From IMG/VR virus record IMGVR_UViG_3300042505_001173, positions 1 through 64,000 of that record: DNA of 64,000 bases. One strand, 5' to 3'. The position numbers were made by a program, and so were the translations under genes. The notes beneath the pieces are model-generated. The model saw only the letters and a program-made list of their open reading frames with translations. It had not been told where the DNA came from and made no database searches. How positions within the stretch are numbered: the stretch's first letter is position 1; each line of letters begins with the position of its first letter. Positions 1-64,000 of the stretch are shown here, one piece after another. The DNA is from a virus.

Positions 1-2246
1 CATATCTTTGACGTTTTAATACCAAACCACAATCCAGTAGCACCTGTTGCAAATAATATCTGACTAGTAGCAGGTGAAGGAATATAAACCCAACATTCAA
101 TAGTAAAATCGCCAGTTCCAAAAGCCGTGTTAGCGTAATCTGTTGTAGATAAATAATCCCCAGTACCATCAAAGAACATACTACCAGTACCATTCTTCTT
201 AACATCAGTGCTAAGTTGAACGTTACCATAAGGTGTAAGAGTCAGGTTGTTCTGAGTACGGTCTTGGATTTTAAATGCTGGTAATGCTACCGTTGGAGGT
301 GTAAAATTAGCAGTGTATCTAGCTATACCCTTCGTAACACGAAAATCACTGGTATAACCGTTAAAATATTCACCTGCCGCGTGTGGCGATAAACCTAATT
401 GAGCTCCTGCGCCAGTAGAATTAACGGTTCCTGTAGCTCCAGTTAGTGTACTATTTAATTGACCATTAATAAACAATCTTGCTGTACTACCTGCACGGGT
501 TATTGCAACGTGTATCCAAGTAGTCAATGGAAAATTAGTAGTGTATGTTCCACTGAGCGTAAAAAAAGTACCATTAATACAACATACTGTTTGGTCACTA
601 GATCTCAACCAAATACCGTTGTTATATAACCCAACTGCAAGTAATGGACCCATTCCATAAGCATTTATATATACCCACGCTTCTACTGTAAAATCCCCGT
701 TAAATATAAGATTACTATTAGTTGAGGTGGTTAAATAATTACCGTTAGTTGATATACTACTAGTACCATATTTCTTGATTGCTGTACTTAGAGTAACAGT
801 TCCGGTATTAGTAACTGTACTATGCTGATTAGACCAATCAATAAAATCATTACCTGTTAGCATCAAACTAACATTCTGCCAATTCGGGTCATATGTGTCA
901 GTTGTATTCCCATCTAATAACAACGATACATTGCCCCACCAAGGGTCAGCTGCGATAGTTGGAGGTATTGTTGGTAATGCTGCGGTAGGTGGTGTAAAGT
1001 TAGAAGTGTACCGCGCGTAACCTTTAGTTATTCTAAAATCATCGATATATCCATTTAAGTTTGCTGATGGATCACAAAATGCACCCAGGTATAATATATT
1101 TGATGGGAACGATGTACTGTTAGTTGCAGTTGTACCTATTTGAATACCATTAACAAACAAATAAACGGACGACCCACTTCTTGATAATGCGAAATGGAAC
1201 CATGTATTTGCTGCTGGGTTGGCTCCGGTTATTATAACCGTACTAGATCCAACCGTTACGTTTATGGAGCTAGTCCCAACATTAACATATAGTAATATAC
1301 CTGAATATGTCCCCGCTACTCTAGCATCAAAAATAGTTGCATACCCAGATACATTACTATAGTAACACCAACCTTCTACTGTAAAATCACCGCTGAACCC
1401 AGTAGTTGTAGATGGTAAGGATAAATAATCCCCACTACCATCAAAATACATACTACCGGTACCAAATTTCTTAGTAGTGGTATCAATTCTGGTATTTCCG
1501 TATGTTGATACAGGTAACCTATAAACAGAACTATCTAATATAGTATGAGTAGGTAGCGCTTGTACTGACGGGGTAAAGTTAGATGTATAACGAACAACAC
1601 CATTTGTAAGTCTAATATCATCCATATAACCTTGAAACGTGTACGTTGCGTTATATGCACCAATTCTTGTCCAACTATATGTACCTGATTCTACAAGACT
1701 ACCAGTTGATGATTCTACACCATTAAAAAACACTCTAACGTTATTTGAAGCATCGCGTGTGACAGCAATATGCACCCATTGATTAATTAAATCTGGTACT
1801 GTAAATGATGAACTACCTACCCTAATCGTTGTACCAGCATTATAAAATGCAATACCGGTGCCTGAGGTACCAATGAAAAAGTTATAATTGCCACCAACTA
1901 CAGCAGCGGTACGGTAGAACCAACACTCAAAAGTAAATGCAGCAGTAGTTGATAATGATAAAGACAAGTAACTTGAACCATTAAAATATAAAGAGCCTGT
2001 ACCATATTTTTTAGTAGCATTTGAAACAGTAACAGTTGTATTAGTTAACGTTACAGGACTTAGTGATTTATCTAATAAGTCATTACCTGGTAATAACAGC
2101 GCTACACTTGAAAAGCTAGTATCGACATCAGTGTCACCAGTAAGCAACAATGTTACTTTATCGTAATACGCATCTGAAGCAACACTAACGACACTTGAAG
2201 TTGTACCACTAGAAGCAACAGCACTTAATATTTTACGAACTAACAT
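1..2246 (-). CDS. Large fibre/adhesin protein with repeated LamG-like lectin domains (3' end beyond the window)
   Basis: The reading frame starts at the ATG at 2246 and stays open to the window edge, giving at least 748 codons; the C terminus is missing. Four successive concanavalin A-like (LamG/Laminin_G_3 type) modules are visible, at about residues 70-230, 245-420, 480-650 and from 680 onward. Each carries the family's signs: a 'KYGTGSLYFNG' opening, an 'FTVEAWVY' strand, 'WIHVAITR' and an exit like 'FRVTKGIARYTSNFTPP'. Such domains commonly bind glycans, so a receptor-binding or virion-decoration role is inferred. The start codon overlaps the stop of the upstream fibre gene (TAATG), which implies translational coupling. 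The module family is certain; the exact structural position on the virion is not. Confidence 0.85.
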   Translation of the reverse strand, partial: MLVRKILSAVASSGTTSSVVSVASDAYYDKVTLLLTGDTDVDTSFSSVALLLPGNDLLDKSLSPVTLTNTTVTVSNATKKYGTGSLYFNGSSYLSLSLSTTAAFTFECWFYRTAAVVGGNYNFFIGTSGTGIAFYNAGTTIRVGSSSFTVPDLINQWVHIAVTRDASNNVRVFFNGVESSTGSLVESGTYSWTRIGAYNATYTFQGYMDDIRLTNGVVRYTSNFTPSVQALPTHTILDSSVYRLPVSTYGNTRIDTTTKKFGTGSMYFDGSGDYLSLPSTTTGFSGDFTVEGWCYYSNVSGYATIFDARVAGTYSGILLYVNVGTSSINVTVGSSTVIITGANPAANTWFHFALSRSGSSVYLFVNGIQIGTTATNSTSFPSNILYLGAFCDPSANLNGYIDDFRITKGYARYTSNFTPPTAALPTIPPTIAADPWWGNVSLLLDGNTTDTYDPNWQNVSLMLTGNDFIDWSNQHSTVTNTGTVTLSTAIKKYGTSSISTNGNYLTTSTNSNLIFNGDFTVEAWVYINAYGMGPLLAVGLYNNGIWLRSSDQTVCCINGTFFTLSGTYTTNFPLTTWIHVAITRAGSTARLFINGQLNSTLTGATGTVNSTGAGAQLGLSPHAAGEYFNGYTSDFRVTKGIARYTANFTPPTVALPAFKIQDRTQNNLTLTPYGNVQLSTDVKKNGTGSMFFDGTGDYLSTTDYANTAFGTGDFTIECWVYIPSPATSQILFATGATGLWFGIKTSKI

Positions 2247-3253
2247 TATTTTATGTCCTTACCTAGTACAAAACCTGTCCACGTTGCATCAGAATTTAGT
2301 ACAAATGCAAGAGAATCCGTACCAGATGAGGTTAATGTTGGTACAGTACCTCCTACCCATTTAACAGCTACGTTATTTACTTTAAACGTGATAATTGAAG
2401 CTCCACCATTTGTTAAATCTAATATAAACCCTGCGGCAGTAGTACTCGCAGTTGGTATATTTGTAACTAACATATTACTAAATGCTTCACCTGTTTTTGT
2501 AAACCACCCACCTGCGTTCAAGTTGATAGATATTGCGCCAGCGGATGCAGCAGCTACAGCTACACGGGTCTCAAAGACGTTCAATGCTGTTAATAATTTA
2601 TTTGTTAATGTTTGTGCATCTGTTGTACCAACGATCGTACCTGCTGGTGCTGTGACAGCGGATAATACACTACCGTTACCTGATAGTAGACCTGTTATGT
2701 TAGTAGCTGCACCATTATTTACGAATGCTGTATTTCCTGCAGATGGTGTTTCCAGTAGCTTCCAATTCGTTGTTGCTATATTATATACGAGAGATACATA
2801 TGTACCCGTTACATCTAACACCAAAGATGTACTATCTGATTCAATTGTTTTTCCAGTATTTGGTAATACGGTTAACGCATTGGTACCAAACATATTGCTC
2901 GTATCTAATACAGCAATCGTTGCTCCATCAGTAGGTGCAGCTGGTAATGTAACTGAGAATGAACCAGCTGTAGTATCACATCGAACTAATTCACTAATAG
3001 CTGCGGTATAGTTAGCTGTTTTAATGCTTGTAGCTGTTAGTCCTGCACCACCTCCCCCCGATATTACTAAATCACCAGAACCTAGCAAAGTGGTTCCATT
3101 AACAGTTTTAATAGTAGTTCCAGATACCAATGCAGCTTGTGCACCTAATGACGATAAAGCTTCTGCTACAGTTGTACCACCTGTGCCTCCGTTAACAATA
3201 GGTAAGGTACCATAATTAACACCTCTTAGAGTGGTGGATAAATTTTTAGACAT
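2246..3253 (-). CDS. Tail-fibre protein with 'LPIxNGGTG' N-terminal module
   Basis: A 335-residue fibre protein. Residues about 15-60 carry a widespread phage fibre module ('LPIVNGGTGGTT', then an 'LVSGTTIKTVNGTTLLGSGDL'-like segment). Residues about 75-175 form a beta-rich module containing 'ELVRCDTTAGSFSVTLP' and 'PNTGKTIESD', which recurs in the genes at 7162-7800 and 19092-20711. The C-terminal part has the 'SNMLVTNIPTASTTAAGFILDLTNGG' type of strand also seen in 19092-20711. The start overlaps the end of the small upstream gene by 8 bases and the stop overlaps the start of the LamG gene. It is a late virion component by context; receptor specificity cannot be read. Confidence 0.85.
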   Translation of the reverse strand: MSKNLSTTLRGVNYGTLPIVNGGTGGTTVAEALSSLGAQAALVSGTTIKTVNGTTLLGSGDLVISGGGGAGLTATSIKTANYTAAISELVRCDTTAGSFSVTLPAAPTDGATIAVLDTSNMFGTNALTVLPNTGKTIESDSTSLVLDVTGTYVSLVYNIATTNWKLLETPSAGNTAFVNNGAATNITGLLSGNGSVLSAVTAPAGTIVGTTDAQTLTNKLLTALNVFETRVAVAAASAGAISINLNAGGWFTKTGEAFSNMLVTNIPTASTTAAGFILDLTNGGASIITFKVNNVAVKWVGGTVPTLTSSGTDSLAFVLNSDATWTGFVLGKDIK

Positions 3254-3449
3254 CTAAAGGTTCCTCTTCTGTGGTCGGTTCTGGGATATTAAAGAAACTT
3301 TTAGCTTCTTCTAATGTATCAAACCAGTACCATCCTTCAACCGGAAAAGTATATTTATCTTTATGATCCTTGTTAAGATCATAACTAGGTCCGTGTACAA
3401 AACTTGGAGCTACAAATAATTCGTTATTATCAAATTTATAAAATGCCAT
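3246..3449 (-). CDS. Small fibre-associated protein (possible fibre assembly factor)
   Basis: A 67-residue protein starting 'MAFYKFDNNELFVAPSF'. I chose the ATG at 3449 over an upstream in-frame ATG at 3479 because an AAGGA ribosome site lies 7 bases before it and because the upstream start would reach into the preceding gene. The centre has a 'YTFPVEGWYWFDTLEEA' segment and an acidic tail. Small proteins with this look sit between fibre genes in many phages and resemble the N-terminal part of tail-fibre assembly proteins; a chaperone role is inference. The end overlaps the next fibre gene by 8 bases. Confidence 0.65.
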   Translation of the reverse strand: MAFYKFDNNELFVAPSFVHGPSYDLNKDHKDKYTFPVEGWYWFDTLEEAKSFFNIPEPTTEEEPLDV

Positions 3450-3460
3450 AAAAAATATCC

Positions 3461-6400
3461 TTAAATTGCAACTGTCCAACCTTTTAATAAGGCTTGTGTT
3501 ATATTTAATACTCTAAATGATAATGATGTTCCGCTTACGGTGGTTGCACATTTTCTATCAAGGGTAACAGATGTATTAGCTGTTATGCTAGCTATTTTTG
3601 CTGCATATTTTAATGTTCCAGAACCATCTGCAGTTATCGTAATAGCCGCACCTCCCGAGGTTGCTGAAACTTGGAATGTGTTTGCAGCTGAGCTGATAAC
3701 ATAATATATTGTATTAATCACAAGACCGGTTGGCGTTAATACTGACGTTAAAGATGAAAATGCAACTGTATCACCGTTAGATAACCCGTGCGCGGTAGAT
3801 GTAACTAAACTTCCAGATGCTGCAAATGTTACTGAGATACCCGTTGTAATTGCTGTACCGGTACCGTACACGTACATACCAACCGCCAAGCTTGATGTAT
3901 CGGTTATAGCAATAGTTACAGAACTTGCTGTCGTATTACCAGTTTTTGAAACAAGATCAAGACCTTGCACATTAGTAAGTGTTAATGTTTGACCGGTACC
4001 GATAGCCAGGTTAGCAAGCAGTGTAGCTAATGAGGTAGCTGATAGTTTAGCACCAGTAAAATCAACTGAAGTTTTATAACCTGTTGCTGTAATTTTAGAT
4101 AAACCGTAGCAGGAGTAGAACATGTTACTCATATTAGTAACAGCTGCTACGTTAAGTGCTGGAATCGAAGTTAAAGCACTGCAGGTGTAGAACATGTAAG
4201 ACATGTCAGTAACCGCAGAAGATACAAATAGTGGTACTGTAGTTAATGCATAGCAGCCGTAAAACATGTAAGACATATTTGTAACAGCTGCTGTATTAAA
4301 CAGTGGAACTGATGTTAGTGAATAACAGTTAACAAACATGTAATACATATTATTGACAGTTGCTGTATTGAACAATGGTACCGTTGTTAATGTTTGACAA
4401 AAGGAGAACATACCGCTCATATTAGTGCAAGCAGTTGTTACAAATAACGGTACTGAAGTTAATGCGTAGCAACTTTGGAACATGTAAGACATATCGATGC
4501 AAGCAGTTGTTACAAATAATGGCACGGTTGTTAATGAGGAGCAATTGTAAAACATGTAAGACATATTTGTAACAGCTGTAGTTACAAACAATGGTACAGT
4601 AGTTAACGAGTAGCACGTACTAAACATGCTAGTCATATTATTAACAGCTGTAGTTACAAACAACGGTACGGTAGTTAACGCTATGCAAGTATGGAACATG
4701 CTACTCATACTTTGACAAGCTGCTGTATTAAACAATGGTACCGATGTTAACGCGTAGCAATTTTGGAACATGTTATTCATATTAACGCAAGCTGACGTAT
4801 TAAACAATGGTACCGATGTTAACGCGTAGCAATTGCTGAACATATTAGCCATTTGGGTACAAACAGCCGTATTGAACAATGGTACCGTTGTTAACGAGTA
4901 GCACGTACTAAACATGCTAGTCATGTTCCAAACAGCTGCTGTATTTAATAATGGTACCGAAGATAATGAAAAGCAACTGGTGAACATATTTTGCATGTTT
5001 GTACAAGCTGCGGTATTAAATAACGGTACGGTTTTTAAACTGCGACAACTGGCGAACATGCTACTCATACTTTGACAAGCTGCTGTATTAAACAATGGTA
5101 CCGTGGTTAATGCGAAGCAACTGTTGAACATGCTACTCATATTAGTGCAAGCTGCAAGGTTGAACAACGGTACAGTAGTTAACGTAGAGCACGTACTAAA
5201 CATGCTTGTCATATTAATAACAGCTGATGTATTAAACAACGGTACTGTAGTTAATGAGGTGCACGTACTAAACATGCTACTCATATTAGTGCAAGCGGAG
5301 GTTTTAAACAATGGTACTGTAGTTAATGTGATACACCCTTGAAACATACTTGTCATATTAGTGCACACCGAAGTATTAAACAATGGTACCGATGTTAACG
5401 CGTAGCAATTTTGGAACATGTTATTCATATTAACGCAAGCTGCTGTATTAAACGGTGGTACAGTAGTTAATGTTTGACAATTGATGAACATATTAGACAT
5501 TTGGGTACAAACAGCCGTATTGAACAATGGTACAGCCCGCAACGAATAGCACCCGTTAAACATGTACGACATATTTTGACAAGCAGCAGTATTAAATAAC
5601 GGTACATTTTTTAAACTTCGACATGCTTGGAAAATGTAGGACATATTAGTAACAGCTGTAGTTACAAATAGTGGTACTGTAGTTAATTGATAGCAGTTGT
5701 TGAACATGTAGGACATATTAGTAACAGCTGTAGTAACAAATAACGGTACATACGATAACGTATTGCAGCTGCTAAACATGTTACTCATATTAGTAACAGC
5801 TGCTGTATTAAACAATGGTACAGTAGATAACGCGTAGCAATTTTGGAACATGGCACTCATATTAGTAACAGCTGCTGTATTAAACAATGGTACATACGTT
5901 AATGAAAAACAAGAACTAAACATGGTACCCATATCAAGACATGCTGCGGTATTAAATAACGGTACGGTTGTTAATGCTTGACAACTGGCGAACATACCAG
6001 CCATAATTTGACAAGCTGATGTTACAAATAGCGGCACATTTGTTAGCGCAAAACAACTGTTAAACATACCTTGCATGCTGGTACAAGCTGATGTATTAAA
6101 CAACGGTACGGTTGTTAACGCGTAGCAACCGTTGAACATGCTTTGCATGCTAGTGACATTGCTAGATGCACTAGGTAAACTAACACTTCGCAATGCAAGA
6201 CACATACTAAATTGATAAGCGTATGACGTTAATGTACTGCTATGACTACTAATAGATACTTGCTCTAACAACCTATGATAGCAGCCACCGCTACTACTTA
6301 TAGTAATTGATGTTAAGAAATCACCGTTTATAGCTATATCTAACCAAGGTGTTGTACTAGAACCCACCTGTAATGATGGATGAGCTACATTAATATTGAT

Positions 6401-6832
6401 ACCGGATAAATTACCAGATGTTGGTGTTACTGTAACAAGAACTTGTTTATATGTTAGCCCGTTATGCGTTATTGCTGTACCAGTTACACTTGAATACGTA
6501 TATTGGTAATTAGCTTGGGAACTTGACGCATAGGTTTGAGCTGCAGTACCATCACCCCAATTTACCGTAAACGTCGCAGCGGTATCTGTTGATGCACTCA
6601 ATGCCAGGTAATTAGATTCTTCAAAAATAGCTACCAGCCCAACGAATTTTTGTAAACCTGCAACACTAGGCAACGCAGTCCAATTTGCATCTCTAGTCCA
6701 AGAATTTGATGGAACTGTCGGAGCTGTTAATGATGGTTGTGTAGGTGTTGCAACAGTACTAATTACAGCTGTTGATTTACCACCTAAATTCTTCTTATTA
6801 ATATTTTTTGAAGAAATATTACCTGCGGACAT
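3461..6832 (-). CDS. Giant BspA-type leucine-rich-repeat fibre/adhesin
   Basis: A 1123-residue protein. Residues about 80-115 contain a PKD-like strand with 'NWGDGT'. Residues 227 to about 922 are 29 tandem 24-residue repeats of the form TxMxxMFxxCxxLTxVPLFNTAx, the BspA/DUF285 ('bacterial surface protein 26-residue repeat') class of leucine-rich repeats, each with one conserved cysteine. The last 150 residues hold a beta-rich module with 'AHGLSNGDTVAF', common in phage structural proteins. The repeat class is known from bacterial surface adhesins and is unusual in a phage fibre. The start overlaps the upstream stop (TAATG). A host-binding adhesin is the likely role, inferred from the repeat type and the fibre neighbourhood. 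Confidence 0.85.
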   Translation of the reverse strand: MSAGNISSKNINKKNLGGKSTAVISTVATPTQPSLTAPTVPSNSWTRDANWTALPSVAGLQKFVGLVAIFEESNYLALSASTDTAATFTVNWGDGTAAQTYASSSQANYQYTYSSVTGTAITHNGLTYKQVLVTVTPTSGNLSGININVAHPSLQVGSSTTPWLDIAINGDFLTSITISSSGGCYHRLLEQVSISSHSSTLTSYAYQFSMCLALRSVSLPSASSNVTSMQSMFNGCYALTTVPLFNTSACTSMQGMFNSCFALTNVPLFVTSACQIMAGMFASCQALTTVPLFNTAACLDMGTMFSSCFSLTYVPLFNTAAVTNMSAMFQNCYALSTVPLFNTAAVTNMSNMFSSCNTLSYVPLFVTTAVTNMSYMFNNCYQLTTVPLFVTTAVTNMSYIFQACRSLKNVPLFNTAACQNMSYMFNGCYSLRAVPLFNTAVCTQMSNMFINCQTLTTVPPFNTAACVNMNNMFQNCYALTSVPLFNTSVCTNMTSMFQGCITLTTVPLFKTSACTNMSSMFSTCTSLTTVPLFNTSAVINMTSMFSTCSTLTTVPLFNLAACTNMSSMFNSCFALTTVPLFNTAACQSMSSMFASCRSLKTVPLFNTAACTNMQNMFTSCFSLSSVPLLNTAAVWNMTSMFSTCYSLTTVPLFNTAVCTQMANMFSNCYALTSVPLFNTSACVNMNNMFQNCYALTSVPLFNTAACQSMSSMFHTCIALTTVPLFVTTAVNNMTSMFSTCYSLTTVPLFVTTAVTNMSYMFYNCSSLTTVPLFVTTACIDMSYMFQSCYALTSVPLFVTTACTNMSGMFSFCQTLTTVPLFNTATVNNMYYMFVNCYSLTSVPLFNTAAVTNMSYMFYGCYALTTVPLFVSSAVTDMSYMFYTCSALTSIPALNVAAVTNMSNMFYSCYGLSKITATGYKTSVDFTGAKLSATSLATLLANLAIGTGQTLTLTNVQGLDLVSKTGNTTASSVTIAITDTSSLAVGMYVYGTGTAITTGISVTFAASGSLVTSTAHGLSNGDTVAFSSLTSVLTPTGLVINTIYYVISSAANTFQVSATSGGAAITITADGSGTLKYAAKIASITANTSVTLDRKCATTVSGTSLSFRVLNITQALLKGWTVAI
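4067..6154 (-). repeat. 29 tandem 72-bp coding repeats (BspA-type)
   Basis: Twenty-nine in-frame 72-bp units encode the leucine-rich repeats of the 1123-residue protein. Most copies have diverged, but some stretches are near identical: the block near 4735-4795 recurs near 5378-5440. This suggests recent duplication or gene conversion inside the array and likely copy-number variation. Confidence 0.9.
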
Positions 6833-7161
6833 TACGCAATCTCCGTACCATATAATGAAAATGCAACGTTTGCTGAACCCGCATAAACTGTAATAACATC
6901 ACTAGCACCTAAGGTAATACCTAAAGTTAAAAATACAGAATCAAACTGGTTAACAGTTGAGTCGTAAATAATATAGTGTTGATTAGCTAAAGTAGTGCCA
7001 CCTGGTCTAACAGCTATTCTAAATGTTGTACTATCACTTAACGCACAAACAACTAAAGTACTGCATATTGTAGATGTTGACGCAGGTGCTGTGTACAGGG
7101 TTGTAAAAGTTGTTGCCGCTGGGTTAGATTGACCTAAGACCTTGTATGATGATGTTGCCAT
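6832..7161 (-). CDS. Small beta-rich fibre-associated structural protein
   Basis: A 109-residue protein beginning 'MATSSYKVLGQSN'. It is rich in Thr, Ser and Val, with 'TFTTLYTAPASTSTICSTLVVC' character and no charged clusters. Similar small beta proteins are common beside fibre and neck genes of myoviruses, where their role is mostly unknown. It begins immediately after the stop of the gene at 7162-7800, and its own stop overlaps the start of the leucine-rich-repeat gene (TAATG), so the three are probably translated together. I cannot assign a precise function. Confidence 0.75.
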   Translation of the reverse strand: MATSSYKVLGQSNPAATTFTTLYTAPASTSTICSTLVVCALSDSTTFRIAVRPGGTTLANQHYIIYDSTVNQFDSVFLTLGITLGASDVITVYAGSANVAFSLYGTEIA

Positions 7162-7800
7162 TTATGCACCCATGAATAGAAAATTAGTTTCGATACCTGC
7201 ACCTACACTGCTAACCCCGCTACTACCTGCATTACCACCTAGAGTCGTTACAGCAGACGGGGTTTGTAGTAACCGCCAATTTGTAGTACCAATATTATAC
7301 ACAAACGTAACAGCTGTACCGCTTATATCTAATATATATGAGGTTCCATCTGATTCTATGGTTTTTCCTGTATTTGGTAATAAAGTTAAATTATTGGTTC
7401 CAAAATAATTTGTAATATCGACAACACCTATCATTGCGCCATCGGTAGGGGATGCAGGGAACGTAATAGAGAAAGCGCCAGCTGTGGTATCGCACCGTAC
7501 CATTTCATTAACTACTGCAGTGTATGCAGATGTTTTAATGCTAGTAGGCGATAGGCCAGAACCACCACCTCCACTAATTGATACAGTACCAGATATCCAA
7601 TTAGACCCGTTACTAGTTAATACACTACCAGGTATACCAGGCGTTGGTAGAGGTGATATATCAGCCCAGCTTACAACACCATTAACAAGTGTTTGCTTGT
7701 ATAATTTACCGGTAGTGGAATTAAGCCATTCATCTCCAAGTACCGCTCCCGAAGGAGCGGTTTCAGAAACATACTGTTGAGTAAATAAATTCGATGGCAT
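7162..7800 (-). CDS. Tail-fibre protein
   Basis: A 212-residue fibre protein. The N terminus 'MPSNLFTQQYVSETAPSG' is followed by 'GDEWLNSTTGKLYKQ', a type of segment often seen at the base of phage fibres. Residues about 85-185 are the beta module 'EMVRCDTTAGAFSITFP' to 'NWRLLQTPS' shared with 2246-3253 and 19092-20711. The C terminus ends 'GIETNFLFMGA'. It is tightly packed between a 949-residue structural gene and a small structural gene. Fibre identity is supported by shared modules; attachment site and receptor are unknown. Confidence 0.8.
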   Translation of the reverse strand: MPSNLFTQQYVSETAPSGAVLGDEWLNSTTGKLYKQTLVNGVVSWADISPLPTPGIPGSVLTSNGSNWISGTVSISGGGGSGLSPTSIKTSAYTAVVNEMVRCDTTAGAFSITFPASPTDGAMIGVVDITNYFGTNNLTLLPNTGKTIESDGTSYILDISGTAVTFVYNIGTTNWRLLQTPSAVTTLGGNAGSSGVSSVGAGIETNFLFMGA

Positions 7801-7809
7801 TTTATTACC

Positions 7810-10659
7810 TTACGCTTGGGCTTCTGTCCACGATATACGTGCATTGATAACACCACTGTTAACTAATGGTGTACCAACAATTGTGATAACATCTGGACCG
7901 TCTGGAAATACATTTGCAGGGGTATTAGAACACGTCAATGTATTACCACCACCTAAAATACTGTTACCGATATCACGAACTAAATTCAAATCTTGCGTCG
8001 ATGCACCGTTAACATTTGTAAAGAACCCATAAATGCTTTCACCTCCTGAAATAGTAGTTGCGTTTGTATGTAAAGCAACTTGCGCTAAACTTGATCCACC
8101 TACCGGTGCAAACGTAACCGTACCACCAGATAATCTACCGTTCAATACTAATTCAATTCTAAATGAACCAGCACTAGATGTATAGCAACCCATACCGCGC
8201 AGTGTCAATTGCATACGATTGATGATTTCACGTACACCTAACAGTCCAGTGTTACCATTATCAACAGAAGGTCCTAATCTAATAGACATTAACGGGTATT
8301 TTACACCAGCTGTAGTAGCTGTATACGATGTTACCATACCGTAGTTGAATACGAATGATTTATCATCATCAAATCGTCCATCCATTATAACAGATGAACC
8401 CCAATGGCTGATAACACTCGCACATTGAGGTGAATACAATTCACATTGAATAGGAGCTGTAGCACTATATGTAAATGTTGTAGCACTTGCTGTACCACCG
8501 GTTGCGTTACGAGTTAAGCCGGTAAGTGAAGTCTGTGTTTTTCCGGTGTAAGTAATGTATTCAATAGCAGCTCCAGTATTACCAGCAGCTGTGACAATTA
8601 CGGTACCAGCATTTGGCCAACCAGTTGTATCAGCGACACCCATAGATGTGGTAGATCCTGACGCTAAAGTAGAAGTCAAGTATGACCAGGGCGCAATAGT
8701 ATTTGTTTCATAACGCGCTGGTAAATTACCAGACCGCATAAACGCTTCAGTGTTTACGTTATTATTAGGTATTCTATGGCAATAAATCACTTCACCGCGA
8801 TTATTTTTAAATCCAAATCTAATTGCACCCGCTCCATACCATGTATAGTCAGCATAGAACATTTGCATTTTTGTTAAATCTAAATTGAATTTACTCGCAC
8901 CTGTTCCATCACATTTATCGATATTCCATGTACTTTGTGGGTATCTTGTGTTGATAGTTTTGCTAACTACACATGCTGCAGCGGTAGTACCTCGATATTC
9001 AGGGTATATATACATTTGTGTGTCACTGGTAATAGTTTGTACCATATAGCTTTGACCACGTATAACAATGAAGTCTCCAGGTTTTAACTGTGTGCTATAT
9101 TTGGTATTAGTACCTATAACAAGATTAGATGCGTTAGTTACTGCTGATGAACCTGATATTTGTGTAGTACTATTACGTTTAACAACATATAATGTTTGAC
9201 CATCAAACTCAAAATAAAACCCATTTTGAGAATCAAACATACCGAGTCTATTAGATGATCCATACCAGCTATATGGCGATACAGTAATAGGGAAACCAGT
9301 AGCTGGTGAAGCGGTAGGTGTTGTTAACGCAGTATAAGTTAAAGTTGTTGGTGTTGGCGCAGTAGCAACAAGGAACACACCATTGTAAGCGGACTCAACA
9401 GCTCCTGAAACAACAATATACGCACCTGGTAGCATACCATGTGACAATTTTGTAGTAACGGTTACCGTAGTACCACTTGAGGAAAGATTATCAACCGATA
9501 ACGACGGTTTTAAAATTGAACCTGTTGAGAATTGAATACCTTTACCTGATTGGTATCTAAAATATCTGCGGGTTTGACGAATAACTTGATAACCTTGATA
9601 TGGTGAGTTATTTGTAAACTGTACACCACCGTCAAATGCGCGATGTACAACATAACCTAACTGTCTAGGGTAAATAGATGCATTAGAAACCGCTGTGATT
9701 GTTCCTGTTGCAGTGCACGCAAATGTAAATGTATTTGAGGTAGGTGTTGTTGCAACAACCCAGCTACTGTTTAATGTACCGGTTGCACCAGTAGTACCAA
9801 TCACGTAAATAGCGTTACCAGGTTGTAACCCGTGCGCATTTGTTGTAGTTACAGTTGCGACTGTTCCAGACAACGCTATTGCACTTGTACCAGCAGGAAT
9901 TGCTGAACCGGTGTAAAAGTAGCCAATATACAAATAAGTTTTAGTATCGTCAAATAACGTAGCAGCAGGTGTGGTCGTAACAGTGAACGTAATGCTTGTA
10001 TTAGCTGTTACGGACTCAACCACCCACCACCCATCGGCATTGCCAACGTCTAATGTACCTTGAATGAAAATAGGTGTACCGACGGTAATACCTGTAGTGT
10101 TAGTTATTGCAACAGTTACGACTTTTGCAGATGCGGTAACGTTTGTAATACGGTAAGTACTAGCATTGGACCCATTAAAAACAACGGTTGATGCAACGTT
10201 AGTGATCGGTTGCGTATAATCAACGAATGCACTTGGTCTGTTATTAAGTAATGCGACACTTTCCCATTTTGTTGGTTGTACACCGTACTCAAAGTCTGTA
10301 TCGATTAAAGCTTGAGGAGTACTAACGCGCATCTTATCAACAGGGTCACGCATTATTTCCGCAGGAATAATTTCCTGGTACGTTTCTTCAACAAGAATAG
10401 CTAATTTATCTGTACTAGACATTGCTGCAGTATTATATGCTAACACTATAGTAGTTGTTTCTTGACCTGTTACTGAATCAACAGCATTTACGAATGATGT
10501 CGAATTTAAAGATGGGTCAGAAAAATTATAAATTACGTTACCTGTAGATGTATTAGTAATTAGCAGCAATTGCTCTTTTCTAATATTTTTACCAGTTACG
10601 ACAATTGTTCTTGTCGCAGGGGTAAGAGCATAACTTTCTAATATAACATGTTTTGCCAT
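7810..10659 (-). CDS. Virion structural protein, T4-like myovirus type
   Basis: A 949-residue protein. The N-terminal about 130 residues ('TPATRTIVV', 'LLLITNTSTGNVIYNF', 'TDFEYGVQPTKWES') match, from memory, a structural protein family found across T4-like cyanophages and other marine myoviruses. The middle holds repeated beta modules with 'THGLxPGNAIYVxG', each followed by 'NGVFLVATAPTPTTLTY'-like strands. A 'TYTGKTQTSLTGLTR' segment lies near residue 690. The C terminus 'RISWTEAQA' closes a long beta-rich region. It probably forms part of a long fibre, whisker or baseplate-linked structure; the exact location is unknown. Confidence 0.75.
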   Translation of the reverse strand: MAKHVILESYALTPATRTIVVTGKNIRKEQLLLITNTSTGNVIYNFSDPSLNSTSFVNAVDSVTGQETTTIVLAYNTAAMSSTDKLAILVEETYQEIIPAEIMRDPVDKMRVSTPQALIDTDFEYGVQPTKWESVALLNNRPSAFVDYTQPITNVASTVVFNGSNASTYRITNVTASAKVVTVAITNTTGITVGTPIFIQGTLDVGNADGWWVVESVTANTSITFTVTTTPAATLFDDTKTYLYIGYFYTGSAIPAGTSAIALSGTVATVTTTNAHGLQPGNAIYVIGTTGATGTLNSSWVVATTPTSNTFTFACTATGTITAVSNASIYPRQLGYVVHRAFDGGVQFTNNSPYQGYQVIRQTRRYFRYQSGKGIQFSTGSILKPSLSVDNLSSSGTTVTVTTKLSHGMLPGAYIVVSGAVESAYNGVFLVATAPTPTTLTYTALTTPTASPATGFPITVSPYSWYGSSNRLGMFDSQNGFYFEFDGQTLYVVKRNSTTQISGSSAVTNASNLVIGTNTKYSTQLKPGDFIVIRGQSYMVQTITSDTQMYIYPEYRGTTAAACVVSKTINTRYPQSTWNIDKCDGTGASKFNLDLTKMQMFYADYTWYGAGAIRFGFKNNRGEVIYCHRIPNNNVNTEAFMRSGNLPARYETNTIAPWSYLTSTLASGSTTSMGVADTTGWPNAGTVIVTAAGNTGAAIEYITYTGKTQTSLTGLTRNATGGTASATTFTYSATAPIQCELYSPQCASVISHWGSSVIMDGRFDDDKSFVFNYGMVTSYTATTAGVKYPLMSIRLGPSVDNGNTGLLGVREIINRMQLTLRGMGCYTSSAGSFRIELVLNGRLSGGTVTFAPVGGSSLAQVALHTNATTISGGESIYGFFTNVNGASTQDLNLVRDIGNSILGGGNTLTCSNTPANVFPDGPDVITIVGTPLVNSGVINARISWTEAQA

Positions 10660-10664
10660 TGTAA

Positions 10665-11063
10665 TTAATCTCCTAATGCAATTGTCATTGCGTTAAATGG
10701 GTATCTTTGTGATTGTCTTGATGACGATGTAGATCTTACAACTAATGACACGTTACTACCAGTAAATGGCGGTTTGTAAATAATTAGTTGATTCGACTTC
10801 ACTCTAAACCCTGTAAATGAATCATATGGCGTAATCCACGGGTAAGTTACATTATCTACATATGGTGCTAGTTTTAAACCGTTTACAAATACATCTATAT
10901 CTTTGGAATCTATAGTACTAAACGCTACACTATTTATCGCTAAATTGAAAACGGATGTACTTCCGTTGCATTGATTTGAGATATCATCTAAAACAGATCC
11001 AGTGAGTGTGCTGCCAACTGTAGGTGTAGGAGCTCCAACTAAACTCGATAAGCTAACGGTCAT
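10665..11063 (-). CDS. Small virion structural protein
   Basis: A 132-residue protein starting 'MTVSLSSLVGAPTPTVG' with predicted alternating beta strands, 'VFVNGLKLAPYVDNVTY' in the middle and a C-terminal 'RYPFNAMTIALGD'. The 'VFVNGxxL' pattern is also found in the fibre gene at 15322-16119, where it marks a small beta module. It is the first gene downstream of a late-type promoter at 11097-11104 and lies 5 bases before the 949-residue structural gene, so the two are probably co-expressed. Function beyond virion component is not visible. Confidence 0.7.
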   Translation of the reverse strand: MTVSLSSLVGAPTPTVGSTLTGSVLDDISNQCNGSTSVFNLAINSVAFSTIDSKDIDVFVNGLKLAPYVDNVTYPWITPYDSFTGFRVKSNQLIIYKPPFTGSNVSLVVRSTSSSRQSQRYPFNAMTIALGD

Positions 11064-11096
11064 TTGTATATTTCCTTTTTTTACAACTGAAATATA

Positions 11097-11104
11097 TATT
11101 TATT
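11097..11104 (-). promoter_or_regulatory. Late-type promoter (AATAAATA)
   Basis: On the minus strand the octamer AATAAATA differs at one base from the T4 late consensus TATAAATA. It ends about 34 bases before the start at 11063, the same spacing as the exact matches at 46140 and 50540. Confidence 0.5.
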
Positions 11105-11107
11105 GAA

Positions 11108-11144
11108 GGGTATATACACTGTTTATTGAAAAGTGTATATACCC
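11108..11144 (-). terminator. Hairpin terminator after the FN3/propeller gene
   Basis: A 13-bp perfect stem (GGGTATATACACT and its complement) with an 11-base loop lies just after the stop of the gene at 11152. An AT-rich run and the late promoter of the next gene follow it. Confidence 0.65.
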
Positions 11145-11151
11145 ACGGTGA

Positions 11152-13023
11152 TTAAGCGTATGTAGTACCATATGTAAGTGTTGTTTCATTAGCAACAGTT
11201 ATATCAGTAGTAGCTACAAATGTTTCGGTCGGTATAGAACTTGTTGTTATACCAGCTACTCTTGTACGCGATGCGGTGGAATCACCGGTCGTAACTGTGT
11301 ATCCAGCCGGAGGTGTATACGCGTCATACGTAAATGTTGATTTAGTGAACGATCCTGACCCATCTGTCGGTACCCGTGCAACACCAAAGTAGTACGGTGG
11401 ACTGTAGTATGTACCATAATTAATATACATATAAGGTGAACCGGTATCGAACACCGTTGAATATGGATAAGTTCTCTGGTTTGTAGTAATGGAAAGCTTA
11501 AATTGATTAAGTACCGTAAAGGAGGTATCAAACTTAATCCACATTGCAGCAATATAATTTGGAGACCCAGCACCTGTTTCAACTTTTACAGATATGTATA
11601 ATTGATTTGAACTATTAATCGATAAATGGTCGTCAGAATACCAGGGTGCCGCGATACCTAATGTACCACCCAAATTATAACTCTTAACCCACAATAAAGT
11701 ACCAGAATTATCAATTTTAGCAATCTGTGAACCTCCAAGCGACACATAAACGTTATTAGAACTATCAAGAACCATACCGTATACATAGTCGTCGGATCCT
11801 GAATTATACTGGTAAGACCATAGTACGTTTCCTGATGAATCATATTTAACAACACCTAATGAAGAGTGTTGGTATGAAGTACTGTTGTAGTTAGCAAACG
11901 CATGGAATACATTGCCAACTGAATCTTCAACCATGCTACCGTCTCTGAAATATGTGTTTGCAGACCCTGCTTCTTGTCTTTGCCATATTATAGAATTACC
12001 GGAATCCATTGCAACAATTCTATGAGCGCCTGAATAGTTGTTACTAGCTACTGTACCATTCATATATATGTAGCGTCTACCTGTTGGGCCGACATACATT
12101 CTCCCGCGGAATTCATTCATAGGGCCAATAACTTTGTTATATTTAACCTGACTAGATAAATTACCGTTGAAGTCAATTTTGATCAAGTATGTATAATAAC
12201 TGCTCACTTGAGATTGCGCAAGCGCGATTAATATACCATCAGCAACAATAGCTTGGTCGTAGGCTTTACCATTGATTTGTTTCTTCCATTGTAAAGTACC
12301 AAATTGATCGTATTTAACTAATATAATAAAGCTACCGTTACTGTTAAACATCTGATATACATTCCCGCTTGAATCGGTAGTAGTATTATGGCCGTAATGA
12401 TTGTTAGGACTATCAGAAATCCGTGCATTTGCAATCCATTTTGCACTAGTAGGTGTAGCACTATTACTTGCTGCGCTTGCTGTACCGGTACCCGCTGCAC
12501 TCACCCCAGCTACGGTAAAGGTATATGCTGTACCCACTGTTAGACCTGTAACTATAATCGGTGAAGCTGCGCCCGTTCCGGTGAACCCACCTGGTGACGA
12601 GGTTACGGTATATGATGTAGTTGGTAGTGTACCTGCTGCTCCAGGTGTAAATGATACAGATACTTGGCTTGCTCCAGGTGTAGCTACTACAGATGTAGGC
12701 GCTGCTGGCAAAATTGCAGGGATAACACTATTACTTGGTACGCTAGCAGAACTTGTACCCGTTACACTTGTTGCTGTCACAGTAAAGGTGTATGCAGTAC
12801 CGTTTGTTAACCCGGGAACAACAATAGGTGATGTTGTACCAGATCCAGTAAACCCGCCCGGTGATGAGGTTACTGTATAACCGGTGATCGGGTTAGGAAC
12901 TGACGAACTCAAGGTAAATGACACTGAGGCCTGTCCAGGTGCCATTGTTGCAACTACAGATGTTGGTGAGTTTGGTACATATTTAAACGCAGAAACATGT
13001 GAGCCAATACGTGAAAAAATCAT
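11152..13023 (-). CDS. Fibre protein with two FN3 domains and a beta-propeller
   Basis: A 623-residue protein. I chose the ATG at 13023, which overlaps the upstream stop as ATGA, over one at 13050 lying inside the previous gene. Residues about 20-105 and 110-200 are fibronectin type III domains ('NGTAYTFTVTATS', 'VGTAYTFTVAGVS'). Residues about 205-600 repeat strands such as 'DSSGNVYQMF', 'DSVGNVFHAFANY' and 'DSSNNVYVSLGG' with 'VKYDxxGxxxW', typical of an NHL/PQQ-like beta-propeller. Propeller tips on fibres can bind receptors, but that is inference. A strong hairpin follows the stop, so this gene ends its transcription unit. Confidence 0.8.
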   Translation of the reverse strand: MIFSRIGSHVSAFKYVPNSPTSVVATMAPGQASVSFTLSSSVPNPITGYTVTSSPGGFTGSGTTSPIVVPGLTNGTAYTFTVTATSVTGTSSASVPSNSVIPAILPAAPTSVVATPGASQVSVSFTPGAAGTLPTTSYTVTSSPGGFTGTGAASPIIVTGLTVGTAYTFTVAGVSAAGTGTASAASNSATPTSAKWIANARISDSPNNHYGHNTTTDSSGNVYQMFNSNGSFIILVKYDQFGTLQWKKQINGKAYDQAIVADGILIALAQSQVSSYYTYLIKIDFNGNLSSQVKYNKVIGPMNEFRGRMYVGPTGRRYIYMNGTVASNNYSGAHRIVAMDSGNSIIWQRQEAGSANTYFRDGSMVEDSVGNVFHAFANYNSTSYQHSSLGVVKYDSSGNVLWSYQYNSGSDDYVYGMVLDSSNNVYVSLGGSQIAKIDNSGTLLWVKSYNLGGTLGIAAPWYSDDHLSINSSNQLYISVKVETGAGSPNYIAAMWIKFDTSFTVLNQFKLSITTNQRTYPYSTVFDTGSPYMYINYGTYYSPPYYFGVARVPTDGSGSFTKSTFTYDAYTPPAGYTVTTGDSTASRTRVAGITTSSIPTETFVATTDITVANETTLTYGTTYA

Positions 13024-14075
13024 GCGGAAAGATCCCCAATCAAATACCATTCATCGGTGCCACGCTTGATTAGCGAAGCTGAACTATATTGATTTGTTAA
13101 TTTTAAACGACTAGTTACACTTCGAATAGTTACACCTGCGGCTGCAGCGATTGTTGTTTGCCCGGTACCATATTGCACTATTATTATTTCTGTACCAATA
13201 GGGAAAGCTACTGATGAGTTTAATGGTATAGTTACTGTGTTAGCTGATGCAACATTTGTTTCAATTAATTTACCTGCATCGGCTAATACTAATGTATAGC
13301 TAGCAGTCTGTGTGTTAAACGATAGTGTAGCTTGTGCAACAGTAAGTGATTGCCAGGTTGGGGTGCTTGATCCGTTGGCTGACAATACGTAACCTACCGG
13401 TCCAACCGGGATAAATGAAGTTGTACTCACAGCTGATTGGTATGGTATCATACCAACGTTACCTCCAACTAGGTTCGGTACAGTCGTTCCAGCTCGTTTA
13501 TTATTAATAATCCATTTTGTACCGTCACAAACGATTTGCACACTATCTTTGTACGGTAGCGTAAATGTAGCGGCATTATCTATCAATTCACTCGCATTTG
13601 GATCGATAGTAATAGTATCAGAGCTAGTCGTAGATGAATTCCAAATTATAACAGAAAAGCCTGTACCTAATGTACCAGCTGATGTTAATGATATTGTAAA
13701 TGAGCCAGATGTACAGTTAATTACTTTACCAGCATCAGAAGCTACAACAGTGTATGCAGCTGTCTTATTATTAATAGATACAAATGACGGTGTTGTCCAT
13801 GTTGGAGCACCAGTACCGTTTGACGTTAACATTTGCCCTGCTGTACCATTTGTAACAAAAGCTGTTGTTCCGACCGCTGATTGATATGGAACCTGCCCTG
13901 CTGTCCCACCAATAATATTAGTTGAATTTGTAGCGTTCCCGTCAACTCCAGTAAACGTTAAATTACCTGAACCCACTAATGACTGACCATTAATAGTTTT
14001 AATATTGGTACCGGATACTAGTACAGCTTGCTTATCTGTGTCTCCGACCGCTCCTGTAGGAAATGTAACCGCCAT
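13020..14075 (-). CDS. Tail-fibre protein
   Basis: A 351-residue protein. Residues about 15-45 hold the 'LVSGTNIKTINGQSLVGSGNL' fibre module. Then come two copies of a 'NIIGGTAGQVPYQSAVG' type linker module, which marks fibre connector segments, and a module with 'AYTVVASDAGKVINCTSGSF' shared with 16454-17998 and 20708-21595. The C terminus 'LKLTNQYSSASLIKRGTDEW' is a common final strand of phage fibre modules. The stop is embedded in the ATGA start of the FN3/propeller gene. It has no chaperone or peptidase domain at its end. Confidence 0.8.
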   Translation of the reverse strand: MAVTFPTGAVGDTDKQAVLVSGTNIKTINGQSLVGSGNLTFTGVDGNATNSTNIIGGTAGQVPYQSAVGTTAFVTNGTAGQMLTSNGTGAPTWTTPSFVSINNKTAAYTVVASDAGKVINCTSGSFTISLTSAGTLGTGFSVIIWNSSTTSSDTITIDPNASELIDNAATFTLPYKDSVQIVCDGTKWIINNKRAGTTVPNLVGGNVGMIPYQSAVSTTSFIPVGPVGYVLSANGSSTPTWQSLTVAQATLSFNTQTASYTLVLADAGKLIETNVASANTVTIPLNSSVAFPIGTEIIIVQYGTGQTTIAAAAGVTIRSVTSRLKLTNQYSSASLIKRGTDEWYLIGDLSA

Positions 14076-14124
14076 GTGTAGCTCCTATAATTTTATGAAA
14101 TTTATAATGTCGTGAAAATTACGG

Positions 14125-15303
14125 TTACACACCACAATCCAAGAAAGACATTGTTAGTGTATCGGTAGCAGCATTGTTATTAGCAAAATACGGCGCATTA
14201 AACGGGTAATACGTATTTGTATCTTTTGGTACCCATGCTGTTGTGGTTAACGCAGGCATGGTACCGTTGAACGTAAACAGTACACCGGTTGAATCTTTTG
14301 AAGTGGCGTTACTATTTGTTACAACTCCACCCATCGTAATTGATATAGAAGCTGTTGCACTCGATGAGGATCTTATTAAAATACATTTACCTGTCGGAGC
14401 TCCAACAATAGTTGCTGAGGTGTCATTAGCAGCTTTGGTAACTGTTGTACATTTCGCTAATAAATTTGCATATGCTGTGGGATTAGCTCTCACTACGCTG
14501 ATGATGTTATATAATACATTGGATATTGCAACAATACCTTGTGTAAGCATAATATATAATGCTTTTTTAGCATCGGCATTTGCTGCTAAAAAGTTAGCTA
14601 ATAAATTATTATCAGTCATAAATGCACTAAACAATGACTCGTTTCTAGATGATATTGCCATTATAGTATTAATCAATAGCAATCTAGTACTTAATCCGGT
14701 AGCATTTGTTGCGATATCAGATAATATTAGTTGGAAATCATCAACAAACTTCACTTGTGACATGTATTGTAGTGTACCATTACTAATAGAAATATACATA
14801 TTTGTATACATTAAAATCATAATTTTATCTGTATACGACATCCCAGTAGTTAAACTGTCCCAAGTTGATTTTAAGGAAACTCCAGCTGATGGGTCTATAG
14901 CATTTGGTGAGTTGATCAACATACGCAAAACAGCCATACGTCTCGACTTCTGCGTCATTCCATTTTCAGCTGGTAACGCTAAAGCTGCGGTTGTATGTGC
15001 TGCAGTCCAAAACCCATACGGCATTGATGCAAACATGTTAGCGGACGTACCTAAAGCATGAGGTGTACCTGAATTACTGGACGTCAACCAATCAACTTGA
15101 TCTGCAATACTCCATGTAAGCAACACATCAAACTTATTGGTGGTAACAGGAACAGTTGCAAGGTTAGTAGATAGTAACCGATATGCTGCACCTGCATCCG
15201 CTGCATCTTGAGACGACAACCCAGCTGCAACATTGGTTGCAAACGTAAAGGTTTTTTCTGTTAAATTTTTATGCCCTAACGTTATAGTATTTGTAAAAGC
15301 CAT
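14125..15303 (-). CDS. Virion-associated protein of unknown role
   Basis: A 392-residue protein starting 'MAFTNTITLGHKNLTEKTF'. Unlike its neighbours it has a long helical middle (about residues 120-290, with 'KIMILMYTNMYIS', 'RLLLINTIMAISS' and 'KALYIMLTQGIVAIS') followed by a beta-rich C-terminal 110 residues ('KCILIRSSSSATASISITMGG'). It sits between two fibre genes on the same strand with short gaps, so a structural or assembly function is likely. I do not recognise the family. The helical core could be a trimerisation or connector segment. Confidence 0.7.
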   Translation of the reverse strand: MAFTNTITLGHKNLTEKTFTFATNVAAGLSSQDAADAGAAYRLLSTNLATVPVTTNKFDVLLTWSIADQVDWLTSSNSGTPHALGTSANMFASMPYGFWTAAHTTAALALPAENGMTQKSRRMAVLRMLINSPNAIDPSAGVSLKSTWDSLTTGMSYTDKIMILMYTNMYISISNGTLQYMSQVKFVDDFQLILSDIATNATGLSTRLLLINTIMAISSRNESLFSAFMTDNNLLANFLAANADAKKALYIMLTQGIVAISNVLYNIISVVRANPTAYANLLAKCTTVTKAANDTSATIVGAPTGKCILIRSSSSATASISITMGGVVTNSNATSKDSTGVLFTFNGTMPALTTTAWVPKDTNTYYPFNAPYFANNNAATDTLTMSFLDCGV

Positions 15304-15321
15304 TGTAAGATCCTATTTAAA

Positions 15322-16119
15322 TTATACGGTTACAGCTGCGATATTAAAAGCGCGTCTACATTTAGCAACCGTTTCTACCATTGCTGCTTGTGTCGTTGTT
15401 GATGATAATGTACTCGTAGGTGTAAAAGAAACCAAATTAGCGCTAGTTGTAAAACCAATCGTTACAGCAACAATTTCAAACAATACAGATACTCCTGCAC
15501 TAACCCCGGTAGCTAAGGTGACGGTATTCGTATTTGTTTCTGTATACGTACCTGGGTATAGTTTAACACCATTAACAAAAACAGAAACACTATTAGTGCC
15601 GAGGATATACGAATTTGTTAAGGTGAAAACAGTTTGATTAGCTGTTGCAGTAATAACTTGTCGTGATATACTAGCAGTAGGGGTTGTTGAAATCGATGAT
15701 GAAATACCGATTTCAAAAAACACAATTGTACCTGCTGGTACACCTGACGATAAGGTTATAATATTGTTATCAGTTTCAGTATAGGTGTTTGGGAACTGTC
15801 GCACCCCATTAATATATACAGCAATATTATTAATACCTATGACATACCGGTTAGCTAATGTAAAAACAGTTTGATTAGCGGTTGCAGTAATAGATTGTCT
15901 AATGATGCTGGTATTAGCAACACTGGTAATAGATATATCACCTGAACCTAATAACGATGTACCGTTAATAGTTTTAATATTTGATCCAGGTACAAGTACA
16001 GCTTGTCCACCTAGTGCTGTTAATGCTGCACTTGACGTCGAAGAACCTGTCCCACCTGAGGTTATAGGTAGCGTACCAGTAAGTGTTCCGCGTAAGATTG
16101 TAGAGAGGTTCTTAGACAT
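15322..16119 (-). CDS. Tail-fibre protein with 'LPITSGGTG' N-terminal module
   Basis: A 265-residue fibre protein. The N terminus 'MSKNLSTILRGTLTGTLP' and the following 'NIKTINGTSLLGSGDI' are nearly the same as in 2246-3253. Two tandem copies (about residues 70-135 and 150-215) of a module with 'ITATANQTVFTL', 'VxVxINGVxxxPxTYTETxxN' and 'VPAGTIVFFEIG' follow; this module is widespread in phage fibres. The C terminus ends in 'VAKCRRAFNIAAVTV'. It looks like a short fibre or a fibre tip segment, and its length fits neither full-length T4 fibre class. Confidence 0.82.
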   Translation of the reverse strand: MSKNLSTILRGTLTGTLPITSGGTGSSTSSAALTALGGQAVLVPGSNIKTINGTSLLGSGDISITSVANTSIIRQSITATANQTVFTLANRYVIGINNIAVYINGVRQFPNTYTETDNNIITLSSGVPAGTIVFFEIGISSSISTTPTASISRQVITATANQTVFTLTNSYILGTNSVSVFVNGVKLYPGTYTETNTNTVTLATGVSAGVSVLFEIVAVTIGFTTSANLVSFTPTSTLSSTTTQAAMVETVAKCRRAFNIAAVTV

Positions 16120-16134
16120 CGTATTCCTTTATAA

Positions 16135-16428
16135 TTAAACTGCTACTGAACCGTTCATATCAGCTTGCGCTGACACCCAATTATAGCATTTCGATAAGAA
16201 GTTTTCACCTTCTTGAGCTTCAATTTCAGCTAAAGGAGTGTGATAACGTCTAAAATCGATGTCTTTTGTATCATCGTTACTTGGTTGTGTTGCATAACCG
16301 ACAACATCAATCATTACAGAAAATTGTGCTGCACGCTGTCTTGAAATACTCGCTGTAACGATCCGAAAATATGCACCTTGGAATGGAATTCCAAAGTTTG
16401 AGGTTTGTAAGTCTAATTGAATTGCCAT
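16135..16428 (-). CDS. Small fibre-associated protein
   Basis: A 97-residue protein, 'MAIQLDLQTSNFGIPF' to 'VSAQADMNGSVAV'. The 'GAYFRIVTASISRQR' strand followed by 'DIDFRRYHTPLAEIEAQEGENFLSKCY' gives a beta-then-helix layout. Small proteins of this look (starting MAI or MAV, with a 'GIPFxGAYxRI' motif) sit among fibre genes of many myoviruses. The role is unknown; a fibre cap or connector is possible. It lies in a tight string of same-strand fibre genes. Confidence 0.7.
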   Translation of the reverse strand: MAIQLDLQTSNFGIPFQGAYFRIVTASISRQRAAQFSVMIDVVGYATQPSNDDTKDIDFRRYHTPLAEIEAQEGENFLSKCYNWVSAQADMNGSVAV

Positions 16429-16453
16429 TTTTAGTTCCTAATTTGTTAATTGA

Positions 16454-17998
16454 TTATGCAAATATAACTTCACTTGTATTTAATGTTGCAACATATCTTG
16501 TTTGTGCTCCACTCGAACCTGACGTTATTTTAACGGCTTTATTTGTAGTGTCCAACGATATTGTTGGAGCTACTAAACCTATTGAATCTGTACCAATAAG
16601 TGTTAAAGCTAACCCAGTACTAGTTAATGTTCCACCGTTATTTGATACAGCTCCTGTAATATTCCATGCAGCTATATTACCATTTCCTGACTGTTTAGCA
16701 ATTAAAGTACCTTGGATAGCCATTGATTGACCTGTCGCTACGATAAGTTGGTTCGTAGTAGTAGCTGCTGCACCATCAGATGTAAGAACTACAGCAGGTG
16801 TTGATGTTTGCGCACGTAAAACAATTTTTCCAAATTGAGCGTCTCCTCTATCGTAGATAGGACCGGCCGAAAATGTATATTTACCAATCTGCGCAGCTAA
16901 CGATTGGTAACCAGCTGCAAATGAATATTGACCTGAAGCAATATTACTCCCACCTATTACTGATGAACCTGAACCTGAAGCTGTATTATCATTACCTAAA
17001 ATTGATGAATTATCACCGGAAGCAAAATTATTGCTACCTATAGCTATAGCGTTCGCGTTGATCGCCTGAGACATACCTAATGCTATTGCGGATGAATGGG
17101 TAGCTTTTGCACGGATACCTATAGTAATACTATTAGCACCGGTTGATCCATAAGTTCCCGTATTATCTTTACCGGCTGCTGCAAAACTATCTGCACCACT
17201 GGCATACGATCCACCTAATGCCATCGCTCCTGCACCTGTAGCTGTTACAGAACCTTGATAGTTGGAGTTACTTCCTATCGCTGCTGACACATCTGCACCT
17301 GCAGTGATGATACCAGCTGAACCGAGTGCGATGGAATTTGCACCTGATGCAGTAGCTCCATAAGCGCCAGCCGCAAATGACGTCGACCCTGTAGCAGTCA
17401 CGTTATGGCATCCAATAGCTACACTATTATTACCCGTTGCGACGGGTCTTGCATATGATCCTGCTAATTCTCGATTTTCAGCATAGCACTTCATTGGTTT
17501 CTTATTATCTATTTGCCAATTTGTACCATCACATACAATGTCTAAACCTTCACCGCGTCTTAATATAATTGTAGTTAACCCATCGATAGTTTCAGCTGCA
17601 TTTGGATCTATAGTGATTGCCTGGGTATACGTGGTGTTGGTATTCCAAATACTACAAGTAAACCCACTACCTAAAGTAGCGGCAGCAGTTAAGCTGACAG
17701 TAAATGCACCTCCAGTGCAATTTATTATTTTACCTAAATCACCTGCAACAACTGTATAAGCTGCTGTTTTATTTGATATGGTTTTAGTAGCACTTGATCC
17801 GCCTGAAATAGTAACATCGCCGGAACCTAATATTGAGGTACCGTTTATTGTTTTAACATTTGCGCCAGATACCAATGTCGCTTGTGCACCTAAAGCAGTT
17901 AACGCACCCAACGAGGATGTTTCACCTGTACCACCGTTGGAAATTGGTAGAGTGCCGTATGTGGTACCACGTAACACCGAAGATAAACTTTTTGTCAT
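16454..17998 (-). CDS. Tail-fibre protein with YadA-head-like repeats
   Basis: A 514-residue protein. I chose the ATG at 17998 because it forms an ATGA overlap with the upstream stop; an earlier in-frame ATG at 18034 lies inside that gene. The order is the 'LPISNGGTGETSS' fibre module, 'NVKTINGTSILGSGDV', an 'AYTVVAGDLGKIINC' module, then about residues 195-390 with left-handed-roll repeats of the trimeric autotransporter head type ('NSVAIGCHNV', 'NSIALGSAGI', 'AIAIGSNN'). The C-terminal module with 'GKIVLRAQTSTPAVVLTSDG' also occurs in 20708-21595. YadA-type heads bind surfaces in bacterial adhesins, so this is a plausible trimeric receptor-binding fibre. Confidence 0.83.
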   Translation of the reverse strand: MTKSLSSVLRGTTYGTLPISNGGTGETSSLGALTALGAQATLVSGANVKTINGTSILGSGDVTISGGSSATKTISNKTAAYTVVAGDLGKIINCTGGAFTVSLTAAATLGSGFTCSIWNTNTTYTQAITIDPNAAETIDGLTTIILRRGEGLDIVCDGTNWQIDNKKPMKCYAENRELAGSYARPVATGNNSVAIGCHNVTATGSTSFAAGAYGATASGANSIALGSAGIITAGADVSAAIGSNSNYQGSVTATGAGAMALGGSYASGADSFAAAGKDNTGTYGSTGANSITIGIRAKATHSSAIALGMSQAINANAIAIGSNNFASGDNSSILGNDNTASGSGSSVIGGSNIASGQYSFAAGYQSLAAQIGKYTFSAGPIYDRGDAQFGKIVLRAQTSTPAVVLTSDGAAATTTNQLIVATGQSMAIQGTLIAKQSGNGNIAAWNITGAVSNNGGTLTSTGLALTLIGTDSIGLVAPTISLDTTNKAVKITSGSSGAQTRYVATLNTSEVIFA

Positions 17999-18450
17999 AA
18001 TACTATCTCTTGATTTGTTGGAGATATTGGCCAAGAGACGCTATATGGGAACCCATCTTGGTTAGTAATATCTCGAAGCTTTTGTCTATATTCAAGCCAC
18101 GCTACTTTATCAGTAGTTGCGTCAGGGATTTGAGTCCAATCTGATTCTAATAGTAGTATATTGCGCATTCTTCGTACTGTAGTCGATTCAAGTGTGGTAT
18201 CGGCCTGAATTTCATCTAGTGATTTATCTTGAATAATAATATTAAAAACCTGCCCACCTTCAATATACGGTTCAACCTGAATGAGTTTTTGTGTTGAACT
18301 ATGAGGTAAGGTAGTGGTTACAAATGTGCAACCCTGATTAATTAAATAATCTTCATCGGGTATACCGTTAGGAAAACTCACATTTGGAAACATACCTACG
18401 ACGGTGCTAACCGTTTCAATTTTATTGTTTGTTATTTTTGCGATCAACAT
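17995..18450 (-). CDS. Tail-fibre assembly chaperone (Phage_tail_APC-like)
   Basis: A 151-residue protein. The N-terminal half has the 'FPNVSFPNGIPDEDYLINQGC' type opening of fibre-associated proteins. The C-terminal half has the diagnostic chain 'RRMRNILLLESDWTQIPDA', then 'AWLEYRQKLRD' and 'GFPYSVSWPISP', which marks the phage tail assembly chaperone family. Such proteins help fibres fold or trimerise. It sits directly upstream of the YadA-like fibre gene with an ATGA overlap, so that fibre is the likely client. It is the only clear assembly factor among the first 24 kb, so it may serve several fibres. Confidence 0.82.
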   Translation of the reverse strand: MLIAKITNNKIETVSTVVGMFPNVSFPNGIPDEDYLINQGCTFVTTTLPHSSTQKLIQVEPYIEGGQVFNIIIQDKSLDEIQADTTLESTTVRRMRNILLLESDWTQIPDATTDKVAWLEYRQKLRDITNQDGFPYSVSWPISPTNQEIVL

Positions 18451-18459
18451 TAATGCACC

Positions 18460-19095
18460 TTAAACGTAAAATAGTTTAAAATTATATAGTTCTACATAAC
18501 TCGCTGACGAGTACGATCCATCATTATATAGTCTTAATCTAATATATCTTGCTTGAACTGTTGTAAAATTAACAGCTATCCCTGTAGATGTAGGACTATT
18601 ATCCAAATAATTAAACCCGTGAACATTTGTCCAGTTAGCTGAGGTTCTTGTTTCAAGGTTACCGGACGATGATATATCTAAGGCTGCGTGTGTGGTTTTT
18701 CCATCGGAAAATGTTTGATAGTATCTCGCATGGTTAAAAGTTCTAAGCTGACCTAAATCGATTACTATACATGCTGGGTTTGCGCTAGTGATTACGGATC
18801 CTACAGAAAACGTAGACGCGTTGTTTGCAGATGCAGCCTTCGCTGTACGGTTAATAGTATTGGTTTCTGACCCTTGGGTATTTAAACAACCAAAAGGTGG
18901 CCATGAACCTGTAGCAACAGTACTAGAGATGTTGTACCCGTTAGGTCCATAATATGCATCTGTCGTAGGTGTTCCTGATCCAACAGTAGTCGTACCAATT
19001 GCTATACCAGCTATAGATGCATCAGCAAAATTTATCCCTGTTACGCCAGCTGGTCCACCGGAGGTTAGCATTTCCAATACCTGTAAGGAACTCAT
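18460..19095 (-). CDS. Fibre protein with F5/8C-like (galactose-binding fold) domain
   Basis: A 211-residue protein. The C-terminal about 150 residues look like a discoidin/F5-8 type C jelly-roll: 'CIVIDLGQLRTFNHARYYQ' followed by 'WTNVHGF' and the closing strand 'QARYIRLRLYNDGS' then 'VELYNFKLFYV'. This fold is common in carbohydrate-binding modules, so glycan binding is plausible though not shown. The N-terminal 60 residues are small and Gly/Thr rich. The start overlaps the upstream fibre gene by four bases (ATGA), so it may be a separate binding subunit of that fibre. Confidence 0.72.
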   Translation of the reverse strand: MSSLQVLEMLTSGGPAGVTGINFADASIAGIAIGTTTVGSGTPTTDAYYGPNGYNISSTVATGSWPPFGCLNTQGSETNTINRTAKAASANNASTFSVGSVITSANPACIVIDLGQLRTFNHARYYQTFSDGKTTHAALDISSSGNLETRTSANWTNVHGFNYLDNSPTSTGIAVNFTTVQARYIRLRLYNDGSYSSASYVELYNFKLFYV

Positions 19096-20711
19096 TTTAT
19101 GTCCTTAGCTATCAAACCAGTCCAAGATACACCTCCGTCATGGGTGTAAAAACCAATAGTATCTCTACCAGCAGCTGTTAAAGTTGGTACTGTTCCACCT
19201 ACCCATTTGATACCTGTCCACCATGTAACTATTGCTGAACCACCATTTGTCAATTCTAATATAAATGTTGCTAATGTATCTGTAACTGGTACATTACTAA
19301 CTGTTAGAGTTGTAGCTGCACTTATCGTTTTTGTAAAAGCGTTACCTAGCGATAAATTAATATCGTTTGCAGCTAATGTTATTTTTGTTTCTTTTAATCC
19401 TGCTATAGTAGGCGAGGTGTTAAACACTAATGAACCTGAGCCTGTTTCGTCTGTTATAGCTGCTATTAAGTTTGCACTGGATGGTGAAGTTAGCCAATTT
19501 GTTACGCCGGTACCGTAGGTAATAACCGAGGATGAACTACCAGAAGGTGTTTCTAATAGTTTCCAGTTTGCTGATAAACTATTATATACGAATGAAACGT
19601 ACGTGCCACTGACATCTAATATAAAGGCTGTATTATCTGACTCAATGGTTTTTCCTGTATTCGGTAACACTGTTACAGGGTTTGTTCTAAAGTTGTTGTT
19701 GATATCTAAAATCGCAACAGTAGCTCCATCGGTTGGAGAACCAGGAAATGTAACAGAGAACCCACCTAATGTTGTGTCGCATCGAACTAATTCATTAATA
19801 GCTGCAGTGTAGTTAGAGGTTTTAATACTTGATGCGGTTAAACCGGTACCACCTGAACCTGATGCTCCAGATGACGCTATGATGTTAGGAGTTTCTAATA
19901 CTTTCCAATTAGAATTTGCACCAATATACATGAGTGTAATATATGTGCTGTCAATATCTAAAATAACAGCGCCACTATCAAACTCAACCGTGTTTCCAGC
20001 GGCTGGAACTAATATTAAATTATTAGATCCAAATGTACCGTATACATCAACGATACCTACCATAGTTCCATCGGTCGGTAGCGTCGGTAATGTTACACTA
20101 AACATCCCTGCAGCGGTGTTACAGCGTACTAGTTCGTTGAAACCCGCTAAATAATTTGAAATTTTAATTGGCGTAGGTTTAAGTCCAGAAGCTGAGGTAT
20201 TTCCACTGAAAGTAAACGGAATAGTTAACAAACGCCAATTAGTTGTTGCTGCGTTATAAACAAATAACGCGTATGCTCCATTTACATCTAATGTTAATGA
20301 TATAGCATCACCTTCAATAGTTGCGCCTGATCCAGGTACTAATGTAACAGGATGAGAACTAAAGGTTTTAGCGACATCTAAAATTCCAACTTGTGTACCA
20401 TCTGTCGGTGATGAAGGGAACGTTATAGTAATTGGGGTTTCAGTGGTATCAGCACGTACTAAATCGTACATCTCCGCTGTATAGTTTGTGGTTTTAATAG
20501 GGGTTGCGAGTACACTACCCCCACCTCCCCCACCGGTATCCATAATTGATGCTACACCATTAGTGATTTTTAATACACCTGTTGTAGATGTCGACAATCC
20601 ACTAATTGAAGTTAGTAGACTATTAATGGTTTGAGGTGCAACACCATTAATAGTTAGGTTGCCGGTACTAGCTGATATATTATTATTAACGTGATCTAAA
20701 AAAATACTCAT
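19092..20711 (-). CDS. Tail-fibre protein with three tandem 'ELVRCDTT' modules
   Basis: A 539-residue protein. The first 80 residues ('MSIFLDHVNNNISASTGN') form an N-terminal attachment segment. Then three tandem modules of about 95 residues each run from strands like 'TAEMYDLVRADTT' or 'AAINELVRCDTT', through 'PTDGATVAILD' and 'PNTGKTIESD', to 'NWKLLETPS'. The same module is single in 2246-3253 and 7162-7800. The C-terminal 120 residues match the C-terminal part of 2246-3253. Both ends overlap neighbours by ATGA. This is the clearest case of module duplication in the locus. Confidence 0.85.
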   Translation of the reverse strand: MSIFLDHVNNNISASTGNLTINGVAPQTINSLLTSISGLSTSTTGVLKITNGVASIMDTGGGGGGSVLATPIKTTNYTAEMYDLVRADTTETPITITFPSSPTDGTQVGILDVAKTFSSHPVTLVPGSGATIEGDAISLTLDVNGAYALFVYNAATTNWRLLTIPFTFSGNTSASGLKPTPIKISNYLAGFNELVRCNTAAGMFSVTLPTLPTDGTMVGIVDVYGTFGSNNLILVPAAGNTVEFDSGAVILDIDSTYITLMYIGANSNWKVLETPNIIASSGASGSGGTGLTASSIKTSNYTAAINELVRCDTTLGGFSVTFPGSPTDGATVAILDINNNFRTNPVTVLPNTGKTIESDNTAFILDVSGTYVSFVYNSLSANWKLLETPSGSSSSVITYGTGVTNWLTSPSSANLIAAITDETGSGSLVFNTSPTIAGLKETKITLAANDINLSLGNAFTKTISAATTLTVSNVPVTDTLATFILELTNGGSAIVTWWTGIKWVGGTVPTLTAAGRDTIGFYTHDGGVSWTGLIAKDIK

Positions 20712-21595
20712 CCTGTTACCTCAACCGTTTGAACCGTTGCGACCCATTTAATTGATTTTCCAGCTTCCCCAACTACAGATATTGATAATCCTCCGTATAC
20801 AGTATCAGCAACCAAATTTGCATCCCAAACCATGGTATCTTCAGCTAATAATTGTTTAGATGGTGCACCTATAAAAGATGTACTAGCTGGTGTCGAATTC
20901 CGGTCTATACAACCTTCAAAAATATATGCTGCGCTTTCATTATTGATGTCAGATCTTCTTGCTACAATATTAACCCTGAAAAAATAAGTACTATCATTTG
21001 GTAAAATAACCTGATTGTTTAAACTTGCTGCTTCAGCATCGCTTGTCAATACGGTGATAGTATCATCTGACGTTTGTGCTCGCAACACCATCATTCCAAA
21101 TTGAGCGTCACCAGCTGCGGTAAATTGTCCTGACGCGTAAGCATATTTACCGGTTATACTCGATGATGAATTTGTTCCAAGTGCTACTGAATTTGAACCT
21201 ACAGCGTATGGCCGTACTGAAGTAGGTGTTGAGTTTTCAGCATATAGTCTAGTGCTTCTATCTGAATTTACTTGCCAATTAGTACCATCGCACAATATTT
21301 GTAACCCTTCACCGCGATGTAGGGTTAAGCTGTCAACTCCGTCTATAGTCTCTAAACCGTTAGGGTCAACAGTAACAACATCTGTAGAGTTTGAAGAACT
21401 ATTCCAAAGCGTAATATAAAAACCAAGCCTAATTGTAATAGCTGGTGGTAACGATAATGTAAAAGAATTACCTGTACAATTAAGAATTTTACCACCGTCG
21501 GAAATATTTACCGAATAGGTGGAAGATAAATTGATGATAGGTATACTAGGAATATTGCTATTAACCGCACGTGAATAAACAGTGCTAAAACTCAT
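20708..21595 (-). CDS. Tail-fibre protein
   Basis: A 295-residue protein beginning 'MSFSTVYSRAVNSNIPS'. Residues about 25-115 hold the 'SDGGKILNCTGNSFTLSLPP' module also present in 16454-17998 and 13020-14075. A short YadA-head-like piece ('SNSVALGTNSSSS') and the 'GMMVLRAQTSDDTITVLTSD' module shared with 16454-17998 follow. It looks like a shortened relative of the YadA-like fibre. It is the first gene of a transcription unit, preceded by about 160 bases of non-coding sequence, and its stop overlaps the next fibre start (ATGA). Confidence 0.82.
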   Translation of the reverse strand: MSFSTVYSRAVNSNIPSIPIINLSSTYSVNISDGGKILNCTGNSFTLSLPPAITIRLGFYITLWNSSSNSTDVVTVDPNGLETIDGVDSLTLHRGEGLQILCDGTNWQVNSDRSTRLYAENSTPTSVRPYAVGSNSVALGTNSSSSITGKYAYASGQFTAAGDAQFGMMVLRAQTSDDTITVLTSDAEAASLNNQVILPNDSTYFFRVNIVARRSDINNESAAYIFEGCIDRNSTPASTSFIGAPSKQLLAEDTMVWDANLVADTVYGGLSISVVGEAGKSIKWVATVQTVEVTG

Positions 21596-21619
21596 ACACT
21601 ATCTCCAATAATAAACAAA

Positions 21620-21635
21620 AAGAGTATTTACTCTT
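21620..21635 (-). terminator. Weak hairpin terminator after the 702-residue fibre gene
   Basis: A 7-bp inverted repeat (AAGAGTA/TACTCTT) is followed on the minus strand by a T-rich run. The loop is only two bases, so the effective stem is short. It lies in the otherwise empty 21596-21756 gap. Confidence 0.4.
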
Positions 21636-21685
21636 ATTTTGCATACGCATATTTGTAACCGTTTTTAAGTACTAACGAATAATAT

Positions 21686-21693
21686 TATTTATC
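21686..21693 (-). promoter_or_regulatory. Possible late-type promoter (GATAAATA)
   Basis: A one-base variant of the late octamer on the minus strand lies in the gap before the gene starting at 21595. It is about 90 bases upstream, farther than the usual 35-40, so support is weak. Confidence 0.35.
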
Positions 21694-21756
21694 ACACATT
21701 GTGATATGTTAACTATACAAAACTCAATAGGTATTTTAAAATGATAGTTAGCAATA

Positions 21757-23865
21757 TTATAAAACGTTGCCCGATACTACAACCTCGAGTGTTTTTACAA
21801 ATCTAATAGTTGCTAATCCTCTTGCTGCAATAGTAATTGATGTTTTTACTCCGGTTTTACCTGCAACGTACATATACAGTACACCGGTTTTATTTAACGT
21901 AATAGTACTATCACTATCATTATAAATCGATACTGTATCACCTATTGAAAGCACATTTGGAGCGAGAACAACATCACTAAATGTATTAATTGTTTTACCT
22001 ACATCACTGACCATGATAGTATACATTGAAAAAACAGGTTTTAAAATGAACTTACGAACGTTTCCTAACCCGTCAGCCACTATACCGTCAGCAGATACGT
22101 TACCTTGTGTTGATATACTGGTATCAGCAGTAATTGTACCTGATGTAGATATATTACCAGTAAAGGTCGCACCCAATAAACTAGCTTTACCTGCTAACAC
22201 TAAATTAGTAGCAGTGCTAACAGGCTTATCTAAATCAGCAGTATTATCAACTTGGTCTAAACCAACATCAGCTTTTACTAATGTAACAATGCCTGTTTTA
22301 CCAGCTACGGTATCGACAGCACCGGAAGTAATATACACATATTGTGAACCTGACCAACGGTACGTTTTATTTGTATCAGTTTCAACATAAATTCTATTTG
22401 TGATTCCGGTTACCGGAAAAGCTGATAATGTTGCATACTCTTCTATTTGATCAACAAATGCTGGTAAATATTGTACATCGATCAATGTATTTGCATCAAG
22501 AGGACAATATCCATTTGGCGCACCTTTTTCAGATGATGCTTGATATACATCATCATGGTTATGATCACCCGCTGCGACATCTAACGAACTTGTACCTACT
22601 GGTAATCTAGCAACATCAATGGTATTGGCGGTAATGTTACTTGCATCTAAATTATTAATAAGGTGTCCGTCACCTGTAATACCGTCCCAAACATCAAGAC
22701 CGCCAACCACTAATAGATTACGACTGATGGTAGCGTCACGTGTCACTGACAAGTCCTGATTTATACTAACGTCTGTACTAACTACTAAATCACCGGAAAT
22801 ATTAGCTTGACCATTACTAACAGAAAACGCACCGGTTAATGCAAAATCTCCACCGACTGTTAAATCACCTGTAATAGTAGCGTTTTGACCAACTGTTAGA
22901 CCGAGACTGATTGAACCAGTTCCATTAATGCTATAATCACCTTGTACGATATTATTACTAATAGTAGTAATATCACCTGTAGAGCTTAACGATCCAGCTA
23001 CATTCACGTCACCGTTAATTGTAACCGTGTATGCACCTGGTGCACCAGTGCTTACAAAACTCAATGCAACATCGTCGGTAGTAGAAGCATCATTAAATTT
23101 TAGAACACAATCATACGTGTTATCAACGCTCCAAACCCATGATGATGGATCGGTTGTTAGATCTGTATTACCCCCGTGAGCTAAGACAACAGCTCCTCCT
23201 AACACCGGTGACGTTGCATGAGATTTTAAAGTATTAGCAATAAAATCTCCGGACGCTAATAATGAATCTAATGTATAATTATTTAATCTGAAGGTGTAAT
23301 CTTGTGAACCTGATTTATCACCATGAAAATCGATATATTGACCAATTTCCATTACACCTTGCTTATCTATAGATGGCGATGCTTTTGCCCACCATGAACC
23401 GTCGACAGCAGTTGCTAATGTTAATTTTACCCAGTTAATAGGAAGTCTTGCAGGTTCAACAGCTAGCATATAAGGTTGGTCGTTTACAACTGCTATTTCA
23501 CCTTTTTTAGCTGTTAAATGAGGTAACAATGTTGGCCAATCTAATCCAATATAAACATTACCAGATGTAATTTGAGGTGGCCAAGTAGCATCCATGACAC
23601 CGTTGCGTTCAATACCTACATAACCTACAGGTGCATCTCGACCTATCGTTGTAGCAATAAAGTCAAACGCAATAGTTTCATCTGCTGGCACCCATGCACC
23701 GTCCTGCTTAACGTACAGTCCAGGATTGATATCTGTTTGGTATGCAAAATCATAATTTTCGTCAGCTAAGACCGTGACCATTTCACTCGACGGTACATAA
23801 GCTACAATATGGTATTGTTTAGGTGTTGTTAATGATGAGTTTAGTTCATCGAGTAATGTGATCAT
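21757..23865 (-). CDS. Long tail-fibre protein
   Basis: About 702 residues. I chose the ATG at 23865 ('MITLLDELN') because AGGA lies 6 bases before it; an in-frame ATG at 23883 has no ribosome site. The first 190 residues contain 'QDGAWVPADETIAFDF' and 'AVNDQPYMLAVEPARLP' and look like an attachment region. Residues about 240-420 carry repeated strands with 'NITGDLxVxGD', typical of a beta-helix or trimeric fibre shaft. 'AAGDHNHDDVYQ' near residue 440 is a classic fibre collar motif, followed by 'NRIYVETDTNKTYRWSG', another standard fibre element. It has its own late-type promoter. Confidence 0.82.
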   Translation of the reverse strand: MITLLDELNSSLTTPKQYHIVAYVPSSEMVTVLADENYDFAYQTDINPGLYVKQDGAWVPADETIAFDFIATTIGRDAPVGYVGIERNGVMDATWPPQITSGNVYIGLDWPTLLPHLTAKKGEIAVVNDQPYMLAVEPARLPINWVKLTLATAVDGSWWAKASPSIDKQGVMEIGQYIDFHGDKSGSQDYTFRLNNYTLDSLLASGDFIANTLKSHATSPVLGGAVVLAHGGNTDLTTDPSSWVWSVDNTYDCVLKFNDASTTDDVALSFVSTGAPGAYTVTINGDVNVAGSLSSTGDITTISNNIVQGDYSINGTGSISLGLTVGQNATITGDLTVGGDFALTGAFSVSNGQANISGDLVVSTDVSINQDLSVTRDATISRNLLVVGGLDVWDGITGDGHLINNLDASNITANTIDVARLPVGTSSLDVAAGDHNHDDVYQASSEKGAPNGYCPLDANTLIDVQYLPAFVDQIEEYATLSAFPVTGITNRIYVETDTNKTYRWSGSQYVYITSGAVDTVAGKTGIVTLVKADVGLDQVDNTADLDKPVSTATNLVLAGKASLLGATFTGNISTSGTITADTSISTQGNVSADGIVADGLGNVRKFILKPVFSMYTIMVSDVGKTINTFSDVVLAPNVLSIGDTVSIYNDSDSTITLNKTGVLYMYVAGKTGVKTSITIAARGLATIRFVKTLEVVVSGNVL

Positions 23866-23902
23866 TTTTAATCCTGTGGACATAGTTCCAATAAATATAT
23901 AT

Positions 23903-23910
23903 TATTTATT
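23903..23910 (-). promoter_or_regulatory. Late-type promoter (AATAAATA)
   Basis: The minus-strand octamer is one base off TATAAATA and lies 38 bases before the chosen start at 23865. It abuts the plus-strand sigma70-type promoter at 23910-23938, forming a divergent late/early promoter pair. Confidence 0.5.
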
Positions 23911-23938
23911 TGATTTTTTACGAAAAAGTCTATATAAT
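23910..23938 (+). promoter_or_regulatory. Sigma70-type promoter (TTGATT-N17-TATAAT)
   Basis: A -35 element TTGATT and a perfect -10 element TATAAT are separated by 17 bases, 30 bases before the 35-codon gene at 23969. The same arrangement occurs at 26645, 32135 and (minus strand) 61210. Confidence 0.7.
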
Positions 23939-23968
23939 ATTAAAGATTGTTAATGAAGAGGGTTTGCA

Positions 23969-24076
23969 ATGACTGAAGAGCAATATAAAAAGATGTTAGA
24001 GCTCATTACGGCGATGAGTAAACGGTTAGGATATATGGAAGATAAATTAGATAGGTTGTTGAAAGACAAAAAATAA
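23969..24076 (+). CDS. Very small helical protein (35 residues)
   Basis: 'MTEEQYKKMLELITAMSK' continues as an amphipathic, highly charged helix ending 'LDRLLKDKK'. An AGAGGG ribosome site precedes the ATG by six bases, and a sigma70-type promoter lies 30 bases upstream. It probably forms a coiled coil. It is co-transcribed with the membrane protein 22 bases downstream. The function is unknown; an early host-interaction role is only a guess from the promoter class. Confidence 0.65.
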   Translation: MTEEQYKKMLELITAMSKRLGYMEDKLDRLLKDKK

Positions 24077-24098
24077 ACTATTTTTGGTGGAGGGTTGT

Positions 24099-24404
24099 AT
24101 GGTATACGGTGGAATTTTTAGTTTAGTTATAATTTGTGGTATTTGGGTAATTATGTTTTTACGTGATGCAAAAAACTTATCATGCAAAGACTTAATAAAA
24201 TATATTGTAGTTGTTATCGCTATTATTTCAGGTATTGGATTTAAACTATACGGTAAATATGAAATTGAAAAATTTCAAGATGTTCATAACAATGACGTCG
24301 TTTTTACATATATAGATTCAATGAATATAGTAGATTTGCGTAATAAATTAAAAGCATGTCAAATTGATTCGAGCAATTGTACGATTGTGTTTCCGCAAAA
24401 ATAG
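24099..24404 (+). CDS. Small membrane protein, early-type
   Basis: A 101-residue protein from the ATG at 24099, placed by a GGAGG ribosome site 5-6 bases upstream; a TTG five codons earlier is less likely. Two hydrophobic segments (about residues 4-22 and 34-50) are separated by a short basic loop. A soluble tail of about 50 residues follows, with two cysteines ('KACQIDSSNCTIVF'). This predicts an inner-membrane protein with a globular end. It is followed at once by a strong hairpin terminator. I do not recognise the family. Confidence 0.7.
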   Translation: MVYGGIFSLVIICGIWVIMFLRDAKNLSCKDLIKYIVVVIAIISGIGFKLYGKYEIEKFQDVHNNDVVFTYIDSMNIVDLRNKLKACQIDSSNCTIVFPQK

Positions 24405-24414
24405 ATACACATAG

Positions 24415-24442
24415 AAAGAGCGCACAATGTGCGCTCTTTTTT
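24415..24442. terminator. Bidirectional hairpin terminator
   Basis: The GC-rich inverted repeat AGAGCGCACA/TGTGCGCTCT, flanked by A and T runs on both sides, lies between the convergent genes ending at 24404 (plus) and 24441 (minus) and can serve both. Confidence 0.85.
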
Positions 24443-24698
24443 ATAATTCTTTTATATTATTAATAGCAAGAATTCTCTTCATTAACGATAGGGTCTGTCG
24501 ATTATAGTTCTTATCGATATACACTAACAAGTCCTCTTTTTCATCGATGATAAGTACTTTATCTTTGAACTTACTTACATCAAATAAACAATCATCCGTA
24601 AAAAAATCTGTAATAAAATTATAGAATGTGTATGTGAACGGTTTACCTAATTCACATAATCTCTTACGTCTTGCTAACCTATCGTAAACGGTATTCAT
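24441..24698 (-). CDS. Hypothetical protein, 85 residues
   Basis: 'MNTVYDRLARRKRLCELG' is a basic start followed by an acidic and hydrophobic body ('DKVLIIDEKEDLLVYIDKNYN') and a helical end. No membrane segment or known motif is visible. It overlaps the upstream 160-residue gene by four bases (ATGA) and ends in the bidirectional terminator, so it is the last gene of a three-gene minus-strand unit. I do not recognise it. Confidence 0.65.
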   Translation of the reverse strand: MNTVYDRLARRKRLCELGKPFTYTFYNFITDFFTDDCLFDVSKFKDKVLIIDEKEDLLVYIDKNYNRQTLSLMKRILAINNIKEL

Positions 24699-25177
24699 GG
24701 CTTTTTAATATAATAGAAATGTGACCTTACACCCATGAATGTAGCATCACCTTCACCTGCCATTTCCCACCCATAACGTGTTGTCATTTTTTTGGTAATC
24801 ATACCGTAAACCCGTACTCTAACAGGGTCGGTTTCATCACCACCGTAATACAAAACATCTACGGTATTAGCTTGAATAAATTTAACAGCGATATTAATTA
24901 CTGTAGAAATTAATTCAATTGGCTTGTTTGTAGGGAATCGTGTATTTACAGGTTGTCCAGTATTTGAGTCCATTGGTGCAAACGCATAATACCATGTATT
25001 ATTCGTTACAGGTGGTGCTGGGTTAAATTGTCTATAGATCATACTATCTTCTTCAATTTTACGCATTTGTACTGCGTATTCTTGACCATCGACAACAAAC
25101 GAACTATAGTACGCATCTCCGTGCCACTTCCAATTTAATCCATTTTCCTTATCGTCATATAACTCAAATAATCTCAT
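24695..25177 (-). CDS. Hypothetical protein, 160 residues
   Basis: It starts 'MRLFELYDDKENGLNWKW' and is rich in aromatic residues. A central acid-flanked strand 'TVDVLYYGGDETDPVRVRVY' is followed by a basic helix and a C-terminal 'GVRSHFYYIKKP'. The compact alpha/beta appearance suggests a soluble globular protein. It lies two bases after the 'GTAWCTAY' protein gene and overlaps the next gene by ATGA, so the three probably act together. No catalytic motif can be named with confidence. Confidence 0.65.
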   Translation of the reverse strand: MRLFELYDDKENGLNWKWHGDAYYSSFVVDGQEYAVQMRKIEEDSMIYRQFNPAPPVTNNTWYYAFAPMDSNTGQPVNTRFPTNKPIELISTVINIAVKFIQANTVDVLYYGGDETDPVRVRVYGMITKKMTTRYGWEMAGEGDATFMGVRSHFYYIKKP

Positions 25178-25179
25178 GA

Positions 25180-26001
25180 TTATTTTGCGTAATAGTCGCG
25201 AATCAATGCTTCGAGGAAGCTACGATATTGAGGAATTGCACTCAAATACGAAATATCAGCTTTATTGACATCTTCATTCGATGAATTTTTGAATTCGTTA
25301 TTTTCCATATGGATTTGATATTTGCGAACTCCACCGCGAGCTTGAGGATCATTAGGACCTGACGGTTTCGTAAAGATAATATAAAGCTTACCTTGTGCAG
25401 AATATTCATTAAATTTGCAAGGTTTATCTGTATAAGCTGTACACCATGCTGTACCGCCGCCATACAATTGAGCTGCTGCTTCTGTTTTTGGAATAATTAC
25501 TGTAAAATCGTCAGATTTAAACCCGTTATAGATTTCAGCTCCTTCCAATTTAGTTTCAGCTTTTTGTTGTTTACCCGATTTAAGATCTTGAGCGACAACT
25601 GCATCAACAGCTGCAGCGAAACCATCATCACCGTTATAGATAGGGTAATTCATAACACTGTTAGAATGTCCAGCTGCAACTAATGCATTTTTAACAACAG
25701 GTTTTTCAAATGCTTCTAAACGTTCTTTAAGTTTTCCTAACTCAGCTAATTTAAATTGATTATTAGCGTACCATTGCATAACGCGTACAATCGATTTATT
25801 AGCTGGCATACCTAAAAATTTTGAAATTTCTTGTACGAGTGCTAATGCATTTTCAGCTTGTGGTTTATTTGGAGTATCATCAGCAGCGTATGCTTGTAAA
25901 ATAGCTTCCGAATTTTTAGCAGCTTCATCTTCACGAGCTTCATCAATTTGATAAGACTCATTAATACCTGCCAATGTAAGTAATCTGTCTAGATCTAACA
26001 T
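25180..26001 (-). CDS. Phage protein with 'GTAWCTAY' domain, function unknown
   Basis: A 273-residue protein. The ATG at 26001 has a GAGGTG ribosome site about nine bases upstream; a GTG four codons earlier would overlap that site. The opening 'MLDLDRLLTLAGINES' is of a type seen at the start of phage head- or virion-linked proteins. A helical region with 'GMPANKSIVRVMQWYANN' follows. Residues about 170-240 hold 'FTVIIPKTEAAAQLYGGGTAWCTAY' (here split for reading) and 'GKLYIIFTKP'; this 'GTxWCTA...G.LYxI' arrangement is known to me from many large-phage proteins of unknown activity. The conserved Trp-Cys-Thr suggests an active or binding site. Confidence 0.7.
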   Translation of the reverse strand: MLDLDRLLTLAGINESYQIDEAREDEAAKNSEAILQAYAADDTPNKPQAENALALVQEISKFLGMPANKSIVRVMQWYANNQFKLAELGKLKERLEAFEKPVVKNALVAAGHSNSVMNYPIYNGDDGFAAAVDAVVAQDLKSGKQQKAETKLEGAEIYNGFKSDDFTVIIPKTEAAAQLYGGGTAWCTAYTDKPCKFNEYSAQGKLYIIFTKPSGPNDPQARGGVRKYQIHMENNEFKNSSNEDVNKADISYLSAIPQYRSFLEALIRDYYAK

Positions 26002-26075
26002 GGTTGTGTACACCTCATTTGTTAATTTGCTAATAATTATGTTATTGTATTTAGCTTTACTAAATACCTCAAGTG

Positions 26076-26113
26076 AAAAAAAACGTCCAGCTCCTGACGA
26101 ACTGGACGTTTTT
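26076..26113. terminator. Hairpin terminator
   Basis: The inverted repeat AAAACGTCCAG/CTGGACGTTTT with an 11-base loop is flanked by an A run and a T run, so it can act in both directions. It lies 11 bases after the 37-codon gene and before the start region of the 'GTAWCTAY' gene. Confidence 0.85.
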
Positions 26114-26123
26114 AATTGATATT

Positions 26124-26237
26124 TTAAGCGTATACCATTGCGGTTATAGCCATAGCTATTAACAATGGATTATAGATAAAATAACCAAAGCATGAAAGCA
26201 AAGTAAGTAAGATGTATTTCATATTTGTATCACTCAT
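26124..26237 (-). CDS. Tiny membrane protein (37 residues)
   Basis: 'MSDTNMKYILLTLLSCFG' continues as one hydrophobic run to 'ITAMVYA', so it is almost entirely a membrane segment. No clear ribosome site precedes the ATG at 26237; a start at the internal ATG at 26222 is possible. A late promoter octamer lies about 100 bases upstream and a terminator follows immediately, so it is a one-gene unit. Coding is supported by the open frame and hydrophobic pattern, not by similarity. Confidence 0.5.
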   Translation of the reverse strand: MSDTNMKYILLTLLSCFGYFIYNPLLIAMAITAMVYA

Positions 26238-26242
26238 GGTTG

Positions 26243-26337
26243 AGTTTTAAATTAAAACTAGCCATTCTTATGGGTTGGCTAATTGTACGTGATATGTTAA
26301 ACCACACAACACGATGTATTATAATATATCGCTCATC
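26243..26337 (-). promoter_or_regulatory. Structured leader of the tiny membrane gene
   Basis: Between the late octamer and the ATG at 26237 lie about 95 non-coding bases. They contain a near-perfect AGTTTTAA/TTAAAACT inverted repeat (26243-26259) directly before the start and a TAGCCA/TGGCTA stem just upstream. The hairpins may control translation; no ribosome site is exposed. Confidence 0.35.
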
Positions 26338-26345
26338 TATTTATA
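26338..26345 (-). promoter_or_regulatory. Late promoter (exact TATAAATA)
   Basis: An exact T4-type late octamer on the minus strand, in the gap between the genes at 26371 and 26237. It reads toward the tiny membrane gene. Confidence 0.55.
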
Positions 26346-26370
26346 CAGTACTTTCATTGAAGATTATCTA

Positions 26371-26583
26371 TTATTCATTGATAATTAATTCATTAATCAT
26401 TAAGAATTCCACAAACCCTAATTTTTCACCAATCATTTTTTTGTAGATTCCAGTAATCAACGCATAATTATCAGCTTGTCCTTGTTTTTTAGCAATCGCT
26501 TTAGCTTTATTCCATCTACCTTCCGCTTCACTGGTAGATATATGATGTTTTTTAGCTGTCTTTTTAATATATGAAGTAGGCAT
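26371..26583 (-). CDS. Small conserved phage protein ('KKTAKKHHISTSEAEGRWNKAK' type)
   Basis: A 70-residue basic protein starting 'MPTSYIKKTAKKHHIS', with 'EAEGRWNKAKAIAKKQG' and 'DNYALITGIYKKMIG'. Very similar short proteins, of unknown function, recur in many large phages, often as a stand-alone gene or as a tail on a larger protein. The pattern is helix, helix, acidic end. A late-like octamer (GATAAATA, 26636-26643) lies 53 bases upstream. It faces away from the 278-residue gene across a shared promoter region. Confidence 0.75.
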   Translation of the reverse strand: MPTSYIKKTAKKHHISTSEAEGRWNKAKAIAKKQGQADNYALITGIYKKMIGEKLGFVEFLMINELIINE

Positions 26584-26635
26584 TGTTTAAGTCCATTAAC
26601 AATTTTGCGGTAAGATAATATCGAATAAAAACATT

Positions 26636-26643
26636 TATTTATC
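26636..26643 (-). promoter_or_regulatory. Possible late-type promoter (GATAAATA)
   Basis: A one-base variant of the late octamer on the minus strand lies 53 bases before the start at 26583, back to back with a plus-strand sigma70-type promoter. Confidence 0.4.
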
Positions 26644-26644
26644 A

Positions 26645-26673
26645 TTGATAATAAATTGAATTTATAATATAAT
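26645..26673 (+). promoter_or_regulatory. Sigma70-type promoter (TTGATA-N17-TATAAT)
   Basis: A -35 TTGATA and a perfect -10 TATAAT with a 17-base spacer lie 46 bases before the gene at 26720, which itself has an AAGGA ribosome site. Confidence 0.72.
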
Positions 26674-26719
26674 ACATCCGTAGAGATATAGTTTTTAAAA
26701 AAACATAAAGGATGATAAT

Positions 26720-27556
26720 ATGGATTATAAATTAGTTTTTGCGAATGATATTAAGATTGAGTCACACGCAAAAGGGGTTGACGTAGTCATTAATAACGAA
26801 CATACAGCTTCATTTGCTGAACTATCTAACGTAGTGAAGTTATATCGGACAGATAAGGATGAATGTGTCAAGCGTCTAACAGGTGGTTCATTTTTCTTTA
26901 TAAACGGACAACTCATTGATCATAGAGATATAACATACCAAGGGTATATTATGACTGATTCAGATATTTCTGAATTAATGTCAAAGCTTGGCTATGTTAC
27001 AGGTGTACCAGTAAAAGATCTAAAAGGTCTACACTTAGTGAATAGCGGTCGCAGCGATTATACGTTAATTTCACCGTATAAGCGTAGAGGTCTAACTTTA
27101 GGTTCAGTTGAATTATATCATGTATGGAGTACGTTTTCAAGTAATATTAGATTTTCATATAAAATTACAGTAGAAGAAGGTGATGTAATTTTTAATAGAC
27201 CTCTATCGAACCATAAAGTATCAATTACATCAAAAAACTGGTATAATATACTATTAAGAGATAGTGAAGTATGTTTATCAAAAATAGTTAACATATTTGA
27301 AGCAAAATTTGTAAATCTATCAAACGAGAAATGTTTAGGTAAAGATGTAGCTAATATTAATGAACACGCTAATATTAGATTTGTTCAAGAAATCATAGAC
27401 GATACATCAAAAACATATGCTGATGATGAAGAAACACATTTAACAAAATTAAAAGCATGGCAATACGTCGTTGAATTAATTCAATATGATACAAACGATG
27501 GAAAATACATAGGTCAGTTGTATCAAATTGCAAACAACTTATTATGGGTAAAGTAA
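26720..27556 (+). CDS. Hypothetical protein, 278 residues
   Basis: A soluble, mixed alpha/beta protein starting 'MDYKLVFANDIKIESHAKG'. The N-terminal half has 'GGSFFFINGQLIDHRD' and 'MTDSDISELMSKLGY'. The middle is strand-rich ('VELYHVWSTFSSNIRFSYKI') and the C-terminal 60 residues are helical. The layout loosely recalls DUF932-type phage/plasmid proteins, but I cannot confirm it. It is transcribed from a clear sigma70-type promoter, and its stop overlaps the start of the membrane gene (TAATG). An early or middle-phase function is inferred from the promoter. Confidence 0.7.
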   Translation: MDYKLVFANDIKIESHAKGVDVVINNEHTASFAELSNVVKLYRTDKDECVKRLTGGSFFFINGQLIDHRDITYQGYIMTDSDISELMSKLGYVTGVPVKDLKGLHLVNSGRSDYTLISPYKRRGLTLGSVELYHVWSTFSSNIRFSYKITVEEGDVIFNRPLSNHKVSITSKNWYNILLRDSEVCLSKIVNIFEAKFVNLSNEKCLGKDVANINEHANIRFVQEIIDDTSKTYADDEETHLTKLKAWQYVVELIQYDTNDGKYIGQLYQIANNLLWVK

Positions 27557-27972
27557 TGGATGAACAAAAAATAACCACATATCAAAAAACAATATTATTT
27601 CATTTCGCAAGTGTTGAATCTAAATTATTTCGAAACCGGTTTTTGTTGGTGTTTATAGCAGGTTTAATTTTAGCTTTATCAGCTTCGATCGGTACGTTAT
27701 GGTACAATAACGGGTTAATTCCATCGTTAGAGTCAAGTACAGTATTAGTTGTTAGTGTACTAATCATGATGTATTTGATTCAAATAAACAGATATTTAAC
27801 CGCAGCATCTGTATTTCTAATTGAACTTCATACTAGATTGTTTATGTTTATGAGAATTTTCAAACAGTTTGATTCAAGTGATGAAAATGTTGATTTTAAG
27901 ACAATTCTCGAAACTGAAATGGATCTATTAGAAAGTGAGATTAAACATCGGTTTAAACACACAATACGATAG
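27556..27972 (+). CDS. Two-helix membrane protein
   Basis: A 138-residue protein. The ATG at 27556 overlaps the upstream stop (TAATG), and an earlier in-frame ATG at 27544 lies inside that gene. Hydrophobic segments at about residues 28-48 ('FLLVFIAGLILALSASIG') and 62-82 flank a short loop. The C-terminal 50 residues are charged and helical ('FKTILETEMDLLESEIKHR'). It looks like an inner-membrane protein with a cytoplasmic helical tail. Its place in an early operon suggests a host-membrane role such as exclusion or lysis timing, but no family is recognised. Confidence 0.7.
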   Translation: MDEQKITTYQKTILFHFASVESKLFRNRFLLVFIAGLILALSASIGTLWYNNGLIPSLESSTVLVVSVLIMMYLIQINRYLTAASVFLIELHTRLFMFMRIFKQFDSSDENVDFKTILETEMDLLESEIKHRFKHTIR

Positions 27973-27991
27973 ATTCTTAAAACTCTAGTCT

Positions 27992-28023
27992 AAACCCCTA
28001 GTCTAAAACCCTAGGGGTTTTTA
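27992..28023 (+). terminator. Rho-independent terminator
   Basis: The stem AAACCCCTAG/CTAGGGGTTT with a 9-base loop is followed by a T run. It lies 20 bases after the membrane gene and just before the late promoter of the next unit. Confidence 0.85.
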
Positions 28024-28039
28024 CTGTCTACTCGACTAG

Positions 28040-28047
28040 CATAAATA
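28040..28047 (+). promoter_or_regulatory. Late-type promoter (CATAAATA)
   Basis: One base off TATAAATA, ending 35 bases before the ATG at 28082. The same variant and spacing occur at 59463-59470. Confidence 0.6.
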
Positions 28048-28081
28048 CGTAATCTATTTCACCAATTATTAGAATATAAAA

Positions 28082-29191
28082 ATGAGCACATTTTACCAAT
28101 TTTTAGTCGAGTCAGAAGTAGCAGATCAATGGCTATCAACTCACGTGAGACATACAGTTGATAAGTACCCAACCCAAGAAATTATTGATGGTTTAATCCA
28201 CTCATATCCATATACAAAAAAATTACCTGTATACAGAAGCGTTAATTTTGCTGATGAAGAACAGTATAGAACATTTTTAGAACAAACTGACCACGGTACT
28301 AAATTATCAACTAGTACTATTACATCGTGGTCACCTGATGCACATACTGCGCACCAATACGCTGTTACACGTCCAACGTTCTTCGACGGTGAAGGTAAGT
28401 TTGCACAACCTGAAGATAAGAAACGCAATGAACGCGATTTTCTAGTCGGTACAGCGGGAGTTGTATTAAAATTAAATGTACCTTCAAATTCAGCAATTGA
28501 TGTTTCACAATCAAAGTACACCCATGAAAGTGAGATCATCTTAGTACCTGGACATTATGATATATCTATCTACAAAACAACCATACCGTACGTTAGATCT
28601 ATTCACGATGAAAATTATGATGAAATTATCCAAGCGTTAGATGATTTAGATTCAGGCTTCAATAGACAAAAACTTGAACATGTTTTGTTTAGATTTGCTG
28701 ATTTATCAAATGAAGCTAAAACTAAAATTTGGGAACTATTTAAATTTAAAGATAAAATTGATACTTATGTAGATGTACAAGGTAGTGATCAATCTGAAGA
28801 TAATGTTATTCGTGTAGATTACGATATTCCAGACGGGTTATTGTACTGCTATAGAATTTTATTACCAGAACATCAACAATCGGTTAGGTTAGCTGTTAAA
28901 AATGCGTTGCAAGACATCAGTAATAAAATTGAAAAACTTGCAAAAGAAAAAGAAATCGATCTTAGAACGGTTCGTATTCATGCATCACCTACTATCGTAT
29001 TAGGTGAGTTAATTACCGGTATCAATGCATTTAGAAATATCGATAATGAATTGCAACAACGTTATAGAAGCGTTGAAAATGAAACTGATATTAAATCGAT
29101 TGAAAAATTACCACACGATGAAAAAATTCAAGCGATTAAACGTTTCAGTAATGATTTAATTCAAGTGATCAACAACCTACCTAAACAATAA
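28082..29191 (+). CDS. Putative ADP-ribosyltransferase (R-S-E class)
   Basis: A 369-residue protein. The N-terminal about 165 residues show the three signatures of arginine-type ADP-ribosyltransferases in order and spacing: an arginine on the first strand ('PVYRSVNF', R52), a Ser-Thr-Ser strand ('KLSTSTITSWSPD', S76-S78) and an E-x-E loop ('HESEIILVPG', E149 and E151). Such enzymes transfer ADP-ribose from NAD+ to proteins, or in T4 ModB also attach NAD-capped RNA. The C-terminal about 200 residues are mostly helical and unrecognised. It is the first gene after a late-type promoter and overlaps a structural gene (TAATG), so it may be packaged in the virion like T4 Alt; that is inference. Confidence 0.72.
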   Translation: MSTFYQFLVESEVADQWLSTHVRHTVDKYPTQEIIDGLIHSYPYTKKLPVYRSVNFADEEQYRTFLEQTDHGTKLSTSTITSWSPDAHTAHQYAVTRPTFFDGEGKFAQPEDKKRNERDFLVGTAGVVLKLNVPSNSAIDVSQSKYTHESEIILVPGHYDISIYKTTIPYVRSIHDENYDEIIQALDDLDSGFNRQKLEHVLFRFADLSNEAKTKIWELFKFKDKIDTYVDVQGSDQSEDNVIRVDYDIPDGLLYCYRILLPEHQQSVRLAVKNALQDISNKIEKLAKEKEIDLRTVRIHASPTIVLGELITGINAFRNIDNELQQRYRSVENETDIKSIEKLPHDEKIQAIKRFSNDLIQVINNLPKQ

Positions 29192-30111
29192 TGGATAATT
29201 ACAGAATTGAATTTTCTAACAAGTCAAAGACGCCGTTTGAGGTTGGATACCGATCATTCAATTCTCAAACATCCTTGACTTTACCAGGTAAGAATAGCGT
29301 TAATTATGGAAAAGACTTAAATTCATGTTTTTACCATTTATTAGAAAGCTTTAGTAACGATTTACCACCAGTTAATCCGATTGAAGGACAGACGTGGTAT
29401 GATTACGACAGTAAAGTCTTACGGATATACAATTTAGATCGATGGGAACGTGTCGGTTTAATGGATCCTCCAACAGTACCAAATGATGCTGTTGGACCAT
29501 CTGAAATGCAATCAATCATAAACCAATACCTTAAAACAGATATTGGTGAGATGGCTGGGCCATTATTGTTAAAAGAGACGTCTATTGGTGATTCTGACAA
29601 CGCTGCTGTAACGAAACGGTACGTAGATAATCAACAACCACCAACGATGAATGATTTGGTACCATTGAGTGGTAATCAAGTCGCGATAACAGATGGTATT
29701 ATAGTCGAAGATGTACCAATTAGAGAGACTTTACAAGCTGTTACCAAAATATACGCTGACGAAAACTCCCCATCAGTACAACGGGTTAAAGATAGTTTAG
29801 TATTAGTTAACGGTAATGCAGCAAAGAACATCATTAACGTTGTTAAGTTGGTACCCCATAACCAACTTTTTGTATTTGGTTGTATTAGTCTGTTAGGTTC
29901 AAATGCTTTTAGAGATGTACCGTTAGGTAATATAGGTGACATCATAAATGCCAGTTTAACAGTTACCAAAACTGGTACAGCTAATGCGGCTACTGTTAGT
30001 GCAAGATTCATTTCACGTGATGGTATAGTTGATACAATTAGAGTGATAAAACATGGTGATTTAACATTACCTGTGTCAGTATATTTTACTATAACAGGAA
30101 ACATAGCATGA
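29191..30111 (+). CDS. Virion structural protein with 'GQxWYD' N-terminal module (paralogue 1)
   Basis: A 306-residue protein. Residues 1-85 carry the module shared by six proteins of this window: 'YRIEFSNKSK', 'SLTLPGKNSVNYGKDLN', 'LLESFSND' and 'PIEGQTWYDYDSKVLRIY'. Then comes 'AAVTKRYVDNQQPP', a common fibre motif, and a beta-rich C-terminal domain of about 110 residues. It overlaps the ADP-ribosyltransferase gene (TAATG) and the next paralogue (ATGA). The module suggests a shared attachment point on baseplate or fibre. A short fibre or baseplate decoration is likely. Confidence 0.78.
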   Translation: MDNYRIEFSNKSKTPFEVGYRSFNSQTSLTLPGKNSVNYGKDLNSCFYHLLESFSNDLPPVNPIEGQTWYDYDSKVLRIYNLDRWERVGLMDPPTVPNDAVGPSEMQSIINQYLKTDIGEMAGPLLLKETSIGDSDNAAVTKRYVDNQQPPTMNDLVPLSGNQVAITDGIIVEDVPIRETLQAVTKIYADENSPSVQRVKDSLVLVNGNAAKNIINVVKLVPHNQLFVFGCISLLGSNAFRDVPLGNIGDIINASLTVTKTGTANAATVSARFISRDGIVDTIRVIKHGDLTLPVSVYFTITGNIA

Positions 30112-31109
30112 TAGATACATCCTTAATAATCTATTCTACAAACTCAATGTTACCAAAATCGATTACAGTTGCTCCGCGTACACGTGATACTAGTACATCA
30201 CTAGTACTACACGGAGATGGTACTTTTAACTATGGTCATGAACTGTTAACAAACCTGTTACATTTAGCTGAAAATTTTAGTAATAGTACACCACCTACTA
30301 ACCCAATATCTGGTCAAAAATTCTATAATAATGTTGAAAAACTGTTATATGTATACCACGATATATGGAATGAGAGTATAAGTTCATATGTCGGTGAGTG
30401 GACACCGATTACTATTGTAGAAAACTCAAGCACGTTAGATATAGTGTACGAGTCTGAAATCACGTCAAAGCATAGTGATCGAACACTATCACAGTATGTT
30501 AGTAAAATAATTCCATTGATTGGTAATAATTCGCCTGTAGAACTAACATTAATTGATGTTCCGCCGGAAATTGACAATCAAGCTGTTACCAAAAAATACG
30601 CTGATTCGATACTATCACGTCCTGTACCGTATGTACCTAAAACAGGTACAGTTACAATGACAGGACCATTGATATTACCTGATACTGCGAGAACAGACAA
30701 TGATAATACATTAGTAAATATTAAATACGTCTACGAATTAGGTAGGTTCGATATTAAAGATGAAATTTCATCACCGAACGAATATAATGTAATTACCTAC
30801 TCTGATGTTGGTCGGAAACAAGCTGATGGTACCGATGATGTATCACCTTGGTTCACAATGATATATTTTAATGAAACTATTGCAGACGGTTTAAACAATA
30901 AACAAATATCTTTACCGTTTACATTCTCAACTGCCGTGAACATAGATACATCGTACAACTATAGTATGGCTGTAACATGCAGTTCTGTGGGATCTAATGT
31001 TGTCTTACATGCAGTAGTAAATTCAGGTTCATCAATTACAATAACTAGACCGGGGACTACAGGAGAGTTAAAAATCTGTGGAACTGTGTACGGTTTCCGG
31101 AATAGATAG
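30108..31109 (+). CDS. Virion structural protein with 'GQxFYN' N-terminal module (paralogue 2)
   Basis: A 333-residue relative of its two neighbours. The shared module appears at residues 25-90 ('SLVLHGDGTFNYGHELL', 'LAENFSNSTPPTNPISGQ'), followed by 'NQAVTKKYADSIL' and a second 'LVNIKYVYELG' copy. The C-terminal 100 residues form a beta-sandwich-like domain ('PFTFSTAVNIDTSYNYSMAV') resembling the C-terminal part of paralogues 1 and 3. It starts in an ATGA overlap and is separated from paralogue 3 by 15 bases. Sequence divergence between the three is high, so the duplication is old. Confidence 0.78.
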   Translation: MIDTSLIIYSTNSMLPKSITVAPRTRDTSTSLVLHGDGTFNYGHELLTNLLHLAENFSNSTPPTNPISGQKFYNNVEKLLYVYHDIWNESISSYVGEWTPITIVENSSTLDIVYESEITSKHSDRTLSQYVSKIIPLIGNNSPVELTLIDVPPEIDNQAVTKKYADSILSRPVPYVPKTGTVTMTGPLILPDTARTDNDNTLVNIKYVYELGRFDIKDEISSPNEYNVITYSDVGRKQADGTDDVSPWFTMIYFNETIADGLNNKQISLPFTFSTAVNIDTSYNYSMAVTCSSVGSNVVLHAVVNSGSSITITRPGTTGELKICGTVYGFRNR

Positions 31110-31124
31110 CAGGTTAATTAAACA

Positions 31125-32126
31125 ATGACAACATCAGCATATACAGTTAATTTTTCTGATACAAATAAAGCACCAATTGTAATTGAACCAAGTGAGTTAA
31201 ATTATGATACAACACTAACCTTATTTGGTAGGGATTCTACCTCTTGGGGAGCTCACTTCAACAACAACTTAGTTAAAATACTCGAAAATTTCTGCAATGA
31301 TTATGTACCTGGATATACAGGTCAAGTATTAGAAGGTCAATTATGGTATGATTCTGGTAATAAGCAATTAAAACTATGTACCGATTCAACAAATGTAGAG
31401 TGGATGCCTCTAACACGGATACCATCTCCAGAGTTAACAGGTATAGTTACTACATCTATATTAGATATTCGTTTAGCTGATTATATTCCGTTATCAGGTA
31501 ATCGTATTGCCATGACCGGTGAATTGTTAGCTGTAGCAATTGATGAATATAGTAACCCGTTATCAGTAGCTACAAAAAAATATGTAGATTCAATAGTATG
31601 TAAATGTGCTACTAGTGATGGCAATTGGGTTAATAATTATTTGAGTGATACTGGAGGTATCATATCAACTACTATTATTTTACCAAACAACATTACCAAT
31701 TTTAGCTACGCAGCTACAAACCTGTACGTTACATCGAAAAATTTTATTACAGATACACTTGCACCAGAGATAACGGTTGCTAATAATACAGTTGATGTTA
31801 CTAACAACCTATCAGGTATGTTTACTGGGTGGCCACCAGCTGGTACTGGCATCTACAAATACTATGGAACGATTATAATTCCAGGTACCACAGCACTAAC
31901 TCCACATGTATGTGTATGTACATTTACTGATGCTCTAGCAACAACATACAATGTAAATGTTTCAGGTACTATACTGAACAATAAAGATGTTGCAGGTACA
32001 ATCGATACCGGTTCAGCTTGTGATGCTTATGTAGATATTATTTCAGGTACCGAATTTCAAATTAAATGTTCAGCTAGCACATTTGCTCAATTGATTTATG
32101 TAACAGTATTTGGACATAAAGCTTAA
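31125..32126 (+). CDS. Virion structural protein with 'GQLWYD' N-terminal module (paralogue 3)
   Basis: A 333-residue protein with the best-preserved copy of the shared module in this operon ('YTVNFSDTNKAPI', 'TLTLFGRDSTSWG', 'ILENFCNDY', 'LEGQLWYDSGNKQLKLC'). 'LSVATKKYVDSIV' follows, then a C-terminal domain with 'TTYNVNVSGTILNN'. It ends the late plus-strand operon; a sigma70-type promoter for the NAD+ genes starts nine bases after its stop and a hairpin terminator follows. Role as for its paralogues: fibre or baseplate decoration. Confidence 0.78.
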   Translation: MTTSAYTVNFSDTNKAPIVIEPSELNYDTTLTLFGRDSTSWGAHFNNNLVKILENFCNDYVPGYTGQVLEGQLWYDSGNKQLKLCTDSTNVEWMPLTRIPSPELTGIVTTSILDIRLADYIPLSGNRIAMTGELLAVAIDEYSNPLSVATKKYVDSIVCKCATSDGNWVNNYLSDTGGIISTTIILPNNITNFSYAATNLYVTSKNFITDTLAPEITVANNTVDVTNNLSGMFTGWPPAGTGIYKYYGTIIIPGTTALTPHVCVCTFTDALATTYNVNVSGTILNNKDVAGTIDTGSACDAYVDIISGTEFQIKCSASTFAQLIYVTVFGHKA

Positions 32127-32134
32127 AAATATTA

Positions 32135-32163
32135 TTGAAATATAAATGTAGATAATATATAAT
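32135..32163 (+). promoter_or_regulatory. Sigma70-type promoter (TTGAAA-N17-TATAAT) of the NAD+ operon
   Basis: TTGAAA and a perfect TATAAT are spaced by 17 bases. Transcription would start near 32170, within the hairpin at 32167-32191, about 50 bases before the first NAD+ gene. Confidence 0.72.
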
Positions 32164-32166
32164 ACA

Positions 32167-32201
32167 GGTCGGTAAGATAGACTTACCGACCTTTTCATTT
32201 T
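32167..32201 (+). terminator. Hairpin terminator, also 5' stem-loop of the NAD+ transcript
   Basis: A perfect 10-bp stem (GGTCGGTAAG/CTTACCGACC) with a five-base loop is followed by a T-rich tract. It ends the late operon. Because the downstream promoter's start point falls on its first bases, the same hairpin would sit at the 5' end of the NAD+ messenger. Confidence 0.82.
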
Positions 32202-32218
32202 TAAAGAGGATTTCTTTA

Positions 32219-33259
32219 ATGACAAAAAAATACGATGTACTCGTCTACATTGGACGTTTCAGTCCAATTCATAACGGCCATATTGAAACTATCAAAACAG
32301 CCGCTAAACTTTGTAAAAAACTAATCATTATTGTTGGTTCATCTCATGGTCCAAGGACTATTAAAAATCCATGGACGTATGATGAACGAAGAAACTTCAT
32401 TATTACATCACTTGAAAATATTGATGATCCTGATGTAAGAGCACTTGACGTAGATATTCAGTCAGTTGTTGATTATTTGTATAATGATGAACGATGGGCT
32501 ACTCATATTCAAAATATTGTAAATTGCAGCTCAAATAGCGATAATATCGGTATCATTGGACATGAAAAAGACGAATCAAGTTATTACATTCATATGTTCC
32601 CACAATGGAAAAAACATCTGATTAATGCTGTTGAGATTGATAGTAAAGTTATCAACGGTACTGATATTAGAAAAGCGTTCTTTAATTATACGATTGAAAA
32701 ATTTGTAGAGTATTTACCTTATTCAGTTTATATTGATTTGTATACAAAATCGTCACTACCACCCTTTGTAGAATTGCGAAAAGAAAAAGAATATATTGAT
32801 CAATATAAGCAATCTTTTTCAATGTTACCTTACCCACCTATCTTTGTTACAACTGATGCTGTAGTAATACAATCAGGGCATGTTTTAATGATTGAGAGAC
32901 GTTCGTACCCCGGTAAAGGACTATGGGCATTACCAGGTGGTTTTGTTAACGCTGAGACAGATCGATCATTACAAGATGCAATGTTGCGTGAATTACGTGA
33001 AGAAACAAAACTTAAAGTACCTGATAAAGTATTGAAAGGTAGTATAGTTGATAAACGTGTATTTGATGCTGTTGGACGTTCATTACGCGGTAGAACAATA
33101 ACACATGCGTATCATATCAGATTACATGATGGTGAATTACCGAAAGTTAAAGGTAGTGATGATGCAGCGAAAGCAAGATTTATTCCGTTAAATGAAGTTT
33201 CAAGGTCTAATTGCTTTGAAGATCATTTTGAAATTATTTCTTGGTTTACAGGAGTTTAA
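32219..33259 (+). CDS. nadM-like: Bifunctional NMN adenylyltransferase / Nudix hydrolase
   Basis: A 346-residue protein. The N-terminal domain (about 1-185) is a nucleotidyltransferase: 'YIGRFSPIHNGH' with the HxGH motif (H18, H21), 'SSHGPRTIKNPWTYDERR', and 'INGTDIRKAF' as the equivalent of the ISSTxxR motif. It makes NAD+ from NMN and ATP. The C-terminal domain (about 205-346) is a Nudix fold: 'GLWALPGGFVNAE', then 'RELREET' and 'RSLRGRTITHAY'. The usual first Nudix glutamate, eight positions before the arginine, appears as arginine here, while RExxEE is kept, so hydrolase activity is less certain. An AGAGGA ribosome site precedes it. It pairs with the nicotinamide phosphoribosyltransferase downstream. 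Confidence 0.9.
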   Translation: MTKKYDVLVYIGRFSPIHNGHIETIKTAAKLCKKLIIIVGSSHGPRTIKNPWTYDERRNFIITSLENIDDPDVRALDVDIQSVVDYLYNDERWATHIQNIVNCSSNSDNIGIIGHEKDESSYYIHMFPQWKKHLINAVEIDSKVINGTDIRKAFFNYTIEKFVEYLPYSVYIDLYTKSSLPPFVELRKEKEYIDQYKQSFSMLPYPPIFVTTDAVVIQSGHVLMIERRSYPGKGLWALPGGFVNAETDRSLQDAMLRELREETKLKVPDKVLKGSIVDKRVFDAVGRSLRGRTITHAYHIRLHDGELPKVKGSDDAAKARFIPLNEVSRSNCFEDHFEIISWFTGV

Positions 33260-33260
33260 T

Positions 33261-33535
33261 ATGTATAAATCAAACGAGTATAGTGATGGTTTTTCTGGGT
33301 TGATATTTGTTATATTTCTTGGCATTATAATTATCGGCTTTGCATATTTTTTTTTTCACCTAATACATCATCAACACCCACACCAACGTCATTAGAAAGA
33401 ATTCATTATATTCAAAATCTTTCCCGCGAAGAAGCTATTGATTTGTTACTAGTTGTATCAACGTATAGTGATTGCTATAGCTGTACAAAAATAATCAATA
33501 AAGCCATGGTCACTAATACAGGTAAACAAAAATGA
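33261..33535 (+). CDS. Small membrane protein probably expressed by -1 frameshift at a T10 run
   Basis: The ATG at 33261 (AGGAG ribosome site six bases upstream) opens a frame that stops at 33395 after 44 codons. It contains a hydrophobic segment ('GLIFVIFLGIIIIGFAYFF'). At 33347-33356 there is a run of ten T. Slipping back one base there gives about 91 residues: the membrane segment, a Ser/Thr/Pro linker and 'LERIHYIQNLSREEAIDLLL'. That frame ends in TGA exactly overlapping the next start (ATGA), and its end resembles the downstream lipoprotein. I infer programmed frameshifting, transcript slippage, or a single-base sequence error. Confidence 0.65.
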
Positions 33536-33753
33536 AAACGATATTAATTTTATGTTTACTGTTAGTAGGTTGCGATTCATTGACAACCTCGCCAGGACCA
33601 GATAGAGAGGTCGTAAGAATATCTTACATCAATAGTTTATCACCAGAAAAAGCAAAGGGAATCTTAATCGCGTGTGCAGATGCGCAGTGGCGCTATAATG
33701 TCATTGAAAAACATATGAAGTATGAGCAATATACCTATGGAGTACAAAAATGA
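33532..33753 (+). CDS. Small lipoprotein
   Basis: A 73-residue protein with a lipoprotein signal: a basic start, the hydrophobic run 'ILILCLLLVGC' and a lipobox Cys at residue 14. The mature part contains 'VVRISYINSLSPEKAKGILI', which aligns with 'LERIHYIQNLSREEAIDLLL' of the frameshifted upstream product, so the two look like paralogues with different membrane anchors. It overlaps both neighbours by ATGA. It may be an envelope-acting factor such as superinfection exclusion or lysis control, but no family is recognised. Its presence inside an NAD+ operon is unexplained. Confidence 0.75.
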   Translation: MKTILILCLLLVGCDSLTTSPGPDREVVRISYINSLSPEKAKGILIACADAQWRYNVIEKHMKYEQYTYGVQK

Positions 33754-35120
33754 AAAATTTGTTATTAAATTCAGATAGTTACAAATATTCAATGCATGTT
33801 CAATACCCACCTGGAACTGATTACGTATATTCATACATTGAATCACGTGGTGGTATTTACGACACGGTAGTGTTTTTTGGACTTCAGATGTTTATCAAAG
33901 ATTATTTGATGAACCCTATTACGATTGAAGATATAGATGAAGCTGAAAAAGTATTATTACCTCATGTTGGAGTTTTTAACCGTGAAGGTTGGGAATATAT
34001 TATAAAACACCATAACGGTAGATTACCAGTTGAGATTAAAGCTGTTAAAGAAGGTACGAAAGTACCTGTTAGTAATGTATTAGTATCGATTATCAATACA
34101 GATCCAAATTGTTTTTGGTTAACGACGTTTCTCGAAACAGCATTATTGCGTGCTATTTGGTACCCAACTACAATTGCAACTCAAGGTTATTATACCAAGA
34201 AGAATATCAAAAAATATTTGGATATGACAAGCGGTATTATTGGTGGACTTGATTATATGTTAATCGATTTCGGAAGTCGTGGAGTTTCTAGTTTAGAAAG
34301 CTCAGAAATCGGTGGAACTGCTCATTTATTAAATTTCAAAGGGTCTGATAATGTTTTAGCTATTGCGTATGCAAAGAAATATTATGGGTGCACAACAGCT
34401 GGCTATAGTGTACCAGCTATGGAACACAGTACTGTTACCAGTTGGGGAAGAGAAAATGAATTTGATTCCTACAATAATATGGTTGAAAAATATAAGGATT
34501 TTCCAATCGTAAGTTGTGTTTCTGATAGTTATGATATCTTTGAAGCATGCCATTATGTTGGCAAACATTTAAAAGATAAAATTATTGCTAATAACCAGAC
34601 CTATGTTATTAGACCTGATTCAGGTGATCCGGAAAAAGTAATTGTTGAATGTTTAGAGATTCTAAGTGGTTATTTTGAATGCAAAGAAAACCTTCATGGG
34701 TATAAAGAGTTATCTAATGTCAAGATATTATGGGGTGATGGCATTAATCATGATAGTATTGAACAAATCATGTATGTAGTTGCCATGGCCGGGTATAGCA
34801 TTAATAATTTAGTTTTTGGTTCTGGTGGAGCATTATTGCAACAAATGAATCGCGATACATTAAAGTTTGCTATGAAATGTAGCGCTATTAGAGTGAACGG
34901 TGTATGGAGAGATGTTTTCAAAAATCCTGTAACTGATAGTGGTAAACAATCTAAACGTGGAGCTGTAAAATTATATCAACATAAAATTGATAAAAAATTC
35001 GTTACAGCTGTTGGTGCACCATCACCTGATTATGAAGATGTTATGGAATTAGTGTATACAAATAATAGATTACACCGCGATCAAACATTAGATGAAATCA
35101 GATGTTTAGTAAATATGTAA
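33750..35120 (+). CDS. nadV: Nicotinamide phosphoribosyltransferase
   Basis: A 456-residue protein that makes NMN from nicotinamide and PRPP, the first step of NAD+ salvage. Hallmarks of the NAMPT/NadV family appear in order: 'NSDSYKYSMHVQYPPGT' at the start, 'DFGSRGVSSLESSEIGGTAH' near residue 175, 'AMEHSTVTSWGRENEFD', 'VIRPDSGDPEKV', 'ILWGDGIN' and 'LVFGSGGALLQQ'. Length fits the family. It overlaps the lipoprotein gene by ATGA. With the adenylyltransferase upstream it forms the two-enzyme route recently described as the NARP2 NAD+ reconstitution pathway that lets phages survive NAD+-depleting defences, and also known from vibriophage KVP40. Confidence 0.93.
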   Translation: MKNLLLNSDSYKYSMHVQYPPGTDYVYSYIESRGGIYDTVVFFGLQMFIKDYLMNPITIEDIDEAEKVLLPHVGVFNREGWEYIIKHHNGRLPVEIKAVKEGTKVPVSNVLVSIINTDPNCFWLTTFLETALLRAIWYPTTIATQGYYTKKNIKKYLDMTSGIIGGLDYMLIDFGSRGVSSLESSEIGGTAHLLNFKGSDNVLAIAYAKKYYGCTTAGYSVPAMEHSTVTSWGRENEFDSYNNMVEKYKDFPIVSCVSDSYDIFEACHYVGKHLKDKIIANNQTYVIRPDSGDPEKVIVECLEILSGYFECKENLHGYKELSNVKILWGDGINHDSIEQIMYVVAMAGYSINNLVFGSGGALLQQMNRDTLKFAMKCSAIRVNGVWRDVFKNPVTDSGKQSKRGAVKLYQHKIDKKFVTAVGAPSPDYEDVMELVYTNNRLHRDQTLDEIRCLVNM

Positions 35121-35155
35121 CATCTATTCTAATCTTTGTTCTCCTTTGATCTCCC

Positions 35156-35204
35156 AAATGACAATTAGAAAATAATACATAGATATATCTTTTAGTTGTC
35201 ATTT
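35156..35204. terminator. Long hairpin between convergent genes
   Basis: AAATGACAA and its complement TTGTCATTT frame a long AT-rich loop between the convergent nadV and nuclease genes. It may end transcription from one or both sides; the poor T run makes this uncertain. Confidence 0.4.
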
Positions 35205-35212
35205 AATCTCCA

Positions 35213-35872
35213 CTATTCTCCTTTAAATTCCAAATAAAATTTTTCTATTCTTTTATTCAATTCAGAGATATAATTATTTCTATTTTTAATAAAGACTTGA
35301 GGGTTCATTTGTCTTTCGACAGCTATAATAGTAACAATTTGCTCAACATCGATACCTGTACCTTCAAGTAACGCAAGTGAATAGAAAGTTTCTTGTAAGA
35401 AATAATCATTGCACATTTCATCTGTTTTTACATTATTAGAAGTTTTAAAGTCAATAATAGAAAGAAGACCTTTGTATTCAGCGATACAATCAACACGTCC
35501 TGCAACTTTAAGAGCGTCACTATATAAGCCAGCTTCTTGTATGGCGATATTATTGATATTTCTAAGGACATATTTTAATTTTTTGAACAATTTTATATCA
35601 AACGGTGAATATTCACCAATCTCAGTATTGTTTAAGTAATTTTCACACATAGCATGAACAGCTGTTCCACGATCTGCGCATCGTTTTGTTTCAACATCAG
35701 CAGCTTCTTCACCTAAGCGTTCTCTCCACTCGATTAGAAACTCTTTTGGTCCGTACCCTAAAACGGAAGTAATAGACGGGTATTCATTACCATTACAATT
35801 ATAGTGTCTGATCCCATGTTTGATATCAGTTGTAATTTCAGGTATTTGTATCGGTTTGTGATTAAATTTCAT
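35213..35872 (-). CDS. PD-(D/E)XK nuclease, RecB/Cas4-like exonuclease
   Basis: A 219-residue protein. The N-terminal third has 'YPSITSVLGYGPKEFLIEW' and 'DRGTAVHAMCENYLN', the first helices of the family. The catalytic core is 'GRVDCIAEYKGLLSIIDFKT' (metal-binding Asp in GRVD, then DFK), followed by a conserved 'QETFYSLALLEGTG' helix with the motif Gln/Tyr. This matches phage and mitochondrial (MGME1-type) single-strand exonucleases of the PD-(D/E)XK superfamily. It probably acts in recombination, repair or host DNA breakdown. An inverted repeat lies four bases before the start and may act as an operator. Confidence 0.85.
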   Translation of the reverse strand: MKFNHKPIQIPEITTDIKHGIRHYNCNGNEYPSITSVLGYGPKEFLIEWRERLGEEAADVETKRCADRGTAVHAMCENYLNNTEIGEYSPFDIKLFKKLKYVLRNINNIAIQEAGLYSDALKVAGRVDCIAEYKGLLSIIDFKTSNNVKTDEMCNDYFLQETFYSLALLEGTGIDVEQIVTIIAVERQMNPQVFIKNRNNYISELNKRIEKFYLEFKGE

Positions 35873-35875
35873 ATA

Positions 35876-35900
35876 ATACCAACTTAGTCAAAATTGGTAT
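35876..35900 (-). promoter_or_regulatory. Inverted repeat before the nuclease start
   Basis: ATACCAA and TTGGTAT frame an 11-base loop that ends four bases from the ATG at 35872. No good ribosome site is visible, so the hairpin could be a translational operator. Confidence 0.35.
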
Positions 35901-36021
35901 AATATAGTATTAAATTAGATATTCATACCTGTAAATCTAATGAATACGATTTTTAATTAACATAATCATTATGTTATTGTAAGATCTAACTATAATATCA
36001 TTTAAATTATCGTTACCTATG
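35901..36021. other. AT-rich gap with small inverted repeat
   Basis: No gene is visible here. A 7-bp inverted repeat (AACATAA/TTATGTT, 35959-35975) could end transcription from the protease gene. I see no strong promoter. Confidence 0.4.
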
Positions 36022-37704
36022 TTATTTACGTACACGTGTCTTATAGCGAGGGTATACATTACCTGAAGTCGGTCTTAACTTGTAATTAACTTTTGGGTAT
36101 ACGGTATTAGTTACTGGTCGTTCAGGGTATACATACAAATGCAAATTGGGTGCACCTTGTAGTTCACACATCCATCCTCCCGGTATACTAGCTAGTTGTT
36201 CTGTATTAGCTAGTTGATCAGGAATTGCATGTTTAGTAATATAAGCTAATGCATCTGCCTGTGTCATATTTGGATACATCTCCAAGGCGCATGCCAAAAC
36301 TCCACAAACCTGTGGTGATGCCATCGACGTTCCAGTATCTATTGAGTTCCCATACAATGGATTTCGTGGATTAAATATCATAAGACTGCTACCTGAATTG
36401 TAAAACTCCCTGGAACTAATTATTGTGGCACCTGGCGCAAAAACGTTAACTTTTGGACCACAACAACTCATAGTCCATTTAATCTCTGTATTGGTCGCCG
36501 CAAACGGAACGGGTACATAAGAATCAGTAGCGCCTACGCAAATAGCGCTAGGTGACGCTGATGGTACATGACCTCTATTATAGTAAATCTGACTAGTCGT
36601 ACCATCCTGTATGATTTTAACATAATTGTTATAATCCACGCCACCCGGTATATCTATTTTGGCGCCAGTGTTTCCAGCTGCTCCGACAATGATAATTCCT
36701 TCAGATATTGCATCTTCGATATCAGCTATCTCATCCGTATTTGATATTTGGATTGATACCGTTCCGCTATCCATTAGTAACCCAGCGGATCTACTTTCAA
36801 TATCTGTAACTGGATCAAACCCATTACCGATTAGGGATCCACGATAATTAAACTGCGTTACACCATTTGTACGTAGAATCCTACCAAAACTACAATTGCA
36901 TATGGTCGGGTTTTTAATACCTGTTAACGGATTGACTGGCTTTGAAGTATGAAACGCTCTAATGTAATCCCACATATGACTTCGGAGTGCAGGAAAGGTA
37001 TCATCGTTTGAGTTTGAATACGGACAAATATTAAAAATATTTGCATCTCTTGCCCACCCGTTTTCATTACCAGCTGCGATACCAGCGACATGACTCCCGT
37101 GACCTGAATTCACATCCCTTGAATAATTATAAGCTGTTGAGGTATTACCAGTTGGTTGAACTATTGGGTCTAGATTAAACCAATTAAAATGGTTAACTCG
37201 TGTACCACCGGTACCATCATTATTAATGCTGAATGATGGGTGGTTTGGTTCAAACAGTCCATCAACAATAATAACATCAACGTGTTTTCCACTTAAACTG
37301 CAAGAAACAGTTCCAACTATATCTTCTACTGCCCCGCCTGAGCGCCACTGCGGGGTTTGGTGTTCTTCTGTGCACCGTTTCAGCCCCCAGTTATACAACT
37401 GTTCGGTTGGAGTTACTTGATACCGTTTACTAAATTTTATTGATGGGGTCGTCCAGAGCGGGGTATCAGCAGGTATCATACTAACTGCTATTACGTCTAG
37501 CACTCTAGGATCTTTTTTAATCTCCTCTGCTTCAGCTGCCGTTAACATATAATGAGTATTCCGGCTAATTGGTCTCTTATGCGCTACAACTACTGCTCTG
37601 TCAGGAGTATACAGATTACCGCCTGGAGTTTCCATATCACTATAGAAACCCTCAAGGTCATCAAAGTTCTTTAATGTAACGACGTACTCTTCTAACTCTA
37701 CCAT
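36022..37704 (-). CDS. Subtilisin-like serine protease (S8 family), virion-cluster
   Basis: A 560-residue protease. The first about 85 residues look like an I9-type propeptide ('EEYVVTLKNFDDLEGFYSD', then 'DPRVLDVIAVSMIPAD'). The catalytic triad is visible: Asp148 in 'VDVIIVDGLFEPNHPSF', His202 in 'SGHGSHVAGIAAG' and Ser460 in 'DTGTSMASPQVCG', with the oxyanion Asn345 in 'GAAGNTG'. The gene begins right after the stop of the 1267-residue fibre gene, so it is made late with fibres. A role in processing fibres, degrading host surface proteins or maturing virions is inferred. There is no signal peptide, so it acts in the cytoplasm or on the particle. Confidence 0.88.
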   Translation of the reverse strand: MVELEEYVVTLKNFDDLEGFYSDMETPGGNLYTPDRAVVVAHKRPISRNTHYMLTAAEAEEIKKDPRVLDVIAVSMIPADTPLWTTPSIKFSKRYQVTPTEQLYNWGLKRCTEEHQTPQWRSGGAVEDIVGTVSCSLSGKHVDVIIVDGLFEPNHPSFSINNDGTGGTRVNHFNWFNLDPIVQPTGNTSTAYNYSRDVNSGHGSHVAGIAAGNENGWARDANIFNICPYSNSNDDTFPALRSHMWDYIRAFHTSKPVNPLTGIKNPTICNCSFGRILRTNGVTQFNYRGSLIGNGFDPVTDIESRSAGLLMDSGTVSIQISNTDEIADIEDAISEGIIIVGAAGNTGAKIDIPGGVDYNNYVKIIQDGTTSQIYYNRGHVPSASPSAICVGATDSYVPVPFAATNTEIKWTMSCCGPKVNVFAPGATIISSREFYNSGSSLMIFNPRNPLYGNSIDTGTSMASPQVCGVLACALEMYPNMTQADALAYITKHAIPDQLANTEQLASIPGGWMCELQGAPNLHLYVYPERPVTNTVYPKVNYKLRPTSGNVYPRYKTRVRK

Positions 37705-37705
37705 G

Positions 37706-40700
37706 TTAGCTTTCCAATTTAACTAAAGTTAAATACACTGTGAATGATCCTGAGGTGGTATTCGTGTTCGTAACAGCAAGTTCTATATCAGTTGTAGGTG
37801 TAGTCTCATCGTTAAACCCGACCACCCCTGGTGAAATCAACACTGGGGTATTTGATGTTGTAATCACTTCCGCTATAACACCGGGTGTCGATGGATCCAC
37901 TGTCAGGGCCCTGCTAGCATCTGCGGCTCTCGCTGACTTACTAGAGTAGATACGAACCCAAGCACCACCTACAGTGGAATTAGTACTAACTTTATATAGA
38001 GCATATCCTTTAAAGCCTACTAATGTTAAATTTGCAATTGCTCCAGCAGCGATTGTACCTGTGGTACCTTGAATAGTAGTTCTACTTGACGTACTTCCCC
38101 CACCACTACCAACTAGCGTTGATGGGTTAACCCATGTTAGACTTGTTCCTGTACTAGCTAACAAATAGTTATTAGCACCTAACGCAGTACCAGCTAATGA
38201 GGTACCGTTACTCGTAACAATACCTGCTGTAGGAGCTGTTAATCCACTACCAACCAACGTTGATTTATCAATCCAAGTGTAACCTGTATTAGTTGAATTT
38301 ATAGCTAATAATTGATCAGCGATACCGTTTGTACTTGATAAAACAGTTCCATTACTCGTAACAATACCTGCTGTAGGAGCTGTTAGTCCACCACTACTTG
38401 TTCCTGATCCTGAGGTAGCTGTAGCTGTAAGATAGTTATTTCGGTAAGTAATACTACCTGCACCTGTACCAGCCATTGTGATCGTGACCGGTACAGTTGA
38501 TACAGTCACCCTACCTGCACCTGACCATCCACTACCGGAGCTGTTAATATTACCTTCTGCTATTACTTCTGTACCGTTTTTAATCGTAAGAGATGCAATA
38601 CTCCAGGCCTGTGGTGTGGTAGACGCTGAACCGGTGCCGCCAGTTATCCAATAATCTACTGGTGTACCCGTAAGTGAAGCTGGAATTGTAATAGTAGCAA
38701 TAGTGGCAAGTGCAGTGTTTGTTTTTGTTGCAACGGTACTTTGAACCATCACTACAGCGCTCGCCCCCCCACTACCGCCACCACTACTGATACCAGTTAA
38801 AGTACCACCGACCGCTAATACCTCTATAAACATATCGGATACAGTCGCAACAGCTGTTGAAATACCACTTAACGCGCAGGTGTACTGTCCAGATAGATTC
38901 ATTGTATATGATGCCCCAGCTCGTAACGTTGTCATAAACGTTTCACTTGAACCTACTCTACGTATGGACGTTCCATTAATATCGACATATATGTAATGGA
39001 CACATATTGGTGCTGAACCTGTAAACTTTGTTTTAAAACCTACTGTAATACTTACCATAGTATCTACTGTTACCGCAGGTATCTGTAGCGATATCAATTG
39101 TGTAGGTGCACTCAGACTTGCATATGAAGAATTTGATCCATCATGTAGCAGCCATTGCGATCCAGTTTTTTCTGTCGTTTGTGTCGCAGGTAACGTTTTT
39201 GTACCTGGATCATGAACAGCAATAGCGTTAGAATTAATCATCGAAGATGATCCACCACCTAACTTAGATGGGTCAACCCATCTTAGACCTGCTCCTGTAC
39301 TAGCTAACAAATAGTTATTAGCACCATACGCAGTACCATTTAACGTAGTTCCTGTACTAGTTACAATACCTGCAGCGGGTGCGGTAAGACCCCCTACACC
39401 ACCCCCACCACCCGAGGATATCGGAATATCTGCAGCCAACGCTTTACCGTACACCAACCAATAAAAACCCGCTTCCCTCCCGTCATACCCACTCAAATCC
39501 TGTCTAAAATATTTTACCCCTGTGATATTCCCGTTCGTATCTGTGATTTCATCACATATCTGAAACTCTGAATCCCCGTAAATACTACCGGTCGTCGTTG
39601 TGGATGGCATGCGAACCGATGATGACCAACCATACAGACTATTAGCACTCATAGGTTTTGGTAGGGTTAACGTACGAACAATGTATGCAGTGTTGGGGGC
39701 CACCATCGCTACATAACCCCATTGCATTATAAACCCATTTGGAAAAATTTGATAACCTGGACTTTGCATTAACGAATTTAATCCTGATGGGCCAGAACCA
39801 GTTCCTGGAACCGCAACATGGTACTCTGACCATAATCTAATTTCACCGTTAGTGGCCGTGGCGTTTGGGTTCTCATACTTGTACGTTCCACCTGGGGGGA
39901 CAACAAACGTAATATTTTCTAACGCTTCGTTACTCGTCTCACCTACGTTGATACCATCGACAGTAACTTTATACCGGTTCGGAGTCGAATTTCCTAGTAC
40001 GATATTAACAATTCTATCACCGGTATCGTTGTTAGTATACGGTGTATTAGGGGTGCGAGAACTCATAACATTGACCCAAGAACCAACACCAACAACATTT
40101 GGAGTGCCACCACTCCCGCTTCCCACCAACGATGATTTAGCTACCCACTCAGGAACCCCGGTTGAATTTATTGTTAAAACCGTATCGTTATTTCCATTAG
40201 ACGAGGATATTGCTGTACCGCTACTATACAAGAACCCTTTTGGGTTAGATGTAGTTGTTACGAGTCCTAAACCACTCAACGAATTCCATTCATAGCTTAC
40301 CGTTGTACCCGTCAACTTCGTAGATAAAAGTTGTTTGTCAGACGCTCCAGCTAACCCAGAAACTGTGGTACCATTACCAACCAACACTCCCGTTGGGGTG
40401 GTTGACAACCAGCTCGGTAAATTATTTGGAACAGGTGGTGTGATCCATTCAAAACCATCTTTGCTTGAATTTATAGCTAATACCTGCCCGCTAGTATTTG
40501 AAGCATCAATTGGAATGCTACTTATTGGGTTTGTACCATCGCTCCATAAAACACCTAGACTGGGTTGAGTAGATACATTTAACCAAGCTGGTGTAGAACT
40601 AACTGTTGATACCTGACTAGTAACATAATCAGTCATGAATTTTTTATGAACTAACGTATAGTCATCACCACTAGCAGCATATATTGCATCAGAGGTGTAT

Positions 40701-41509
40701 TGAATTTTTGAAACTGAAATTCTGCGGTTATCATTATCAAAAACACCTTCACGTAAATATCTTTGATCAGCATAACCTCTCGTTACAAAATAATTATCAA
40801 ATGCAGGTGTATTACCACTAGGTACGTTACCTGCAGCAGGTATAAAATTATCCAACGAACCAAGTAATGGTTTTGTTGCTATCATACTACCATCAACTTG
40901 AACATCTATACTTAATGTATCAACAATACCTACGAGATCATCTACATATTTTTTAGTTACTAAAGCAGTTGTATCACCTGAGACGAAAGTAACATCTGTA
41001 CTATATTTCAATTTATATTTTGATAATGCATCTGTACCAGCAACAAAATTACCACGTGGTAAATAATGACTATCAGAATAGCCTTTTGTCACAAAATAAT
41101 TATCGAACGCACTCGTATCACCAGTAATATTATTATCTGCTAATGAGGTGATTAGAGGAACAGTTAAACTGCTTGAACCGTTAAATGGACTAACTAACGC
41201 CCATTCAGGACTATATGGAGCTGCACTTGAAAGTCTACGAACTTTTAACGATTGCGACGTAGTATCAAACCATAATTGACCTAACGTGCTATGAGTTGGT
41301 CCTTGTGCACTACAGAAATTTTCAAGCATATGTACTAAATTAGTCCATAAAGCTTCACCGAACGGTGCAGTATTCATACCATGTATCGTTAACGTGGTTG
41401 ATGTAGTGTCTATAGTTGTAGGACCAACAGTAAATTGTGGTTTTACAATAGCTCCAGTTATACCTGTATCGGCGTCTGAACTAAATTTAATTGTATACGT
41501 ATCTGTCAT
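37706..41509 (-). CDS. Long tail-fibre protein with 'GQLWFDT' N-terminal module (A3)
   Basis: A 1267-residue fibre. Residues 1-85 hold the shared module ('YTIKFSSDADTG', 'LTIHGMNTAPFGEALW', 'STLGQLWFDTTSQSLKV'). Four 'NYFVTKGYxDxxY' or 'VTKKYVDD' motifs follow up to about residue 300. The rest is a string of short beta modules with 'GIVTSxGTxLxGTAxGANNYLLAS', repeated at least four times, and a 'YQIFPNGFIMQWGYV' domain near residue 590, a common fibre C-terminal-type domain. A Ser/Thr-rich C-terminal 90 residues ends 'YLTLVKLES'. It lies between the polyglycine adhesin and the protease in one late unit. Confidence 0.82.
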   Translation of the reverse strand: MTDTYTIKFSSDADTGITGAIVKPQFTVGPTTIDTTSTTLTIHGMNTAPFGEALWTNLVHMLENFCSAQGPTHSTLGQLWFDTTSQSLKVRRLSSAAPYSPEWALVSPFNGSSSLTVPLITSLADNNITGDTSAFDNYFVTKGYSDSHYLPRGNFVAGTDALSKYKLKYSTDVTFVSGDTTALVTKKYVDDLVGIVDTLSIDVQVDGSMIATKPLLGSLDNFIPAAGNVPSGNTPAFDNYFVTRGYADQRYLREGVFDNDNRRISVSKIQYTSDAIYAASGDDYTLVHKKFMTDYVTSQVSTVSSTPAWLNVSTQPSLGVLWSDGTNPISSIPIDASNTSGQVLAINSSKDGFEWITPPVPNNLPSWLSTTPTGVLVGNGTTVSGLAGASDKQLLSTKLTGTTVSYEWNSLSGLGLVTTTSNPKGFLYSSGTAISSSNGNNDTVLTINSTGVPEWVAKSSLVGSGSGGTPNVVGVGSWVNVMSSRTPNTPYTNNDTGDRIVNIVLGNSTPNRYKVTVDGINVGETSNEALENITFVVPPGGTYKYENPNATATNGEIRLWSEYHVAVPGTGSGPSGLNSLMQSPGYQIFPNGFIMQWGYVAMVAPNTAYIVRTLTLPKPMSANSLYGWSSSVRMPSTTTTGSIYGDSEFQICDEITDTNGNITGVKYFRQDLSGYDGREAGFYWLVYGKALAADIPISSGGGGGVGGLTAPAAGIVTSTGTTLNGTAYGANNYLLASTGAGLRWVDPSKLGGGSSSMINSNAIAVHDPGTKTLPATQTTEKTGSQWLLHDGSNSSYASLSAPTQLISLQIPAVTVDTMVSITVGFKTKFTGSAPICVHYIYVDINGTSIRRVGSSETFMTTLRAGASYTMNLSGQYTCALSGISTAVATVSDMFIEVLAVGGTLTGISSGGGSGGASAVVMVQSTVATKTNTALATIATITIPASLTGTPVDYWITGGTGSASTTPQAWSIASLTIKNGTEVIAEGNINSSGSGWSGAGRVTVSTVPVTITMAGTGAGSITYRNNYLTATATSGSGTSSGGLTAPTAGIVTSNGTVLSSTNGIADQLLAINSTNTGYTWIDKSTLVGSGLTAPTAGIVTSNGTSLAGTALGANNYLLASTGTSLTWVNPSTLVGSGGGSTSSRTTIQGTTGTIAAGAIANLTLVGFKGYALYKVSTNSTVGGAWVRIYSSKSARAADASRALTVDPSTPGVIAEVITTSNTPVLISPGVVGFNDETTPTTDIELAVTNTNTTSGSFTVYLTLVKLES

Positions 41510-41519
41510 TTGTTATTCC

Positions 41520-44500
41520 TTAGTAATTAATATCGCCATATACAGTAGACGGGTTTTCAATAGTTAAACTAGCAGTAATGTTTGTTGCATCAATTGCGGG
41601 ACCACCCTGTCCACCAACACCTCCGGGTATAATAGTCGCACCGTTGGCAGGAGCATCAAAGCATGCATCGCCGTCACCTCCCCATCCGGATATACCACCT
41701 CCCCCACCACCGACACAACCCCATAGAGTATTACCTTCGACGGGTTTATCAACTCCACCCAATCCTGCTCCCGGACCTGTACCGTCACCTCCACTACCAC
41801 TTTTACCTCCAATATCTAACGTAACTCTTGTATCTAAGCTAGCTACCGGTAAATTGTTAGGGAATCCTGCATCTATAAAATCTTGAGCTGTTGGATCAGT
41901 TATTGATGGTATGATATGTGAACCGCCATTTGGACTAGTACCTCCGTTAGCTCCAGTTACAGAGCCCCCTGCTCCCGCGCCCGCACCCCCGCTAGCGCCA
42001 GCTACCGTATAAACTTGTAGTGAACCTGTCGATTGTTGGTTACTAGGTGTAGGTGCAGGAAAAAAGTTATCATAATCTGGACTGTACCGGTATACGATAT
42101 TAAATGGTGTTGGGTACGGGTGAGGGGAAGGATCATCATACTGATCTCTAAACGATACGTACAATTCACGGTAAGCAGAATCAAACACGTACATATATTC
42201 AGTTAAATCAAACTGAATAGACGTCTGGTATGTCCCGTCAGAGTACTGATACCAAATAACCGGTATAGTTTGACGTTGTAGATATCTAAAAGCTTTTGCA
42301 GTAGAGTATGATAACCACATAGTGCCACCTGCACCACCTCCCCCACCACCTCCCCCGATCATACCTCCAGTACCAGGTAATATATTAACCGGTATTGCAC
42401 CCGTTAGTAGTTTTAGACCCGGTCCACCATTTTTACCATTTCTAGATGATTCGATTGTGCTAGCGTTACCACCCGCTCCGCCCGCTCCAACAATACTACT
42501 ATTCATAATTAGGTTAATTTTAGAGCTTCCAGCTAACCCAGCCATCTCAATAGTTAGAGCAGCTCGACTTGCTAGAGCTGATGTAATATTTCCATTGACG
42601 TAAATGTTTACTGTTACAGGAGTATACGCTAGTATAGCTTGTGATAAGTTTGCTGCGGTAGAAACATCGTCTAATCCGACAGTCTTAGCATTCGATGAAG
42701 GTAAATATATATTTGCTACTTTATTAATAATCATAAGGTTTAGTGCGACTTGTGTACTAGCATTATACACTGTATCACCGATTCTAATAAAAAATGTAGC
42801 CATTTGTGCCACCACTAACGGAGTTCCTGAAAGTGTCCCAGTTGAACTTAAAGCTAAACCTAACGGAAGTGCTGGAATTATACTAATTACTTCGTACGAT
42901 CCTGACCCTCCGGTAACAGATATGACGTCTGATGATACAGCAGAACTAACTTCTAGCATAGACGATTCAATAAGAACAGTAACTTTAAACTCTGCTACTG
43001 TTTGTAGAATAAACGTTTCGTTGCTACCTATTGTAACACCTGTGAATACGTCAGTTACATTAACTCTAAAATGTACCTCAAAAACATTGGAAACCATCGT
43101 TCTTGCGGTACCTGTGACAGGATCATTTGATAATGAAACAACACCACTCGTACTGTTAATTTTTAAATATTGCTGAAACATTTCCATCGTTGTTGCACCA
43201 ATAGGTTCAACAGAATACAAATATCTTCCTGACCCGTTCACACCTCTAACGAGCATGAAACCCTGCATAGGTGAATTCGTAAACCATGACATATAGGATG
43301 ACGGAGCAGAACCATCTATATTTGTGAACGCTTGACTATTATCTACAGATACGACTGTAAGTTCATCGTAAACTGTTAAAAATATTTTTGATGCGGTAGC
43401 CTTCATTGGAATTGTATCTGAAACACAACAGTAAATTGCCGTTCTGGCTAAAGGTAAAGTAGATGTAGCATACCCTGTCATGACACCTGTGTTGCCATCA
43501 ATATAAAAATTCCGAGGTAATTTGGATGCAATACTATTACCGCTAACATCGGATTCAAAAAACGTGTACGATGGTTTACCATATTGAACATTAGTGTAAA
43601 ATGGTATATTTAACTCAGTTGTAACCTCTGTAATACTACCTGCTTTATATTCGTATACGTTTGATCCTACCACACACATCACTTCACGTATCGCTGAGAT
43701 CGTTGTTGCTGTTATCGGGTCTACGATATTGAAATCAACTGCAACATCATCTGTTCGACCTTTTGCTGAATCAGTAATATAATAATATAATGTACCAGTA
43801 AATGCTCTATTCGCTTTACCTGATATTATATTGGGTGCTGTTAATGTTAAACCTATAGACGGTAATGTTTCTAGTACTCCAGTAACAGAGTTAATTTTTG
43901 ATTTTACCGCATTTATTTTATAGGGAGGTACACCGTTCAATGGTACAATAGGTGTTATATTAATTTCATCAACGTTAGCTACACCTGTAACCATGTAATA
44001 CTGAGATGTCCAGGTAAGCTTATCGTAAATATTGAAAGTAAGTGATGACATGTTCGAACTAAATTCACGATTAACATCCTGAACAAGATATGTAATTGTA
44101 CTTGAACCTGAATACAACCATGTTTTGTTTGTACCTAGCGTTTTACCGTGTACAGGATCGTATCCCCAATTATTTGCCCACAGCTTAATATGTTTCTCAG
44201 TTGTATACGTATCTGATGTACTATTATAATAAGTATACCCGTTCGCTGGATCTAGCGGTAAATCAGAATCGTAACCAGTATTAATTAGTTCAAGCTCAGG
44301 TCTCAATGTACCGGAATTTCTAATAACACTATAAGGCATAAACCCATCGGATATCGTATCAAACACTAGTATCGGTTCAATCTCATCTCCAACAAATGCG
44401 ACAATTTCTTTAATATCGTTTGATGAACTAATATGTTTTTTAACGTTAAAATCTATAGTAACAGTCTCAGGTGCAACCGAACCGAGGCTATCTGTAACAG

Positions 44501-46100
44501 AAACAACAACCGTGGTTTTATTTGGTGCCGTGATTGGACCTTTGATTTGATATTTTGTGTTACCGTAGTATACGTCTGGTACCGTTGCAAAAGACATACC
44601 AGCAGGTAAACCTGGAGCTGCAACATATGAGTACGGTGGTGTACCTAATTCAGCGGTAATAACATCTGTAAACGTGTCAAGTATCGACGACTGGTTAACA
44701 TACATTTTAAATGTATTAGTTGTTAATAGTGGTATACCTACCACGGAATCTCGAATTGATAATATTATTTCAGGGATATTTTGTGCTTCGTGCCCAGTAT
44801 TGTCGTGCGCACCGTAATGAAGCTTGTAAACACCTGCTGGTATTCCACCACTAGCTACATTTAATGTACCATCTGCTGGAACAATTGATGCACCTGCTGG
44901 TAATTCAGTTAGTGTCGCAGTGTTGTTAGCTCCGTCGGTATATACGTAATCAATTAACCTATACACATAAGGTTTAACACCGTTGCTACCAATCAAAGGT
45001 TTAAATGAAAACGATTTTGTCGCTAATTTGGTTATTGAATTTTGACCTGGTGTGGTTAAACCTACCTCAAATACAACGTAAGCATTAATATCAACTTCTG
45101 ATATGGTTGATGCTAAGTTACCCACAGAATCTCGTACCCCAACCTTTAATGTCCCGACATACGGAATATACGTCTCAACAACTTCACCATCTATTATCTG
45201 TGTAGATAGCCCGGTATAAGTACCTGATACAACTCCTGTTACAGAGTTAACTGTAACACCGGTTGGATATGAACCGGATTGAGAGCTAGGTATAAAGTAA
45301 GTATATGGGGGCACACCTGCGGTTACGCTTGTGAAACTATTGAAATATATATTAATAGGTAATGGTCCAACTATTGCAACATTAGGTGATGCAGTCGCTG
45401 TAACAGTTTCCTCAATATTAAAGTGGAAGTCAGCCGTTAAAACACTTTGTGTGTTATAAAAGTCCCGAACTCGTATTGATACGGCTGGGGTTAGTGGAAT
45501 AACACTAGTTTGTGATTGGTCAGTATATGTACGCTTTACACTAGTTGGTGCACCTATTATCCGTCCTGTTGATTGATTTATAGACATTCCATTTGGTAAA
45601 GCTCCGTTAACTATATAATACACGTAAGGTGGCCGCCCACCTGTAACGGAATCATATATCGAATTATTAAATGTAGTCTGTCCTATAAAACCTGTTAGAT
45701 ATGTATTGCCAGATGTAGTCGCTACAAACGGTACAGTAATAATAAAAGTGATTGCACTCTTTTTATATGCGACAAATCCTCTAGAATCTCGAGCTGCAAT
45801 ATATGATGTTGTACTGAATTGTGATTCTGAAACAACCGTAGATACTGTTGGTGTTCCTGATATCACACCAGTAGTTGTGTTTATAGTTATTCCTGTAGGT
45901 AATGGATCACCACTTGTATGCACAAAATACTCATAATATTCACCAACCTCAAGATTTATAAACGGTACACCTCTTGATGCTGTTATGGGTGATAACGGTG
46001 TAATAGGCGTGTTTATGGAATATTGTAATGTAGCGTCGGTACTTGTCGCATATAGTGGTTTTTTTCCGGGTCTACGGTTTCGAATTGATGATATCGGCAT
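41520..46100 (-). CDS. Giant putative-Ig-repeat adhesin with polyglycine end (B2)
   Basis: A 1526-residue protein. Residues about 30-1150 are a series of roughly 90-residue beta domains with the putative-Ig (He_PIG/cadherin-like) signature 'PLPTGITINTTTGVISGTPT', separated by 'GGxPPYxYxxxxG' turns. Residues about 1230-1275 and 1400-1500 are glycine-rich with runs of eight or six Gly ('GMIGGGGGGGGAGG', 'GCVGGGGGGISGWGG'), like the polyglycine adhesin domains of T-even/S16 gp38. It is a clear paralogue of 50621-55354 over its whole length. It is the first gene of a unit with an exact late promoter. It is the best candidate for a main receptor-binding protein. Confidence 0.83.
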   Translation of the reverse strand: MPISSIRNRRPGKKPLYATSTDATLQYSINTPITPLSPITASRGVPFINLEVGEYYEYFVHTSGDPLPTGITINTTTGVISGTPTVSTVVSESQFSTTSYIAARDSRGFVAYKKSAITFIITVPFVATTSGNTYLTGFIGQTTFNNSIYDSVTGGRPPYVYYIVNGALPNGMSINQSTGRIIGAPTSVKRTYTDQSQTSVIPLTPAVSIRVRDFYNTQSVLTADFHFNIEETVTATASPNVAIVGPLPINIYFNSFTSVTAGVPPYTYFIPSSQSGSYPTGVTVNSVTGVVSGTYTGLSTQIIDGEVVETYIPYVGTLKVGVRDSVGNLASTISEVDINAYVVFEVGLTTPGQNSITKLATKSFSFKPLIGSNGVKPYVYRLIDYVYTDGANNTATLTELPAGASIVPADGTLNVASGGIPAGVYKLHYGAHDNTGHEAQNIPEIILSIRDSVVGIPLLTTNTFKMYVNQSSILDTFTDVITAELGTPPYSYVAAPGLPAGMSFATVPDVYYGNTKYQIKGPITAPNKTTVVVSVTDSLGSVAPETVTIDFNVKKHISSSNDIKEIVAFVGDEIEPILVFDTISDGFMPYSVIRNSGTLRPELELINTGYDSDLPLDPANGYTYYNSTSDTYTTEKHIKLWANNWGYDPVHGKTLGTNKTWLYSGSSTITYLVQDVNREFSSNMSSLTFNIYDKLTWTSQYYMVTGVANVDEINITPIVPLNGVPPYKINAVKSKINSVTGVLETLPSIGLTLTAPNIISGKANRAFTGTLYYYITDSAKGRTDDVAVDFNIVDPITATTISAIREVMCVVGSNVYEYKAGSITEVTTELNIPFYTNVQYGKPSYTFFESDVSGNSIASKLPRNFYIDGNTGVMTGYATSTLPLARTAIYCCVSDTIPMKATASKIFLTVYDELTVVSVDNSQAFTNIDGSAPSSYMSWFTNSPMQGFMLVRGVNGSGRYLYSVEPIGATTMEMFQQYLKINSTSGVVSLSNDPVTGTARTMVSNVFEVHFRVNVTDVFTGVTIGSNETFILQTVAEFKVTVLIESSMLEVSSAVSSDVISVTGGSGSYEVISIIPALPLGLALSSTGTLSGTPLVVAQMATFFIRIGDTVYNASTQVALNLMIINKVANIYLPSSNAKTVGLDDVSTAANLSQAILAYTPVTVNIYVNGNITSALASRAALTIEMAGLAGSSKINLIMNSSIVGAGGAGGNASTIESSRNGKNGGPGLKLLTGAIPVNILPGTGGMIGGGGGGGGAGGTMWLSYSTAKAFRYLQRQTIPVIWYQYSDGTYQTSIQFDLTEYMYVFDSAYRELYVSFRDQYDDPSPHPYPTPFNIVYRYSPDYDNFFPAPTPSNQQSTGSLQVYTVAGASGGAGAGAGGSVTGANGGTSPNGGSHIIPSITDPTAQDFIDAGFPNNLPVASLDTRVTLDIGGKSGSGGDGTGPGAGLGGVDKPVEGNTLWGCVGGGGGGISGWGGDGDACFDAPANGATIIPGGVGGQGGPAIDATNITASLTIENPSTVYGDINY

Positions 46101-46139
46101 ATTTTAACTTGAGTTGGATATTACCTAAATAGTAAATTG

Positions 46140-46147
46140 TATTTATA
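46140..46147 (-). promoter_or_regulatory. Late promoter (exact TATAAATA)
   Basis: An exact late octamer on the minus strand, 40 bases before the start of the 1526-residue adhesin. The divergent plus-strand gene at 46159 begins 11 bases away; CCTAAATA at 46124-46131 might serve that side. Confidence 0.75.
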
Positions 46148-46158
46148 TGAGGTGATGA

Positions 46159-46815
46159 ATGGATCATACAGAATTATTTATCGAACCTGAATCACGTATA
46201 CAGGTTTATTGCACCGAAGACACGCGAAACAATTTTCAACGAATCGCTATAGGTACTACAATATTTCAAACTGATGGTGATTCTGGGCAATACACGTACG
46301 ATGGGACACAATGGGTTAAACATTCATCTCCTGAACCTGAACCAATATTCACAGATTCAGATATAGCTAATATAAAAAAAATACCTGAACTATGCACCTT
46401 AAACGATGTTGTTCAGTATATTACAGACCATAAAGATGTGTTTGAAACAATGTCATCATTGAATGCAAAAATTGATTCAAAATCTGATATTGCGGAAGTT
46501 TATACGAAGCCAGAAATTGATCGAAAGCTTTTAGCACTATCAAACACTCCATCTACAGCTTTAAAAACATCAGCGGGTTCAATTAGTGTTCGCGCTGCAA
46601 AACCACCATTTGCAAACCAAGTGTTAACCGCAATCAACAAAGAGCAAGCTGTGTGGATAGACCCTGTAGTACCGGTTACCTACGTAATGTACTTACAAAT
46701 TGTAGCACGCTTAGATGAGTTAGAGCGGTATCAGCGTGAGAATGAAGCTAAGAAACGTGTAGCATCAAAACCGAAAACGGTATCCAACTCACAAAATCGA
46801 ATAATTTTCAAATAA
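46159..46815 (+). CDS. Virion-associated protein, 218 residues
   Basis: It starts 'MDHTELFIEPESRIQV' with a GAGG ribosome site. The N-terminal 60 residues have 'TTIFQTDGDSGQYTYDGTQW', a segment type found at the base of phage fibres. Then come a helical region ('TDHKDVFETMSSLNAKI'), 'EVYTKPEIDRKLLAL' (a fibre-shaft-like repeat) and a charged C-terminal coiled coil. It is divergently transcribed from the giant adhesin and ten bases from a small structural gene. A fibre connector or trimerisation protein is plausible. Confidence 0.72.
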   Translation: MDHTELFIEPESRIQVYCTEDTRNNFQRIAIGTTIFQTDGDSGQYTYDGTQWVKHSSPEPEPIFTDSDIANIKKIPELCTLNDVVQYITDHKDVFETMSSLNAKIDSKSDIAEVYTKPEIDRKLLALSNTPSTALKTSAGSISVRAAKPPFANQVLTAINKEQAVWIDPVVPVTYVMYLQIVARLDELERYQRENEAKKRVASKPKTVSNSQNRIIFK

Positions 46816-46825
46816 TAGGTATCCA

Positions 46826-47176
46826 ATGTCACACAATGTTACTTCAAAATTAGTATTAGACGTACAAGCTTCTATAGTTACCGATGTCTTAGATATGCAT
46901 GTTGTTGAAAAAATAACTAAACATAAAGCTGAATACGACTTTAAAACTTATTCAACAGGTTCAGTATTAGTTCCAGCAAATACCTATGAACGTTCATTAG
47001 GTGTAAGTTCAGCTGTATTAGCTACAAGTTCTAAAGTATTTGGAATTCGATTATCTTCAATGTCATCTCCAGTTGACACATCTATATTCTCATACAGCGG
47101 GACATCAGTGGAAATAATACTGTCAAACACTTCAAGTGAAGATGTGATTGTTGAGTATATTCTTGCGAGTGTATAA
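46826..47176 (+). CDS. Small structural protein, 116 residues
   Basis: 'MSHNVTSKLVLDVQASIV' begins a beta-rich protein with 'YSTGSVLVPANTYERS' and a C-terminal 'NTSSEDVIVEYILASV'. It lies ten bases after the 218-residue gene and just before a shared hairpin terminator. Its strand pattern resembles the small structural protein at 6832-7161, although sequence identity is not obvious. It is probably a small fibre or baseplate component; the function is not further resolved. Confidence 0.68.
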   Translation: MSHNVTSKLVLDVQASIVTDVLDMHVVEKITKHKAEYDFKTYSTGSVLVPANTYERSLGVSSAVLATSSKVFGIRLSSMSSPVDTSIFSYSGTSVEIILSNTSSEDVIVEYILASV

Positions 47177-47186
47177 AATATACAGT

Positions 47187-47211
47187 GACGTCAATTAGCA
47201 TGATTGACGTC
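47187..47211. terminator. Hairpin between convergent genes
   Basis: GACGTCAAT and ATTGACGTC with a seven-base loop sit in the 41-base gap between the convergent genes ending at 47176 (plus) and 47218 (minus). Confidence 0.7.
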
Positions 47212-47217
47212 CCATCT

Positions 47218-50200
47218 TTAGGTATAAGCTTGCCCAGATACAACCCCGTATATTTTATCTCCATCACCGAAGAACGAAAATATATCAGTTAGATTTGCAA
47301 CAGAAGATGTAACAGGAACTTGATCTTCAGACCAGTTGATTGTTCCTCCGGACCATGTAATACTGTGAGTTCCAGTATATTTTATCACAAGTGTTATACT
47401 TTTACCTGTCATTGATATGATCGACGGCATAGAAATAATTGTATCACCGGATGTTGTAATTTTCTGTAACGAACCTGAATTAGGATTCAAGGTAATGTTA
47501 GTGCCTGTTGGTGCCGCAATAGTTTCAATAACGCACTGAGCGATCTGTATAGATTTATCATTATTGATAGTTAGCGCTACGGACGGATCTACAGAACCGT
47601 TTGAGGTAACACTAAACAGGATTTTAGATCCGTGGTTAGTGGATGACCACATTTCAGTACAATATGCGCTAATAGTTGCAGATCGATACGATTCTTCGGA
47701 ATCCCAACCACCGAACATAATGTTACCTAGTAACGTACCTGAATTTACCGCTGGTGGAACCGACGGAGGTGTTTGACCTGCAGGGTAAATAACAGGAGCT
47801 TCACTCGCAAACAACCCTACGCTTGCGCCGATGGTCGAGTCAGCGTTTGGACTGTATACCGATACTACTGATGTTTTTTCATCTACTGGATCATTTACAA
47901 ACACACCGTTCAGGGTTTTAAGAGTGCCTGTACTTGTATCAAATGTTAGGTTTGAACTCTCACTAAACTTACCACCGTTTGCGAACAACACTGATTTATC
48001 GCTCATATTCAAGTTGGTAGTTGGACCTATGGTTATTCCATCTACATATTGTTTAGTAACGAGAGCGTTGTCATACCCATTGAAATCCGTTAATTCGAAC
48101 CCAGTTGCATATTCAATAAAGTACTGTGATTTACTAGTTTTTGTTTTTGAAAACGCAGCACCCGTTTGAATATAATTGGTATCAGTATAGTGTTTTGTAG
48201 TGAAATAGTAATCATACACTGATGCAGAGGTGTTTGGATTTTTAAAAATATAATTATCGATATCAACACTATAACTTTCTAACGCTGCTCGTATTTTAGC
48301 TGCAAAACTATATTCATTTTGTACTAAATCGTGGGTAATATTTGGTAACGATAATACACCGGTTAAAGCATTGATAGATAGTGGTTGTCCAACTTTAATA
48401 CTTCCTAGACTATTAGAAGTAGCAATATTATTGATACCCTCTTCAATACCTGTAAAATGCTCTTCAACGTATTTTTTTGTTACGAAATAATTATCATACT
48501 CGGACAGCTGTTTATCAATATCTGAACCAATAAAATTGTAGGTATCAGTACTGTACGCATCCTTTTGCATTTTTAAAAACGCGCCAGCAGTGTATTCGGT
48601 AATATCACTATCAAATGTAATATACGGTAAGGTTAAAACACCAGTTTCACTTATTTCAAACGGTACACCAACTTTAATACCACCCAACACGGTATCAGAT
48701 GATGTAGGCAACACATACGAATCTTCAACTAACACGTAGTGTTGATCCGCAAAATATTTGGTCACATAATATGTGTCATAATATTGAACAGGTTTAGTAG
48801 CATCTTTATAGATGTTGTTATTGTTATCAGAGCTATACAAATCCGCTGATGTTTTTACTGATGCAGCAAAATCATACAGTTTTTTATTACTATCATACGC
48901 AAGTTGTGGTAGGGATAATACACCGGTAGCACTAATCTCAAACGGTTTACCTAATTTAATACCACCTAATGTGAATGCTGATGCAGCTGGTAACACATAC
49001 GGACTAGTTGATCCTCCTCCCCCAAATTCTGATGAGTAGTAATGATCATCAGCGTATTTCTTTGTGATGAAATACCCGTCGTAATTTTTTTCAGGGTCTA
49101 GTCCAATAGTATTAGTAATATCATCACTGTATAACCAAACAGATGATTTAATAGCTGCTGATACCTCATATTCTGAAGGAATTGCGGGATCTGTTTCAGT
49201 CGCTTCGACTGCTTCTGTGTATACTACATCTTTTAATGATAGAGTACCTGTTTGTGATACATCAAACGGTTTTGCTACCTTGACACCGCCAACAGTGGTA
49301 CTCGATGCGACAGGTACAGTACCTCCACCGGTTCCTGTACCGTCATTCGCTGCGTAATGACCATCAGCATATTTTTTTGTTACAAAAAATTTATCGTAAT
49401 ATCCATCTGGAGCTGTATTATCACTACCGATAGTATTGTTATCATCTACGGATTTTGTTCCCGCATCTACCGTATATTCATTACTATCTTCATCGTATGC
49501 TACACCTTGCAAAGAAAGAGTACCGTCAGCTGCTACTGCAAATGGACCACCAACTTTAACACCCCCTTTTGTCGATGACGATGCAGCTGGTAAGTTTTTT
49601 AATACGTCATAATTTTCATCAGCAAAATGTTTTGTAATGAAGTGATTATCGTAATCTGAGGGAGATTTCTCAGCGTCGGAGAAAATATGATTATCTGGAT
49701 CACCACTAACAAGTTCATTTTCAACAGTAACATCAGCAGCTATACCATATTCATTAGCTGATTCGTCAAATGTCATGTTCTTTAACGATATTTTACCTTC
49801 AGGTGTATACTTAAATGGTTCTCCTACTATCACCCCACCTACCGCTGTAGATGTAGCAGGTGGTAGTGTAGTTAACCCTCCAATTGAACCTGATGCTGCG
49901 TAGTGATCATCAGCGTATTTCTTTGTGATGAAATATTTGTTAAATGTTGGTGCGGGGGAGCTGGCTGTAGGAGCAATAAAATTATTGTCATCAGCGCTAT
50001 AAACACCTTTTGAGAAGTTAGCGTTAGCTTGAAAACTATATTCGGATTCCGGAACTGAATCTTTTGTTACGGTTGCGTATGTTAAGTCCGGTAACGATAA
50101 TTTTCCGCTAGAGTCGACGGTAAAAGGTGAAGCAACAGCTACAAGACCTGGACTAGATTCAGATGCGACAGGTATATCAAATACGCTACCACCTACCGGT

Positions 50201-50505
50201 TTCCAAAAACCGCCAGCTGGAGATGAGGTTAACACCTGTAATTCATTGGATATAGTATCAAACCATAGTTGACCAACTGTCGGATTCTCAGGTGGTTTAT
50301 CTCTGCTAAAATTTTCTAGCATCCGCACTAAATTTGTTTGCAACCCTTCACCGAAATCAATACTATATTTGCCAAACAATGTCAACGGTGTTTGTGCTGT
50401 ATTAGTGGTTTTTTCGCCTACTACAATCGGTGGTTTATAAAATGAACTAGGTATATTTTCATCATCGTTTGAACTAAACTTAATTGTATAATCGGTTAGT
50501 GCCAT
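47218..50505 (-). CDS. Long tail-fibre protein with 'GQLWFDT' module and YADxHY repeats (A2)
   Basis: A 1095-residue fibre. The shared N-terminal module is complete ('YTIKFSSNDDEN', 'LTLFGKYSIDFGEGLQTN', 'PTVGQLWFDTISNELQV'). Seven modules of about 100 residues follow, each with 'GGIKVGxPFxISxTGxLSL' and ending in 'YDxYFxTKKYADDHYxx'. The C-terminal 240 residues, with 'GNIMFGGWDSEESYRSA' and 'FSFFGDGDKIYGVVSGQAYT', match those of 55444-59430 closely. It is a paralogue of that gene with fewer repeats. It has an exact late promoter and ends at a convergent hairpin. Confidence 0.85.
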   Translation of the reverse strand: MALTDYTIKFSSNDDENIPSSFYKPPIVVGEKTTNTAQTPLTLFGKYSIDFGEGLQTNLVRMLENFSRDKPPENPTVGQLWFDTISNELQVLTSSPAGGFWKPVGGSVFDIPVASESSPGLVAVASPFTVDSSGKLSLPDLTYATVTKDSVPESEYSFQANANFSKGVYSADDNNFIAPTASSPAPTFNKYFITKKYADDHYAASGSIGGLTTLPPATSTAVGGVIVGEPFKYTPEGKISLKNMTFDESANEYGIAADVTVENELVSGDPDNHIFSDAEKSPSDYDNHFITKHFADENYDVLKNLPAASSSTKGGVKVGGPFAVAADGTLSLQGVAYDEDSNEYTVDAGTKSVDDNNTIGSDNTAPDGYYDKFFVTKKYADGHYAANDGTGTGGGTVPVASSTTVGGVKVAKPFDVSQTGTLSLKDVVYTEAVEATETDPAIPSEYEVSAAIKSSVWLYSDDITNTIGLDPEKNYDGYFITKKYADDHYYSSEFGGGGSTSPYVLPAASAFTLGGIKLGKPFEISATGVLSLPQLAYDSNKKLYDFAASVKTSADLYSSDNNNNIYKDATKPVQYYDTYYVTKYFADQHYVLVEDSYVLPTSSDTVLGGIKVGVPFEISETGVLTLPYITFDSDITEYTAGAFLKMQKDAYSTDTYNFIGSDIDKQLSEYDNYFVTKKYVEEHFTGIEEGINNIATSNSLGSIKVGQPLSINALTGVLSLPNITHDLVQNEYSFAAKIRAALESYSVDIDNYIFKNPNTSASVYDYYFTTKHYTDTNYIQTGAAFSKTKTSKSQYFIEYATGFELTDFNGYDNALVTKQYVDGITIGPTTNLNMSDKSVLFANGGKFSESSNLTFDTSTGTLKTLNGVFVNDPVDEKTSVVSVYSPNADSTIGASVGLFASEAPVIYPAGQTPPSVPPAVNSGTLLGNIMFGGWDSEESYRSATISAYCTEMWSSTNHGSKILFSVTSNGSVDPSVALTINNDKSIQIAQCVIETIAAPTGTNITLNPNSGSLQKITTSGDTIISMPSIISMTGKSITLVIKYTGTHSITWSGGTINWSEDQVPVTSSVANLTDIFSFFGDGDKIYGVVSGQAYT

Positions 50506-50539
50506 GGTACCATTGTATAGTATTTGGTGAATAATATAT

Positions 50540-50547
50540 TATTTATA
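50540..50547 (-). promoter_or_regulatory. Late promoter (exact TATAAATA)
   Basis: An exact minus-strand late octamer, 35 bases before the ATG at 50505. Confidence 0.75.
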
Positions 50548-50569
50548 CGTTTTGGTCAAATCATTATCA

Positions 50570-50608
50570 CAGAGAAAGAGTTTAGGTCGAATAATCAACC
50601 TAAACTCT
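50570..50608 (-). terminator. Hairpin terminator after the 1577-residue adhesin
   Basis: An 11-bp stem (AGAGTTTAGGT/ACCTAAACTCT) with a ten-base loop is followed on the minus strand by TTTCTCT. It lies 13 bases after the stop at 50621. Confidence 0.8.
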
Positions 50609-50620
50609 GCGTTGTTAGTG

Positions 50621-53600
50621 TTAGTACACGTCACCGTAAACCAACGATGGTGTCACTAAGGTTGGGATATCTGTTGCAGCTGTAGTTAGAATTGCTGGAC
50701 CTGACACCCCACCTAATCCACCGTTTCCTAAATATGTGACACCTCCTGGAACTACTACACCTTCAGGTAAAGATGAAGCTGAACCACCGTTGCCACCTGT
50801 ACCACCCATACCGCCACCTCCCCCACCACCTAAACCAGCAGCGTACCGGTACGGTTTTGTTAGTGTAGTTACATCTGGACTAGTACCTGGGTTACCCGGG
50901 GTAGCTTCGGATCCTGGCGTCGCAGGAGTAATCTCATGATACGATACCGCATCCATTATCAATACACCATCGCCTACTATAGCGGGTGATTGAGAGATTA
51001 GAGCACTCCATTCAGACGCTAACATGCGGGTAAGATTATTAGTTGGTAGTGATTCAACTATCGGTGCTGCAGAAGCGGTACTTACTGTACCTGGAGCACC
51101 GTTATTTGAATTAGCAGTAGGATGTCCAAAACCATTACCACCTGCGCTACCTTGCCAAATAACTAGTTTAGTTTTACGTGTTTGTGGTGTGAACCCTGTA
51201 CCACCTTCAAAATCCCACGTTTTTGCTGGGTACGCATACATGTCGTAGTACAATCTATAGTTTGGATCAGTTGGACGGTTTGGATCTGGTAATATATAAC
51301 TTTCTTTTCCAAATTGACCTAAGTATGCTAGACTGTTTTGGTTAACACGTCTTTCATATTGCACATCAATATACTGCGAAATACGGTTTTGATCATTTGC
51401 CCAACCTTGTGGACTCCAAATTTGTGTACTACCAGATGCTATAAGCTTTTGAATCTGAGCTACACCTGACTCCAATTGATACACACTCATGGTTTGACCT
51501 TCGACTAACGTCCAGCCATCTCCCCCTGCTCCACCACCACCACCGCCACCAGATATAAATGTACCTGGTAGTGATTCAACTTCAACAACAAGATCACCTG
51601 TATTGAGCTTCAAAGCAACACCACCGCCTTCACCATTTAACAAGGCTGAGTTAGTAGATGATCTTATACCTCCTTTACCGCCGCAACCTATAATATTACC
51701 GGATTTTGTAAAAACCTTAATTGTTGTAGCACTGTTTAAACCAGATGCTAAATTAATAGTTAGAGCAGGAGCATTGACAGATGTTGATCGTACCTCACCT
51801 TCAATATCAATACGAATTTTAATAGGTGTACTCAGTAGCTGTGCATACGATAACGCAGATGCTATCTGAATATTAGCTAACGTAATTGTTTTACCGGATG
51901 TAGATACCGATCTTGCAACAGGAATAATAACATAATCAGACGTAATTGAGAAACGTACAGTAGCAGACATTATAGTGTTATATACTCTATCTTTATACTT
52001 CACCACATAATCTTTAGCCTCAGCTATTGCATCTGCCGAACCGGTTAAACAACCAGCAGGTGTTGTAGCGGAAGTGTTAGTAAAGGTAAGCGACCCAGGT
52101 AATACTGTTTCATTAGCGGGACCTTTTATTGAAACAAAATCGTACTCACCTGATCCACCAGATAGTGCAAATACAGGATCATTTGTATGAATACTGTCTT
52201 TTTCGTAACTAACTGTAGTACTAATTACCGACATTGTCATAGGATTAATAACTTTTAACCGTAACACGTTAGATACGACTTTAACTATTTCAGTAAACGT
52301 GTCAGTTACTTTAATTCCCATGGTAACGTCAAGTGTATTGGCAAATGACGAACCACCTGCTGAAGGTTTTAAATTTATAGCACCTGTAGATCCATTGATT
52401 TGAAAATAATCTAGTACGTTATCTACAGACGGAGTTGTTAAATCGAACATATACGAATATCTTCCAGACCCGTTTTTACCGCGCACTAATGAGAACCTGT
52501 TAAAAACCCCACCTGTTAAAAACACTACAGATGAATTTGATTTGTTCAAATTGAAGCTAGTTACTGCAGCGGCATTTTCTGATAAATTATCTACTAATGT
52601 AGTGGAAAACTCGTCACATATTGTCAATTTGATAGCACTAGCCTCACCGCCAGATACTAAATTGTTATCTGCTACACTACAATATACCGTATTTGTTGCA
52701 TATACAGCTGGTCTCGATGAGCTATCTCCGTTTAAGTTACCAAAAGTGTCAATAAACAGTCCAGTCGGTAATGATGATGTTGGAGCTGCAACACCGGTTG
52801 AATTAGATTCAAAATACACATACGGTACCGCACCACCTGTTACAGATTTAAAGAATGGAATCTTTAGTACTGTATCAGTCGTTACTACTGGCGAAGCTCC
52901 TGTTTTGTCAGTAATTTCAAACTTATCAAATCCACGAACATACAGTACTTCAAGAGGCGCGCTATACGCTACCGCTGAGATTTTGGGTGTAATATTAAAT
53001 TTAACCGGTATATTATCTGTGCGACTACCAACACTATCCGACATATAATAATATAGTGTACCTTTATAACCTGCACTTGGAACACCAGCAATTGTACCAG
53101 GTTGGATCGTTTTTAACCCTAATTTAGGTAATGTTGTTTTTATTGGTGGTTTTTTAGTAAAATCGGTAATCGATGGAGTAAAATTTATCGTATACGGTGG
53201 TATACCTCCAACTGGTACAACTGGATTAAATGATACGTTCGTAAATTGAGCTATACCTGTTACGATAGGAGGTATGCGGGTAGCAGTACCTCTTAATTTT
53301 TTGTATATTTTGTAGTTAATTGTTACAATATTCGGGCTTTCATTACCTCTAGAATCTGTAATTTTAAACGTGTATGTATCCGTACTTGCATACCCGTACT
53401 TATGGAAAGATCCTAAAATTGGAATTGCAGTACCTGCACCTGTAACCATAATATTACCCCATATCTGTGGGACAGTGGTTGTAATATTTTTACTTTGCGC
53501 TGTATCGTAATATTGGTACCCCATCGGTACAATTGTTAATTCAGGTCTAAGTGTCCCTGATAACAATGTAGCGGTATACGGAGGGTAACCACCTGTTATA

Positions 53601-55354
53601 TTATCAAAAATATCTATAGGTTTCACTACATCATCGATAAATGCTTCGACATCCGTGACATTAGCGGTAGATGTAAAATGATCTACGATTTTTAATGTAA
53701 TAGTTTCTGTAACTTTTGCAGATGTACCAGTACTATCTTTTACTGAAAACACATACGGTTTATCAGTAGCAGCAGTAGCTGTACCAATTAAGGAGCATTT
53801 GGTAGCTGTAGTTGCTAATGATAACCCCGGTGGTAATAACGGATCAACAAAAAATGTATATGGTGGAATTCCTAATTCAGCACTTAAAATTTCTACACCA
53901 GTTGTAAGCGCTGAAGTATCACCTACATACATTTCATATGATTTAAGTGTAGCGAGAGATGTAGCTGCTACTGCATCTGATACATTAAATGTAATTGGAA
54001 CGAAACCGTTCGCAACCGTATTTGTTGTATCAATTGCATCAAGTGTAAATTCATGAGCACCAATTGGTAAACCGGTAGTGGTACCTATCTGACCTGTTGC
54101 AGCTGTTAATGTTACACCAGTAGGTAAAGATGTGCTAGTTGTTATTACTCCTGCACCGTTTGTGTATTGATATTGTACCAATCTAAATGTATATGGTGGT
54201 ACACCGTACACACCTTTAAACGGTGTGCGTGAAATCGGTTTAAGTTGAACCGCATCGTACGAGGTTTGAGGTAACCCAGTTGATAGCGTATCTAGTGGTT
54301 CTACAGCAAAATGTAAATATGCATTTATCTTAACATTAGCTATTTTAGATGCAATCGCATCAGTTGAATCTTTAACTGAAACTTTAAGTGTACCAGAATA
54401 TTCTTTTAAATCGGGTACCGGTACCCCACCCACCAATTTTGTTGCAGTACCACCCACGTATGTACCGGATATGCTACCTGTCGTAGCGTTTAGTGCAAGT
54501 CCTTCTGGTGTTGTATCTTTTTGCGCTTCCGGAGTGAAAAAAGTGTAAGGTGGTGTACCTGCGACCACACTTGAAAAGGACTGAAAGTTTACAGATAGCG
54601 GTATCACACCTGTAATAGTATAATCAGCTGATTCAGACGGCACTGCAATGATTAAATCAATGATATCAAAATTAACGATAGTATGGTTAGCTACTTTAGT
54701 ACCATAAAAATCTTCAACTGCTATTTCAACTGGTGATGTAATCGGTAAAACTTCTGTCTGTGAAGCATCAGTAAATGTTCTTTTTGTATCTGTAGCGATC
54801 CCTGTTAGTGTTCCAGTCGTTTGGTCAAGAATAACACCAGGGGGTAAAGTTCCAGCAGCTACCGAATATACATACGGTGGTCTACCACCGGTTATACTCG
54901 TAAATAAAGAAACATTAGCTGAAACACTATTTACAACACCTACAACTTTATTATTTGCAGTGTTCACAGCAACTAAATCATTAAGAACAATAAAAGTTAA
55001 AGTACTTTTTTTATAAGCTTTTCTATTTCTTGAATCACGTACAGCGATTCTACATACAACACTAAAAATTAATGCACTTACAACAGTTGTAGCTGTAGGT
55101 GTCCCTGTAATTTGACCTGTTGTTTGGTTAAGTGATAACCCAGCTGGTAATGGCGCGCCAGTAGGGTCAACAAAATACTCATAATATGTAGCTCCTGTTT
55201 CAGAATCTCTAAATGGTATACCGTTAAGACCTGTAACAGGTGTAAACGGTGTAATAGGAGTATTTGTTTTACATGTTACTGTATTGTCTGTTATTATGGC
55301 ATATGTTGCCTTAATATTTTTATTTCGAAACTTTAATGCGGATGGTAGTGGCAT
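50621..55354 (-). CDS. Giant putative-Ig-repeat adhesin with polyglycine end (B1)
   Basis: A 1577-residue paralogue of 41520-46100. The opening 'TPITPFTPVTGLNGIPF' and the first domains match the other copy. About ten putative-Ig modules follow with 'PLPAGLSLNQTTGQITGTPT' and 'GGVPPYTINF' type turns. The C-terminal 350 residues contain glycine-rich segments ('FISGGGGGGGAGGDGW', 'GLGGGGGGGMGGTGGNGG') separated by an aromatic insert ('YRLYYDMYAYPAKTWDF'). The insert differs entirely from the one in B2, as expected for variable receptor-contact loops. It lies 89 bases after gene A1. Receptor binding is inferred from the gp38-like end. Confidence 0.83.
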   Translation of the reverse strand: MPLPSALKFRNKNIKATYAIITDNTVTCKTNTPITPFTPVTGLNGIPFRDSETGATYYEYFVDPTGAPLPAGLSLNQTTGQITGTPTATTVVSALIFSVVCRIAVRDSRNRKAYKKSTLTFIVLNDLVAVNTANNKVVGVVNSVSANVSLFTSITGGRPPYVYSVAAGTLPPGVILDQTTGTLTGIATDTKRTFTDASQTEVLPITSPVEIAVEDFYGTKVANHTIVNFDIIDLIIAVPSESADYTITGVIPLSVNFQSFSSVVAGTPPYTFFTPEAQKDTTPEGLALNATTGSISGTYVGGTATKLVGGVPVPDLKEYSGTLKVSVKDSTDAIASKIANVKINAYLHFAVEPLDTLSTGLPQTSYDAVQLKPISRTPFKGVYGVPPYTFRLVQYQYTNGAGVITTSTSLPTGVTLTAATGQIGTTTGLPIGAHEFTLDAIDTTNTVANGFVPITFNVSDAVAATSLATLKSYEMYVGDTSALTTGVEILSAELGIPPYTFFVDPLLPPGLSLATTATKCSLIGTATAATDKPYVFSVKDSTGTSAKVTETITLKIVDHFTSTANVTDVEAFIDDVVKPIDIFDNITGGYPPYTATLLSGTLRPELTIVPMGYQYYDTAQSKNITTTVPQIWGNIMVTGAGTAIPILGSFHKYGYASTDTYTFKITDSRGNESPNIVTINYKIYKKLRGTATRIPPIVTGIAQFTNVSFNPVVPVGGIPPYTINFTPSITDFTKKPPIKTTLPKLGLKTIQPGTIAGVPSAGYKGTLYYYMSDSVGSRTDNIPVKFNITPKISAVAYSAPLEVLYVRGFDKFEITDKTGASPVVTTDTVLKIPFFKSVTGGAVPYVYFESNSTGVAAPTSSLPTGLFIDTFGNLNGDSSSRPAVYATNTVYCSVADNNLVSGGEASAIKLTICDEFSTTLVDNLSENAAAVTSFNLNKSNSSVVFLTGGVFNRFSLVRGKNGSGRYSYMFDLTTPSVDNVLDYFQINGSTGAINLKPSAGGSSFANTLDVTMGIKVTDTFTEIVKVVSNVLRLKVINPMTMSVISTTVSYEKDSIHTNDPVFALSGGSGEYDFVSIKGPANETVLPGSLTFTNTSATTPAGCLTGSADAIAEAKDYVVKYKDRVYNTIMSATVRFSITSDYVIIPVARSVSTSGKTITLANIQIASALSYAQLLSTPIKIRIDIEGEVRSTSVNAPALTINLASGLNSATTIKVFTKSGNIIGCGGKGGIRSSTNSALLNGEGGGVALKLNTGDLVVEVESLPGTFISGGGGGGGAGGDGWTLVEGQTMSVYQLESGVAQIQKLIASGSTQIWSPQGWANDQNRISQYIDVQYERRVNQNSLAYLGQFGKESYILPDPNRPTDPNYRLYYDMYAYPAKTWDFEGGTGFTPQTRKTKLVIWQGSAGGNGFGHPTANSNNGAPGTVSTASAAPIVESLPTNNLTRMLASEWSALISQSPAIVGDGVLIMDAVSYHEITPATPGSEATPGNPGTSPDVTTLTKPYRYAAGLGGGGGGGMGGTGGNGGSASSLPEGVVVPGGVTYLGNGGLGGVSGPAILTTAATDIPTLVTPSLVYGDVY

Positions 55355-55410
55355 ATATTAACACCTAGGCAAAATAAATCATAAATTCAATCACTATATT
55401 TAATTATGTA

Positions 55411-55434
55411 GGGTACAGGTTTAAACCTGTACCC
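55411..55434. terminator. Perfect 24-bp palindrome
   Basis: GGGTACAGGTTT joined directly to its exact complement lies nine bases after the stop at 55444. It could form a strong hairpin ending the upstream fibre transcript; the T run is poor, so RNA processing or partial termination is possible. Confidence 0.55.
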
Positions 55435-55443
55435 TCATTAACC

Positions 55444-58400
55444 TTAAGGGAATGCTTGACCGCTACATACACCATAAATTTTTGTACCATCTCCAAAAAA
55501 TGAGAAGATGTCAGTTGTACCAGCAAGTGATGTCGGTACAGGAACAATATTACTTTCCCAACTAATAGTACCACTCCAAGTAATCGTATGTGCACCTGAA
55601 TATTTCACAACAACTGATACACTTTTACCGGTAAATGCGCTAGCAGCAGGTAATGTGATAGTAACATTAGCCGTAGTTGATAATATTTGCATAGATCCTT
55701 GAGTTGGATCTAACGCCCATGTAGTTGAATTGGTATTGTATATATTTTCAACAATTCCACCTGGTATTACAACAGAATTATCACTCTGTACAATTAAAGC
55801 TGGTATAGGATCTTTAGCTCCATTTTTTGTAGAACTAATTACCAATCTACTACCGTGCGCTGTTACAGACCAATCTTCAGTACTGTAAGCTTCAATTAAT
55901 GTACTTACATATTCAGTAGCTCCATCCCACCCACCTAATTTAACAGATCCTAATAATGTACCAGTTGGGTTGGTTGGTTTAGTAGCTGCTGGAGTGACAG
56001 GCGAAGGACTTGAAAATAATTGAACACTTGCACCTGATGTCGCTGACGCTGTTGGGTTATACACTGTTAACGCAGCTGTAGTATTTGTTGTTACCGCTTC
56101 CAATACAACTTTTTCAGTTTTTAATGTGGAACTAGTTTTATCATATGTAAATTTAGTATCTTCAGATAATGTTCCACCTGATGAAATAATAACTGATTTA
56201 TCCGCAAATGTTGAAACCGTTGTAGGACCAACAGCTTTATCATCTACATATTTTTTTGTTACTAACGCTGCATCTTTTCCATTTAAATCTGTTAATGTGA
56301 AACCGGTAGCATACTCTAAAACTTGTTTAGGTTTAGATGTTGATGTATTATCAAATACAGTTCCTAATTGTAAGTAATTAGAATCAGCGTATTTTTTAGT
56401 AGTGTAATAATAATCAAAATCAGCAGCTGGTACACCTACTGCGCCAATATTATTGTTCAAGTCTGAACTATACGCACTACCTAATGTTTTTAAATTAGCT
56501 GAAATACGATATTCATTATGTGGAGTATCATATGTTACATTTCGTAACGATACAGCTGTACCAGTTAATAACAAAGGTTCAACAACTGTAAATCCAACAG
56601 GGGTACCACCCGTTGATCCAATTGAAGCGTAGTGCGTATCAGCAAAATGTTTAGTTACGAAATAATTATCGTAATCAGCTGGAACTTTACCAACCTCTTT
56701 ATTGATATTATTATCATTATCGGAACTTAAAATATGTTTTTTAGTTTGAATGTTTACATCAAAATCATATCTATCATTAGCGTTATCTAATGTAATGTGA
56801 GGTAACGTTAACACACCACTTGAATCTACATTGAAAGGTGCACTAACTTTAACACCTCCTAATACAGTAGGTGACGATACAGGTAACGTGTACGAACTAG
56901 AAGATTTGACATAATTAGCATCAGCGAAATGTTTAGTTATGAAATATTTGTCATAATCAGTTACAGCTTTTAATGGATCGCTAAAGATTTTATTATCAAT
57001 ATGATCACTGTACGAAAACTCACCAGATTTGATAGCTGCAGCAAATACATATTCAGCTGGGGCTGCTAATACAGGAGGTGTGGCCGTCGGGTTAGCAGTG
57101 ACAGGTGCAGTATATGTAATTTGAGGTAACGATAACACGCCTGTGTTACTCATATCAAATGGCGTACCCACTTTAATGCCACCTAACGTGGTATTGTTAG
57201 CTGCTAGTAATGCGTATGGGTTAGTACCACCTGCACCTCCCCCACCTATAGCTGCATAATGAGTGTCTGCAAATTTCTTGGTTATAAAATACTTGTCGTA
57301 ATTTTTAGATACGTCTAAACCGATAGTGTTGTTATCGTCGTCACTGTAAATCCACTTCAGTGATTTAATAGCTGCATCGACTGTATATTCAGCTGGAGCT
57401 GCTAATACAGGAGGTGTGGCCGTCGGGTTAGCAGTTACCTCACTAGTGAATGCAAATTTTTGCAATTGCAATACACCTGTAGCATCAACAGCAAACGGTT
57501 TCGCAATCATTATTCCACCGACAACCGTAGCGGTAGCTATTGAAGTAGATGAACCACCAGGTACACCTGGTGTACCAATTGCCGAGTAACGCGCATCTGC
57601 GTAATTTTTAGTGATGAAATAACCATCGTAAAAATTTGCTGGTTTAGTTGTATCAGCATCGACAGTATTGTGTACATCGGTACTATATAAAGCGTTACCT
57701 GATTTAATAGCAGCTGTAAAATTATATTCTGATTTAGCTGAATCGTAAGCAACCTTAGCTAAAGATAAAACACCTGTCGCTGAAATTGTTAATGGGTCAC
57801 CAACTTTAACACCGCCCATGGTACCAACTGAAGCTGTAGGTAAAACGTATGTACCTCCCCCACCGGAGCCCCCACTTAATTTCACGAATTTACTTTCTGC
57901 GTAATGTTTCGTAATATAATATGAATCGTAATATGTAGATGGTTTTGAGTTATCTGCATCCACCAAACCGTCTTGTTCAGAACTATACAATGATTTCTGG
58001 GTCAATAAGTTCGCATTTATTGTATATTCAACTTTAGATGAGTTGTATGTTTGCCCAGCTAATGATAATTCACCGGTTGTAGCATTTGTTGTAAACGGAG
58101 CACCAACTTTAATACCACCTAATACAGTACTTGTTGCGATAGCTAATGGTCCACTACTACCACCCGCACCTAACGACGCGTAATGATCATCTGCATATTT
58201 TTTTGTAACGAAATAGTTATCGTAATCAGTGATTGGTCTTGTGATATCTACACCAATATTATTATCAACAGTAGAGCTATATGCTTCACCGGTAACTTTT
58301 AGGTTTGTAGAAAAATCATATTGGGCAGGAATTGATGGATCCGTAGCAGTAGCAGGTACAAAAATTCTATACTCTACATCTTCCAATGATATATCACCTA

Positions 58401-59430
58401 ACCCGTTTACAATGAATGGACGTTGTGGTCTAAAGCCGCCTAATACTAAACTTGTTGCAACAGGTAATGGACCTCCACTACCGGTTATCGTCGACCATCC
58501 AATAGTACCATTACCATCAGTGCAGGTTAACACTTGGTTGATAGCACCTTTGCTCCAACTTGCAGAGGTTCCATCGTATGCCAATATACCTTTAGTAGGT
58601 GTTGCTGTTGGTACCCAGCTAGGTGAAGATCTATTGGTTTCCCAACTCAACGAACCAGCTGAATCAGTACAGGTTAATACTTGGTTAGCAGAACTGCTTT
58701 TACTCCATACGGTATTGGTTCCATCATATGCAAATACACCTTTAGTTGGTGAACTTGTTGGGAACCATACCGGTAGTGAACTACCACCGCTACCTCCGCT
58801 ACCTAACCCAGCATAATGTTCATCGGCGTATTTTTTAGTAATGAAATATTTGTTAAATGTAGTTGCTGGAACACTAGGTGTTGGAGCAATATAGTTATAA
58901 TCATCGTAGCTATAGATATCGCCAGACATCATTAAATTGGCATCAATGGTGTACCTTGCTGATGACGGTGGTGTCACAGCTGCAGGCGCATAAGTGACAC
59001 CCTTCATGGTTAATGCACCTGATGATGGAACCATAAATGCGCCACCGGTTTTAATGACGCCAGCGGTTGAATCAGTTGCTAACGAAAGTGTAGGTGTGCT
59101 TCCACTACCGCCTGAACCTACCGCTGTCCAAACGTTACCGGTTGATGAAGGTGTAAAAACTTTTAATAATCTGGTGCCTGTATCAAACCACAATTGACCT
59201 ACTGTTGGGTTAGTAGGTGGTACGTTTCTACTGAAATTTTCTAACAGTCTTACTAAATTTGTTTGAAGGTCCTCACCGTACGTTATACTATATTTGCCGA
59301 ATAGAGATAAAGAAGTGGAGGTTTTATTTGTGGATCTTTCACTAATTGCGAAAGGAGGCTTATAAAAATACCCTGCAGTGGTAGAGTCATCACTCGAACT
59401 AAATTTTATAATATAATCGTTTATTGCCAT
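55444..59430 (-). CDS. Long tail-fibre protein with 'GQLWFDT' module and YADxHY repeats (A1)
   Basis: A 1328-residue fibre. I chose the ATG at 59430 ('MAINDYIIKFSSSDD'), which fits the shared module start; an in-frame ATG at 59511 would add an unlike hydrophobic stretch and run across the late promoter. Eight YDxYFxTKKYADxHY modules and one degenerate copy are spaced about 100 residues apart. The insert 'PTATPPVLAAPAEY' occurs twice as a near-identical DNA repeat. The C-terminal 'LLGSVKLGGWDGATEY' and 'FFGDGTKIYGVCSGQAFP' match A2. It is the first gene of the large late cluster and lies 33 bases after a late-type promoter. Confidence 0.85.
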   Translation of the reverse strand: MAINDYIIKFSSSDDSTTAGYFYKPPFAISERSTNKTSTSLSLFGKYSITYGEDLQTNLVRLLENFSRNVPPTNPTVGQLWFDTGTRLLKVFTPSSTGNVWTAVGSGGSGSTPTLSLATDSTAGVIKTGGAFMVPSSGALTMKGVTYAPAAVTPPSSARYTIDANLMMSGDIYSYDDYNYIAPTPSVPATTFNKYFITKKYADEHYAGLGSGGSGGSSLPVWFPTSSPTKGVFAYDGTNTVWSKSSSANQVLTCTDSAGSLSWETNRSSPSWVPTATPTKGILAYDGTSASWSKGAINQVLTCTDGNGTIGWSTITGSGGPLPVATSLVLGGFRPQRPFIVNGLGDISLEDVEYRIFVPATATDPSIPAQYDFSTNLKVTGEAYSSTVDNNIGVDITRPITDYDNYFVTKKYADDHYASLGAGGSSGPLAIATSTVLGGIKVGAPFTTNATTGELSLAGQTYNSSKVEYTINANLLTQKSLYSSEQDGLVDADNSKPSTYYDSYYITKHYAESKFVKLSGGSGGGGTYVLPTASVGTMGGVKVGDPLTISATGVLSLAKVAYDSAKSEYNFTAAIKSGNALYSTDVHNTVDADTTKPANFYDGYFITKNYADARYSAIGTPGVPGGSSTSIATATVVGGIMIAKPFAVDATGVLQLQKFAFTSEVTANPTATPPVLAAPAEYTVDAAIKSLKWIYSDDDNNTIGLDVSKNYDKYFITKKFADTHYAAIGGGGAGGTNPYALLAANNTTLGGIKVGTPFDMSNTGVLSLPQITYTAPVTANPTATPPVLAAPAEYVFAAAIKSGEFSYSDHIDNKIFSDPLKAVTDYDKYFITKHFADANYVKSSSSYTLPVSSPTVLGGVKVSAPFNVDSSGVLTLPHITLDNANDRYDFDVNIQTKKHILSSDNDNNINKEVGKVPADYDNYFVTKHFADTHYASIGSTGGTPVGFTVVEPLLLTGTAVSLRNVTYDTPHNEYRISANLKTLGSAYSSDLNNNIGAVGVPAADFDYYYTTKKYADSNYLQLGTVFDNTSTSKPKQVLEYATGFTLTDLNGKDAALVTKKYVDDKAVGPTTVSTFADKSVIISSGGTLSEDTKFTYDKTSSTLKTEKVVLEAVTTNTTAALTVYNPTASATSGASVQLFSSPSPVTPAATKPTNPTGTLLGSVKLGGWDGATEYVSTLIEAYSTEDWSVTAHGSRLVISSTKNGAKDPIPALIVQSDNSVVIPGGIVENIYNTNSTTWALDPTQGSMQILSTTANVTITLPAASAFTGKSVSVVVKYSGAHTITWSGTISWESNIVPVPTSLAGTTDIFSFFGDGTKIYGVCSGQAFP
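57051..57435 (-). repeat. Pair of near-identical direct repeats inside fibre A1
   Basis: A block of about 48 bases (57051-57098 and 57387-57435) is almost identical in two adjacent fibre modules, while the sequence around it has diverged. This points to recent intragenic copying. Confidence 0.85.
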
Positions 59431-59462
59431 AGTATTGTTCGTATATGAGGTGAATAATACAG

Positions 59463-59470
59463 TATTTATG
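59463..59470 (-). promoter_or_regulatory. Late-type promoter (CATAAATA)
   Basis: One base off the late octamer, 33 bases before the ATG at 59430; same variant as at 28040-28047. Confidence 0.6.
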
Positions 59471-59503
59471 ATGAGATATATTATATAACAATAGCACAAA
59501 GGT

Positions 59504-59531
59504 ATACCCAAGGTGTTGATTCCTTGGGTAT
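59504..59531. terminator. Hairpin terminator of the chaperone/replication unit
   Basis: A 10-bp stem (ATACCCAAGG/CCTTGGGTAT) with an eight-base loop lies six bases after the 48-codon gene and before the late promoter of the fibre cluster. Confidence 0.75.
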
Positions 59532-59536
59532 TTTAT

Positions 59537-59683
59537 TTACTTGTAAATAATTCGATAGTTAGATACTATCAATTTATAAGGTGCTGAAATTCCAATATTT
59601 GAACTGTTTAGCATCTTCCAATTATCGTATTTACCTTGTATCTTTGATTTATATTTTGGTAACCACGTAACTGAATACATCAT
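59537..59683 (-). CDS. Small basic protein coupled to the GroES-like gene (48 residues)
   Basis: 'MMYSVTWLPKYKSKIQGKYD' continues to 'IVSNYRIIYK'. It is basic and aromatic, with no membrane segment. Its ATG overlaps the stop of the co-chaperonin gene (ATGA), and a hairpin terminator follows its stop, so it looks like a genuine last gene of the unit. Function unknown; short basic proteins of this sort often bind nucleic acid, but nothing specific is seen. Confidence 0.6.
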   Translation of the reverse strand: MMYSVTWLPKYKSKIQGKYDNWKMLNSSNIGISAPYKLIVSNYRIIYK

Positions 59684-59973
59684 TCTGGCTTTTCCACGAG
59701 CATTACTTGATCTTCAGTAGTCATCCAGAACTCTACACCTTCGTGTTTATGACCTTCAGTCCATCGTAACGCTTCAATCAAGATTCTATCACCTACCTCA
59801 ATGTATTTTACTCCATCGCCAATGGACATCACTTTGCCCCATCTAGGAGACTCTAAATCATGGTGTAGACTAGTAAAAACAATACCACCTGCTGATACGT
59901 TGTTAAAACCTACTTTACCGTGGTCATCATCAAATGCAAATAATATTTTATCGTGAATAGTTCTAACCTTCAT
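59680..59973 (-). CDS. GroES-family co-chaperonin (T4 gp31-like role)
   Basis: A 97-residue protein. I chose the ATG at 59973, which has AAGGAG six bases upstream. 'MKVRTIHDKILFAF' matches the first strand of GroES. Residues 26-34 ('VSAGGIVFT') match the GroES mobile loop that binds GroEL. 'WGKVMSIGDG', 'VGDRILIEA' and 'TEDQVMLVE' complete the fold in the right order, and the length is that of GroES. T4-type phages use such a protein with host GroEL to fold the major capsid protein. It overlaps the upstream gene by 11 bases. Confidence 0.85.
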   Translation of the reverse strand: MKVRTIHDKILFAFDDDHGKVGFNNVSAGGIVFTSLHHDLESPRWGKVMSIGDGVKYIEVGDRILIEALRWTEGHKHEGVEFWMTTEDQVMLVEKPE

Positions 59974-60286
59974 TTTTAGCTCCTTTTTTAGCAGGTTTAG
60001 TTGTTTCTTCAACTGTTTCAGGTGTCGCAATCGTAATTTTGGGTGCTGTAGCAACTTTTGTATCTAATGATGTAGGTATTGTAACCGTAGTATTTGTATA
60101 TTCAGGTGTCCGCATAATACTCACATGAGATGGTATAGGGTCTCTAACTAGTATATTTGGATTGACAACTGTATTAGCGCTATCATTTGTCGTTACAGCT
60201 GCGGGCTGAACAGTTCCATAATCAGCCATAATTTTCATCATTTCAAAATCTACAAACTCACCTAATGCTGATTTTACCTTTGACAT
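59963..60286 (-). CDS. Hypothetical protein, 107 residues
   Basis: It starts 'MSKVKSALGEFVDFEMMK' with one short helix. A low-complexity Thr/Pro/Val-rich body follows ('TTVTIPTSLDTKVATAPK') and it ends in a basic 'KPAKKGAKNEG' tail, so most of it is probably unfolded. It lies two bases after the polymerase-like fragment and overlaps the GroES-like gene, whose ribosome site is inside its last codons. I do not recognise it. A DNA- or protein-binding linker role is possible from the basic tail. Confidence 0.6.
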   Translation of the reverse strand: MSKVKSALGEFVDFEMMKIMADYGTVQPAAVTTNDSANTVVNPNILVRDPIPSHVSIMRTPEYTNTTVTIPTSLDTKVATAPKITIATPETVEETTKPAKKGAKNEG

Positions 60287-60288
60287 AT

Positions 60289-60819
60289 CTAATTCCTTAA
60301 AAACTCATTAAAATCTAATTCGTACGTAACACTATCGATATCGTGAACACCGAGCAAATATAATATATAACTCGATACAGAACTACCTCGTCCAACTCCC
60401 CACACCACTTGTTTTTCTATAAAGTTATCAATGATATATACTAAGGTCTTCAATAGTGGTACTAACTCTAATTGGCTAAAAACTTTAAATTCAAATTGTA
60501 CACGTCTATGTCGTTCAACAAATTCAACTTCTGTTAAACTATCATCGACACCTGCTTGAACAAGTTTATCTGTTATATATTGTTTAATATCCATCGTATG
60601 ATACTTTGGTGGTATGTTCCACTCTAAATCAAAAACATCTAACTCGCGTTTAAGTTTAATTTTTTGATCAGCTAACACATTCTTATTAAATTTAACGATA
60701 TCATCAGTCATCTCAGTGACTGATAGTTTCGAATATTTAACCCACTTTAACACATCCTTTGGATGTATTTCAATAGTCCCATCATACCAAAGATCCCGGC
60801 TATTTAACACTGATTTCAT
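60289..60819 (-). CDS. Orphan fragment resembling DNA polymerase III alpha (DnaE)
   Basis: A 176-residue protein. Its last 40 residues ('VVWGVGRGSSVSSYILYLLG' then 'DIDSVTYELDFNEFLR') closely resemble the DnaE segment at the start of the polymerase palm ('VGPGRGSxAGSLVAYxLGIxDIDP...FERFLN'). The part before ('RVQFEFKVFSQLELVPLLKTLVYIIDNFI') fits the preceding DnaE helix. The PHP domain and the catalytic aspartates that normally follow are absent, so it cannot polymerise alone. It may be a structural relic or a clamp/replisome interaction piece. It overlaps the upstream gene by ATGA. Confidence 0.72.
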   Translation of the reverse strand: MKSVLNSRDLWYDGTIEIHPKDVLKWVKYSKLSVTEMTDDIVKFNKNVLADQKIKLKRELDVFDLEWNIPPKYHTMDIKQYITDKLVQAGVDDSLTEVEFVERHRRVQFEFKVFSQLELVPLLKTLVYIIDNFIEKQVVWGVGRGSSVSSYILYLLGVHDIDSVTYELDFNEFLRN

Positions 60820-61181
60820 ATGAATTCTGCTGCTTCGCCTGATGAGTACGCAATGACATCATTTGTACTAAATTGAGGTGCTTCAAACTGCTGAGGTTCA
60901 TAATATGTAGGTTGTTGAGCTTGTTCTTGGTACGTGACTGGTGGTACTGGATACGGTAGCTGATGGTTTGGATAAATCTGTGGCTGTTGTAACACTTCAT
61001 GAGTACTATCAGATCTATCATTAGCTTCATCTGATAGTAGTGCAATTTTAGATCTAATTCGTTCCCACTGGGTTTTATTTGGTACCCAACCAGACTCTTG
61101 CATATCTTCTACACCTGACATCCAACTTTTAAATTCATTAACGCTAAGTTGTAGGTTATTTTTTTTAGTAGGTTTTTTCAT
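60816..61181 (-). CDS. Hypothetical protein with Pro/Gln-rich region, 121 residues
   Basis: The N-terminal 60 residues ('LQLSVNEFKSWMSGVEDMQ', 'VPNKTQWERIRSKIALL') form a helical, folded-looking unit. Residues about 65-105 are low-complexity Pro/Gln/Tyr, and the end is acidic ('NDVIAYSSGEAAEFI'). Such a layout suggests an adaptor with a flexible tail, but I cannot name it. It is the first gene after a sigma70-type promoter (61210-61238), has a GAGGA ribosome site, and is coupled by ATGA to the DnaE-like gene. Confidence 0.65.
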   Translation of the reverse strand: MKKPTKKNNLQLSVNEFKSWMSGVEDMQESGWVPNKTQWERIRSKIALLSDEANDRSDSTHEVLQQPQIYPNHQLPYPVPPVTYQEQAQQPTYYEPQQFEAPQFSTNDVIAYSSGEAAEFI

Positions 61182-61209
61182 TTAACATCCTCAGTTAAAA
61201 ATATATGAT

Positions 61210-61238
61210 ATTATAATATTTAAATCATTATTTTTCAA
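61210..61238 (-). promoter_or_regulatory. Sigma70-type promoter (TTGAAA-N17-TATAAT), minus strand
   Basis: A -35 TTGAAA and a perfect -10 TATAAT with a 17-base spacer read toward the gene at 61181. It matches the plus-strand NAD+ operon promoter in both elements and spacing. Confidence 0.72.
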
Positions 61239-61245
61239 GGTATTT

Positions 61246-61737
61246 TTAATATCCTATTAAATCGCCTACGTTTTTATGCTTTAAGAATCTAGTATACGTA
61301 TCAGAAAAAGAGCACGATACCCATTTACCGTCACCTATATCAAGACACAACATAACGCCTCGTGAATGCGTTGGATATACATGAGTGCCTTGAGGCTTCC
61401 AATCAATTACATCTATTTTCATATATTCATGAGTACCTGCGCTAGCGCCGTAGCCAAGTGCATAAAAGGTGTTATTTGACAGATGACATACCTGAACCGT
61501 ATCAATTTGGGTTGTTTCGGGGTCACACACGAGTATATACCAATAGCTGGGAAGTTCAATGTACCGATTATTGATTCTAACGGTGAGAGTATTACATTTA
61601 CACTCTTCGACTACTTTAAACATGTTAATAGTAAAATCTTGCGATTTTAAGTCTAAGCACCACAAATAATTCGTATGTACTTTATCGTGTATACTATTGA
61701 TCGCTAATGGGTTACCGTTTTCTTCATGGAATATCAT
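61246..61737 (-). CDS. Hypothetical protein, 163 residues
   Basis: A soluble beta-rich protein starting 'MIFHEENGNPLAINSIHDK'. It has six cysteines, 'ECKCNTLTVRINNRYIELPS' in the middle and 'DWKPQGTHVYPTHSRGVMLC' toward the end. No metal-binding or catalytic motif can be claimed, although the cysteines and histidines could bind a metal. It lies 32 bases after the C-terminal helicase piece with an AAGGTG ribosome site, so it is probably in the helicase operon. I do not recognise the family. Confidence 0.65.
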   Translation of the reverse strand: MIFHEENGNPLAINSIHDKVHTNYLWCLDLKSQDFTINMFKVVEECKCNTLTVRINNRYIELPSYWYILVCDPETTQIDTVQVCHLSNNTFYALGYGASAGTHEYMKIDVIDWKPQGTHVYPTHSRGVMLCLDIGDGKWVSCSFSDTYTRFLKHKNVGDLIGY

Positions 61738-61769
61738 TTAACACCTTTAAAAACATTATTAGTAAATTT

Positions 61770-62675
61770 TTAACTATCGTCAACTATATCTTTATCATAA
61801 TTAACTTTAATTACTTTGTACGGGTATCGCGCATTTTTATAATGTGTTACACGTTTTTTCATCCTTGCATTTGCTGAATTAAAATTGCTACAAATATCTA
61901 GTACATTAACAGAATCTTTATCTTTGCCCTTTCTTAAACCTCTACCAATAGATTGTATAGTACCTACGAAAGATTTACCACTGTCTATGAAAAATAAAGC
62001 AAAAATTCTATCAATTGATAGACCGACTCCTGCAATTTGTTTAGTACATATAACAATCAAATCATTATTATGTTCAAATAAATCATACACTTCATCACGT
62101 TCCTTAACTTTATCACTACCGTGAAGGAAGTATGAATTAGGTATCAATTTTTGTAGTGTTCTACCGTACTTGATATTATTAACAAGAACTAACGTATTCC
62201 CGTGATGGTGTTTATCTCTATTAGCAACGATAAAATTAGCTATCCAGTTAGTACGAGTTTCATTTGTTTTGCAAAATTCTGTTTCTTCTTCGTACATTAT
62301 CTTATGGACGTCCTCTTCAGGAACACCATGATCGATTAAATAACGTGTATCGTTTAACTGTAAAATGTTAATATTCAGTTGAGCTAACCATCCCTTTTCA
62401 ATCAACTCATACGCAGGGTACTCACATAAAACTTTACCTAATGCGACGTGAACGTTTAACTTATCTGCAGCTGGTTCAGGTAATGTACCTGTTAGTCCGT
62501 ACCGGTGAACGAGATTTTTACCGTGCTCCGTTAACAATTGATATAATTTTGCTGCTTTACTACCATGACAATTACTAACAACTGCGCCATTAGCTACATA
62601 ATTGTGATTTTTTGAGACTTTTAAATTATAGACGATATTTGGTTTTTCAATTTCGGTACGTTTGACTAGTTTCAT
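61770..62675 (-). CDS. uvsW: C-terminal split-intein fragment fused to the C-terminal half of UvsW helicase
   Basis: A 301-residue protein. Residues 1-35 are a C-intein: 'NIVYNLKVSKNHNYVANG' (block F) and a final 'VVSN', with Ser in place of the usual penultimate His. Cys36 is the +1 residue. From there it is the helicase: 'CHGSKAAKLYQLL' completes the DEAH box, then 'VHRYGLTGTLPEP', 'VICTKQIAGVGLSIDRI' (motif V) and 'VGTIQSIGRGLRKGKD' (motif VI), matching T4 UvsW, which remodels forks and R-loops. It starts in an ATGA overlap with the 83-codon gene. Trans-splicing with the upstream product is needed for a whole enzyme. Confidence 0.87.
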   Translation of the reverse strand: MKLVKRTEIEKPNIVYNLKVSKNHNYVANGAVVSNCHGSKAAKLYQLLTEHGKNLVHRYGLTGTLPEPAADKLNVHVALGKVLCEYPAYELIEKGWLAQLNINILQLNDTRYLIDHGVPEEDVHKIMYEEETEFCKTNETRTNWIANFIVANRDKHHHGNTLVLVNNIKYGRTLQKLIPNSYFLHGSDKVKERDEVYDLFEHNNDLIVICTKQIAGVGLSIDRIFALFFIDSGKSFVGTIQSIGRGLRKGKDKDSVNVLDICSNFNSANARMKKRVTHYKNARYPYKVIKVNYDKDIVDDS

Positions 62676-62923
62676 GCGTATTTTTTAAATTTATTAGATA
62701 CTTTTGGTGATATTGTTTTTTCGCCGTTTATAGTAGATATTACATCTCCGTCACGGATAATATGTTTTTCACCGGATGTGTCAAATATATAAGGTACTAA
62801 CATTACTTTGGTACAACAATGAGGTTTATCTATATTTTTGTATTGTCTTAAATTACTAACTACCATAAACCCATCTTCCATACCCAATTCATATGTTTTA
62901 ATACTAATAATTGACCGTGACAT
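62672..62923 (-). CDS. Gene inserted between the split-intein halves, unknown (83 residues)
   Basis: 'MSRSIISIKTYELGMEDG' to 'PKVSNKFKKYA'. It is a small strand-rich protein with a Cys-Cys pair ('KPHCCTKVMLVPYIFD') and 'GDVISTINGEKTI'. It starts ten bases after the N-terminal piece ends and overlaps the C-terminal piece by ATGA. In other fractured, split-intein genes this position often holds a homing endonuclease, but I see no HNH, GIY-YIG, LAGLIDADG or PD-(D/E)XK signature. It may be a remnant, a passenger or an unrecognised factor. Confidence 0.6.
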   Translation of the reverse strand: MSRSIISIKTYELGMEDGFMVVSNLRQYKNIDKPHCCTKVMLVPYIFDTSGEKHIIRDGDVISTINGEKTISPKVSNKFKKYA

Positions 62924-62933
62924 TTAACTTACC

Positions 62934-64000
62934 TCAAAAATTAATTATTTCATGATCATCCGTGAGTTTATCCGCCCTAACATACCCATCAGTTGTTAAA
63001 AACAAATGATTACCCGTTACTTCAATTTTTACACCCGTATCAAACTCCAACTTATACATTTTTTCAGCGTTAGATTTAAGTAAGTTTTCATAAACGTTTT
63101 CTACAACATCTTCTTCGAAGATCTGACTAGCTTCGTTATATGATAATACATTTTCACCAATTTTAATATCTTTTAATATTTTTTTTGTCCCATCAACTAA
63201 TGTTATATTAGTCTCACCCGATAAACATTCATCAACTACCACCATTTGAAATTGATTTATGAGGAGTGGATAGTTTTGTAATGTTTGCCACGTTGTTACG
63301 ATATGATCATAATCAATGCTTGGGTTACCTGCATGGAAATGTGAAACATCTAATTGTAACGCTGTAAATTGCTTAATTGTTTGAGTTATTAACGATGTAG
63401 CTGGTACGATCGTTAACGTTTTACATCCTTGCTGTTTATATTTATCAACAAGAACGGCGTTCAAAATGGTGTTGTGTGTGATAATACACCCATCAGTTAC
63501 ATATAAATGATCAACATCATCAATGTATATGCATTTAGTACGCTCTTTACCCCAGTACTCTATTGATTTAACTCGTCTGTTTATTTTTTGGGTATGGTTT
63601 TGTATAGTGTGATGGTATTTGATATAATTTAACTTTTTTTCATGTGACGTGAAAAATATATCATGTATTCTGTGGGACATTGTCAATGAATGAGTTCTAC
63701 GATCCTCAGATAATTTATACCAGTTACTTAAAACACCTCCTTGCATAATTACCATTTCTGATACTTGTTCAACAAGCTTAGCGTTTTGTACAATATGAAC
63801 AGTAGTGCTACCTGAAGCTGATAGTGATCCAGTCACGTCACACATACCTTGTAAAAACGATAATCTATCTTTAGCAGCGCCGAACACATATTCTTTAGGT
63901 ATGCGGTAATCGTTGCGCATATTTTGCTCTAAAAAACTGACTAGTTTCTCACTCTGTTCAGTGGTCGGTGTTAAATACGCTCTTACCTTTAACCCGTGAG
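62934..64000 (-). CDS. uvsW: UvsW helicase middle part between an endonuclease-type intein and an N-terminal split intein (5' end beyond the window)
   Basis: The frame is open to the window edge. Upstream of 63470 is the C-terminal half of an intein with a LAGLIDADG-type endonuclease motif ('RLSFLQGMCDVTGSLSASG') and splice end 'YVTDGCIITHN'. The helicase segment (63228-63470) begins 'TILNAVLVDKYK', the Thr of Walker A, and ends 'VVVDE' of the DEAH box. At 63227 a second intein starts with Cys ('CLSGETNITLVDGTKKIL'), contains the block B 'TGNHLF' and ends by stop after 97 residues ('DDHEIINF'). So this product carries an N-terminal split intein. Both insertion points are the most conserved ATPase motifs. 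Confidence 0.88.
   Translation of the reverse strand, partial: HGLKVRAYLTPTTEQSEKLVSFLEQNMRNDYRIPKEYVFGAAKDRLSFLQGMCDVTGSLSASGSTTVHIVQNAKLVEQVSEMVIMQGGVLSNWYKLSEDRRTHSLTMSHRIHDIFFTSHEKKLNYIKYHHTIQNHTQKINRRVKSIEYWGKERTKCIYIDDVDHLYVTDGCIITHNTILNAVLVDKYKQQGCKTLTIVPATSLITQTIKQFTALQLDVSHFHAGNPSIDYDHIVTTWQTLQNYPLLINQFQMVVVDECLSGETNITLVDGTKKILKDIKIGENVLSYNEASQIFEEDVVENVYENLLKSNAEKMYKLEFDTGVKIEVTGNHLFLTTDGYVRADKLTDDHEIINF

Follow-up and report, generated by a model that had tools for sequence, protein, structure and literature searches.

Dassa et al. (2009) are reported to describe "fractured genes" that carry the gp41-1, NrdJ-1, and IMPDH-1 split inteins. The locus described here is alike in that a phage-type gene of replication or nucleotide metabolism is broken at a conserved motif by the halves of a split intein, and it is a further natural split intein in a broken phage gene, a kind already known. 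It differs in the host gene and the site of insertion. In addition, a free-standing endonuclease gene in the gap, which is one of the marks of a fractured gene, is absent from the window, i.e., the whole stretch of 64,000 nucleotides of viral DNA that was analyzed. No description of a uvsW split intein was found in the literature searched, and such an absence is no proof of novelty.

The same helicase gene is interrupted at the same DE^CH site in Salmonella phage S16/STP4-a and Proteus phage PM2, with an N-half of about 97 and a C-half of about 35 residues. The N-inteins of these loci are 47-50% identical to that of the window (50% for S16). The initial annotation regarded the split intein as new, which it is not, since it also occurs in S16, PM2, and dozens of viral contigs. 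For S16 with its relatives and for PM2, the records give no labels beyond "DNA helicase" and "hypothetical protein". These loci differ from the window in three respects: a 291-aa endonuclease-like ORF lies between the halves, no Walker A intein was seen, and the penultimate intein residue is His (AHN) rather than Ser. The unannotated presence of the intein in cultured phages makes trans-splicing directly testable.

A second intein of the window resembles the class 3 DnaB1 (DnaBi1) inteins of Mycobacterium smegmatis and M. chimaera (6bs8 and 6rix), with which it has in common the class 3 triplet, the insertion in the P-loop, and the P-loop Thr/Ser as the +1 nucleophile. A helicase that harbors both a class 3 intein in its P-loop and an intein of class 1 is already known in the DnaB protein of M. 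smegmatis, where the two act in cis (PMC6195587). In the window, the host protein is instead a UvsW-like SF2 helicase, the P-loop intein retains a degenerate LAGLIDADG domain, and the class 1 partner is split. The combination offers a natural case of two splicing mechanisms in series.

Split inteins of DNA polymerase B (PolB) are known from phages Aes123 and MIJ3, and the window phage likewise has one, at YGDTD^S, with Ser1 and Ser+1. The gap of the MIJ3 PolB split intein holds an HNH gene (PMC6892783), whereas the corresponding gap of the window phage measures 18 nt and has no ORF. This PolB element is separate from the helicase split intein, and the presence of both in one phage constitutes a natural orthogonality test.

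A helicase gene with two interrupted ATPase motifs

The locus very probably encodes a UvsW-like SF2 helicase in which each of two ATPase motifs is interrupted by an intein, one predicted to splice in cis by the class 3 route and the other, a split class 1 intein, in trans. The coordinates of the pieces are given in Table 1. The features of such a helicase are present, namely a Walker A motif (GTGFGK+T), a DEAH/DECH box (VVVDE+CH), a Helicase_C domain, and matches to phrog_16 and phrog_9690, and some of the database matches bear a UvsW annotation. Two PHROG families, phrog_16259 and phrog_9690, already collect the two kinds of half-protein, both under the label "DNA helicase". After removal of both inteins, the helicase has 495 aa and aligns with the uninterrupted relatives L007 and L100-L102 at 40-43% identity, free of gaps at both junctions. 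The last 955 bases of the N-part lie beyond the end of the window and were taken from the viral contig G000 (147,618 bases). This extension located the start of the Walker A intein, which the initial annotation had lacked, at 64511, with Ala as its first residue. Promoter-like sites occurred at about chance level, with 27 found vs. 22 +/- 5.4 in shuffled sequence.

Table 1. Positions of the helicase pieces, inteins, and neighboring features (G000:C1 marks features on the contig outside the window)
Feature	Position	Strand	Characteristics
Helicase N-part (precursor 1), 673 aa	62934-64955	minus	ORF; ends in 97-aa N-intein
Helicase C-part (precursor 2), 301 aa	61770-62675	minus	separate ORF; opens with 35-aa C-intein
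Walker A intein, 347 aa, GTGFGK^AQPRRC...CIITHN^T	63471-64511 (contig); 63471-64000 inside window	minus	class 3 triplet
Extein segment between both inteins, 81 aa, Walker A T to motif II VVVDE	63228-63470	minus	Pfam ResIII 3e-5
N-half of split intein, 97 aa, Cys1 to INF*	62937-63227	minus	TIGR01445 and PF01079 above cut-off
ORF S, 83 aa, between intein halves	62672-62923	minus	conserved in L107 (66%) and L003 (42%)
C-half of split intein, 35 aa, MKLVKRTE...AVVSN before Cys+1	62571-62675	minus	TIGR01443 above cut-off
C-terminal helicase extein, 266 aa + stop, starts CHGSKAAK	61770-62570	minus	Pfam Helicase_C 2.5e-8; phrog_9690 5.6e-48
DNA polymerase III alpha orphan fragment (bacterial-type), 176 aa	60292-60819	minus	PF07733 1.1e-10; ends before catalytic PDxD
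DNA polymerase B, split at YGDTD^S by split intein (L112)	G000:C1:120428-123046 + 123065-124006	plus	Ser1, Ser+1
T4-like portal protein (L111), contiguous intein LQGG^CFSMDTK...FVLN^SQLGEN	G000:C1:73879-77031	plus	Portal_T4 2.5e-75

Anatomy of the two inteins

The borders that the initial annotation had drawn for the split intein proved exact. The match to TIGR01445 (intein_Nterm; 31.9 bits, cut-off 24.5) begins precisely at Cys577, directly after VVVDE, and the match to TIGR01443 (intein_Cterm; 29.6 bits, cut-off 15.6) ends at the +1 Cys. The N-half also exceeds the cut-off of the Pfam Hint model (PF01079). In block A, the Cys directly follows the N-extein, as class 1 requires, and the TxxH of block B reads TGNH in the window, L107, L003, and most relatives. 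In block F, an Asn takes the place of the Asp that is usual in class 1 inteins. The C-terminus consists of Asn followed by Cys+1, and the penultimate residue is Ser instead of the usual His; this replacement is the rule among relatives (37/46).

The joined 97+35 residues align with the NpuDnaB mini-intein (4o1r) over residues 2-132 (E 5e-10). The proposed alignments with known split inteins gave weak sequence matches to NrdJ-1 (E 3e-5) and gp41-1 (E 0.0026). The fold was examined on L020, a contiguous natural homolog, with the two halves of the window included in its alignment. The model is one HINT domain (pLDDT 95.3, pTM 0.88), and its best structural matches are inteins, including NpuDnaB, SspDnaB, NrdJ-1, and gp41-1, with TM scores (query) of 0.80-0.87. 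Sequence and model alike indicate that the two independently translated halves should complete one HINT domain, and the element has the anatomy of a natural split intein of class 1. Charge complementarity was considered as evidence for pairing of the halves (window N -9, C +4) and discarded, as it holds in only 16 of the 42 split relatives. Typical natural split inteins comprise about 100 + 35-40 residues (PMC10189870), so the 97+35 split is not unusually compact, as had been suggested. Likening the element to the fastest known trans-splicers was likewise an overstatement that demonstrates no speed for the window intein.

The Walker A intein is inserted exactly at GK^T and ends in THN directly before the Walker A Thr, as had been proposed from the window. 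The class 3 signature is the lack of Cys or Ser at position 1 together with the WCT triplet, i.e., Trp in block B, Cys in block F, and Thr before the terminal HN (PMC7891396, PMC7664689). The element starts with Ala and carries this triplet (block B Trp in DHLW, block F Cys in KCIYID, and the Thr of THN), features overlooked in the initial annotation, and by its sequence it is therefore assigned to class 3. It could also be a class 2-like or inactive intein that merely starts with Ala, as Ala1 by itself fits class 2. This reading is very improbable, because Ala1, the Trp, the block F Cys, and the THN are kept in all seven homologous inteins (window, L107, L003, L020, L098, L099, and L100) and the closest matches, of which 6bs8 and 6rix are the best in the PDB, are established class 3 inteins (class per PMC6195587). 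The window, L107, and L003 share a further Cys at position 6 of this intein (Cys154 in the N-part), which is absent from L020 and L098-L100. It could conceivably act as a redox trap, by analogy with that of M. smegmatis DnaBi1.

Of the claim that the Walker A intein bears an endonuclease, the presence of the domain was borne out, whereas its catalytic positions are lost. Both motifs have lost their acidic positions in the window, L107, and L003; the window reads FGSTVPFI and MCDVTG. Both acidic motifs are retained in L099 and L100 (LGLLLGDG/LGALLGDG and LMDTDG), and L098 has LIGDA and DTDG. An active LAGLIDADG endonuclease is expected to have an acidic residue near the end of both motifs, which the window intein lacks, and its endonuclease activity has probably been lost. 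The intein is divergent, with 45% identity to L107 and a pN/pS of 0.53, and its splicing activity is therefore less certain than that of the split intein.

The break and its predicted repair

Three other explanations of the broken gene were weighed against splicing. A sequencing or assembly error within a contiguous intein-bearing gene might be considered, because the N-part and the C-part share one reading frame, with 261 bases between them, in both the window and L107. The probability of such an error is practically negligible. The in-frame stretch between the halves is full of stops in both, and the same break occurs in L107 and L003, which come from other metagenomes and whose helicase and split-intein proteins differ by 20-53%, as well as in the cultured phages S16 and PM2. 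No continuous frame is hidden in the break, because divergent relatives are broken at the same place. L107, the closest relative found, has the same gene order and the same ATGA overlap, with 65-80% identity in the exteins and the split intein. L003-L006 keep this order at 47-80% identity, and in the C-intein alone, L107 and L003 show 71-80% identity. The gene could also be undergoing loss and the pieces be pseudogene fragments, given that it is broken and that the endonuclease domain of its Walker A intein has decayed. That is extremely improbable, since in both the window and L107 the ORFs are intact, tightly packed, and joined by the ATGA overlap, and the exteins flanking the break have a pN/pS of 0.19-0.25 (window vs. 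L107) at far diverged synonymous sites (pS 0.53-0.71). These low pN/pS values, found on either side of the break, indicate that selection acts on both helicase pieces. Alternatively, the pieces might associate unspliced, like the split nrdA of phage Aeh1 or gene 43 of phage 25, with the intein halves as relics. We know of no intein halves at the breaks of those two genes. Split phage enzymes that work without ligation do exist (PMC2988022). For this helicase, such an association is very improbable, because Cys1, the TGNH block, the NHNY block, the Asn, and Cys+1 are conserved across dozens of lineages, and because the cut lies inside motif II (DE|CH), where 97+35 extra residues are expected to prevent ATP hydrolysis.

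The preferred reading remains that of a helicase restored by protein splicing. The class 3 splice of precursor 1 would begin with attack of the block F Cys on the N junction; the Walker A Thr+1 would then accept the N-extein, and the class 3 intein would leave. Separately, the 97-residue and 35-residue halves would bind and fold as one HINT domain; Cys1 and Cys+1 would carry out two acyl shifts, the Asn would cyclise, and DE would be joined to CH. The result would be the 495-aa helicase with both ATPase motifs restored. The initial identification of a UvsW-like helicase with a split class 1 intein at the DEAH/DECH box and a second intein at Walker A was upheld, and the anatomy supports its prediction that one trans and one cis splice are needed, each restoring an ATPase motif. 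We infer the occurrence and order of both reactions, as well as the inactivity of the unspliced halves.

The gap, the intein family, and further inteins

The space between the halves had been implied to be empty. It contains ORF S, which is conserved in L107 and L003 and was overlooked in the initial annotation. In the window, ORF S starts 10 bases past the stop of the N-half and is preceded by GAGG; its stop overlaps the start of the C-half as ATGA in the window and L107. Its pN/pS is 0.33 (window vs. L107), and among viral contigs it occurs only in L107 and in the group of L003. ORF S has no family match and no nuclease similarity in Pfam, PHROG, and NCBIfam, and a tblastn match in a Clostridioides phage (E 0.1) was considered to be chance. 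The predicted model is weak (pLDDT 61.5), and all Foldseek matches have E >= 0.01, a few of them to PGDYG proteins. By eye, the C-terminal half (PYIF..GEK..IRDGDVISTINGEK) also looks like small phage proteins of the PGDYG type; together with the weak Foldseek matches, this likeness is not significant.

With the window included, 47 distinct sequences form a large natural split intein family at one UvsW-like helicase site. The 46 loci besides the window, from viral contigs and two cultured phages, comprise 42 split and 4 contiguous forms; the scan was keyed on the C-intein motif and gives no measure of the frequency of the intein among all such helicases. Cys+1 is present in 46/46 relatives, and DE precedes the intein in 45/46. 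Two Methanobrevibacter metagenome assemblies (L117 and L118; 2180-4903) carry the same split helicase intein with an endonuclease-like ORF, and the intein thus reaches archaeal or archaeal-virus contigs. Of the 42 split loci, 30 have a related endonuclease-like ORF in the gap. Those tested match TnsA-like nuclease and NUMOD3 models; only the L009 match exceeds the cut-off, and by these matches the related ORF is a probable homing endonuclease. In the remaining split loci, the gap has remnants, no ORF, or other genes. The site therefore exhibits split forms with an endonuclease gene, with a remnant, without any insert, or with another gene, as well as contiguous forms, and with this series it can be tested how split inteins arise and whether the split is reversible.

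In the intein tree, the three lineages with a common layout (window, L107, and L003) form a clade (100/95) that is nested in a larger supported group, most members of which have the endonuclease ORF; contiguous forms occur at scattered positions. On the simplest history, a switch between the split and the contiguous state happened more than once, in one direction or the other. The split halves of L043 (1495-1945) overlap in different frames, and those of L052 (4611-5084) and L062 (2657-3100) are only about 40-80 bases apart; these near-gapless loci are possible intermediates between the two forms. For the window clade, the simplest and most likely history is that the split intein at first had an endonuclease gene between its halves, like that of S16, and that this gene was lost and ORF S came to occupy the gap. 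The Walker A endonuclease would have decayed as well, and because of both losses the two inteins are now probably immobile.

A more far-reaching and improbable proposal is that, in the window clade, a mobile split intein became a fixed control point, at which ORF S modulates assembly of the helicase and two splices gate its activation. It is permitted by the conservation of ORF S: three lineages retain it in the gap, and in the closest two it overlaps the start of the C-half. A dedicated ORF S would have replaced the endonuclease gene and would be co-translated with the C-half, and the two splices, which differ in chemistry (class 3 at the Walker A motif, class 1 in trans at motif II), would each fall on a catalytic motif.

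The phage has at least four inteins, of which two are split. In the split PolB gene, 18 bases separate the stop from the next start, and the intein has an RH pair that resembles the NX motif of Ser1 PolB inteins. The portal intein contains an HNH-like stretch. The DNA polymerase III alpha fragment was considered as another fractured gene and rejected, as no further PF07733 match was found in the contig. L003 and L007 have this short ORF as well.
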